Origin: Halorubrum californiense DSM 19288
Lineage (GTDB): Archaea; Halobacteriota; Halobacteria; Halobacteriales; Haloferacaceae
Direction: 5' to 3'
DNA length: 35,098 bases
Assembly: GCF_000336875.1 (NCBI RefSeq)
Contig: NZ_AOJK01000010.1
Span: 31,735-66,832 of the forward strand
Under the pieces are notes generated by a model that ran no database searches, had not been told where the DNA came from, and saw only the letters and a program-made list of their open reading frames with translations. Positions 1 through 35,098 of the stretch are shown here, piece after piece. Both the position numbers and the translations under genes were made by a program. Positions within the stretch are counted from its first letter, which is position 1; every line of letters starts with the position of its first letter.

Positions 1-110
1 GGCAGTCGTGAGGCGGGCGCAGGCGACGTAAGCACCGCAACGAGGGAGCGGTAGCGACCAAGTGAGGAGCGCAGCGAGCGTGCGCCCGCCTCGCGGCTGG
101 GGCGTTGGCG
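1..110 (-). repeat. Dispersed structured repeat, copy 1 (partial, inverted)
   Basis: Read on the minus strand this matches the repeats at 16517 and 34887. It starts with CAACGCCCCAGCCGCGAGG (CAAAG in the other copies) and closes with CCTCACGACTGCC at the window edge. The arms at 3-21 and 81-99 pair over 19 positions, except two that are C-A mismatches on the minus strand and G-U wobbles on the plus strand. The rest of the element lies outside the window. It is co-oriented with and downstream of the gene at 227-685. No coding potential was recognised. From 111 to 226 nothing else is seen except the T-rich tract at 196-210. Confidence 0.75.
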
Positions 111-195
111 GTGTTCGTCGTCGGTCTGCGATCTACACCATCTAAGCGAGCGACTGGGTAGTTAAACCCGTTCACGGCGCCGTCGACGGTACCCT

Positions 196-210
196 GAAAA
201 TGAAAAACTC
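196..210 (-). terminator. Candidate T-rich transcription terminator
   Basis: On the minus strand a GAGTTTTTCATTTTC tract lies about 17 nt past the stop codon of the membrane-protein gene ending at 227. T-rich tracts without a hairpin are the usual archaeal termination signal. This is inferred from sequence only. Confidence 0.45.
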
Positions 211-226
211 CTCGACCCGAGTATCG

Positions 227-685
227 CTAAAACAGCCCCGGGCTGGCGAGCAGCCCGGCCGTGACGATGAGCCCGACCGCGACCGCGGACGCGCCGTAGA
301 GGAACGGCTTGGCGTCGCGGGCGGGCTCGCGGAGCTTGTCGGCGTCGAGGCCGTCGGACAGCTTCGAGCCCCCGACCTCGACGAGCCCGGTGCCGACGAA
401 CCAGAGCCCGAGCATCGTCAGTACGAGGTGGCCGCGGGGCGTACCCGTCAGCGCCTCGAACGTGTACAGCGTGCCCGCCATGTGGCCGCCGGTGGCGACG
501 AACGCGACCGCGCCGATCCGCGTGATCCAGCGCAGGCGGCCGACGATCGAACCGAGCGCCGTGGTCCCGATGTCGCCGCGGAGGGCGGGCGGGAGGACCG
601 CGAGGGTGACGAACAGCACGCTGCCGACCCAGAGGACGGCGAAGCCGACGTGGACCGACCACATGACCGGATTGAGGGCGTTCAT
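227..685 (-). CDS. Small CopD/DUF4149-like four-helix membrane protein
   Basis: The 152-residue product is almost entirely hydrophobic, with four predicted membrane segments near residues 8-30, 45-68, 78-100 and 128-150. The first helix carries HVGFAVLWVGS and a lone His lies in helix 2 (TGGHMAGTLYTF). This arrangement resembles small CopD-type or DUF4149-type integral membrane proteins, some of which are linked to copper handling or heme. I cannot assign a substrate. A GTG eight codons earlier (709) is open, but the ATG at 685 is preferred because a GGTTTATAAG box lies at 709-718, about 26 nt upstream, which implies a leaderless mRNA starting at this ATG. The next gene upstream diverges, so this appears to be a single-gene unit. 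Confidence 0.6.
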   Translation of the reverse strand: MNALNPVMWSVHVGFAVLWVGSVLFVTLAVLPPALRGDIGTTALGSIVGRLRWITRIGAVAFVATGGHMAGTLYTFEALTGTPRGHLVLTMLGLWFVGTGLVEVGGSKLSDGLDADKLREPARDAKPFLYGASAVAVGLIVTAGLLASPGLF

Positions 686-708
686 ACCGACGGCACGGCC
701 CGGTCCCA

Positions 709-718
709 CTTATAAACC
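709..718 (-). promoter_or_regulatory. TATA box of the 227-685 gene
   Basis: On the minus strand this reads GGTTTATAAG, ending about 24 nt before the ATG at 685. That is the expected spacing for a leaderless haloarchaeal promoter, and it decides the start codon of this gene. Confidence 0.6.
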
Positions 719-756
719 GGCGAGACAGGCGCGGCGGTTGGTTGCGACGGAGAGGG

Positions 757-766
757 TTTTTAAATA
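757..766 (+). promoter_or_regulatory. TATA box of the 790-1395 gene
   Basis: TTTTAAATAT lies 24-33 nt before the ATG at 790, the canonical distance for a leaderless archaeal transcript. Confidence 0.6.
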
Positions 767-789
767 TCTCGCACGTGTAGCCGCCGGCA

Positions 790-1395
790 ATGGCGCTACT
801 TCAGAAGCTCAAGGAGAAGCTCGGGTTCGGGAGCGGGTCGGGGGAACGGGAGTCCGGCGAGACGGAAGTGACGGTCGAGCGCGAGTCGGAACCGGCGGCA
901 GACGCGTCCGCGGCCGACGAGAATCCGACCGACGACGCCGGGGCGACCGATCCGGTCGACGCGGCCGAAGCGGAATCGGCGGAGGACGCGGAGTCGGCTG
1001 AGGAAGTCGAGTCGGCGGAAAGCGAGGTCGAAGCCGACGAGAGCTCCGAGGTTGAAGCCGACGAGACCGACGACGAAGCGGCCGCAGCCGACACGGAGGC
1101 CGCCGCCTCGACCGAGTCGCTCGTCGACGACGAGGGCGGGGAAGTCGACGAGGCGGCCGAGCAGGCGGAGGCCGCGGCGGGCGAGGCGGACGCCGTCGCG
1201 GTCGACGACGACGACCGCGGCCCGAGCGTCGAGGAGATCAAGGGGATCGGCCCGGCGTACGCCGAGCGCCTCGCGGAGATCGGCATCGAAACGGTCGACG
1301 ACCTCGCCGGCGCGGACGCCGCCGCGGTGGCCGAGGGGACGAGCGTCGGCGAGAAGCGCGCCGCGACGTGGATCGACCGCGCGAGCGAGTTCTGA
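790..1395 (+). CDS. Acidic protein with C-terminal helix-hairpin-helix domain
   Basis: 201 residues. The N-terminus is a short basic amphipathic stretch ([16 protein letters not shown]). A low-complexity linker of roughly 115 residues follows, made almost wholly of Glu, Asp, Ala, Ser and Val. Residues about 143-201 then form a helix-hairpin-helix-type domain: [20 protein letters not shown] with the typical KGIGP hairpin, then a second helical pair ending WIDRASEF. Such domains bind DNA non-specifically or mediate contacts in DNA repair and replication proteins. A function for this protein is not established here. The linker repeats ESAE, EVE and ADE units and may vary in length between strains. 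Transcription is probably leaderless from the TATA box at 757-766, and the gene seems to stand alone. Confidence 0.7.
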
Positions 1396-1453
1396 GGGCG
1401 GGCCGAGGTCGGGCGACCGCAACTGTTTCGTCGCCCCCGCCGAACGGAGTCCC

Positions 1454-3160
1454 ATGGGGCGAACGGTACACACCGACCGGGAGCGGTTCTGCGCGGTCGC
1501 GGCCACGGCGCCGGACGGCGCGCGGGTCCCGGTCGAAGTCCGGGTCGCCGTCGACGACCCCTTCGCGGCCTACCGTCGGGCGCGCGACGGCCCAGGCGGC
1601 GTCTTCTACGAGACGACCGGCGGCCAGTCCGGGTGGGGCTACTTCGGCGTCGACCCGGTCGAGCGACTGACCGTCTCCGGCGAGGCGGTCGTCGCCGGCG
1701 CGGGCGGCGATCCGAGCGGAGCGGAGCGGGGCGAAGCAGCGGACCCGGCGGGCGACTACCGGCGCCCGTCGCCGTCGCTCGCGGCGCTGGAAGGGATCTT
1801 GGACGGCGAGACGCTGGCGCGCGGCGACTGCGAGGTGCCGTACCCGTGCGGCGCGTTCGGCTGGCTCTCCTACGACGCCGCCCGCGAACTCGAAGAGTTC
1901 CCGGCGGCGGCGCCCGACGGCCCGGGGGCGGCCGACGACCGCGGGCTCCCGCGGCTTCAGGCCGCGCTCTTCGACCGGGTCGCGGCGTGGGAGTGTCCGG
2001 TTGACGACGAAGACGGCGGTTCCGAGTCGGTGACGCTCCGAGTCACCGCTTGCCCGCGCGTCCCCGAGGGACTCGACGACCCCGAGGCCGACCGCGACGC
2101 GCTCGACGCGCTGTTCGACGAGGGACGAGCGCGAGCGGCGGACCTCATCGATCGAATCGAGGCCGGCGACCCGGCCTCGGGACCGGCGCCCGATCCGACC
2201 GCCGAGAACGCGACCTTCGAGAGCGACGTGGGCCGCGAGGGGTACGCCGACGCGGTCCGCCGGGTCAAGGAGTACGTCCGCGAGGGCGACACGTTCCAGG
2301 CGAACGTCTCCCAGCGGCTGACCGCGCCGGCCGCGGTCCACCCGGTCGATGCGTACGACGCCCTCCGCGCGGTGAACCCGGCCCCGTACTCCGGACTGAT
2401 CGAGCTCGGCGGCACCGGCGGCGCCGGAGAGACCGAAACCGACCGCCCGACCGGCGTCGACCTCGTGAGCGCGAGCCCGGAGCTCCTCCTCGAGCGCGAA
2501 CCGACCGCCGACCCCGAGCGCGGCGCGCGCCTCGTCACGGAGCCCATCGCGGGGACGCGCCCGCGGGGAGACACGGCGGCGGCCGACGCCGAACTGGAGA
2601 CCGAACTCACCGGCGACGAGAAGGAGCGCGCCGAACACGCGATGTTGGTCGACCTGGAGCGCAACGACCTCGGGAAGGTGTCGCGGTTCGGCACGGTCGA
2701 GGTGAGCGAGTACCGCCGCGTCGACCGTTACAGCGAGGTGATGCACCTCGTGAGCCTGATCGAAGGGGAGGCCCGCCCGGACGCCGGATTCGCGGACGCA
2801 GTCGGCGCCTGCTTCCCCGGCGGGACCATCACGGGCGCCCCGAAACCCCGCACGATGGAGATCATCGACGAGCTGGAGCCGACCCGCCGCGGGCCGTACA
2901 CGGGGTCGATGTTCGCGGCCGGGTTCGACGGCCGCGCGACGCTGAACATCGTCATTCGGACCCTCGTGCGCCACGCCGCCGAGTACCACCTCCGAGTCGG
3001 GGCGGGCATCGTCCACGACTCCGACCCAGACGCCGAGTACGAGGAGACGCTCGCGAAGGCGCGCGCCCTCGTGAGCGCGGTCGACGAGGCGCTCGCCGCC
3101 GGCGGGATGGCGGTCGGAGAAACAGGCGAGGGAGCGCCGGAGGAGGCGGTCGAGCGATGA
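1454..3160 (+). CDS. pabB: Aminodeoxychorismate synthase component I (PabB)
   Basis: The 568-residue chorismate-binding enzyme would convert chorismate plus ammonia from PabA to 4-amino-4-deoxychorismate for p-aminobenzoate and folate synthesis. The chorismate-binding domain fills the C-terminal half: [16 protein letters not shown], the [12 protein letters not shown] motif (P364-T368), [25 protein letters not shown] and [19 protein letters not shown]. The LLES tryptophan-feedback motif of many TrpE proteins is not visible near the N-terminus ([18 protein letters not shown]). The motif is PIAGT, with Ala where E. coli PabB has Lys, so sequence alone does not exclude anthranilate synthase. The pabC-like neighbour supports PabB. 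The frame is open far upstream, but the ATG at 1454 gives the expected N-terminus. The stop overlaps the pabA start (ATGA), implying translational coupling. Confidence 0.85.
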
Positions 3161-3801
3161 CGGGGGCCGGTGCCGAGATGGAGGGGACGGACGGCTGGCG
3201 CCCCGGCGCGGGCGAGGCCGACGTGCGGGTCCTCGTCGTCGACAACTACGACTCGTTCGCGTACAACCTCGTCCAGTACGTCGGCGAGGTCGCCGGCGCG
3301 GTGACGGTCCGGCGCAACGACGCGGTCGACCTCGCCGGCGTCCGCGCGCTCGACCCGGACGGCGTCGTCGTCTCGCCGGGTCCGGGCACCCCCGCGGAGG
3401 CCGGAATCTCGACCGCGCTCTTCGACCTCGACCGGCCCGTATTCGGCGTCTGTCTCGGTCACCAGGCGCTGTGCGCGAGCCGCGGCAGCCGGGTCGGCCA
3501 CGCGCCCGACGTGGTCCACGGGAAGCCCTCGACGATCACCCACGACGGCGAGGGCGTCTTCGCCGGCCTCCCCGACCGGCTCCGAGTCGGGCGGTACCAC
3601 TCGCTGTGCGTCGAGCGCGAGGACCTTCCGGAGGAACTCGTCGAGACCGCCCGCACCGAGGACGAGCGCGAGGTCGTGATGGGCGTGCGCCACCGCGAGA
3701 AGCCGCACGTCGGCGTCCAGTTCCACCCGGAGAGCATCCTCACGCCCCGCGGGAAGCGAATGGTTCGGAACTTCGTGGAGGTGTGCGAAGACCATGAGTG
3801 A
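3157..3801 (+). CDS. pabA: Aminodeoxychorismate synthase glutamine amidotransferase (PabA)
   Basis: 214-residue class I glutamine amidotransferase that would supply ammonia to PabB. The visible triad is the nucleophile C99 in FGVCLGHQA, then H190 and E192 in VQFHPES. The oxyanion strand motif SPGPGTP and the N-terminal [19 protein letters not shown] are typical of the TrpG/PabA group. The start overlaps the pabB stop by 4 nt. An internal ATG at 3178 would remove seven residues and is also possible, because conserved sequence begins only near residue 22. The 3' end overlaps pabC by 8 nt. Archaeal TrpG and PabA cannot be separated by motifs alone, so the assignment rests on the operon. Confidence 0.85.
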
Positions 3802-4732
3802 CGACGCCGACCGCTCGGCGGCGACCGGCGACGCCGAGCGCCTGTACCACGTCGACGGCGACCTCGTCCCGGCCGCGGAGGCGACAGTTTCGGTGGAGGA
3901 CCGCGGGTTCGCCTACGGCGACGCCGCCTTCGAGACGATGCGCGCCTACGGCGGCGACGTCTTCCGGTGGGGTGCGCACGCGGACCGGCTCGCCGACACC
4001 TGCGAGACGCTCGGGCTCGACCACGGGATCGCCGACGCGGAGCTGAAACGCCGGGTCGACGAGACGCTCGCCGCGAACGACCTCGCGGACGCCTACCTCA
4101 AGCTCTCGATCACCCGGGGCGTCCAGCCCGGCACGCTCGACCCGAAACCGGCGGTCGACCCGACCGTCGTCGTCATCGCGAAGCCGCTCCCGCGTGGCGG
4201 CGTCGAGACCGACCCGGTCCACGACGGGCCGGCCGCGCTCCAGACGACGAAGACGCGCAAGCCCGCCGACCGCGCGCTCCCGGCCGCGGCGAAGACGCAC
4301 AACTACCTCAACGGGATCCTCGCCCGGCTCGAACTCCGGGTCACCGGCGCCGACGAGGCGCTCATGCTCGACCCCGACGGCCACGTCGCCGAGGGCGCGA
4401 CCTCGAACCTCTTCTTCGTCGACGGGACGGCCCTCAAGACCCCGTCGCTCGACGGGCCGATCCTCCCCGGGGTCACCAGAGCGACCGTGATCGATATCGC
4501 GGAGTCGGAGGGGATCCCGGTCGAGGAGGGGACGTACGCGCCGGACGCGGTCCGCGAGGCCGACGAGGCCTTCCTCACGAACTCGACGTGGGAGGTCCGC
4601 CCGGTGGCGACCGTCGACGGCATCGCGCTCGACGGCGACGGGGAGGGGGCCACCGGGCCGCTCACGACCCTCCTCTCGCGGGTGTTCGACCGGCGGATCG
4701 AGGAGCGCCACTACGACGGCGAGCGGCTGTAG
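3794..4732 (+). CDS. pabC: Aminodeoxychorismate lyase, PLP fold-type IV (PabC)
   Basis: 312 residues of the class IV PLP aminotransferase/lyase fold. In this operon it would release pyruvate from aminodeoxychorismate to give p-aminobenzoate. Visible family features are VEDRGFAYGDAAFETMRAYGG near the N-terminus, the probable PLP lysine K167 in AAAKTHNYLNGI, EGATSNLFFVDG for phosphate and cofactor contacts, and FLTNSTWEVRPV near the C-terminus. Branched-chain and D-amino-acid aminotransferases share the fold, so the lyase role is inferred mainly from co-transcription with pabB and pabA. The ATG at 3794 sits inside the last codons of pabA. The operon seems to end here, with the next gene 75 nt further on. 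Confidence 0.8.
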   Translation: MSDDADRSAATGDAERLYHVDGDLVPAAEATVSVEDRGFAYGDAAFETMRAYGGDVFRWGAHADRLADTCETLGLDHGIADAELKRRVDETLAANDLADAYLKLSITRGVQPGTLDPKPAVDPTVVVIAKPLPRGGVETDPVHDGPAALQTTKTRKPADRALPAAAKTHNYLNGILARLELRVTGADEALMLDPDGHVAEGATSNLFFVDGTALKTPSLDGPILPGVTRATVIDIAESEGIPVEEGTYAPDAVREADEAFLTNSTWEVRPVATVDGIALDGDGEGATGPLTTLLSRVFDRRIEERHYDGERL

Positions 4733-4807
4733 CCGCGGACTATCGGCCGTGCGAGCGAATGATGGTTTCGCCCACAGCGTTATCACATCAGGTATCCTAA
4801 ACGATGG

Positions 4808-5428
4808 ATGACAGACGATAAAGACGGGCGAGAGAAGCAGGCGGCGGACGAGGACCGGCGTCAGCGCGAGCGCGACGTCGACGCGGAACTGGAGCGCGGC
4901 GACGAGGCCGAACCGCCGGCCGAGGGGGCCGAACCGCCGGTCGACGAGGCGGCCGTCGAGGCCCTCGAATCGGCGCTCGAACCCCTGACGTTTCCGGCGA
5001 CCGGGCGGGAGATCATCTCTGCGGTCGGCGACCGCGAACTCGAATCACCGGCCCGCGTGTACACCGTCGCCGACCTGGTCCCCGACGCCGACATGGAGGC
5101 GTTCGACGCGCCGGCGGCGGTCCGGGAGCGCGTCCGGCGGCCGGCCGTCGCGGCCGCGATGAAGCGGGTCGTCGAGGCGGCCGCCGAACTCGAAAACGTC
5201 GACTTCGGCCGGTCGCAACACGAGGCGTTCGAGCGGACGTTCCGAGCGCTGAGCGACGTCGACGAGCGCGACGACGAGTCGGGCGTCCGCGCCGTCGCGG
5301 ACTGGGTCGTCGACCTGATCGCGGAGACGAAATCGGTTCCGGGGTCGCGGGCGGTTCGCCGCGAGGCGGCGAGCTACTGCCGAGAGCGCGGCTACGAGAT
5401 CCGCGACGACGAGTGGCTCGGCGTGTGA
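4808..5428 (+). CDS. Haloarchaeal conserved protein (DUF5789-like)
   Basis: 206 residues of unknown function. The first 40 or so are highly charged (KQAADEDRRQRERDVDAEL), followed by an acidic linker. A compact domain begins near residue 50 with ESALEPLTFPATGREIISAVGD, a pattern recalled from haloarchaeal DUF5789-type proteins. The C-terminal half is helical, contains ADWVVDLIAETKSVPGSRAVRREAA (in part), and ends NDEWLGV-like as DDEWLGV. No catalytic motif was recognised. The reading could start at ATG 4804 in another frame, but only 4808 gives this protein. It lies 75 nt after pabC and is followed directly by the 33-bp repeat tract. The domain name is from memory and unverified. Confidence 0.7.
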   Translation: MTDDKDGREKQAADEDRRQRERDVDAELERGDEAEPPAEGAEPPVDEAAVEALESALEPLTFPATGREIISAVGDRELESPARVYTVADLVPDADMEAFDAPAAVRERVRRPAVAAAMKRVVEAAAELENVDFGRSQHEAFERTFRALSDVDERDDESGVRAVADWVVDLIAETKSVPGSRAVRREAASYCRERGYEIRDDEWLGV

Positions 5429-5450
5429 AAAGGTCGGTATTGACGGCGCT

Positions 5451-5582
5451 GGAGCGGACCACGGCGTCGGCATCGACGGCGCCGGAGCGGACCACGGCGT
5501 CGGCATCGACGGCGCCGGAGCGGACCACGGCGTCGGCATCGACGGCGCTGGAGCGGACCACGGCGTCGGCACCGACGGCGCC
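5451..5582 (+). repeat. 33-bp tandem repeat, four copies
   Basis: Four head-to-tail 33-bp units begin at 5451, 5484, 5517 and 5550, each starting GGAGCGGACCACGGCGTCGG. They are preceded by the last 10 bp of a unit (5441-5450). Copies differ at only about two positions (GCC or GCT at the end; CATCG or CACCG in copy 4), so amplification looks recent. The unit is 11 codons long and stays open in the Rieske gene frame, where it would encode ERTTASASTAP repeats. It is also open on the minus strand. It lies between the stop of the preceding gene and the likely Rieske start. Confidence 0.95.
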
Positions 5583-5631
5583 GGCCCGGGAAACGCACAA
5601 CGTTCAAGCCGGTCGCCGGCCTCGCTCGGAC

Positions 5632-6102
5632 ATGGACGAGCACCGCCGGATCGCCGGCGTCGAGGAGGTTCCGGAGGAGAGCACGCTGCTCGCGACGCTG
5701 CGCCCGGTCGACCCCGAGGCGGTCGACGAGGGCGAGGGCGACCTCGGCGAGGGCGAGGACGGCGCGCCGGAGGTCGAGGCGATCCTCACCCGAGCGGCCG
5801 GCGAGGTGCGCGCGTTCCGGAACTACTGTCAACACTGGACGGACGTGCGCCTCGACAAGGACGACGGGGCGTTCGTGCGCAACGGCGAGGTGTTCTGTCA
5901 GACGCACGGCGCGACGTTCGAGGCCGACGGCGGCTACTGCAACTTCGGCCCCTGCGAGGGCGCCGTCCTCGAATCGGTCGGCGTCACGGTGGCCGACGGC
6001 GCGGTGTACCTTGACGACGACGGCTACGACTTCGTCCGGCTCGGCCCCTCGGCCGGGAAGGGCGACGGCGGCGGCTCGCGGATCGACTTCACCGGGAACT
6101 GA
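5632..6102 (+). CDS. Rieske [2Fe-2S] domain protein
   Basis: 156 residues with a complete Rieske cluster signature: C66-x-H68 (NYCQHW) and C89-x2-H92 (VFCQTHGATF). The following GGYCNFGPCEGAVLESVGV matches the ferredoxin-type Rieske fold. There is no membrane anchor or signal peptide, so it is likely a soluble cytoplasmic electron carrier or a component of an oxygenase or reductase. No partner oxygenase is adjacent. Cys at YCNFGPC might form an additional disulfide or be structural. The ATG at 5632 gives the usual N-terminus (MDEHRRIAGVEEVP). The same frame is open to 5413 through the tandem repeat, so a 73-residue repetitive extension cannot be excluded. A weak promoter-like AACGTTCAAG occurs about 25-30 nt before 5632. 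Confidence 0.85.
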   Translation: MDEHRRIAGVEEVPEESTLLATLRPVDPEAVDEGEGDLGEGEDGAPEVEAILTRAAGEVRAFRNYCQHWTDVRLDKDDGAFVRNGEVFCQTHGATFEADGGYCNFGPCEGAVLESVGVTVADGAVYLDDDGYDFVRLGPSAGKGDGGGSRIDFTGN

Positions 6103-6141
6103 GCCGCGCGGACGCCGAGCGCCGCCCGCGGTTCGGTCCGA

Positions 6142-6585
6142 TCAGAACCGCGTGCGACCGCCGCCCCCGCCGTCGTCGCGGCCGAGCGCCTTCTTCAGGA
6201 AGCTCATCCAGCGCTTCCGGTCGGCGGCCTCCTTCCGCTTCGCCTCCGTCTCCGGGTCGGGCGCGTCGAGCCCCTCCAGCGCCTCCAGCGCGCGGTCGAT
6301 GCCGATGATCGACGACGCTAACTCCTCGCCCTCCTCGTAGCTCACCTCGTTCTCCTCGATGGGTTCGAGCCGGTCGAGTCGCTCGCGCCGCAGGTTCCGC
6401 TTCGCGCGGTCGACCCGGTCGCGCTCGCCGGGCGGGACCGAGTCGCGGCGCTTGATCTCGAAGACGAACGACCGCAGGTCGATCGCCTCGCCCTGGATCT
6501 CGATCGACTCCGGGATGTCGACGCCGACCGTCGACGACTCTCTGTTGACCCGCTCTAAGAGCTGTTTCCGCTCGAACTCCTTCAC
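6142..6585 (-). CDS. Haloarchaeal conserved protein (DUF5788-like)
   Basis: 147 residues, charged and mostly helical, with no membrane segment. It opens VKEFERKQLLERVNRESSTVG and contains FVFEIKRRDSVPPGERDRVD, a pattern I associate with the haloarchaeal family DUF5788 (from memory). The C-terminus has KRWMSFLKKALGRDD followed by a Gly-rich tail. Function is unknown. The start chosen is GTG at 6585, which gives the conserved MKEFERK N-terminus. An in-frame GTG at 6633 would add 16 residues (PGAKERSAPAAYRLG). Neither start has a convincing TATA box. It is convergent with the Rieske gene and divergent from the cysteine-cluster gene at 6705. Confidence 0.7.
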   Translation of the reverse strand: MKEFERKQLLERVNRESSTVGVDIPESIEIQGEAIDLRSFVFEIKRRDSVPPGERDRVDRAKRNLRRERLDRLEPIEENEVSYEEGEELASSIIGIDRALEALEGLDAPDPETEAKRKEAADRKRWMSFLKKALGRDDGGGGGRTRF

Positions 6586-6704
6586 GCCGAGTCGGTAGGC
6601 GGCGGGCGCACTTCGCTCCTTCGCCCCCGGCACGGTCCCGGCGGAGCGCAGCGAGCGACCCCGGAAGGGACGACGTTAACCGCTCCGCGCCGCAACCGCG
6701 ACGC

Positions 6705-7484
6705 ATGGAGTCGCTCGAAGCCGAACTCGACGCGGCCCGCGACCTCGACGTCGCGGACCTCGCGGACGCCATCGAGTCCATCGGGTTCGAGTGTACGCGC
6801 TGTGGCGGCTGCTGTACCGGCTACGCCCCCGACGAGCCGGGGGGTGCCCCCGCGGGGGCGGGAGACGGCGAGGGGGAGAGCGGCGAGACCGATTCCGGCT
6901 GCCACGACGGCGGCGCCGACCGCGAGCCCCACACCGCGACGGTCTTCCCGGACGAGGTGCGCCGCGTCGCCGACGCCGCCGGAGAGGCGTTCGGCGAGTC
7001 GTACGACTGGCGGGACGTGGCCCGGCCGATGCCGTTCGGACTGGAGACGGACGCGGACAGCGACCCGGTCGGCGAGACGTTCGAGTGGGCGCTCGCGACC
7101 GACGACTGCGGCGACTGTACCTTCTACGAGGAGTCGGACGGGGAGGGCGCCTGTACCGTCCACGACGCCCGACCGTTGATCTGCCGGACCTACCCGTTCA
7201 GCGTCGCGCTGGAGGGGACGAGCCAGCCGATGGGCGAGGCGGTCGACGAGTCGGGCGTCGTCCGCGCCCACGAGTGCGAGGGGCTCGGCCGCGACATCTC
7301 GCGCGAGGACGCGGAAGAACTGGCCGCCGCCCTGAAGGAGCGCGCGGTGCGGGAACTGGAGGAAGCGATCGGCGTCCGCGACGGCTACGGCCCGAACGCG
7401 CGCGAGCGGGCCGACGGTGAGGTCGTCGTCTTCGACTCCGAGGGCCCGAAGGAGGCCGACGGGACCCCGATCGGCGGGGAGTAG
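6705..7484 (+). CDS. YkgJ-family cysteine-cluster protein
   Basis: 259 residues. The N-terminal CTRCGGCC (C30, C33, C36, C37) and the later CGDCTFYEE...GACTVHDARPLICRTYPF segment form the cysteine pattern of the YkgJ/CxxCxxCC family (Zn- or Fe-S-binding proteins of largely unknown role). Residues about 43-70 are a Gly/Glu/Asp-rich insertion between the first cysteine cluster and the body, which is unusual and probably haloarchaeal. The C-terminus is helical and charged. A GTTAAC sequence about 27 nt before the ATG is the likely promoter, implying a leaderless mRNA. No neighbouring enzyme suggests a substrate. Confidence 0.8.
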   Translation: MESLEAELDAARDLDVADLADAIESIGFECTRCGGCCTGYAPDEPGGAPAGAGDGEGESGETDSGCHDGGADREPHTATVFPDEVRRVADAAGEAFGESYDWRDVARPMPFGLETDADSDPVGETFEWALATDDCGDCTFYEESDGEGACTVHDARPLICRTYPFSVALEGTSQPMGEAVDESGVVRAHECEGLGRDISREDAEELAAALKERAVRELEEAIGVRDGYGPNARERADGEVVVFDSEGPKEADGTPIGGE

Positions 7485-7510
7485 CGGGCGAATTCCTGAT
7501 TCCGTCGCTC

Positions 7511-8416
7511 TCAGAGTGCGTCCAGCGCCGCGTCCACGTCGGCGCGGATCGCCTCGCGGGCGGCCTCGTCCGGGAGCGTAAGCGGCGGCCGCACGGCCGG
7601 GTCGGGGATGAAGCCGCGGTGGGCGGCCGCGACCTTCGTCGCGGGCGCGAACCCGTGGTCGGCGCAGCGGTCGAACAGCGGACCGACCGCGCGGCGGTGG
7701 AGCGCCAGCGCGCGGTCGTCGTCGCCCTCCCGGATCGCCTCGCCGAGCGCGTCGAAGACCTCCGGGATCACCTGCGAGAGGGCGTGAATCCCCCCGTCGA
7801 CGCCGATGCTCGCGCTCGGGTACAGCTGGGCGTCGACGCCCTGGAAGGCGGTGAAGGAGTCGGGCGTCTCGCGGAGCTTCGCTTCGAGTCCGGTGAGGTC
7901 CCCGGTCGTGTCCTTCATGCCGACGACCGACCCGCTGCGCGCCGCGTCGGCGAGCACGTCGACCTCGATGGACTCGCCGACCGTCGCCGGGATGTCGTAC
8001 AGGAGGACCGGGATCGGGGCGTCGTCGGCGACGGCCTCGACGAACGCCCGCTGCCCCGCCGGGTCCGTCGACCCGTGGTAGTACGGGAGCGTGACGAGCC
8101 CGGCGTCGGCCCCGGCGGCCGCGGCGGCCGACAGGTGGTCTCTGACCCGCGAGACGGCGGTGTCTGCCGCGCCGGCGATCACGGGCACCCGCCCGTCGGC
8201 CGCGTCGACGACCGTCTCGATCACGGTCCGGCGCTCGTCGTCGTCGAGGCTGGCGAACTCGCCGGTCGTCCCGCAGGGGACCAGCCCGTCGACCCCGCCC
8301 TCGACGACCCTGTCGACGTGGCTCGCGAGCGCGTCGGCGTCCACGTCGCCGTCGGCGTCGAACGGCGTGACGATCGGGGGCGAGACGGCGGCTTCGGGGA
8401 GTTCGATGTCGTTCAC
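7511..8416 (-). CDS. DapA/N-acetylneuraminate lyase-family aldolase
   Basis: 301 residues of a (beta/alpha)8 class I aldolase. The Schiff-base lysine is K168 in VVGMKDTTGD, the general acid tyrosine Y140 in VLLYDIPAT, and the carboxylate-binding loop is PCGTTGEF. The family includes dihydrodipicolinate synthase, N-acetylneuraminate lyase and 2-keto-3-deoxygluconate aldolases. No lysine-pathway gene is nearby, so the substrate is left open; a sugar-acid aldolase is as likely as lysine synthesis. The GTG start at 8416 is preferred over a TTG at 8440 because the TTTTTTGC tract at 8438-8445 on the minus strand sits at TATA distance from 8416. The gene is convergent with the cysteine-cluster gene, whose stop is 26 nt away. 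Confidence 0.8.
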   Translation of the reverse strand: MNDIELPEAAVSPPIVTPFDADGDVDADALASHVDRVVEGGVDGLVPCGTTGEFASLDDDERRTVIETVVDAADGRVPVIAGAADTAVSRVRDHLSAAAAAGADAGLVTLPYYHGSTDPAGQRAFVEAVADDAPIPVLLYDIPATVGESIEVDVLADAARSGSVVGMKDTTGDLTGLEAKLRETPDSFTAFQGVDAQLYPSASIGVDGGIHALSQVIPEVFDALGEAIREGDDDRALALHRRAVGPLFDRCADHGFAPATKVAAAHRGFIPDPAVRPPLTLPDEAAREAIRADVDAALDAL

Positions 8417-8491
8417 GCGCCCCGGTTCGGAGGGGCGCAAAAAAGCTCTTGCTGCCGCGAGGAGGTCCGGGGGCGCTCGCTGTGCGAGCCC

Positions 8492-9595
8492 TCAGTCGGA
8501 GCCGACCGCTCCCGTACCGCCCTCGGCCCGAGAGTCGCCACCGCGGTACCTGTCGGACAGCCCGAGCGCGAGCGAGCCGAGACCGAGCAGCAACACGAGG
8601 AGGTCCGCGAGCCCGCCGACCCACGGGAGGAACCCGATCAGGGCGACCGCGACGACGCCGAGGAGGAGGGAGAGCCACCGGTTCGGCGTGCCGAGCCGGT
8701 CGAGAACCCACGACCCGAGGGCGTACTGGCCGTAGACGTACCCGACCCAGAGCGCGACGACGTAGCCGACGAGTCCGACGAGCGCCAGCGGCAGTCCGAC
8801 GATCGTGATCGCCACGAAGGCGAGGGCGATCGGGGTGACGGCGAGGGCGAGGAAGCCGACGCCGCCGCTGACGAGCGGGTCGGTGCCGACGCGGTCCCCG
8901 ACCGTCCGAGAGAAGCGGGGGAACGCGAGCAGCAGGACGGCGCCCAGCGCGAGGTTGGCGGCGACGCCGTACGCGGTGCCGACCCACGAGGGAAGGAACG
9001 CCCCGCCGCCGCCGATCCCGGGTCCACCGTCGCCCCCGAGGCTCGGGTCCTCGACGACGCCGCCGGCGACCGACGCCTCCGGGCTCTCGGTGAACGTCTC
9101 GGCGTCGTATCGGAACTCGCCGTCGACGACCGCGTTGGGGCCGAGGGCGACCGAGTCGGCGGCCGCGCGGACGTCGCCGCCGACCGCGCCGTCGACGCGT
9201 ATCGAGCCCGCGCCGACGTCGATCGAGCCGTCGACCCGTCCGGTCTCCGTCAGTTCGAACGAGCCGGCGCCGACCTCGACGTCGCCGGCGACCGTCCCGT
9301 CGATGACGACGGTTCCGGCGGTAGATGCGAGGGTCCCGCCGACCCGGCCCGTCTCGGCGATCCGGATCGACCCGGCCGCGCCGGAGACGTCGCCCTCGAC
9401 GGTGCCGCGCACGACGATCGTCGCGGCCGCGGTCTCGACGCTGTCGACCGTCTCGCCCTCGGCGATGACGACGGATCCGGAGGGGCTCTGTATCGACTGG
9501 GCCGCCGCGACCCCCGTGGCGAGCGGCGAGAGGAGCGCCACCGCCGCGAGCAGGAGGGCGATTCGACGGCGCGTGCTGCTGTCTGTAGGGACCAT
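8492..9595 (-). CDS. Bactofilin-like polymer-forming protein fused to membrane domain
   Basis: 367 residues. A signal peptide (RRIALLLAAVALLSPLATG, ending near AAA-Q) is followed by a parallel beta-helix of about 130 residues. Its short repeats are of the form GTVxGDVxxxAGSIxIxxTGRVxG, as in bactofilin/polymer-forming proteins (PF04519 type). A Gly-rich linker (SLGGDGGPGIGGGGAF) leads to a C-terminal membrane region with about five or six helices from residue 195 to 345. The tail is charged. The arrangement places the beta-helix outside the membrane, unlike cytoplasmic bactofilins, and may form a surface scaffold. It begins 38 nt after the P450 stop on the same strand, so co-transcription is likely. 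An AAATAGAC sequence just upstream could be a separate weak promoter. Confidence 0.75.
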   Translation of the reverse strand: MVPTDSSTRRRIALLLAAVALLSPLATGVAAAQSIQSPSGSVVIAEGETVDSVETAAATIVVRGTVEGDVSGAAGSIRIAETGRVGGTLASTAGTVVIDGTVAGDVEVGAGSFELTETGRVDGSIDVGAGSIRVDGAVGGDVRAAADSVALGPNAVVDGEFRYDAETFTESPEASVAGGVVEDPSLGGDGGPGIGGGGAFLPSWVGTAYGVAANLALGAVLLLAFPRFSRTVGDRVGTDPLVSGGVGFLALAVTPIALAFVAITIVGLPLALVGLVGYVVALWVGYVYGQYALGSWVLDRLGTPNRWLSLLLGVVAVALIGFLPWVGGLADLLVLLLGLGSLALGLSDRYRGGDSRAEGGTGAVGSD

Positions 9596-9633
9596 ACGCG
9601 GAGTGTCTTCATCGACGCACATATGTCTATTTG

Positions 9634-11115
9634 TCAATTGGTGTCGGACGGCTCGGTCGTTCGGTCGGACTCGTCTCGCGTGCGAACGCGTACCCGGACC
9701 GGTCCGGCCGGCCGCGTGTTCGCGCTCGCCCGCACCGACAGGTCGGCCGTCACCGGCTCCAGCCACAGCCGCCGGAGCAGCGTCGCGGTCGCGAGCCGTA
9801 GCTCCTGTCTCGCAAAGCGCATCCCGATACAGTGGCGCGGCCCGCCGCCGAACGGGAAGTACGCGTACTCCGGGCGCTCGCCGACCGCCGGGCCGGCGGC
9901 GTCGTCGCCGTGAACGGTCTCGCCGGCGTCGGCCTCTCGGAGCCAGCGCTCGGGACGGTACGTCTCGGGGTCCTCCCACCAGCGCTCGTCGCGGTGGACC
10001 GTCCACGGGGAGAGCGTCAACACGACGCCCCCCGGCACGCGATGGCCCCCGAGCGTCACCGGCTCGGTCGGCTCGCGGAAGAAGGAGTGAACGGGCGGGT
10101 ACAGGCGGAGCGCCTCGTCGACGGCCGCGGTCAGCGCGGGACACTCCCGGAGGTCCGCGGGTTCGGGGTCGCCGCCCAGCGCCGCGACCTCGCGCCGGAC
10201 CCGCCGCTGGAACGCCGGGCGGTCGGCGAGACAGTAGAGCGTGTACGTGAGCCCGAGCGCGCTCGTCTCGTGGCCGGCGAACAGGAACGTCACCGCGTTG
10301 TCGACGAGCCGATCGTCGTCCATCGCACCCATGTCGGCGGCCGCGACGAGCGTCCCCAAGAGGTCGTCCGCGGCACCGGGGTTCGCCGGCGGGCCGGCCG
10401 CGCGGCGCTCCGCGACGAGGTCGCGGATCGTCGACCGAAGCGCCGTCAGTCGCCGGCGGTACCGGCGGTTCGCCGGAGTCGGCACCCACTCCGGGAGGAA
10501 CGAGGTCACCCTTCCCGTGTCGAACCGCTCGGTGACGCTGTCGGCGGCCGCGCGGACGGTCTCGCGCTCCCGTTCGACGTCGCCGCCGAGCAGGCTCTCG
10601 GCGAGGACGTCGAACGCGTACTGCGTCGCCGCGGCGTGGACGTCGACGACGTCGCCGTCGTCCCACGACGCCGCCGCGCGGCGCGCGTGGTCGACCATCG
10701 GGTCGCCGTACTCGGCCACCCGCTCGCGGAAGAACGCGGAGCGGATCGCCGTCCGCTGCTCCCGCCAGTCGTCCCCCTCGGCGAGGAACAGCCCGTCGCC
10801 GAGGAGCCCGCCGAGCCGGTCTCTGGGCATCGACCCCTTCTCGTACCGGTCGTGGTCGTCGACGAGGATCCGACGGATCGCCGCGGGGTCGGTGACGAGG
10901 TAGCTCTCCGTGCCGAACACGTCGTACCGGACGACGCCGCCGTGCGTCGCGGCGCGGCGCTCGTAGAAGGCGAGCGCGTCGCTCGCCAGCTCGTGAACGT
11001 TCCCGAGCAGGGGGAGCCCCCCGGGCGCCGGCGGTGGTGACGGCGGATCGGAGCCGTCGTCTGCGCGGCTGGTCGCCCGGTCGGCGTCGTCGGACCGAGT
11101 CGTCGTCTCTCCCAT
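9634..11115 (-). CDS. Cytochrome P450
   Basis: 493 residues with the full P450 signature set: I-helix oxygen-activation motif FLFAGHETSAL, K-helix ExxR in DEALRLYPP, the meander PERW, and the heme-ligand loop FPFGGGPRHCIG with C429. No N-terminal membrane anchor is seen, so it is probably soluble. Substrate is unknown; haloarchaeal P450s such as the CYP174 group (named from memory) are poorly characterised, with terpenoid, carotenoid or fatty-acid substrates possible. The ATG at 11115 follows an open frame beginning at 11154 (TTG or GTG). The Pro-rich segment PPSPPPAPGGLPLLGN starts the P450 fold. A membrane beta-helix protein lies downstream and an HTH-10 regulator diverges from it, suggesting local control. 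Confidence 0.9.
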   Translation of the reverse strand: MGETTTRSDDADRATSRADDGSDPPSPPPAPGGLPLLGNVHELASDALAFYERRAATHGGVVRYDVFGTESYLVTDPAAIRRILVDDHDRYEKGSMPRDRLGGLLGDGLFLAEGDDWREQRTAIRSAFFRERVAEYGDPMVDHARRAAASWDDGDVVDVHAAATQYAFDVLAESLLGGDVERERETVRAAADSVTERFDTGRVTSFLPEWVPTPANRRYRRRLTALRSTIRDLVAERRAAGPPANPGAADDLLGTLVAAADMGAMDDDRLVDNAVTFLFAGHETSALGLTYTLYCLADRPAFQRRVRREVAALGGDPEPADLRECPALTAAVDEALRLYPPVHSFFREPTEPVTLGGHRVPGGVVLTLSPWTVHRDERWWEDPETYRPERWLREADAGETVHGDDAAGPAVGERPEYAYFPFGGGPRHCIGMRFARQELRLATATLLRRLWLEPVTADLSVRASANTRPAGPVRVRVRTRDESDRTTEPSDTN

Positions 11116-11170
11116 ATGGATCGATCGGCGCCGCGACGGACTGAGCCTTGGCACGTACTCATCCGTCTAC

Positions 11171-11178
11171 TTTAAATA
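11171..11178 (+). promoter_or_regulatory. TATA box in P450/HTH-10 divergent promoter
   Basis: TTTAAATA lies 29-36 nt before the HTH-10 ATG at 11207. The 91-nt gap to the P450 ATG at 11115 holds the start regions of both divergent genes. For the P450 direction no clear box was found at the expected distance from its ATG; the symmetric TTTAAA core is 56 nt away. Confidence 0.5.
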
Positions 11179-11206
11179 GAAGTGTGCGGCACAGCCTGTG
11201 AGACCC

Positions 11207-11854
11207 ATGCGCTACGTCCACGTCGAGTTCGAGTTCCCGGCGGCGGTCCGGCACCCGATGCACGACTTCCTCGACGGCGACGACGGCCGGCGGAGCGAGC
11301 TGGTGACGTGGCGGCGGCTGCCCGACGGGACCCTCGCGACGCTGTTCCGGGTCGCGGCCCCGCGCGATCCCTATCTCGATCGACTGCGGGAGGTCGACGC
11401 CATCGAGCGGTTCGAGACGGCGCCGGGAGAGGCGCCGTTCTACCTCAAGGCGTACGAGCAGTTGGGCGGGCCGACGGAGCGCTTCCTCGACGCGTTCGTC
11501 GACACGGAGTTCCTCTCGGTCCCGCCCATCGTGTTCCGGCCGGCGGGCCGGCTGTCGTTCGGACTGATCGGGCCGCCGGACCAGCTGCGCGACGCGCTCG
11601 CGGCGGTGCCGGACCCGATAACCGTCGAGATCGATCGGATCGGATCGTACGGGAGCGGGCAGTGGCCGGTCGGAGTCCGGCTCACGGAACGCCAGCGGGA
11701 GGCGCTGCGGGCCGCGCACCGCGTCGGCTACTACGAGGTCCCGCGGACCGGGTCGGTGGACGACGTCGCTGCGGCGCTCGGCTGCTCGTCGTCGACCGCG
11801 GGCGCGCACCTCCGCAAGGCCGAGGCGGCGCTGGTCGACGCGTTCTTGGGGTGA
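11207..11854 (+). CDS. HTH-10 (bacterio-opsin activator-type) transcription regulator
   Basis: 215 residues. Residues 1-150 form a sensor-like region without recognised ligand motifs (MRYVHVEFEFP start, then LATLFRVAAPRDPYLDRL). Residues about 159-215 are the HTH-10/bacterio-opsin activator DNA-binding domain: LTERQREALRAAHRVGYYEV, then VDDVAAALGCSSSTAGAHLR for the recognition helix. Many haloarchaeal genomes encode several such regulators. It diverges from the P450 gene across 91 nt and could regulate it; this is inference from arrangement only. The ATG at 11207 is favoured over the in-frame GTG at 11198 by the TATA box. It ends 110 nt before the TRAM gene. Confidence 0.85.
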   Translation: MRYVHVEFEFPAAVRHPMHDFLDGDDGRRSELVTWRRLPDGTLATLFRVAAPRDPYLDRLREVDAIERFETAPGEAPFYLKAYEQLGGPTERFLDAFVDTEFLSVPPIVFRPAGRLSFGLIGPPDQLRDALAAVPDPITVEIDRIGSYGSGQWPVGVRLTERQREALRAAHRVGYYEVPRTGSVDDVAAALGCSSSTAGAHLRKAEAALVDAFLG

Positions 11855-11964
11855 CGGGCGGAGTCGCCGCGACTTCGATCGGCGCAACTCTGATCCGCCC
11901 GACGCCTGACTGTGTCGGCGGTACAACTATACTGGCTCGCGATCAGGTTCCGTTGGAGTCTACT

Positions 11965-12375
11965 ATGGAAATCTCCGAGAAGCTCCTCTGTCTGTTCAGC
12001 GCGGAAGTTCGTGAGACCGACGACGGCGAGTACGTCGTCGACGTGCCCAGCCGAGAGGTCGACGCCGGATCGCTGGAGCCGGGCGAGACGTACCGCGTCG
12101 CGCTCGTCGCCCGCGACGGGTCCACGGCGTCGGCGGACGACGCCGACGCCTCGCCCTCGCGGAGCGATGACGGGCCGCAGCCCCCGGTCGAGCCGGGCGA
12201 GATGCGGTACGTCGAGATCGAGGACCTCGGCAAGCAGGGCGACGGGATCGCCCGCGTCGAGCGCGGGTACGTGATCATCGTCCCCGACACCGAGGTCGGC
12301 GAGCGCGTGAAGATCGAAGTGACCGAAGTGAAGTCCAACTTCGCCGTCGGCGAAGTCGTCGAAGAGGCGGGGTAA
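11965..12375 (+). CDS. TRAM-domain RNA-binding protein
   Basis: 136 residues. An N-terminal segment of about 50 residues (MEISEKLLCLFSAEVRETDD) precedes an acidic Ser/Asp linker. A TRAM beta-barrel at 80-134 follows: MRYVEIEDLGKQGDGIARVE and VIIVPDTEVGERVKIEV. TRAM domains bind RNA and occur alone in archaea as putative RNA chaperones, or on tRNA-modifying enzymes. Here the protein is standalone. CTATACT at about 11928-11934 is 31-37 nt upstream of the ATG and is the likely TATA box. The next gene is on the other strand and ends 90 nt downstream. Confidence 0.85.
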   Translation: MEISEKLLCLFSAEVRETDDGEYVVDVPSREVDAGSLEPGETYRVALVARDGSTASADDADASPSRSDDGPQPPVEPGEMRYVEIEDLGKQGDGIARVERGYVIIVPDTEVGERVKIEVTEVKSNFAVGEVVEEAG

Positions 12376-12431
12376 GCGGCGGCGCGGGACGGCGGCCTTT
12401 TCGTCCGACGGGGCAGGTCGTGGAGCGGCGG

Positions 12432-12472
12432 CGCGCCGCTCACTCCTGCGGGACGTCGCGCCGCTCACTCCT
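12432..12472 (+). repeat. Short direct repeat at the methyltransferase 3' end
   Basis: CGCGCCGCTCACTCCT occurs at 12432-12447 and again at 12457-12472. The second copy covers the methyltransferase stop codon and its last codons; the first lies outside the gene. This suggests a small local duplication of the gene end. Confidence 0.85.
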
Positions 12473-13202
12473 CGTCCGACACCCGGGCGTCCCAGTACGA
12501 CACCGAGGCGACGTAGTCGCCGGGGATCGTGTCGCCCGCGAGTTCGTCGAGGAACCGGAACGGCTTCGCGACGGCGCCCGGGAGTTCGCGGTAGAAGCCG
12601 TACGGCAACACGAAGTCGTGCTCCTCGTTCGCGAGCGTGAGTCCCGCCTCGCCGAGCATGGCGGCGACCTGCCGCTCCGAGTAGAGCCGCGACCCCATCG
12701 GGAGCAGCCAGGTGTACAGCGTCCGGAGGCTGCGGCTGTTGAACGTGTCGAAGAACACCTGATCGCGGCTGACCCGGCGAAGTTCCTTCGCGAACGGGAC
12801 CGGGTCGTCCATCAGGTGGAAGAAGCGCATCGCGACGACCGTGTCGAAGTGGTCGTCCGGGAACGGGAGCCGCGAGGCGTCGCCGCGGAGGAACTCGACC
12901 GCGTCGGCGTGACCGGCGGCGGCGACCTTCTCGCGGGCCTGTTCAAGCATCTCGCGGGAGACGTCGAGCCCGACGACGTCCGCGCCCTGATCGGCGAGCA
13001 TCGTCGTGAACCGCCCGGTGCCGCAGGCGACCTCCAGCACTCGGTGGCCCGGGTCGATCGGGCCCAACGCGGCGAGGACGGCCTCCTTCTCCCGGCGGTC
13101 GATGAGCTGTCCGCCGCCGGAGAAGCGGACGTCGTCGTACTCCTCGGCGACCTCGTCGGCCTGGTACCAGTCCTGTCCCTTCACGTTGTCCGTGATGGAC
13201 AC
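12465..13202 (-). CDS. Class I SAM-dependent methyltransferase
   Basis: 245 residues with a Rossmann methyltransferase fold. Motif I is VLEVACGTGRF (55-65), the acidic end of strand 2 is VVGLDVSREML, motif II-like is LPFPDDHFDTVVAMRFFHLMDD, and a later segment has FFDTFNSRSLRTLYTWLLPMG. This pattern fits the UbiE/Methyltransf_11 group. Substrate is not evident; the long C-terminal region with GEAGLTLANEEHDFVLPYGFYR suggests small molecules rather than nucleic acids. The start is GTG at 13202, giving MSITDNVKGQDWYQADEVAEEYD. A weak GGTTTTG promoter-like tract lies about 12-20 nt upstream. It converges with the TRAM gene and has its own duplicated 3' end. Confidence 0.8.
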   Translation of the reverse strand: MSITDNVKGQDWYQADEVAEEYDDVRFSGGGQLIDRREKEAVLAALGPIDPGHRVLEVACGTGRFTTMLADQGADVVGLDVSREMLEQAREKVAAAGHADAVEFLRGDASRLPFPDDHFDTVVAMRFFHLMDDPVPFAKELRRVSRDQVFFDTFNSRSLRTLYTWLLPMGSRLYSERQVAAMLGEAGLTLANEEHDFVLPYGFYRELPGAVAKPFRFLDELAGDTIPGDYVASVSYWDARVSDEE

Positions 13203-13245
13203 CGGACCGACAAAACCGTACTGGATGCGGTCGGGCGGCGACCCC

Positions 13246-13301
13246 CGATCCGGGCGGTCCGGAGCGTCCAGCAGCGACCTCGATCCGGGCGGTCCGGAGC
13301 G
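13246..13301 (+). repeat. 21-bp direct repeat, 35-bp period
   Basis: A 21-bp GC-rich sequence (CGATCCGGGCGGTCCGGAGC plus one base) occurs at 13246-13266 and 13281-13301. It lies in the gap between two minus-strand genes and probably arose by slippage. No function is evident. Confidence 0.8.
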
Positions 13302-13320
13302 GTCCGGCGGTGCTCCTCGC

Positions 13321-13758
13321 TCACCCGCTCGTGGCGACGTTCTCGGCCGGAATCCTGACGATCACGCGCGCGTCCTCCTCCTCGTCGTGGTGCGGGTACT
13401 CGTCGACGCCGAAGTACCGGCGGGCGAGTTCGTCGATGTGTTCGCGCGCGCCCTCCTCGGTGAGTTCGGCCTCGCCACGGACGGAGACGTACCGGTACGG
13501 GTCGTCGGGGTCGAGCACGCTGACCCCGACCTTCGGGTTCTCGCGGACGTTCCGTTCCTTGCGTCGCCCGCGGGCAGTGTTCACGAGGACGTACTCGCGG
13601 TCCTCGTGGTCAACCCACACCGGCGTGACGTGGGGGAGCCCGTCCGGCCCGACGGTCGCGAAGTGGGCGTACGATTCGGCCTCGAAGATGTCGACGTGGG
13701 ACTCGAGATCACGCGGCGCGGTAGGGCCCCGCGTCGGAAAACCTGCCTGATAGATCAC
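13321..13758 (-). CDS. Pyridoxamine 5'-phosphate oxidase-family (PPOX) protein
   Basis: About 145 residues with the split-barrel flavin/F420-binding fold. Visible family segments are SYAHFATVGPDGLPHVTPVW, VLVNTARGRRKERNVRENPK and VGVSVLDPDDPYRYVSVRGE. These match small haloarchaeal PPOX/nitroreductase-like proteins that bind FMN, F420 or heme; the cofactor cannot be told from sequence. The C-terminal half has HIDELARRYFGVDEYPHHDEEED, then an Ile/Val-rich strand. The start is uncertain: the frame opens at a GTG at 13791, and GTG 13758 or TTG 13761 fit better because the AT-rich TATA region at 13793-13800 would place the transcription start just before them. Confidence 0.75.
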   Translation of the reverse strand: MIYQAGFPTRGPTAPRDLESHVDIFEAESYAHFATVGPDGLPHVTPVWVDHEDREYVLVNTARGRRKERNVRENPKVGVSVLDPDDPYRYVSVRGEAELTEEGAREHIDELARRYFGVDEYPHHDEEEDARVIVRIPAENVATSG

Positions 13759-13778
13759 CAATGACGGCCGGGAGAAGA

Positions 13779-13804
13779 GTGATATTAACACATTATATTA
13801 TCAC
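13779..13804. promoter_or_regulatory. Inverted repeat over the PPOX/winged-helix divergent promoter
   Basis: GTGATA (13779-13784) and TATCAC (13799-13804) form perfect 6-bp arms around 14 bp of AT-rich DNA (TTAACACATTATAT). This contains the presumed TATA sequence of the PPOX gene. A dimeric regulator bound here would block or modulate that promoter. The adjacent winged-helix protein at 13864 is an obvious candidate, but this is inference. Confidence 0.45.
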
Positions 13805-13863
13805 AGGCAGATTCCCCTATATGTAGCCAACCTTTACTACTACCCACGGGGTTCGTGTGAGAC

Positions 13864-14136
13864 ATGAGTACCAGTCCCGCGGAGACCGCTGACCAAGACC
13901 GCCTGTCGGAGTCCGAGTACCGCGACCGCCTGCGCGAGCTTCCCCCGAGCGCAAAGCTCGTCGCGAAGGTACTGGAGGGGGACGCCCCCCTCTCGCAGGG
14001 CGGTCTCGCCGAGGAGTCGCTGCTGCCCGACCGCCCCGTCCGCTACGCGCTCAACCGCCTCGAGGAGGAGGGCCTCGTCGACTCGCGGTACAGCTTCAAG
14101 GACGCGCGCAAGCAGGTGTACTACCTGACGACCTGA
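13864..14136 (+). CDS. Small winged helix-turn-helix transcription regulator
   Basis: 90 residues forming a single winged-helix domain: LPPSAKLVAKVLEGDAPLSQ, then GLAEESLLPDRPVRYALNRL for the recognition helix, and EEEGLVDSRYSFKDARKQVY for the wing. It resembles the small MarR-like/wHTH regulators found across haloarchaea. No ligand-binding or metal-binding domain is present. It diverges from the PPOX gene with an AT-rich 105-nt gap between them that includes the inverted repeat at 13779-13804, so autoregulation and joint control are plausible. TTTACT at 13832-13837 lies 27-32 nt upstream of the ATG and would serve a leaderless mRNA. Confidence 0.8.
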   Translation: MSTSPAETADQDRLSESEYRDRLRELPPSAKLVAKVLEGDAPLSQGGLAEESLLPDRPVRYALNRLEEEGLVDSRYSFKDARKQVYYLTT

Positions 14137-14210
14137 ACGGTTCCGGAACCGTCGTCCCCCGCCGAGGCCGATTCTGCGGTGGGCGGGCCGGTCAATTACA
14201 CACACAGTCC

Positions 14211-14216
14211 TTTTTA
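14211..14216 (+). promoter_or_regulatory. TATA box of the glycosyltransferase gene
   Basis: TTTTTA lies 26-31 nt before the ATG at 14242, the expected distance for a leaderless transcript. Confidence 0.5.
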
Positions 14217-14241
14217 CCTCCACGCCCCGAAAGCCGTTCGT

Positions 14242-15297
14242 ATGGATCTCTCGGTCGTCGTCCCGACGCTCAACGGTCGGGATCGGTTGGCCGCCTGCCT
14301 CGACGCGCTGGCGGCCAACGCACCCGACGCCGAGGTGATCGTGGTCAACGGCCCCTCGGCCGACGGCACGACCGGCATGGTTCGTGACCGCGACGACGTC
14401 GACGTGTTGGTCGAGATCTCCGACCGCACGGTGAACGTCGCCCGCAACGCCGGCATCGAGGTGGCGACGGGCGACGCGGTTGCGCTCGTCGATTACGACA
14501 ACCGGATCGAGCCGGGGTGGCGCGACGCGGTCGCGGACGGCCTCGACGCGGCGCCCGTGGTCTCGGGGCCGGTGACGCCAATCCCGCCGAGCGCGGCGGC
14601 CGACGGCGATCCGCCCGAAGGCGACGGCGACCGCGCCGTCGACGGCGCGACCGAACCCGAGCGCGATCCGACCGAACCCGAGCGCAACCGGATCGCGGGC
14701 AGGGACGTCACCTACTTCGAGGGCGGCAACGTCGCGTTCCGACGCGAGGCCGTACGCGACCTCGACGGCTTCGACGAGTACCTCCGGGTCGGCGGCGCGC
14801 GCGACGCCGCCCACCGGCTCGCGCGCATGGACCGCGAGGTGGCGTGGCGGCCGGCGATGGCCGTGCGGAAGGAACTCCCGACCCCGACCGCCGCGGACGG
14901 CGGACGCAGCGCGAGCGAGTGGGGCTGGAAGTACCGGGCGCTCGCCTATCGGCTGCTGAAGAACTACGGGGTGCGGCCGACCGTCCTCCTCCGGACGGGG
15001 TCGCACGCCCTCGGGGACGCCGTCGCCGCGGCGAAGGACGTGGTCCGCGGGGAGTCGACGCCGTCGCGGTGGGCCGCGACGGGCCGAGACGTCGTGGTTG
15101 GACTCACCGGCGGGACCTCCGACGGCGTCGTCGCGCGCCGGCGCGACCGGAGCCCCGCCCGGAACCCGAACGGCATCTCGACGCGCGCGGACCGCGCCGT
15201 CGCGAAGTACGACCGGCGGGCCGGAGCGGACGCCGGCGAAGCGGGCGACGCCGGAGCGGGCGACGGCGAGCGAACCGCAGTCGACGACGCTCGGTGA
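14242..15297 (+). CDS. Family 2 glycosyltransferase
   Basis: 351 residues. The N-terminal GT-A nucleotide-sugar-binding fold begins MDLSVVVPTLNGRDRLAACL and carries VIVVNGPSADGTTGMV. The metal-binding acidic motif is likely VDYDNRIEPGW. GGNVAFRREAVRDLDGFDEY is the acceptor-side motif typical of family 2. There are no membrane segments; it would act on the cytoplasmic face, for example in S-layer or lipid glycosylation. Residues about 113-155 are an Asp/Glu/Pro-rich insertion with EPERDPTEPERNR, and the tail is Ala/Gly/Asp-rich. Substrate is unknown, and hisF downstream (46 nt) is functionally unrelated. The start follows a TATA box at 14211. Confidence 0.8.
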   Translation: MDLSVVVPTLNGRDRLAACLDALAANAPDAEVIVVNGPSADGTTGMVRDRDDVDVLVEISDRTVNVARNAGIEVATGDAVALVDYDNRIEPGWRDAVADGLDAAPVVSGPVTPIPPSAAADGDPPEGDGDRAVDGATEPERDPTEPERNRIAGRDVTYFEGGNVAFRREAVRDLDGFDEYLRVGGARDAAHRLARMDREVAWRPAMAVRKELPTPTAADGGRSASEWGWKYRALAYRLLKNYGVRPTVLLRTGSHALGDAVAAAKDVVRGESTPSRWAATGRDVVVGLTGGTSDGVVARRRDRSPARNPNGISTRADRAVAKYDRRAGADAGEAGDAGAGDGERTAVDDAR

Positions 15298-15307
15298 GCC
15301 CCGCGCC

Positions 15308-15313
15308 TTTTAA
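15308..15313 (+). promoter_or_regulatory. TATA box of hisF
   Basis: TTTTAA lies 31-36 nt before the hisF ATG and gives it its own promoter, separate from the glycosyltransferase gene. Confidence 0.5.
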
Positions 15314-15343
15314 CCGAGGGCGCGGCGTACGCTCCGCCAACGA

Positions 15344-16162
15344 ATGGGACTCACGAAGCGCATCATCCCCTGTATCGACGTCGACCTCGACGACGAGGGT
15401 GACGCCGCAGTGTACACCGGCGTCAACTTCGAGAACTTGGAGTACACGGGCGACCCCGTCGAACTCGCGAAGAAGTACAACGAGGCGGGGGCGGACGAGT
15501 TCGTCTTCCTCGACATCACCGCCAGCGCCGACGGCCGCGAGACGATGCTCGACGTGGTCAACCGAGTCGCCGACGAGTGTTTCATCCCGCTGACGGTCGG
15601 CGGCGGCATCCGCACGAAGGCCGACATCAAGGAGACGCTCCGGGCCGGCGCGGACAAGGTGTCGATCACGACCGGCGCCCTCGAACGGCCCGAACTCATC
15701 GAGGAGGGCGCGGCCGCGTTCGGCAGTCAGTGCATCGTCATCTCCATCGACGCGCGGCGCCGGTACGACGACGCGGGCGACCACTTCTACGAGGACGAGG
15801 ACGGCGAGACGGTGTGGTTCGAGTGTACGAAGAAGGGCGGCCGCGAGGGCACCGGTATCGACGCCGTCTCGTGGGCGACGGAGGCCGAGGAGCGCGGCGC
15901 GGGCGAGCTGTTCGTCAACTCCATCGACAAGGACGGGACGAAGGACGGCTACGACATTCCCCTGATGAAGGCGGTCGGCGAGGCGGTGTCGACCCCCCTC
16001 ATCGCCTCCTCGGGCTGTGGCGGTCCCGAGCATATGTACGACGTGTTCACCGAAGCGAACGCCGACGCCGGCCTCGCGGCCTCCATCTTCCACTTCGGCG
16101 ACTACTCCATCGAGGAGACGAAGGCGTTCCTCGACGAACGCGGCGTCCCGGTGCGGCGCTGA
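15344..16162 (+). CDS. hisF: Imidazole glycerol phosphate synthase cyclase subunit HisF
   Basis: 272-residue (beta/alpha)8 barrel. It uses ammonia from HisH to convert the N'-phosphoribulosyl formimino intermediate (PRFAR) into imidazole glycerol phosphate and AICAR, in histidine synthesis and feeding purines. Catalytic aspartates are D12 in RIIPCIDVD and D136 in [11 protein letters not shown]. Phosphate-binding loops are [11 protein letters not shown] and [13 protein letters not shown]. Length is slightly above the usual 250-255 because of a loop containing [20 protein letters not shown], an acidic insertion common in haloarchaeal enzymes. HisH is not in the window. It has its own promoter. 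A T-rich TTTGTATTTTT tract at about 16199-16209 could end its transcript. Confidence 0.95.
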
Positions 16163-16260
16163 ACGCGGCGTCTCGGTTCGACGTTAACTACCGCTGTAGT
16201 TTGTATTTTTCCGCGTTCGAAACCAACAGTTATTATCCGACGCAGCGCGAATCGCGACGT

Positions 16261-16446
16261 ATGTCCACGTCCACGTCATCCGCGCGTGTTCGCGACGAGT
16301 CGCCGGCGCTCGTCTGTAAACGGACCGACGGCGACGGCGGCGGCGAGGTGACGTTCTTCGAGCGGGACGTCGACCCGGACGAGCGGACCACCCGGTGGAT
16401 CACGGTCCGCGAGTCCGACTGCGTTCCCCGCGACGAGTGGCGATAA
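16261..16446 (+). CDS. Small acidic haloarchaeal protein
   Basis: 61 residues, no membrane segment. After a Ser/Thr-rich start it has ESPALVCKRTDGDGGGEVTFFERD and ends DERTTRWITVRESDCVPRDEWR-like (last residues CVPRDEWR). The pattern of a short strand pair with WITVRESD resembles tiny haloarchaeal domain proteins of unknown function (DUF7511-like, from memory, unverified). AGTTATTATCC at about 16228-16238 lies at promoter distance and supports the ATG at 16261. Base use follows the high third-position GC of its neighbours. The structured repeat copy 2 begins 70 nt downstream on the same strand. Confidence 0.6.
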   Translation: MSTSTSSARVRDESPALVCKRTDGDGGGEVTFFERDVDPDERTTRWITVRESDCVPRDEWR

Positions 16447-16516
16447 TATCGGTTTGGCTGCGGTTTCGGGGTTTATCTATAACTCATCGCTAGCGGAGCG
16501 GCGGCAATTCCCTCCT

Positions 16517-16690
16517 CCAAAGCCCCAGCCGCGAGGACTCGCACGACTCGCTGCGCGCCTCGCTCGCTACGCTCGCTGCGGTGCTTGCGTCGTCGGGCTT
16601 CGCCCTCGCGGCTGCCCCTTTGAGTCCCACCCAGCACAGCACCGCAGCCTCACGCCTCCCCAGCCTCGTCGCTCACGCCCTACGGGCGTT
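16517..16690 (+). repeat. Dispersed structured repeat, copy 2
   Basis: The element starts CCAAAGCCCCAGCCGCGAGG. Arms CAGCCGCGAGG (16526-16536) and CCTCGCGGCTG (16604-16614) pair perfectly. Outside them CAAAG (16518-16522) pairs with CTTTG (16618-16622) across a CCC/CCC internal loop. Downstream a 24-nt block at 16648-16671 is identical to 35027-35050 in copy 3. A small hairpin ACGCCC-TAC-GGGCGT follows at about 16675-16689, then GCGCCC-TCC-GGGCGC. A TATA-like TTTATCTA lies at 16472-16479. ORFs crossing it have no recognisable product. The 340-nt gap between genes (16447-16786) holds this element. Confidence 0.8.
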
Positions 16691-16786
16691 CGCGACTCCC
16701 TCGCGCGTGCTGTCTCGCGCCCTCCGGGCGCTCGCAGGCACGCGCCACCGCACCGAGTTCGGTGAGAAACAGTCGCCGCGAGTCGG

Positions 16787-18988
16787 TCAGTCGTCCGCGG
16801 TCGCGGCGTCGGTGAACTGCGGCAGTTCGTCGTCGAGGAGCGCGACCGTCGCCAGTCGGATCGCGTGCGGCCAGCCGAGCGGGGTCGCGCTGTCGGGCGT
16901 CCCGTCGTCGAAGAACTGCTCGGGGAGGTACGTCGTCGGCTCGCACAGCGTTCCGCCGGGCGAGACGTGCCCGAGCAGGTCGCGAGCCCGGGCCGTCATC
17001 TCGGCGGCGCGCGGGTCGTCGTGCGCCGCGAGCAGCGCGGCGAGCTCCGCGCAGGCGTTCGCCCCCCACGCGGTCGAGACGGTCCATACCTTCTCCGAGA
17101 GCTGGTCGGCCTTGCGCCAGCCGTCGCCCTCGTAGCGGATCAGCCCGGTGATGTCGTCGGTCTCGTGATAGAGCCCGTCGACGACCGTCTCGACGTGCGA
17201 GACCAGCCGGTCGAGGCGCTCGTCGTCGACCGCGCCGCCGTCTCCGGGCTCGTCGTCCCCCGCGCCGCCGTCTCCGGGCTCGTCGTCCCCCGCCCCGAGC
17301 GCGTCGAAGGAGCGGTGCGCAGCCGCGAGCGCCAGCGTCGCGGAGTCGAGCCGGTCGTCTATCCCGCCGTCGAGCGTCTCGCGGACGGCGTAGCAGCCGC
17401 GCTCGGGCACCCACAGGTCGTCGAGCGCATCGTACACCTCCCGGGCCCGATCGCGGGCGTGCGCGGCGAGGTCGTCCGGGAGCGACGCCGCGCCGGGGAC
17501 GGCGTCGGGGTCGTCGAGCGCGTCGAGCGTGAGGCCCTTGCCGTGGCGACCGACCTCGCTGTACGCCTCGAGGAACGTCGCGGCGGTGTGGGTGAACCGG
17601 CCGGCCGAGTCCTCCCACGCGTTCTGACAGACGACGGGGCGACCGTCCGGTTCGAGCGTGCGGTCGAGGCCCGCGAGCGCGGCGACGAGGGTCGCGTCGA
17701 GCCCCTTGGCATCGACAGTGCGGGACGACGTCCCGCTGGCAGCCGGACGGGGTCCGGCGACCCCCGCCTCACGGGCCCGCGCGAGGTACGCGACGACGCT
17801 GCCCGTCTGGTCGGCCTGGTAGTCCACGTCCGGCCCGTCCTCGATGCGGGCGTTCGCCCACCCGGGCGCGAGCGCGCCGTCGCGGGGCCACACCCGGTGG
17901 GGCCACGAGCCGTCGGGGCGCTGCGTGGCGACGTACATCGCCGCGGACCGGGCGTGCCGGTCGTCGAGGTCGAGGTCGAGCGCGTCGGCGGCCCCGAGCA
18001 GGAAGCCGGATATCTCCGCGTCGTCGCGGAACCACGTGTAGCCGTAGCCGCCGGAGTGCTCGTAGTACGGGTCGAAGTCGGGCCCCGCGATCCGGAGCCC
18101 GGACGGGGCGGAGAGCAGCGAGAGGACCCGGAGGTCCGCGACGACCGAGTCGCGGGCAGGGGTCGATTCGGGGACGGCGGGGAGCGCGTCGGCGGCCGCG
18201 TCCGCGAGCGCGTCGACGCTGTCGAGGTCGGCGAACAGGTCGTCGAGGCGCTCGCGGGCGGCCTCGCGGTCGGTCTCCGCGCCGTCCGTCAGGAGCGTGG
18301 CGACCGTCGCGACTCCGTCGTCGAACGGCACGTCGGCGATCACCTCGCCCGAGAGGCGCTCCTCCTCGTAGCGGTCGCCGTCGCGGTCGCGCGGGAGCTC
18401 CGTGGGGTCGTCGTCGAGCAGTTCGGGGAACGTGGTCGGGAGCTGGCCGCGGAGGTCGGCGAAGCCGGTCGCGCTCGCGAGGTAGTCGTGTTCGTCGGCG
18501 TGGTACACCTCGACGGCGTCGTCGTAGCGGAGCTGCCCAACCCGGTCGTCGCGGCCGTCGGGCGCGAAGCGGGCGTAGACGACGAGCGAGGCGTCCGCGG
18601 GGTCGACCGCGGTTCCGTCCTCGAACTCGACCGACGCCCGAGTGAGGTGCGCGTCGCCGAGCGTGACGTCGTGGCGGGTCACCGTCGCGCGCGGCGTCTC
18701 GTGGACCGTCTCGACCAACGCGGAGTCGCCGACGTACCGCTGGGTCGTGTCGGCCTCGTCGAGCCACGCGACCTCGTCGCCGACGGCGAGGCCGATCCGG
18801 GACCGCACGAGCCCGGTCCGGCCGGTGAGCGGGTAGCCGAAGTCGCGGAGTTCGCCGTCGTCGCCGACGTGGACGAGCCGACCGTCGCCGCCGGAGAATC
18901 GACCGGAGACGGTGCGCCGCTCGCCGGGGAAGCGCGTCCCGTCGCCGGCGTGGCGCTTGTAGTCGTCGAGCGCGTCGCGAAGCTGCAT
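16787..18988 (-). CDS. Glycoside hydrolase family 15 glucoamylase-like enzyme
   Basis: 733 residues. An N-terminal beta-sandwich-like region of about 280 residues precedes an (alpha/alpha)6 barrel. GH15 motifs are YTWFRDDAEISGFLLGAA, PHRVWPRDGALAPGW, VCQNAWEDSAGRFTHTAATF with probable acid E459, and TYLPEQFFDDG with probable base E690, then PLGWPHAIRLA. It would release glucose from the non-reducing ends of alpha-glucans or similar sugars. No signal peptide is visible at MQLRDALDDYKRHAGDG, so it is likely cytoplasmic. A perfect 10-residue duplication, GDDEPGDGGA, lies in a linker near residue 570. The ATG at 18988 is preferred over the upstream frame start at 19066, with CTTCATAC about 27 nt before it. 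It diverges from the GH13 gene. Confidence 0.85.
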   Translation of the reverse strand: MQLRDALDDYKRHAGDGTRFPGERRTVSGRFSGGDGRLVHVGDDGELRDFGYPLTGRTGLVRSRIGLAVGDEVAWLDEADTTQRYVGDSALVETVHETPRATVTRHDVTLGDAHLTRASVEFEDGTAVDPADASLVVYARFAPDGRDDRVGQLRYDDAVEVYHADEHDYLASATGFADLRGQLPTTFPELLDDDPTELPRDRDGDRYEEERLSGEVIADVPFDDGVATVATLLTDGAETDREAARERLDDLFADLDSVDALADAAADALPAVPESTPARDSVVADLRVLSLLSAPSGLRIAGPDFDPYYEHSGGYGYTWFRDDAEISGFLLGAADALDLDLDDRHARSAAMYVATQRPDGSWPHRVWPRDGALAPGWANARIEDGPDVDYQADQTGSVVAYLARAREAGVAGPRPAASGTSSRTVDAKGLDATLVAALAGLDRTLEPDGRPVVCQNAWEDSAGRFTHTAATFLEAYSEVGRHGKGLTLDALDDPDAVPGAASLPDDLAAHARDRAREVYDALDDLWVPERGCYAVRETLDGGIDDRLDSATLALAAAHRSFDALGAGDDEPGDGGAGDDEPGDGGAVDDERLDRLVSHVETVVDGLYHETDDITGLIRYEGDGWRKADQLSEKVWTVSTAWGANACAELAALLAAHDDPRAAEMTARARDLLGHVSPGGTLCEPTTYLPEQFFDDGTPDSATPLGWPHAIRLATVALLDDELPQFTDAATADD

Positions 18989-19091
18989 TACGCGAACACA
19001 CGCCGCCGCTCCGTATGAAGCTTTGGTGTAATTATTGTTCAATCGTTGGCGGACGGAAACCCTCAAACCGCGGCGCGACGAGAGACGGGGC

Positions 19092-21383
19092 GTGCACGAA
19101 CCCGGCCCCCCGCGAACGACGAGCGTCGGCGAGCCCGTCGAACTGGCGCCGCGCTCGCCCGACCCCGACGGGACCTACGGGTGGACCGTCCGCGACGCGC
19201 CCGCCGACAGCGACCTCTCCCCCGGAGACCGCCCGGATCCGGACGCGACCGGCCCCCCGAGTTCGGCGACGGCGGTCGGTTCGGAGACCCCGACCGCGGT
19301 GCTGCGCGCGGGCGAGACGAGCCGCGACGACGACCCGGTCGTCCACCTCGACCCGGACGCCCCCGGGACCTACGTCCTCGCGCTCGACGCGCCGGACGGG
19401 ACCCACCGACAGCGCGTGCGGGTCTTCCCCGACGAGCGCCGCGAGGCGGATATTCGCGTGCCGGTCGACGACCTCGCCGGCAACGAGACCGACCCCGACC
19501 GCGTCTCCCTCCTGTGGCCCCACAACGAGAACCGGCTCGCGCTCGACCGGGCGGAGCGCGACGGCGACGAGTGGGTCGCGTCGGTGCGGGTTCCCCCGGG
19601 GCGTCACGGCTTCGGCTTCGTCCCCGACGGCGACCGCTCGGCGGCGGTTCACGGGGAGTGCGAGGTCCCCGGCCCCGGCCGCCCACGGGTCTCGCTGGAC
19701 GCGACGGTCGTCGAGGCCGACGATCCCGAGGAGAGCGACCGGCTCCGCCTGACCGCCGCGGTCGACTCCGCGCCAGCGGTCGACGACGTCGAGCGCGGCG
19801 GCGACCCGGATGCCCTCGACGCGGCGTTCCTCGTTGACGATCGCGACGCCGACCCGGAGGCCGTCGCGGCGATCGAGTCGCAGGCGGAGGGCCGAACGCT
19901 CTCGGTCCCGCTCGACGACCTCCCGGATTCGGTCCGGATCCACGCGGTCCCGCACGGCGAGCGGTACGGGGCGGCGGAGACGGTGCGGGTCGAGGCGGAC
20001 GAGACCGAAACGGACGGAAGCGAAGCGGCCGCGTCGGTCGCGCTCGTCGACCCGAACCCGACGCCCGAGTGGGCCGAATCGCCGACGATCTACGAGGTCT
20101 TCGTGCGGTCGTTCGCGGGCGACACGCTTCCGACGACGTTCCGCGAGGTCGAGCGCCGGGTCGAGTACCTCGACCACCTCGGCGTCGACGCGCTCTGGCT
20201 CACGCCCGTCCTCGCCTCGCCGACGGACCACGGCTACCACGTCACCGACTACTACGACACCGCCGCGGACCTCGGCTCGCGCGAGGCGTTCGAGTCGCTC
20301 GTCGACGCGTGCCACGACGCCGGGATCCGCGTCGTCTTCGACTTGGTGATCAACCACACCTCCCGCGACCACCCGGCGTTCCAGCTTCACTCGGCCGGCG
20401 TCGACGCGTACGCCGACCACTACCGCCGGAGCGACGCGACCGCCGACGTGACCGGGATCGACTGGGCCGAACTCGACGGCGGCGCGGCGCCGGACCACTA
20501 CTTCGAGTGGGGTCGCATCCCGAACCTCAACTACGACAGCCCGGCGGTCCGCGAGCGGCTGCTCGACGTGGTCGACGAGTGGGCCGCCGTCGTGGACGGG
20601 TTCCGCGCCGACGTGGCGTGGGGCGTCCCGCACGGCTTCTGGAAGGAGGTCGCCGACCGCGTCCCGGCGGACACCCTGCTCCTCGACGAGACGCTCCCGC
20701 ACGACCCCTTCTACGGCGAGGGGGAGTTCGACGTCCACTACGACACCTCGCTGTACGAGACGCTCCGATCGATCGGCGCGGGCGAGGAGCCGGCGGAGGC
20801 GGTCGAGACCGCGCTCGCGCGCGGCGAGTGGCTGGGCTTCGACGACCACGGTGCCCAGATGCGGTACGTCGAGAACCACGACGAGGACCGGTACCTCGCG
20901 GAGTACGGCCGGGCGGCCCTCCGCGCGGCCGCCGCCGTGACGTTCACGTTGCCGGGCGCGCCGATGATCTACGCCGGGCAGGAGCGCGGCAACGAGACGT
21001 ACCGCGGGCCGATCCGGTGGCACGACGGCGACAACAAACTCACCGACTTCCACCGCCGGCTGGCCGCGCTGCGCGAGGCCGAACCGCTCCTCCGGGACGG
21101 GGACGTGCGGTTCGACGGCCGCGCGAGCGGGGTGCGCGTCGTCGAGGGAGACGCCGACCGCGTGACCGCCTACGAGCGGACGCCGCCAGCGGCCGGGGCG
21201 ACCGATGGCGGCGACGCCGACCGCGACCCGCTCCTCGTCGTCGTCAACTTCGCGGCGGAGCCGGCGACCGTCGCCGTGCCCGACGGGGCCGAGGCCGACC
21301 TGTTCGGAGACGGAAACGCGGTGGAACGCGACGGCGAGGAGGGGAGGCGGGTCGCGGTCGACGCCGTCGCCGTGCTCCGGTGA
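19092..21383 (+). CDS. GH13 alpha-amylase-family enzyme
   Basis: 763 residues. The first 325 or so include a beta-rich region with FPDERREADIRVPVDDLAG and LLWPHNENRLALDRAERDGD, probably carbohydrate-binding or N-domain modules. The (beta/alpha)8 barrel starts near IYEVFVRSFAGD. Catalytic residues are the nucleophile D507 (GFRADVAWG), acid/base E533 (LLDETLPH) and third Asp D597 (VENHDEDR), with DLVINHTS as conserved region I. No signal peptide is visible, so it probably acts inside the cell on maltodextrins or stored glucan. The GTG at 19092 (HEPGPPRTTSVGEPVE) is preferred; the open frame reaches a TTG at 19035. The specific activity (amylase, neopullulanase, maltogenic) is not decided. It ends 85 nt before the TrmB-family gene. 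Confidence 0.85.
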   Translation: MHEPGPPRTTSVGEPVELAPRSPDPDGTYGWTVRDAPADSDLSPGDRPDPDATGPPSSATAVGSETPTAVLRAGETSRDDDPVVHLDPDAPGTYVLALDAPDGTHRQRVRVFPDERREADIRVPVDDLAGNETDPDRVSLLWPHNENRLALDRAERDGDEWVASVRVPPGRHGFGFVPDGDRSAAVHGECEVPGPGRPRVSLDATVVEADDPEESDRLRLTAAVDSAPAVDDVERGGDPDALDAAFLVDDRDADPEAVAAIESQAEGRTLSVPLDDLPDSVRIHAVPHGERYGAAETVRVEADETETDGSEAAASVALVDPNPTPEWAESPTIYEVFVRSFAGDTLPTTFREVERRVEYLDHLGVDALWLTPVLASPTDHGYHVTDYYDTAADLGSREAFESLVDACHDAGIRVVFDLVINHTSRDHPAFQLHSAGVDAYADHYRRSDATADVTGIDWAELDGGAAPDHYFEWGRIPNLNYDSPAVRERLLDVVDEWAAVVDGFRADVAWGVPHGFWKEVADRVPADTLLLDETLPHDPFYGEGEFDVHYDTSLYETLRSIGAGEEPAEAVETALARGEWLGFDDHGAQMRYVENHDEDRYLAEYGRAALRAAAAVTFTLPGAPMIYAGQERGNETYRGPIRWHDGDNKLTDFHRRLAALREAEPLLRDGDVRFDGRASGVRVVEGDADRVTAYERTPPAAGATDGGDADRDPLLVVVNFAAEPATVAVPDGAEADLFGDGNAVERDGEEGRRVAVDAVAVLR

Positions 21384-21432
21384 CCGGTCGGCCGTCGCCG
21401 GTGGGTCGCGGGGCCGCGGAGCCGCCCGGTAC

Positions 21433-21450
21433 CGACTCTTATAAGTGTCG
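21433..21450. promoter_or_regulatory. Near-perfect palindrome over the TATA box of the TrmB-family gene
   Basis: CGACTCTTATAAGTGTCG is an 18-bp inverted repeat with 8 of 9 base pairs matched in each arm. Its centre is TTATAA, which is the TATA box 19-36 nt before the ATG at 21469. Such overlap suggests an operator, plausibly for autoregulation by the TrmB protein. The site differs from the TACT-spacer-GAGTA motif I recall for Halobacterium TrmB, so identity is uncertain. Confidence 0.45.
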
Positions 21451-21468
21451 CTCGGCAGAGGCGTGCGT

Positions 21469-22530
21469 ATGGACGACCGGACGCTGACCGATCTCCTCCG
21501 TCGATTCGGGCTCTCGGACAAGGAGGTCGACACCTATCTCAGTCTGCTGGAACACGGCGAGGCGAAGGCGAGCACCGTCGCCGACGCGGCGGGCGTCTCG
21601 AAGCGGTACGTCTACAGCGTGAGCGAGTCGCTCGCGGAGCGCGGCTTCGTCGAGGTGAACGACCACGTCGTGCCGACGACGATCCGCGCGAACCCGCCGG
21701 ACGAGGTGATCGACCGGCTCCGGTCCGACGTGGACGCGATGCGGCCCGGGCTGGCGGAGCGGTACTCCCGCGTGGAGCGCCAGGCCGAGCAGTTCGAGGT
21801 GATCAAGTCGCGGGCCACCGTCATCAAGCGGATCCGCTCACTGCTCGCGGACGCCGAGAGCGAGGTGGCGCTGTCGATCACCGCGAAGCAGCTCCCCGAG
21901 GTGAAGGAGGCGCTCGCCGACGCGGTCGACCGCGGCGTCCTCGTCCTCCTCGTCGTCTCCGACGCGGCCGCGGACCTGGGCGCGGACGACCCCGGGCTGG
22001 CGGGCGTCGCGAACGTCGTCCGGACGTGGAGCGAGGCGATGCCGACGCTGCTCACCGTCGACTCCGCGGCCGGCGTCGTCTCCCCGCCGGAGCTCCTCCG
22101 TCAGTCGACGACCGACCGACAGGCGATCGCGTTCGCACAGGAGCAGCTCGCGCCCGTGATCGTCGGATCCTTCCTCGGGAACTACTGGCCCGCCGCGACC
22201 GAGCTCGCCGTCGCCGACCCGGCGCCGCTCCCGGTCGAGTACACCGACTTCAGACACACCGTCCTCCAGGCGACGCTGCGGCTCCGCGCCGGCGACCCGC
22301 CGCGGGTGACCGTCGGCGGCCGGTGGACCGACGACGACGAGCCGGCCGAGGTCGTCGGCCGCGTCGTCGAGACGAGACAGGGGATGGTCGAGCCGACGAA
22401 CAACGAGTTCCCGGTCGAGCACTCGCTCGTCGTCGAGACCGCCGACGGCGAGGTCGCCGTGGGCGGTCAGGGCGCGTTCGTCGAGGACGTCGAGGCCGAC
22501 CTCGTCCGGATCGAGCCCGACGACGAGTAG
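21469..22530 (+). CDS. TrmB-family sugar-sensing transcription regulator
   Basis: 353 residues. An N-terminal winged helix-turn-helix at about 1-75 includes LLRRFGLSDKEVDTYLSLLE and KASTVADAAGVSKRYVYSVS. A coiled connector (AERYSRVERQAEQFEVI) follows, then a phospholipase-D-like sugar-binding half with SLLADAESEVALSITAKQL and a C-terminal domain with VGGRWTDDDEPAEVVGRVVE. TrmB proteins in archaea sense maltose, glucose and other sugars and control transport and central metabolism. Placement 85 nt downstream of the GH13 gene, next to GH15, points to control of alpha-glucan use. It has its own TATA box in a palindrome (21433-21450). The gene ends 58 nt before the converging unknown-protein gene. 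Confidence 0.85.
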   Translation: MDDRTLTDLLRRFGLSDKEVDTYLSLLEHGEAKASTVADAAGVSKRYVYSVSESLAERGFVEVNDHVVPTTIRANPPDEVIDRLRSDVDAMRPGLAERYSRVERQAEQFEVIKSRATVIKRIRSLLADAESEVALSITAKQLPEVKEALADAVDRGVLVLLVVSDAAADLGADDPGLAGVANVVRTWSEAMPTLLTVDSAAGVVSPPELLRQSTTDRQAIAFAQEQLAPVIVGSFLGNYWPAATELAVADPAPLPVEYTDFRHTVLQATLRLRAGDPPRVTVGGRWTDDDEPAEVVGRVVETRQGMVEPTNNEFPVEHSLVVETADGEVAVGGQGAFVEDVEADLVRIEPDDE

Positions 22531-22587
22531 CGCCGGGGCCGGAGGACGCGGACCGGCCGGCGGCACGCGGGGACGGGGGACGCGGCG

Positions 22588-23637
22588 TCACCGCTCCGAC
22601 GGGACCGGCGCGCTCGCCGGACCGCCGTCGACGGCGGCGTCGTCGGGAGCGATCCGGAACCGCCAGTCCGGGCCGGCCGGGTCGCCGCCGCCCGCGAGGA
22701 GGGCGACCCCGGCGATCCGCCCGCGCGGGTCTCGGCGACTTAGCTCCAGCGCCACGGGGAGCGTCGGGACCCGCCCGTCGGTCGGCGACAGGGCATAGCC
22801 GGAGACGCAGACCGTCGCGTCGGCCGTCGCCGACGAGTCGGGCTCCGTGGCCGGTCCGGGGTCGTCGACGCGCTCGTACCCGTCAGCGAGACCGACCCCT
22901 GCGAGCCGATCGAACGCCGCGCTCACCGGATCGGCGGCGGGCCGTTCGCGGGGCTCTGAGAGCCGGTCGGCCGCGTCGGACAGCACAGACGCCTGCGTCG
23001 CCGGGTCGAGGTGGCGGTCCAGCGCCGTTGCCATCGCTTCGAGCAGGGACAGACACAGCCGGTCCGGGTCGGCGATCCGCTCCGCGCGAGAGAAGTACGC
23101 GTCCATCACCGCCGACTCGGCGCGGTCGTGGCCGCCGGCGGAGAGCGCCTCGAACGTCGCCGCAGCCGCCGCGTGACAGAACTCGACGCGATCGCGACGC
23201 CGCCCGCGACTCGTCGCTCCGTCCGGAGTTCGGCGGTTTGCCCGTTCCTCGTCGGGTCCGGCGTCGACGCCGCGCCGGCGGTGTGCGGCGTTGCCCACGA
23301 CCCGATCGGCCAGCTCGTCCGGCAACGACTCGTCGGCGGTGGGGGCGAAGAGCGGGGATTCGCCGTCTCGGCCCGTCGGGCGCGCCGGTGGCTCGGCGAA
23401 CTCCTGTCTGGCGACGACGTCGTAGAAGGGGAGTTCGGGGTCGTAGCGGCGGAGCGCGTCGCGGTACTGCTCGGTCGCCCGGGCGGCCGCGCGGGCGGTC
23501 TCGCGGCTGTCGAAGCGCAGCCCCGCGGCCGGGACCGGCCGGTCGCCGTACCGCGCACAGACGAGCGTGAACTCGCCGTCGTCGACCGCGAGCGATTCGA
23601 TGTGGTCCGCGATGTCGAGTAGGGTGGTTCCGATCAC
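22588..23637 (-). CDS. Unknown two-domain haloarchaeal protein (DUF7551/7552-like), iron operon
   Basis: 349 residues, no signal peptide or membrane segment. The N-terminal ~75 residues include TLLDIADHIESLAVDDGEFT, LVCARYGDRPVPAAGLRFDS and RRYDPELPFYDVV. A basic linker follows, then a helical segment with EFCHAAAAATFEALSAGGHD and MDAYFSRAERIADPDRLCLS. The C-terminus has TVCVSGYALSPTDGRVPTLP and FRIAPDDAA. I recall haloarchaeal DUF7551 and DUF7552 domains with similar sequences; function is unknown. It is third in a minus-strand unit behind a binding protein and a flavoprotein, 29 nt after the latter stops, so co-transcription and iron regulation are likely. The GTG at 23637 is chosen; the frame is open far upstream, but that part is a shadow of the flavoprotein gene. 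Confidence 0.6.
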   Translation of the reverse strand: MIGTTLLDIADHIESLAVDDGEFTLVCARYGDRPVPAAGLRFDSRETARAAARATEQYRDALRRYDPELPFYDVVARQEFAEPPARPTGRDGESPLFAPTADESLPDELADRVVGNAAHRRRGVDAGPDEERANRRTPDGATSRGRRRDRVEFCHAAAAATFEALSAGGHDRAESAVMDAYFSRAERIADPDRLCLSLLEAMATALDRHLDPATQASVLSDAADRLSEPRERPAADPVSAAFDRLAGVGLADGYERVDDPGPATEPDSSATADATVCVSGYALSPTDGRVPTLPVALELSRRDPRGRIAGVALLAGGGDPAGPDWRFRIAPDDAAVDGGPASAPVPSER

Positions 23638-23665
23638 GGGTGTCTCCGTTTTAGCGACTCCGGCG

Positions 23666-24445
23666 TCACTCCTCCAAGCTCGGGTGCGTCTCCTGCGGGT
23701 CCGGGTGCGGCTCGGCGAACCGGTCGCGGGTCGCGTCGAGCGCGGCCGCCTCGCGCTCGCGGCGCTCCGCGGCGTCGATCTCCTCGCAGCCGGGCGGCAC
23801 CTCGCGGTCGCGGTCGGTGAAGTACCCCTTTGGCGCCACCCAGTCGTGGTAGAACGGGACGTCCGCTTCTTCGAGGAGCGTGACGGCGACCTCGGCGCCG
23901 TGGCCGGCGCACACCGCGGCCTGATGCGGTTTGCGAGCGAGTCGCCCCGCGGCGTACAGCCCGTCAACGCCCGTCCGCCCGCGCTCGTCGGCGTCGACGT
24001 ACGTCTTCCCGCGGTCGACGATCCCGACGCCGTCGAGCGCCTCCAGATAGCCCACCTCGTTCTTCGTCGCGGCGACGACGTGTCGCGCCCGGATCCGGTC
24101 GTCACCGTCGGTCGCGACCACGAATCTGGCGTCGTCGGAAGCGTCGTCGGGGTCGTCGCCCCCGTCTTCACCGCTGTCCGGGTCGACGAGCGATATCCGC
24201 GTGACGCGGGCGTCGAGGCGGTCCGCGCCGGCGGTCTCGGCCTGCTCCCCGAGCAGGTCGAGGAACCGCCGAGCGTCGACGCCGAGCGGGAAACCGGGGA
24301 CGTTCTCAAGGCGTGCGTTCCGGCGGAGGATCGAGCCGCCGGGGTCGACGACGAGCGTGTCGAGCTCCTGCCGGGCGGTGTAGACGGCCGCCGAGAGCCC
24401 GGCGACCCCGCCGCCGATGACGACCACGTCGCGGTTCGGGTCCAT
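23666..24445 (-). CDS. FAD-dependent oxidoreductase in iron operon (flavoprotein 1)
   Basis: 259 residues. The Rossmann FAD-binding start is MDPNRDVVVIGGGVAGLSAA, followed by RNARLENVPGFPLGVDARRF and a second flavin-contact motif DGLYAAGRLARKPHQAAVCA. This pattern is that of the thioredoxin-reductase-like flavoprotein group, but the redox CxxC is not visible, so a thioredoxin function is unlikely. It lies directly downstream of a siderophore-type binding protein, suggesting reductive iron release from an imported chelate; that role is inference. The ATG at 24445 begins at the fold. A second ATG at 24529 touches the upstream stop (TAGATG) and would add 28 residues, so the start is uncertain. 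Confidence 0.75.
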   Translation of the reverse strand: MDPNRDVVVIGGGVAGLSAAVYTARQELDTLVVDPGGSILRRNARLENVPGFPLGVDARRFLDLLGEQAETAGADRLDARVTRISLVDPDSGEDGGDDPDDASDDARFVVATDGDDRIRARHVVAATKNEVGYLEALDGVGIVDRGKTYVDADERGRTGVDGLYAAGRLARKPHQAAVCAGHGAEVAVTLLEEADVPFYHDWVAPKGYFTDRDREVPPGCEEIDAAERREREAAALDATRDRFAEPHPDPQETHPSLEE

Positions 24446-24529
24446 ACCCGTCGATGCGGCCGAGACGAGATACGGGCGTCGGTCTCGGGTCGCGTTGCCC
24501 ACCGCGAACGCCGACTCGCGGGCGCGCAT

Positions 24530-25774
24530 CTACAGGTTCCCGTTGATCACGTCTGCGACGCGCTGCCGGTCGAACAGCCGTTCGTCTTCCGGGATCTCCG
24601 GGTACGGGCCCTCCTCGTAGCGGGGCCACTCGCCGAACGCGTCGGGATACAGCTGCTTCGCGGTCATCTCCAGCTGGAAGAGGTTGAGGACAGGCCCCTG
24701 ATACCGGGCGCCCTGCGGGTGGATCCGGCCGTTCTTCACCGCCGTGACCTCCGAGCCGACGGGGTCCTCCTCGAACGCCGTCCGCCGCCCGGCCATGTCC
24801 GTCCCCGGCTCGAAGCCGCCGAGGTAGAGGATGACTTCGGGGTCGGCCTCTAAGATGGTCTCGAAGTCGACGACGGTGCCGGACTCGACGCTCCCCTCGA
24901 AGGCGTCGCGGGGCCCGAGCGGCCGCGTGTGCGACGTGAGGAACCCGGGGTTGCTCAGGGTGTACGCGTAGATCTCCTCGATGTCGGCGGCCGCGACCAT
25001 GATCGCGGTCGGGCGCTCCGACTCCGACGGCAGCCCGTCGTCGACCGTGGCGAGGAGGTCCTCGCGGACCGCGGCGAGCGCCTCGTAGCGCTCGCGCTCC
25101 CGGAACGCCTCGGCGACGAGTTCGAACTGCGCCCAGAGGCCGTAGTACTGGTACCCGTCCGCCCACCCCTCGGGGGGCTCCTGATGGCGGTCGGAAAGCG
25201 AGTTGCCGAACCACGGCGAGACGCGCTCGGCGATCTCGTCGACGTCCTCGCGCCCCCACGCGTCCTGTCGCGTGATCCACGCCGGGTCCGCGAGGTGGAC
25301 GTCGCTGTCCAGTTCGTACAGCTTCTCCTTGTCCGGCTGCCACGAGGAGTAGAGCCCGGACCAGTCCAGCGAGACGCCGGGGAGCCGCTCGACGAACTGG
25401 TTCCAGAGGCCGTCGTAGTAGTCGGGCGCGTGCATCGCGGTGATCCCGTCGCTCCGCCCCAGCGCGAACGCCATGTCCGCGTGGTGCGTCAGGCGCGTGA
25501 ACACCGTCTCCGGCGGCGACTCGAACGTCACCTCGCCGACCGGCGAGATGGACGCGGTGTAGCTCCCGTCGCCGGCGTCGTCCGCCGAGGAGTCGTCCGA
25601 GTCGCTCGGCTCGCTCCCCGCCGATTCGGTCTCGCCGCCGTCGCCGCCGGCCGGATTGGACTCCGCCTCGCCGCCCGCACAGCCGGCGAGCAGGCCGCCG
25701 AGCGCGACCGTACCGCCGTACTTCGCGAAGGTTCTGCGGGTCGGTTCCGTCGGGACTTCGGCTCCGTTGGGCAT
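24530..25774 (-). CDS. Iron-siderophore-type ABC substrate-binding lipoprotein 1
   Basis: 414 residues. A Tat-type signal (R13-R14 in TRRTFAKYGG) and lipobox LLAGC with C32 place it outside the membrane as a lipid-anchored protein. A Ser/Asp/Glu-rich linker leads to a bilobed periplasmic-binding-protein fold with EVTFESPPETVFTRLTHHAD, ILEADPEVILYLGGF and the C-terminal NLFQLEMTAKQLYPDAFGEW. It resembles PF01497-type ferric-siderophore or cobalamin binding proteins and is paralogous to the protein at 28965-30230. No permease follows it. Transcription starts from a TATA box at 25796-25803, within paired DtxR-like boxes. The ATG at 25774 implies a leaderless mRNA. Confidence 0.85.
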   Translation of the reverse strand: MPNGAEVPTEPTRRTFAKYGGTVALGGLLAGCAGGEAESNPAGGDGGETESAGSEPSDSDDSSADDAGDGSYTASISPVGEVTFESPPETVFTRLTHHADMAFALGRSDGITAMHAPDYYDGLWNQFVERLPGVSLDWSGLYSSWQPDKEKLYELDSDVHLADPAWITRQDAWGREDVDEIAERVSPWFGNSLSDRHQEPPEGWADGYQYYGLWAQFELVAEAFRERERYEALAAVREDLLATVDDGLPSESERPTAIMVAAADIEEIYAYTLSNPGFLTSHTRPLGPRDAFEGSVESGTVVDFETILEADPEVILYLGGFEPGTDMAGRRTAFEEDPVGSEVTAVKNGRIHPQGARYQGPVLNLFQLEMTAKQLYPDAFGEWPRYEEGPYPEIPEDERLFDRQRVADVINGNL

Positions 25775-25776
25775 GC

Positions 25777-25794
25777 TTTTAGGCTCACCTAAAA
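25777..25794. promoter_or_regulatory. DtxR/IdeR-like box 1 (iron operator)
   Basis: TTTTAGG-CTCA-CCTAAAA is a perfect palindrome of 7-bp arms, matching the core TTAGG-N4-CCTAA of DtxR/IdeR-type iron regulators. It lies between the TATA box and the start codon of binding protein 1, so binding would block transcription start when iron is plentiful. The regulator (haloarchaeal SirR/Idr proteins are candidates) is not in this window. Confidence 0.75.
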
Positions 25795-25795
25795 C

Positions 25796-25803
25796 ACTAT
25801 AAC
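25796..25803 (-). promoter_or_regulatory. TATA box of the second iron transcription unit
   Basis: GTTATAGT on the minus strand sits 22-29 nt before the ATG at 25774, between DtxR-like boxes 1 and 2. Confidence 0.6.
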
Positions 25804-25812
25804 CGTTCCGGT

Positions 25813-25830
25813 TTTTAGGCTTGTCTAAAA
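25813..25830. promoter_or_regulatory. DtxR/IdeR-like box 2 (iron operator)
   Basis: TTTTAGG-CTTG-TCTAAAA matches box 1 with one arm mismatch. Its centre is 36 bp from that of box 1, on the far side of the TATA box where the BRE and TFB would bind. Confidence 0.7.
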
Positions 25831-25876
25831 CAGACGCGAGAACGCGGCGGCGGGCCCGGACGCGTGCCGAGCCGCG

Positions 25877-26761
25877 CTACTCCTCGTGGCGCGCGCGGAT
25901 CGGCGTCACTCGCGGGCCGCTGTCGGTGTCGACGACCTCGGCGTCGACGCGGAACACCCCGGAGAGCAGCTCTTCGGTGACGACCGCCTCGGGCGGGCCG
26001 CGCGCTCGGACCTCGCCGTCCTTGAGCGCGACCACGCGGTCCGCGAGCCGCGCGGCCTGCTCGATGTCGTGGAGGACGACGACGACCGTCACGTCGCTCT
26101 CGTCGCGGAGCGTCTCGATGATCTCCATCACCTCCATCTGGTGATGGAGGTCGAGGAACGTCGTCGGCTCGTCGAGCAGGAGCACGTCGGTGTCCTGCGC
26201 GAGAATCATCGCGATCCACGCCAACTGCTTCTGCCCGCCGCTGAGGCTCCCGACCTCTCGGTCGCGCAGGTGGCCGCAGCCCGCCAGGTCGATGGCGCGT
26301 TCGACCGCCCGGGCGTCCTCGCTTGTTGTCCGCTCGAAGAACCCGCGGTGCGGGTAGCGGCCGTGGTACACGAGGTCCTCGACGGTGATGCTGTCTGGCG
26401 ACGTGCTCTCCTGCGAGAGCAGCCCGAGCCGCTTCGCGAGCGCCTTCGTGTCCATCGAGTGGACGTCGCGCCCGTCGAGCAGCACCGAGCCGCCGTCGGG
26501 GTCGATCTGGTTTGCGAGCCCCTTCAGCAGGGTGCTCTTCCCGGAGCCGTTCGGGCCGACGAGCGCCGTCACCGCGCCCGGCTCGGCCGCGATCGACTCG
26601 CCGTCGACCACGGGCTCCGGGGCCGTCGGGTAGCCCAACACGAGGTCCTCGGCGTCGAGGTCGCTCGCGTCGGTCGCCGCGTCCGACTCGATCGCTTCCG
26701 GCGATTCGTTCGCGCCGCTCGGTTCGTCCGACTCCGTCGCGTTCGCGTGTTCGATGGACAT
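25877..26761 (-). CDS. FecE-type ABC transporter ATPase
   Basis: 294 residues. Walker A is GPNGSGKST (69-77), the Q-loop region LGLLSQEST, signature LSGGQ (173-177), Walker B LLLDEP (194-199) and switch His in VVLHDIEQAAR. The domain layout is that of siderophore/cobalamin importers (FecE, BtuD group). An acidic N-terminal extension of about 36 residues is unusual for the family. It starts right after the permease stop (TGA then ATG, no gap), so translation is probably coupled. It likely powers import for both binding proteins in the locus. The unit ends here, followed by the box 2 region. Confidence 0.9.
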   Translation of the reverse strand: MSIEHANATESDEPSGANESPEAIESDAATDASDLDAEDLVLGYPTAPEPVVDGESIAAEPGAVTALVGPNGSGKSTLLKGLANQIDPDGGSVLLDGRDVHSMDTKALAKRLGLLSQESTSPDSITVEDLVYHGRYPHRGFFERTTSEDARAVERAIDLAGCGHLRDREVGSLSGGQKQLAWIAMILAQDTDVLLLDEPTTFLDLHHQMEVMEIIETLRDESDVTVVVVLHDIEQAARLADRVVALKDGEVRARGPPEAVVTEELLSGVFRVDAEVVDTDSGPRVTPIRARHEE

Positions 26762-27979
26762 TCAGAGGTCACCCACGTTCTGCTGTCGCCGCATCAGGTA
26801 CAGGAAGTACGGCCCGCCGACCAGCCCGGTGACGATCCCAACCGGGATCTGCGCGTCCGCGCCGGTGAGGACGCTCATCCCGAGGCGCGCCCCGACGTCG
26901 GCGCCGACCATCAGCGCCGGGCCGACGAACAGGCAGCCGACGATCACCCGCTTGTAGTCGCTGCCGACGAGGTTCCGGACGACGTGCGGGACGATGAGGC
27001 CGACGAAGCTCACGATCCCGGCCACCGCGATGCTGGCGGCCGCCGCCAGCACGGCGACACCGGAGAGCGCGAACCGCACCTTCTCGATCGACATCCCCAG
27101 CGACTTCGCCGTCTGTTCGCCCAAGAGGAGGAGGTTCAGCTGCCGGGACCCCGCGAGCGCCAGCCCCATCGCCGCGAGCGTCCACGGGAGCGCCATCCGG
27201 ACCTGCTCCCAGTCGGCCCCCGTCAGCGAGCCGGTGGTCCACTGGATCGCCGACTGGACGACCCCGATGTCGTCGGCGAAGAAGAACAGCCCCGTCTGGA
27301 GGCTGTTGAAGACGGTGCCGACGATGACGCCCGCGAGCACGAGCCGGACGGGGCTCGTCCCGTTCTTCCACGCGATGGCGTACACGATCAGGAACGCGAC
27401 CGATCCGCCCAGCGCCGCGATCAGCGGGAGGAACGCCGAGAGGCCGCCGAACACGACGAGCGTGAGCAGGATCATTAAGCCGGCGCCGGAGGAGACGCCG
27501 AGGATGAACGGGCTGGCGAGCTCGTTCCGCGTCACCGCCTGGAAGATGGCGCCGGAGACGGCGAGGTTGGCGCCGACGACGACGGCGACGAGCACCCGCG
27601 GCAGGCGGATGTTCCAGACGACGAGCGTCTCGCGCGCGAGCTCCGGAAGTTCGCCTTGGAACCCCGTGACCGCGCGCATGAGTTCCTCACCGAGCAGGAA
27701 GTTGAGGGACCACCGCGGATCGAGCAGGACGGCGGGGTCGAGGACGGCCCGCCACGCCTGCCCGACCGTCATCGAGTACGCGCCGAAGCTCACCTGAACG
27801 AGCCCGGCGAGGACGACCAGCAGGAGGCTCGCGGCCGCGACGGTCAGCAGCCGCGGCTCGAACAGCCACCCGAGCCGGTCGCCCTCGGCCGGTCGTCGGG
27901 CGGAGGACCCGCTGCCGACGCGCCGCCCCTCGTCGCTGGTCACCGATCCCCCGTCGGTCGCCGGTCGCTCGCCGGTCAT
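26762..27979 (-). CDS. FecCD-type iron-siderophore ABC permease
   Basis: 405 residues with about nine or ten membrane helices. Family hallmarks are RLPRVLVAVVVGANLAVSGA, GVSSGAGLMILLTLV, GTVFNSLQTGLFFFADD, the coupling-loop LLLLGEQTAKSLGMSIEKVR, and GLIVPHVVRNLVGSDYKRVI near the C-terminus. A cytoplasmic N-terminal tail of about 40 charged residues precedes helix 1. In between, residues ~85-105 form an extracellular loop (DPRWSLNFLLGEELMRAVTG). Only one permease gene is present, so it probably works as a homodimer as in BtuC2D2. It overlaps the flavoprotein 2 stop by 4 nt (ATGA) and abuts the ATPase gene. Confidence 0.92.
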   Translation of the reverse strand: MTGERPATDGGSVTSDEGRRVGSGSSARRPAEGDRLGWLFEPRLLTVAAASLLLVVLAGLVQVSFGAYSMTVGQAWRAVLDPAVLLDPRWSLNFLLGEELMRAVTGFQGELPELARETLVVWNIRLPRVLVAVVVGANLAVSGAIFQAVTRNELASPFILGVSSGAGLMILLTLVVFGGLSAFLPLIAALGGSVAFLIVYAIAWKNGTSPVRLVLAGVIVGTVFNSLQTGLFFFADDIGVVQSAIQWTTGSLTGADWEQVRMALPWTLAAMGLALAGSRQLNLLLLGEQTAKSLGMSIEKVRFALSGVAVLAAAASIAVAGIVSFVGLIVPHVVRNLVGSDYKRVIVGCLFVGPALMVGADVGARLGMSVLTGADAQIPVGIVTGLVGGPYFLYLMRRQQNVGDL

Positions 27980-28968
27980 CGCGTTCCCCCGTCGGCTTGC
28001 GGCGCGTCCGGCCCCCCGTCGGCCGCGTACGCCGCGACCGCCTCGTCGTCCATCGCGCCGAGCAGCGCGTCGGGGCCGTGGGCGTCGACGACCGCGTCGG
28101 GATCGAGCCGTTCGGCGAGCGCGCGGTGGCCCGCCGCGGTGCGGGCCGCCTCCTCGTCGGCGTCGACGTACGACGCCAGCGCGTCGTCGACCGCGGCCTC
28201 GCGGACGCGCGCGAACCGCGCCGAGTCGGGGTCGACCGGGCCGTCCGCGTGCTCCGCGTCGAACCACTCGACCCACCGGTCGCGGTCGGCCCACTCGCCG
28301 TCGAGTTCGGCCTCGCGGCGGACCCAGTCGACACCCTCGGCCGCCTCGGGCCACCAGCCGTCGTCGATCCGGGCGTCGGCGACGACGCGCTTGCCGACGC
28401 GCGCGCCCCGCCCCGCGGCCGTAACCGCCTGCCGGTCGGCGTCCGAGGGGGAAGCGACGTACAGCCCGTCGACGGGGGTCGTCCCGTCGCGGTCGGCGTA
28501 CTCTCTGTCGAAGTGCTCGTGGGTCTCGCCGGCGTGATCGTGGACCTCGAACATCGCGTCGTCGTCGTCGAGCCCGCGGAGGTACTCACCGTCGTAGCGC
28601 GTCGCCGCGATCACCCGGCGGGCGGCCACCGGCTCGCCCTCCTGTAGTGTCACCTCGAACGGCGGTTCGTCGGCGTCGGAATCCCCCAGGCGTTCGACGG
28701 ACTCGACGAGGTCGTCGACGACGGCACAGCCCGCCCGTTCGGCCTGGGCGCGCATGAGGTCCGAGAGGGTCCCGACGTCGATACCGGCCGGGAAGCCGGG
28801 GTAATTCTCCAAGTGCGCGCACCGCGCGAGCGACGACCGACCGCGGTCGAAGACGGCCACGTCGAGGCCGTCGCGCGCGGCGAACACCGCGGCGGCGCAG
28901 CCGGCCGGCCCGCAGCCGACCACGACGACGTCGCGCTCGGCCGCCCCCGTCTCGGCGGGACTGGTCAT
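27976..28968 (-). CDS. FAD-dependent oxidoreductase in iron operon (flavoprotein 2)
   Basis: 330 residues. FAD-binding motif VVVVGCGPAGCAAAVFAAR at 14-32, then RCAHLENYPGFPAGIDVGTL, matching flavoprotein 1 (RLENVPGFP...). The later DGLYVASPSDADRQAVTAAG replaces the usual GD motif of the second flavin contact. A C-terminal extension of about 110 residues, rich in Asp, Ala and Trp (RWVEWFDAEHADGP), has no counterpart in flavoprotein 1. It overlaps both neighbours by 4 nt, lying between binding protein 2 and the permease, so it is firmly part of the uptake operon. A ferric-siderophore reductase role is inferred from position. The CxxC of thioredoxin reductase is not seen. Confidence 0.75.
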   Translation of the reverse strand: MTSPAETGAAERDVVVVGCGPAGCAAAVFAARDGLDVAVFDRGRSSLARCAHLENYPGFPAGIDVGTLSDLMRAQAERAGCAVVDDLVESVERLGDSDADEPPFEVTLQEGEPVAARRVIAATRYDGEYLRGLDDDDAMFEVHDHAGETHEHFDREYADRDGTTPVDGLYVASPSDADRQAVTAAGRGARVGKRVVADARIDDGWWPEAAEGVDWVRREAELDGEWADRDRWVEWFDAEHADGPVDPDSARFARVREAAVDDALASYVDADEEAARTAAGHRALAERLDPDAVVDAHGPDALLGAMDDEAVAAYAADGGPDAPQADGGTR

Positions 28969-30230
28969 TCGGCCCCACCCGTGACGATCGAGGCGACCTC
29001 GTCGCGGTCGAAGAGTCGCTCGTCGGCCGGGATGGCGGGGTAGTCGTCGCCGTGCTCGTAGCCCGGCCACTCGCCGAACCGCTCCGGAAACAGCTGCTTC
29101 GCGGTCATCTCCAGCTGAAACAGGTTCATGATCGGCCCCTGAACCGGGTCGCCGGAGGGGTAGAAGCGGTCGTTCGCTATCGCGGAGAGCTCGCCGACAA
29201 CCGGGTGTTCCGACAGCTCCTCGCGGATCGCGCCGACGTCGTAGTAGGAGGCGATCCCGTACTGGTGGAGGATGACATCGGGGTCGACTTCCAGCAGTTG
29301 CTCGTGGTCGTAGGCCGTCTCGTAGGTGACCTCCTCGGCCGCGAACGCGTCGGGGACCTCGAACGGACGCACGTGCGCGTTCGCGAACCCGGGCTCGTCG
29401 GTCCGCGAGGGGTAGTAGGTCCCGTCCATGTAGAGAAGCGTCGCGACGGTCGGCCGCTCCTCCGCCGGCGGGAGGTCGCTCCGGATCGTCTCGATCAGGT
29501 CCTCGCGGACCGCGTCGAGCGCTGCGAAGCGCTCCTCCTCCCGGAACGCGGCCGCGACGCGCTCGCCGATCTCCGGGAGACGGTAGTACTCGTATCGGTC
29601 GCGGTACGCCTCGGGCGGCTGCGAGTGCCGGCGGCTGTAGGCGTTCCCGAACCACGGCGCGACGCGGTCGCGGACCTCGTTCACGTCGTCCTCGTCCCAG
29701 CCGTCGAAGGAGGCGAACAGCGCCGGGCCCGCGAGGTGGAGGTCGGAGTCGAGTTCGTAGAGGAGTTCGCGGTCGACGGAGATGCCTCCGCCCGAGCCGC
29801 TGTTGAGTTGCGTGAGCCCCTCGCTGTCGAACGAGACGCCGTCGAGGTCGGCGTAGTAGGCGTCGAGCGTGTTCCCGCCCGCGTCGGCGTCGAAGCCGAG
29901 CGAGTTGACGGCGTCGCCGTGTCCGAGCGCGACCGCGAGGTCGGCGTACAGCAGGCTGTACACCATGACGTCTTCGGGGACCGTGTCGAACGTCACCTTC
30001 CCGACCGGCGCCATCGCGGCCGCGTACGACGTTCCCTCGTCGGACTCGCCCGACGACCCGTCTCCGCCGGAGTCATCGCCCGCCGACCCGGTTTCGCCGG
30101 TGGGGTCGGATCCGCTCGGCTCCGACTCTGTCCCGCTACACCCGGCGAGCAGTCCCGCGCCGGCGACGGCCCCGGCGTACCTGATCGCGTCGCGTCGCGT
30201 GCCCGCGAGTCGGCCCGCGTCTGGTTCCAT
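28965..30230 (-). CDS. Iron-siderophore-type ABC substrate-binding lipoprotein 2
   Basis: 421 residues. A Tat-like start (R12-R13 in TRRDAIRYAG), lipobox LLAGC with C31, and a Ser/Gly/Asp linker to residue ~65 precede a bilobed binding domain: KVTFDTVPEDVMVYSLLYAD, LLEVDPDVILHQYGI and NLFQLEMTAKQLFPERFGEW. It is paralogous to binding protein 1 and shares its closing segment pattern (DERLFDR). It is the first gene of the unit that also encodes flavoprotein 2, permease and ATPase. The promoter has a TATA-like GCTTTAATCC at 30251-30260, and paired DtxR-like boxes at 30235 and 30272. The ligand (hydroxamate or other chelate, or heme/cobalamin) is not decided by sequence. Confidence 0.85.
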   Translation of the reverse strand: MEPDAGRLAGTRRDAIRYAGAVAGAGLLAGCSGTESEPSGSDPTGETGSAGDDSGGDGSSGESDEGTSYAAAMAPVGKVTFDTVPEDVMVYSLLYADLAVALGHGDAVNSLGFDADAGGNTLDAYYADLDGVSFDSEGLTQLNSGSGGGISVDRELLYELDSDLHLAGPALFASFDGWDEDDVNEVRDRVAPWFGNAYSRRHSQPPEAYRDRYEYYRLPEIGERVAAAFREEERFAALDAVREDLIETIRSDLPPAEERPTVATLLYMDGTYYPSRTDEPGFANAHVRPFEVPDAFAAEEVTYETAYDHEQLLEVDPDVILHQYGIASYYDVGAIREELSEHPVVGELSAIANDRFYPSGDPVQGPIMNLFQLEMTAKQLFPERFGEWPGYEHGDDYPAIPADERLFDRDEVASIVTGGAE

Positions 30231-30234
30231 GTGG

Positions 30235-30250
30235 TTTAGGCCACCCTAAA
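30235..30250. promoter_or_regulatory. DtxR/IdeR-like box 3 (iron operator)
   Basis: TTTAGG-CCAC-CCTAAA is a perfect palindrome with the TTAGG-N4-CCTAA core. It sits between the TATA-like element and the ATG of binding protein 2, in the same place as box 1 in the other unit. Confidence 0.75.
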
Positions 30251-30260
30251 GGATTAAAGC
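30251..30260 (-). promoter_or_regulatory. TATA-like box of the first iron transcription unit
   Basis: GCTTTAATCC on the minus strand lies 21-30 nt before the ATG at 30230, between boxes 3 and 4. Confidence 0.5.
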
Positions 30261-30271
30261 GGTTTCGAATC

Positions 30272-30285
30272 TTAGGCGAACCTAA
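30272..30285. promoter_or_regulatory. DtxR/IdeR-like box 4 (iron operator)
   Basis: TTAGG-CGAA-CCTAA has perfect 5-bp arms. Its centre is 36 bp from box 3, the same spacing as boxes 1 and 2. Confidence 0.7.
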
Positions 30286-30424
30286 ACGGTCGGCCACGGA
30301 CGAGCGACGGCGCTCGCGCGGCGACGAGGGCCAATGGGGCCGACGAGTCCGGAGGCCCCTGCGCCTCCCGAGTCGAAGTCCGGAGATAGCCGACCAAATC
30401 AGATTTTGTATCGTGCTATGCGGT

Positions 30425-31339
30425 TTATTTTGCGCCGAAGGCCCGAACGCTCTCGAACGAGCCGTCGGCGATAGCGGCGGCGATCCCGTCAGAATCGGCG
30501 TCTCGGGGCACTTCGTGGGGGTATTTCCGAGCGAAGTACCGCAGGAGGTTCTCGACGTCGCGTTCGAGGAACTCCCGGGCGTTCTCGTGGTCGACGGACA
30601 CCGCCTGCGGCCAGTCGAAGATCGTGATACCGCCCTCTGCGACCGCGACGTTGTGTTCGGAGGCGTCGGCGTGGACCCAGCCGAGTTCATAGGCGGTCGC
30701 GAGTTCGCGGAGGATCAGATCGAGGACGCCGACCGCCTGTTCGGGGTCGAGCGTCGCGCGCGCGAGTTCGACGCCCGCGAACTTCTCCATCACGATGGCG
30801 TGGCGGTTGTGGTCGACCGGTCGCGGGACGCTCACGTCGGGGTACATCGCCTCCATTACCTCGTACTCGCGTTCGGCCGCCTTGCGCGCGGTGTAGAGCC
30901 ACGAGACGTGGTCCCGGTCGGCGGTGTACTCGCGCTCGCGCTTCACTTCGCGGAAGTTTGTGTACCCCTCGCGGTGGTACTTCAGGGCGAGCGGCCGGAA
31001 CGACTGCGCCTCGTACACGTCGCCCTCCTTGCCGAGTCCCAACGGTGAGCCCACGCCGTCGATCGTCTCGCGCTCGGCGAACGTCCGGAGCGCCAAGGCG
31101 TCGTACCCCTCGAAGGTGAGCTGGTACCCCTCGTACTGGATCGTCTTCCGCTCGATCAGCTCGCGGTCGAGACAGCGGTCGATGCGGTAGTCGACCTCCT
31201 CGCGCGTGAGGTCGGCGTAGTCGGGGAGTTTGTCGCGGCGGACCCACTCCGAGAAGCGCATCCCCTGCTCGACGCCCGAGAGGAGGTAGAAGTCCTCGGG
31301 GTCGAGCTCCGCCATGTCGCCGGCGACGTTTCGCACCAT
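30425..31339 (-). CDS. rio2: RIO2-type serine/threonine protein kinase
   Basis: 304 residues. An N-terminal winged-helix domain (LDPEDFYLLSGVEQGMRF to about residue 88) precedes the RIO kinase domain. Kinase motifs are the ATP-binding loop GLGKEGDVY (101-109), the beta-3 lysine K120 in LALKYHREG, catalytic loop HADASEHN (223-230, D225) and metal-binding FDWPQ (241-245, D242). The winged helix and DWPQ indicate RIO2 rather than RIO1. RIO2 acts in maturation of the small ribosomal subunit as an ATPase/kinase. The ATG at 31339 is chosen over the frame start at 31471 because TTTTAGG lies about 27 nt upstream. The 140-nt gap toward box 4 holds only T-rich stretches that may end transcripts. Confidence 0.92.
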   Translation of the reverse strand: MVRNVAGDMAELDPEDFYLLSGVEQGMRFSEWVRRDKLPDYADLTREEVDYRIDRCLDRELIERKTIQYEGYQLTFEGYDALALRTFAERETIDGVGSPLGLGKEGDVYEAQSFRPLALKYHREGYTNFREVKREREYTADRDHVSWLYTARKAAEREYEVMEAMYPDVSVPRPVDHNRHAIVMEKFAGVELARATLDPEQAVGVLDLILRELATAYELGWVHADASEHNVAVAEGGITIFDWPQAVSVDHENAREFLERDVENLLRYFARKYPHEVPRDADSDGIAAAIADGSFESVRAFGAK

Positions 31340-31485
31340 ACGCGCCCCTACTCCGGCGATTCCTAAAAGGGACGCGCGTTCGGCGGGAGCGCTCATTATA
31401 GCGTATATCGCGATAGCAAATCCACGTCGCGTCGCCCTCGGCGGCGAGCGCAACCGCTTTCGGCGGGGCACCCGACGTGGACGAT

Positions 31486-32352
31486 ATGACTGCGACCGCC
31501 GTCGACTGGCGGCTGATCCGCGAGGAGGCCCGCCCCGGACCGATGCAGATGGCGCTCGACGAGGTCGCCGCCGAGACCGCCGCGGCGGGCGGCCCCGCGA
31601 CGCTCCGGACGTATCGCTGGGAGCCGAGCTGTCTCACCCTCGGCCGCCATCAGGACCCGGAGACGGTCGACTGGGCGTTCTGCGAGCGCGAGGGGATCGA
31701 CGTCACGCGCCGGCAGACCGGCGGCGGCGGGATCTACCACGACGCGCGCGGGGACGTCGCGTACGCGATCGCGGTCCCCGCCGAGACGGTGCCGGGCGAA
31801 CTGCTCGACTGCTACCACCTGCTCTGTGAACCCGTCCTCGACGCGTTCGACCGGCTCGGGGTCGACGCGGACTATGTCGAGGAGTCGGTCCCGGAGCTGT
31901 ACCACCCGGCCTGCTACCTCCGCGAACTCCACCCGGCACACGACGTGGTGGCAGTCGGGGGAGACGGGTCCGATGCCGACCGCGACGGACCGCGAAAGAT
32001 CGCCGGCAACGCGCAGTACCGCAAGCGGGAGGCGGTGATCCAGCACGGGTCGCTGTCCTTCTCGGTCGACGCGGACCGTCACCTCGGCGTGTTCGCCGAC
32101 CCGCCGGTCACGGCCGACGAGTTCCGCGAGCGCGTCGTCGGCATGGGCGACCTCGTCGACGTCGACCGCCCCGACGCCGTGGCGACCGTCGAGGCGGCGC
32201 TCGACGATTGGGCGGGCGCGGCGCCGGAGGCGACCGTGGATCCAGACGGCTCGTGGACGGACGCGGAACTGGAGCGGGCCGAGGAACTCGTCGAGGAGAA
32301 GTACCGGGACGAGGAGTGGATCCGGACTCAGCCCGGAGGCGGCGGAAGGTAG
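31486..32352 (+). CDS. Lipoate/biotin protein ligase A/B-family protein
   Basis: 288 residues of the lipoyl/biotinyl protein ligase fold. Family motifs are [20 protein letters not shown], the nucleotide/lipoate loop [20 protein letters not shown], the catalytic lysine K171 in [11 protein letters not shown], and [11 protein letters not shown]. The short C-terminal helical segment has [19 protein letters not shown]. It could attach lipoate (or octanoate) to 2-oxoacid dehydrogenase or glycine cleavage proteins; octanoyltransferase or lipoate ligase activity is not distinguished here. A GTG nine nt upstream (31477) is in frame; the ATG at 31486 is preferred. Upstream DNA to 31340 is shared with the divergent RIO2 gene and carries the AT-rich CATTATAGCGTATATCGCG. 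Confidence 0.82.
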
Positions 32353-32416
32353 GAGACACCGTCGGCGGTTCACCCGGTTCCGAAGATGCTTTTCCGACCG
32401 CCCCCCAGTGTTCGGT

Positions 32417-33253
32417 ATGAGTCTCAAGGTCGGCGCGCACGTCTCCATCGCCGGCGGCGTGGACAACGCCGTGGCGAATCAGGTCGAGGTCGGCGGCAAC
32501 TGCGGACAGATCTTCACGCACTCGCCGCAGGTGTGGCAGGACCCGGGCATCGGCGACGAAGAGGCCGAGCGCTTCCGCGAGGGGACCGAACGCGACTTGG
32601 AGGGGCCGTGGGTGATCCACACCTCCTACCTCGTGAACCTCTGTACGCCGAAGGAGGGGCTCCGCGAGAAGTCGCTCGACTCGATGCAAAAGGAGGTCGA
32701 CGCGGCCGACAAGCTGGGCATCCCGTACGTGAACGTCCATCTCGGCGCGCACACGGGGGCCGGGGTGGAGGGCGGCCTCGACAACGCGGCGTCCGTGATC
32801 GACGACCTCGACGTCCCCGACGGCGTCACGATCCTGATCGAGAGCGACGCGGGCGCGGGGACGAAGCTCGGCGGCGAGTTCGGACACCTCGCGGGGGTCA
32901 TCGATCGCACGGAAACGGACATCGACGTCTGCGTCGACACCGCGCACGCCTTCGCGGCGGGCTACGACCTCTCGACGCCCGAGGCGGTCGACCAGACGAT
33001 CGGCGAGTTCGACGACGTGGTCGGCCTCGAACACCTGGAGTACGTCCACCTCAACGACTCGAAACACGAGTGCGGCACCAACAAGGACGAACACGCCCAC
33101 ATCGGCGAGGGCCACATCGGCGAGGCGGGGATGGAGCGGTTCCTCAACCACCCCGATCTGGCGGACGTGCCGCTCGCCTTGGAGACGCCGACCGAGGACG
33201 GGAAGAGCTTCGCGTGGAACATCGACCGGGTGCGCGAGCTCCGCCGCGACTGA
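32417..33253 (+). CDS. nfo: Deoxyribonuclease IV / AP endonuclease IV (Nfo)
   Basis: 278 residues, the usual length for the family. It would cleave DNA 5' to abasic sites in base-excision repair, using three zinc ions. Visible family segments are [96 protein letters not shown] and [12 protein letters not shown]. The conserved His, Asp and Glu metal ligands fall within these. The ATG at 32417 fits the conserved start (SLKVGAHVS). CTTTTCC about 25 nt upstream is a weak promoter candidate. It is a single-gene unit, 64 nt after the ligase gene. Confidence 0.95.
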
Positions 33254-33289
33254 GACGTCGGCCGCGCCGACGCCGTCCGTCCGACGCGG

Positions 33290-33296
33290 TTTTAAG
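33290..33296 (+). promoter_or_regulatory. TATA box of the 33321-33815 gene
   Basis: TTTTAAG lies 25-31 nt before the ATG at 33321, as expected for a leaderless mRNA. Confidence 0.55.
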
Positions 33297-33320
33297 TTAT
33301 GGCCCGGGTGATCCACAGAC

Positions 33321-33815
33321 ATGTCCACCACGAGAGCGCTGCTCGTCGGCCGCCGCCGCGGCCGCGCGGTCGGCCTAGTGGTCGGATTTGCCGGGGTCGT
33401 GGCCCTCGTGCTCGTCGCCGCGTTCGTCGCCGAGTCGGTCGGCGCGACGGCGGCGGCCGCGCTGACCGACCGGCTCCTCCCGCTGCTGGTGTTCTACGCG
33501 CCCGGCCCGCTGGCCGCCGCCGGGGCGTACGCCCGCTGCGGGGGGCCTGCCTGTCTGGCCGTCGGCGTCGTGCCGGCGGTCGTTCTCGGGGGGTTCGTCC
33601 TCGTCGGGACGGTCGTCGGCGTCCCCGGCGTCAACGGCGGGGACCCGGGGCTCGGTGACGTGGCGATGAGCTTCGCCGCGATCGGGGTGACGAGCGCGTT
33701 CGTCGGCTACTGCGCCGGCGTGACCGCCGTCCTCGCCGCCGACCTGCTGGGGTTCGGAAGTGACGGAGCGGGCGACTCGCCGGACGGCAGCGAGGGAGAC
33801 GCCGACGAGGAGTGA
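33321..33815 (+). CDS. Small unknown membrane protein
   Basis: 164 residues with four predicted membrane helices (about residues 17-40, 50-66, 72-95 and 115-140) and a short acidic C-terminal tail (GSDGAGDSPDGSEGDADEE). No family was recognised and there are no charged or cysteine motifs within the helices beyond Arg near AYARCGGPACL, where two Cys may pair. The basic N-terminus (RRRGRAV) probably lies inside the cell. It is expressed from its own TATA box at 33290. The following methyltransferase gene starts 71 nt downstream with its own promoter, so a link is not implied. Confidence 0.65.
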   Translation: MSTTRALLVGRRRGRAVGLVVGFAGVVALVLVAAFVAESVGATAAAALTDRLLPLLVFYAPGPLAAAGAYARCGGPACLAVGVVPAVVLGGFVLVGTVVGVPGVNGGDPGLGDVAMSFAAIGVTSAFVGYCAGVTAVLAADLLGFGSDGAGDSPDGSEGDADEE

Positions 33816-33856
33816 GGAGCCCGAGAGGGAGTCGGGGCGCGACCGATCTCCGGACG

Positions 33857-33864
33857 TTTATTTT
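33857..33864 (+). promoter_or_regulatory. TATA box of the 33886-34785 gene
   Basis: TTTATTTT lies 22-29 nt before the GTG at 33886 and supports that start over longer in-frame versions. Confidence 0.6.
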
Positions 33865-33885
33865 CGCCCGCGGCGAAGCGGGCCC

Positions 33886-34785
33886 GTGCGACGCTTCTCC
33901 GCCGAGTACCTCGAACACACCCGCCGCGGGATGTGGGACGACGATCGCGACGCGCTGGCGGACTTGGCGCTGCCGAGCCGCGAGCGCGTCCTCGACGTCG
34001 GCTGCGGCACCGGGGAGCTGACCCGCGTGTTGGCCGCGGAGGCGAACGCGACCGGGGAGGCGACGGACGCGGCTGGAACGGACGGAGAGGCGACGGACGC
34101 GGCCGGGGAAGAGACGAGGTCGGACGCGACCGTGATCGGCGTCGACGCCGACCCGGAACTCCTCTCGGTCGCCCGCGAAGCGGAACGGGAGGCGGAGGCC
34201 GGCGCGCGGATCGACTACCTCGCGGGCGACGCGACCCGGCTTCCGGTCGGCGACGACGCGGTCGACCTCGCCGTCTGTCAGGCGCTGCTGATCAACCTGC
34301 CCGACCCGACCGCGGCGGTCCGGGAGCTCGCCCGGGTCTCCGCGGACCTCGTCGCCGCGGTCGAGCCAGACAACGGGGACGTGCGGGTGACCTCGACGGT
34401 CGACGCCGAGGAGCGGCTGGAGCGCGAGGCCCGCGAAGCGTACGTCGACGGGGTTGACACCGACGTGGCGCTCGGCGACCGGGTCCGCGAGGCGTTCGGC
34501 GAGGCGGGACTCGTCGACGTGCGCACGCGGCGCTACGTCCACGAGAAGCGGACCGAGCCGCCGTACGCCGAGGCCGCGCTGCGGTCGGCGGCGCGGAAGG
34601 CTTCGGGCGCGGGGCTGGCCGACCACCGCGACGAACTGGTGGCCGCGACCTCCGAGGCCGCCTACGACGGCCTCCGCGAGCGCTGGCGAGAGATGGGCCG
34701 CGAGGTCGTCGACGCCATCGGCGCCGAGGAGTACGAGCGCGTCGAGTACGTCCCGTTCGACGTGACGGTAGGACGTGTCGAGTGA
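33886..34785 (+). CDS. Class I SAM-dependent methyltransferase
   Basis: 299 residues. Motif I is VLDVGCGTGELTRVLAAE (35-52); the acidic strand-2 end is VIGVDADPELLSVAR. Motif II-like DYLAGDATRLPVGDDAVDLA and motif III region LINLPDPTAAVRELARVSAD follow. Between motif I and strand 2 lies an Ala/Thr/Glu/Asp-rich insertion of about 30 residues with GEATDAAG occurring twice, unusual for the fold and probably a surface loop. The C-terminal ~110 residues form a helical cap with VHEKRTEPPYAEAALRSAAR. Substrate is unknown. GTG at 33886 is the start because a TATA box lies 22-29 nt upstream; the frame is open to 33760. Confidence 0.8.
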   Translation: MRRFSAEYLEHTRRGMWDDDRDALADLALPSRERVLDVGCGTGELTRVLAAEANATGEATDAAGTDGEATDAAGEETRSDATVIGVDADPELLSVAREAEREAEAGARIDYLAGDATRLPVGDDAVDLAVCQALLINLPDPTAAVRELARVSADLVAAVEPDNGDVRVTSTVDAEERLEREAREAYVDGVDTDVALGDRVREAFGEAGLVDVRTRRYVHEKRTEPPYAEAALRSAARKASGAGLADHRDELVAATSEAAYDGLRERWREMGREVVDAIGAEEYERVEYVPFDVTVGRVE

Positions 34786-34886
34786 CTGAGCGGGCGGAAC
34801 CGGTGCGGTCAGGCGGTTATTTGTAAGCCGAGTTGGGTTTTCGGGAAATGTTTATAAGTGAAACGGCGGACCAGAGACGACTACTG

Positions 34887-35085
34887 CCAAAGCCCCAGTC
34901 GCGAGGGTTCGGTGCGCTCGCTGTGGTCCTCGGCGCTCACTTCGTTCGCCCCTGCGGTCCTTGCGTCGCGCGCCTTCGCCCTCGCGACTGCCCATTTGAG
35001 TCCCGCCCAACCGCACAGCGACCGCACCTCACGCCTCCCCAGCCTCGTCGGTGGTCCTCCGCTTCGCTCCGGACCACCGACTCCA
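34887..35085 (+). repeat. Dispersed structured repeat, copy 3
   Basis: The element starts CCAAAGCCCCAGTCGCGAGGG. Arms 34896-34907 (CAGTCGCGAGGG) and 34979-34990 (CCCTCGCGACTG) pair perfectly, and CAAA (34888-34891) pairs with TTTG (34995-34998). A 24-nt block at 35027-35050 is identical to copy 2. Then GGTGGTCC (35050-35057) pairs with GGACCACC (35071-35078), where copy 2 has a different hairpin. TTTATAAG at 34851-34858 is a TATA-like box 36 nt before the element. The 313-nt gene-free end of the window (34786-35098) holds this element; the DNA between 34786 and 34850 shows only T-rich stretches. Confidence 0.8.
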
Positions 35086-35098
35086 GCGAGAATCGAAG

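Follow-up and report, generated by a model that had tools for sequence, protein, structure and literature searches.

The window analysed here, a stretch of 35,098 nucleotides from Halorubrum californiense DSM 19288, contains three copies of a repeated element whose core is an imperfect hairpin of about 120 nt, hairpin I (hpI). Each of the three copies lies downstream of a gene and is co-oriented with it. The contig terminates at the window's own end, so that copy 3 is cut short. The features are as follows.

1..108, minus strand: copy 1, hpI; its C-rich strand is on the minus strand, and its 3' end is lost to the window start and to N in the contig
16472..16482, plus strand: AT-rich, TATA-like TTTATCTATAA outside copy 2, a possible promoter box or element end
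16517..16632, plus strand: copy 2, hpI, with the C-rich strand as written, CCAAAGCCCCAGCCGCGAGG ... CCTCGCGGCTGCCCCTTTGAGTCCCACCC; covariance-model match
16648..16671, plus strand: copy 2, 24-nt linker block CCTCACGCCTCCCCAGCCTCGTCG, conserved in the family
16668..16696, plus strand: copy 2, hairpin II, a predicted stem; a variable cassette that differs among species at this same locus
16703..16745, plus strand: copy 2, hairpin III, GCGCGTGC ... GCACGCGC
16746-16752, plus strand: conserved end CACCGCA, directly after hairpin III of copy 2
34851..34857, plus strand: TATA-like TTTATAA outside copy 3
34887..35008, plus strand: copy 3, hpI, from the sequence and as a model match
35027..35050, plus strand: copy 3, 24-nt linker block with the same letters as in copy 2
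35047..35081, plus strand: copy 3, hairpin II; the contig end removes hairpin III

An earlier note on this DNA had reported the copies at 16517 and 34887 and an inverted one at the window start, and all three are present, both in the sequence and as covariance-model matches. Its other readings of the letters are largely borne out. The C-G pair at stem position 4 does become T-A between copies 2 and 3, the 24-nt block is identical in these two copies, and TATA-like strings lie 45 and 36 nt upstream of them. Two details need correction. The G.T wobble noted on the plus strand of copy 1 is there, but a second G.T also occurs in the same stem, and the arm motif described as shared does not extend to copy 1, which has CCAACGCCCC rather than CCAAAGCCCC and is also interrupted by the contig N.

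The covariance search that the note had proposed revealed a family far larger than these three copies. Exact matches to the arm sequence CCTCGCGRCTGCCC occur at 53 sites in the genome (two of them, L026 and one in L033, look coding and were later dropped), and 98 sites match with one mismatch, versus 25 for the reversed pattern. In the loci taken for the CCTCGCGRCTGCCC pattern, the opposite arm, RAAGCCCCAGYCG, has 63 matches, versus 2 in the reversed control. Judged against these reversed controls, the repeats are not due to chance. A covariance model of hpI built from 35 copies gave 111 matches in the window's own genome at E<=0.1, and these fall at 97 distinct places; for five of the matches, E exceeds 0.001. 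Because this search scored 150 of 9387 first-look candidates, copies of the family may be missed. In one Halorubrum genome, extrapolation from 14 copies in 180 kb suggests about 240 copies.

On the C-rich strand, the full Halorubrum element starts with an AT-rich string, followed by GAACACCNCC and hpI (CCRAAGCCCCAGYCG-arm ... arm-CRGCTGCCCCTTYGAGTCCCRCCC), and continues with a linker containing CCTCACGCCTCCCCAGCCTCG, the variable hairpin II, hairpin III and CACCGCA. Its length is about 240-300 nt, nested insertions not counted. Contigs C10, C23, C26, C32 and C58 of the window's genome end in or next to element copies; the repeat therefore probably breaks the assembly, and the copy numbers are underestimates. 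This is also one practical reason to recognize the family, given that a high-copy and apparently unannotated repeat of haloarchaea disturbs assemblies.

Covariation and strand preference of hairpin I

The compensated changes on which the earlier note had based its stem were tested in an alignment of 35 of 41 copies that were taken from an anchored pattern, and they proved to be massive. The six copies omitted (L015, L022, L031, L040 and both L047 copies) have loops that are longer, shorter, interrupted or inverted. Standard pairs make up 91.8% of the cells, versus 79.8% in shuffled controls, and 19 of 36 hpI pairs changed on both sides (13.6 shuffled). There are 158 cells changed on both sides, as compared to 55, and the covariation score of 0.321 compares with 0.107 for shuffled alignments and with at most 0.080 for slid partners. 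Further pair types show only a modest increase in number (44 versus 38.7), a value reached by 14 of 500 shuffles, while the four other covariation measures were reached by none of 500. It is important to emphasize that covariation beyond a shuffled control fits a hairpin in DNA equally well as one in RNA.

The covarying pairs extend into the loop region, where single ones alternate with near-invariant pyrimidine mismatches. These U.C and C.U mismatches correspond to tandem G.A/A.G on the opposite strand. At one orthologous locus compared across species, the arms differ at several to many positions and complementarity is kept. Other genera keep the plan of the hairpin with arms that are mostly different; on the G-rich strand, the cross-genus plan is GGGTGGGACTGAAAGGGGC - stem - GACGNAAGCACYGCAG - hairpin - GAGGAGCGCAGCGAG - stem - GGGGGCTTTC. 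Correction of one arm by the other at the level of DNA is not favoured as the sole cause of the covariation, since short pairs covary between invariant mismatches. A G-quadruplex (GGG-GGG-GGGG-hairpin-GGGG) was also considered. Variants in the genus of Halonotius roseus carry only GG..GG, GGG and GGG runs, and for this reason it is not favoured.

Inversion of the inner segment is rare, with one case among 195 pattern matches, in addition to L040 and L153, which the pattern missed. At L040:2712, L097 and L153, the inner loop is inverted with respect to the stem around it, as recombination between the arms would produce.

A hairpin that functions as RNA should accumulate G.U pairs on the functional strand in great excess over A.C mismatches. 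In the RNase P RNA of 30 genomes of the same genus, which served as a control, we counted 70 G.U and 3 A.C in 2040 cells. For hpI, the corresponding counts in the model alignment were 33 and 32, with 15 of the 33 contributed by one column; this count used 81 of 84 rows (L061:1510, L137:272 and window:1-108 were dropped) and columns with at least 60% Watson-Crick pairs. An anchored count over the 126 hairpins that have at least 9 of 14 pairs (1512 arm cells) found 10 G.T and 31 A.C on the C-rich strand, i.e., 31:10 on the G-rich strand, and 17 of the 31 A.C cells sit at one position. This asymmetry leans to a single functional strand, either RNA or single-stranded DNA. However, it falls well short of the asymmetry in RNase P RNA. 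The predicted folding energy is lower for the G-rich strand in 73 of 81 cases. Taking together the weak wobble bias, the folding energy and the G.A mismatches, hpI leans weakly to the G-rich strand, without an RNA-like wobble asymmetry.

Distribution and genomic context

At E<=0.001, the hpI model matches in 46 of 59 relatives, including 33 of 34 congeners. At E<=0.0001, matches were found in 113 of 148 genomes and, within the family, in 21 of 28 genera sampled. In eight genomes selected from other genera, the model matches 29-90 times each, and the genera among the matches listed in a pattern scan include Halonotius, Haloarcula, Halorussus, Haladaptatus, Halomarina and Natronococcus. Plasmids carry the element too: 24 haloarchaeal plasmid records match, mostly partially, and no annotated element lies beneath any match in these 24 records. 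Phage records contained no copies, nor did viral contigs when searched by exact pattern.

The family is apparently a large, widespread and high-copy haloarchaeal repeat that lacks annotation. The earlier note gave no name for it, and this holds as far as we searched. There was no Rfam match at the gathering score (weak sub-gathering matches occurred at E<=10, the best with an E-value of 0.22), and searches of the open-licence literature with motif strings and general terms found no published description of the hpI hairpin. Longer strings of the form seen in other genera are absent from open-licence papers; short strings, taken from the Halorubrum form and from the IS6-type ends described below, matched papers that, among those listed, are all unrelated, with none archaeal by title. 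The available parts of PMC3119063, PMC7986276, PMC10544981, PMC6011602 and PMC3404096 do not describe the element.

We determined neighbouring genes on both sides for 35 of 41 copies, using a home-made gene caller that overlooked a small ORF at 16260-16446 and that named some far neighbours. Among the 21 copies in gaps between tandem genes, 12 are co-oriented with the genes and 9 are opposed. A further 12 copies lie between convergent genes and 2 between divergent genes, one of the 2 being doubtful, such that a gene 3' end faces 33 of the 35 copies from at least one side. Copies seldom occupy divergent gaps, and the element has no fixed direction relative to genes. The location downstream of a co-oriented gene that the earlier note had observed is correct for the three window copies and does not generalize. 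We therefore rejected a co-oriented 3'-UTR element as a general reading. Separately, the RNase P RNA gene has an element copy nearby, no more than a few hundred bases away, in four or more Halorubrum genomes (G000:C17:11709-11831 and 12002-12314; also G028, G029 and G183).

Signs of mobility in the Halonotius genus and probable decay in Halorubrum

In the genus of Halonotius roseus (below, the Halonotius genus), hpI lies inside short non-coding elements with imperfect inverted ends of about 15 bp, similar to GTASTGTTCAGATAA. The end pattern has 49 matches in this genus, versus 5 for its reversal. The earlier note had named terminal duplications and empty sites as signs of a mobile element, and both were found here, together with matching IS6-type ends. 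At L126, a 395-bp stretch with the direct repeat CACGCGGCGGT is absent from G080 and G117, in which the site is uninterrupted and the flanks join cleanly, with neither element nor repeat. The element is also missing from G136 and G128, where the flanks have diverged, and presence versus absence was established at this one locus.

Including L126, eight hpI-bearing copies in the Halonotius genus have flanking direct repeats of 7-11 bp. Repeats of 8 and 9 bp occur at L295 and, in G117, at L297. In a set of nine distinct pairs, for which there was no control, boundary repeats were present in three, including L126, and not in the other six. Four of five further cases, read by eye, have repeats of 9, 10, 8 and 7 bp (L361, L363, L364 and L367), and another hpI copy in Halonotius roseus (G102:C4:206192) has one of 8 bp. 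A scripted test found a direct repeat in 3 of 56 end pairs and in none of 56 mispaired ends. Some of the longer repeats may include chance matches.

An element of about 690 bp has the same ends as the hpI elements, a 10-bp repeat and an open frame of 213 aa, which is an IS6-family transposase (NF033587, E 7.3e-56; PF13610, E 1.8e-8). The shared ends suggest that such a transposase might move the hpI elements of the Halonotius genus in trans. A tail of CTGAACA or TTGAACA is present in 18 of 101 distinct hpI tails from outside Halorubrum, as compared to 0.85% of random windows. Sixteen of these 18 tails belong to the Halonotius genus or to uncultured Halobacteriales and two to Haloarcula-type genomes. 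In several genera, such as Halorussus and Haladaptatus, tandem tail modules take the place of IS6-type ends. At L156 (in G181), GGCTCTGTTGAAATCC is located beside an hpI element and resembles an IS6-type end.

Within Halorubrum, we took 30 loci that correspond to the position of window copy 2, with flanks about 82 to 99% identical to those in the window, and 23 of them have both flanks. hpI is present in 17 of the 23, deleted or truncated in 3, and the element is absent in 3. Among the 17 loci that have hpI, two carry small insertions inside it and one has an inverted loop. At two further loci, the element is missing in a number of species. Over 160-180 kb of synteny, the pattern occurs 14 times in G149, 15 times in G181, 11 times in G029 and twice in G023, with many loci in common and with relics of the element at two loci in G023. 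Since G023 has 57 model matches genome-wide, either its losses are regional or the pattern missed copies. One hairpin II cassette recurs at five separate loci of the window's genome and also in other species. We read this pattern as old insertions with decay and probable exchange of sequence between copies.

The ends of the Halorubrum copies are less clear. AT strings similar to TTTATAAA occur to the left of 62 of 103 copies, where they are TATA-like strings 20-75 nt upstream, and to the right of 37 of 103; in random windows, genes included, the frequency is about 1%. These strings differ from the IS6-type end, and they could be promoters or ordinary intergenic AT. Among 44 copies, chosen for having such a string on each side, we found no excess of target duplications over shuffled pairs (6 copies with at least 7 bp, where about 3 are expected). 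The Halorubrum insertions look old. Given that target repeats were not detected there and that the ends are suggested by AT strings only, our claim for the window copies is one of homology to a mobile element, and not of mobility.

Interpretation and known systems

We propose, with a probability of about 0.72, that the elements as a whole are mobile DNA repeats of Halobacteria, MITE-like and non-autonomous, and form a superfamily with the imperfect hpI hairpin as its core. The Halorubrum repeats are most likely descendants of mobile elements in which the hairpin has been strongly kept. The earlier note had suggested either a structured RNA or a mobile palindromic element. The mobile half of this suggestion is supported through the relatives of the window copies rather than by these copies themselves. 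The RNA half is in agreement with the covariation, but the strong one-strand excess of G.U pairs that RNase P RNA exhibits in the same genus was not found.

As a mechanism, the Halorubrum copies would be old and largely immobile, would trade sequence among themselves and would be tolerated behind gene 3' ends. A MITE needs no conserved internal structure, and thus the label of MITE alone leaves hpI unexplained. What is maintained is probably the truly folded, single-stranded form of the hairpin, in either DNA or RNA, and more likely that of the G-rich strand. A more specific proposal is that hpI is a working module of single-stranded RNA or DNA, maintained throughout the class by haloarchaea or by their mobile elements. 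It would be a G-rich hairpin with tandem G.A mismatches that is bound by a dedicated factor, that has been spread by MITEs with different ends and that became a standard part of gene ends in Halorubrum. We consider this idea tentative and unlikely.

The case for a structured non-coding RNA, in which each copy is a small RNA gene and hpI its functional fold, draws on several of the above observations. hpI covaries strongly, the alternating mismatches can be read as tandem G.A/A.G on the more stable G-rich strand, and an internal motif of that strand, AAGCAC..GCGCAGCGAG, is kept across genera with few changes. Transcription might start from the TATA-like box, which would produce the C-rich strand and which most Halorubrum copies have upstream, or it might come from the other side and produce the G-rich strand. 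However, wobble pairs are rare and nearly symmetric, which differs from RNase P RNA of the genus, and by eye the TATA-like string is not consistent in the tails of other genera. Moreover, many loci lack a copy or have lost it, and the orientation of copies to neighbouring genes is free. We therefore regard an RNA gene as unlikely. It is also possible to view the element as a bidirectional gene-end element, whose 3'-end hairpins are under selection as terminators or as RNA-stabilising ends. Nearly all copies are faced by a gene 3' end, just two lie between divergent genes, and copies recur close to the RNase P RNA gene, but any inserted element that avoids promoter regions yields the same pattern. 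In addition, orthologous gene pairs free of the element exist at all three loci compared across the genus, and the arms and the number of modules vary freely, so this explanation is very unlikely.

An alternative is transposition as single-stranded DNA in the manner of IS200/IS605 elements (PATE or REP-like), in which a Y1 transposase would bind hpI as a subterminal hairpin. This would account for the palindromic core, and the haloarchaeal host and the unrelated nested repeats are also as in PATEs (PMC3119063). We searched for hpI at 28 OrfB_IS605 matches in the genome (21 above the curated cut-off), covering up to about 1.5 kb of flank for each, and it was present at none, the best model E-value being 0.031; the link was rejected on this basis. 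Also, PATEs by definition have neither inverted ends nor direct repeats, and both are present on the copies of the Halonotius genus. An origin of this kind is thus extremely improbable, and we return to the superfamily of MITE-like repeats as the preferred explanation.

This explanation can be compared with described repeats. PMC7986276 reports that IS6-family elements produce 8-bp repeats, include short archaeal members and have cTGTt in their ends. Two MITEs of this family, 227 and 336 bp in length, are mentioned there, and the comparison with these two is by description only. Like IS6-family MITEs, the copies in the Halonotius genus are short and non-coding, have IS6-like ends and repeats compatible with 8 bp, and share a genome with an element that encodes an IS6 transposase. 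Unlike such MITEs, they contain a covarying core of 120 nt that is common to many genera, and the Halorubrum copies have neither IS6 ends nor detectable target repeats.

High-copy intergenic palindromes located at gene ends are known in bacteria as REP/BIME. The hpI element is likewise a high-copy palindrome at gene ends, but it is much larger and composite, and its internal mismatch pattern is fixed. The PATEs of Haloquadratum walsbyi resemble it in being haloarchaeal and transposase-free, in having a palindrome near an end and in hosting other small repeats; they differ in that, according to PMC3119063, they resemble the ends of IS605 and have no inverted ends or target duplications, whereas hpI shows no link to IS605 loci here. 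This definition, combined with the lack of hpI at those IS605-type loci that were found, excludes an identity with PATEs. SMR-A of Haloquadratum is also similar in its size of about 110 bp, its inverted repeats and its dozens of copies, but, according to the same source, it inserts into PATEs without target duplication, while hpI elements themselves host nested repeats.

The best reading is a palindromic repeat that is MITE-like and whose structured core is unusually conserved. It is also an awkward case for RNA discovery: covariation is normally taken as proof of an RNA, yet the hairpin lies within mobile DNA and exhibits little asymmetry of wobbles. If the hairpin is a bound structure of DNA or RNA, it would represent a new interaction between haloarchaeal hosts and their elements. 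If it is not, the family would call for caution in reading covariation where the copies of a repeat family exchange sequence.

Several smaller repeats are associated with the element. In about nine copies (L001, L012, L023, L030, L031, L041, L043, L047 and L054), another palindromic repeat, CCGGAAGACGTTCCTGCTCGC...CGCGGGAACGCACAG and variants, has inserted a short distance 3' of the hpI 3' arm, after GAGTCCCRCCC. More small palindromes (TCATCAGAACGC... and TCGAGACGCC...) are nested in the hpI loop at L012, L027, L047 (minus copy), L021, L159 and L185, and resemble the nesting reported for Haloquadratum repeats. Finally, hpI is preceded by tandem modules of about 57 nt (AAAGCCCCAGCCGCTCG + TTTATAAATAG...GAACACC), from one to three in number, at L009, L044, L149, L158, L181 and in stretches of G029, and similar tandem tails also occur in Halorussus and Haladaptatus loci.
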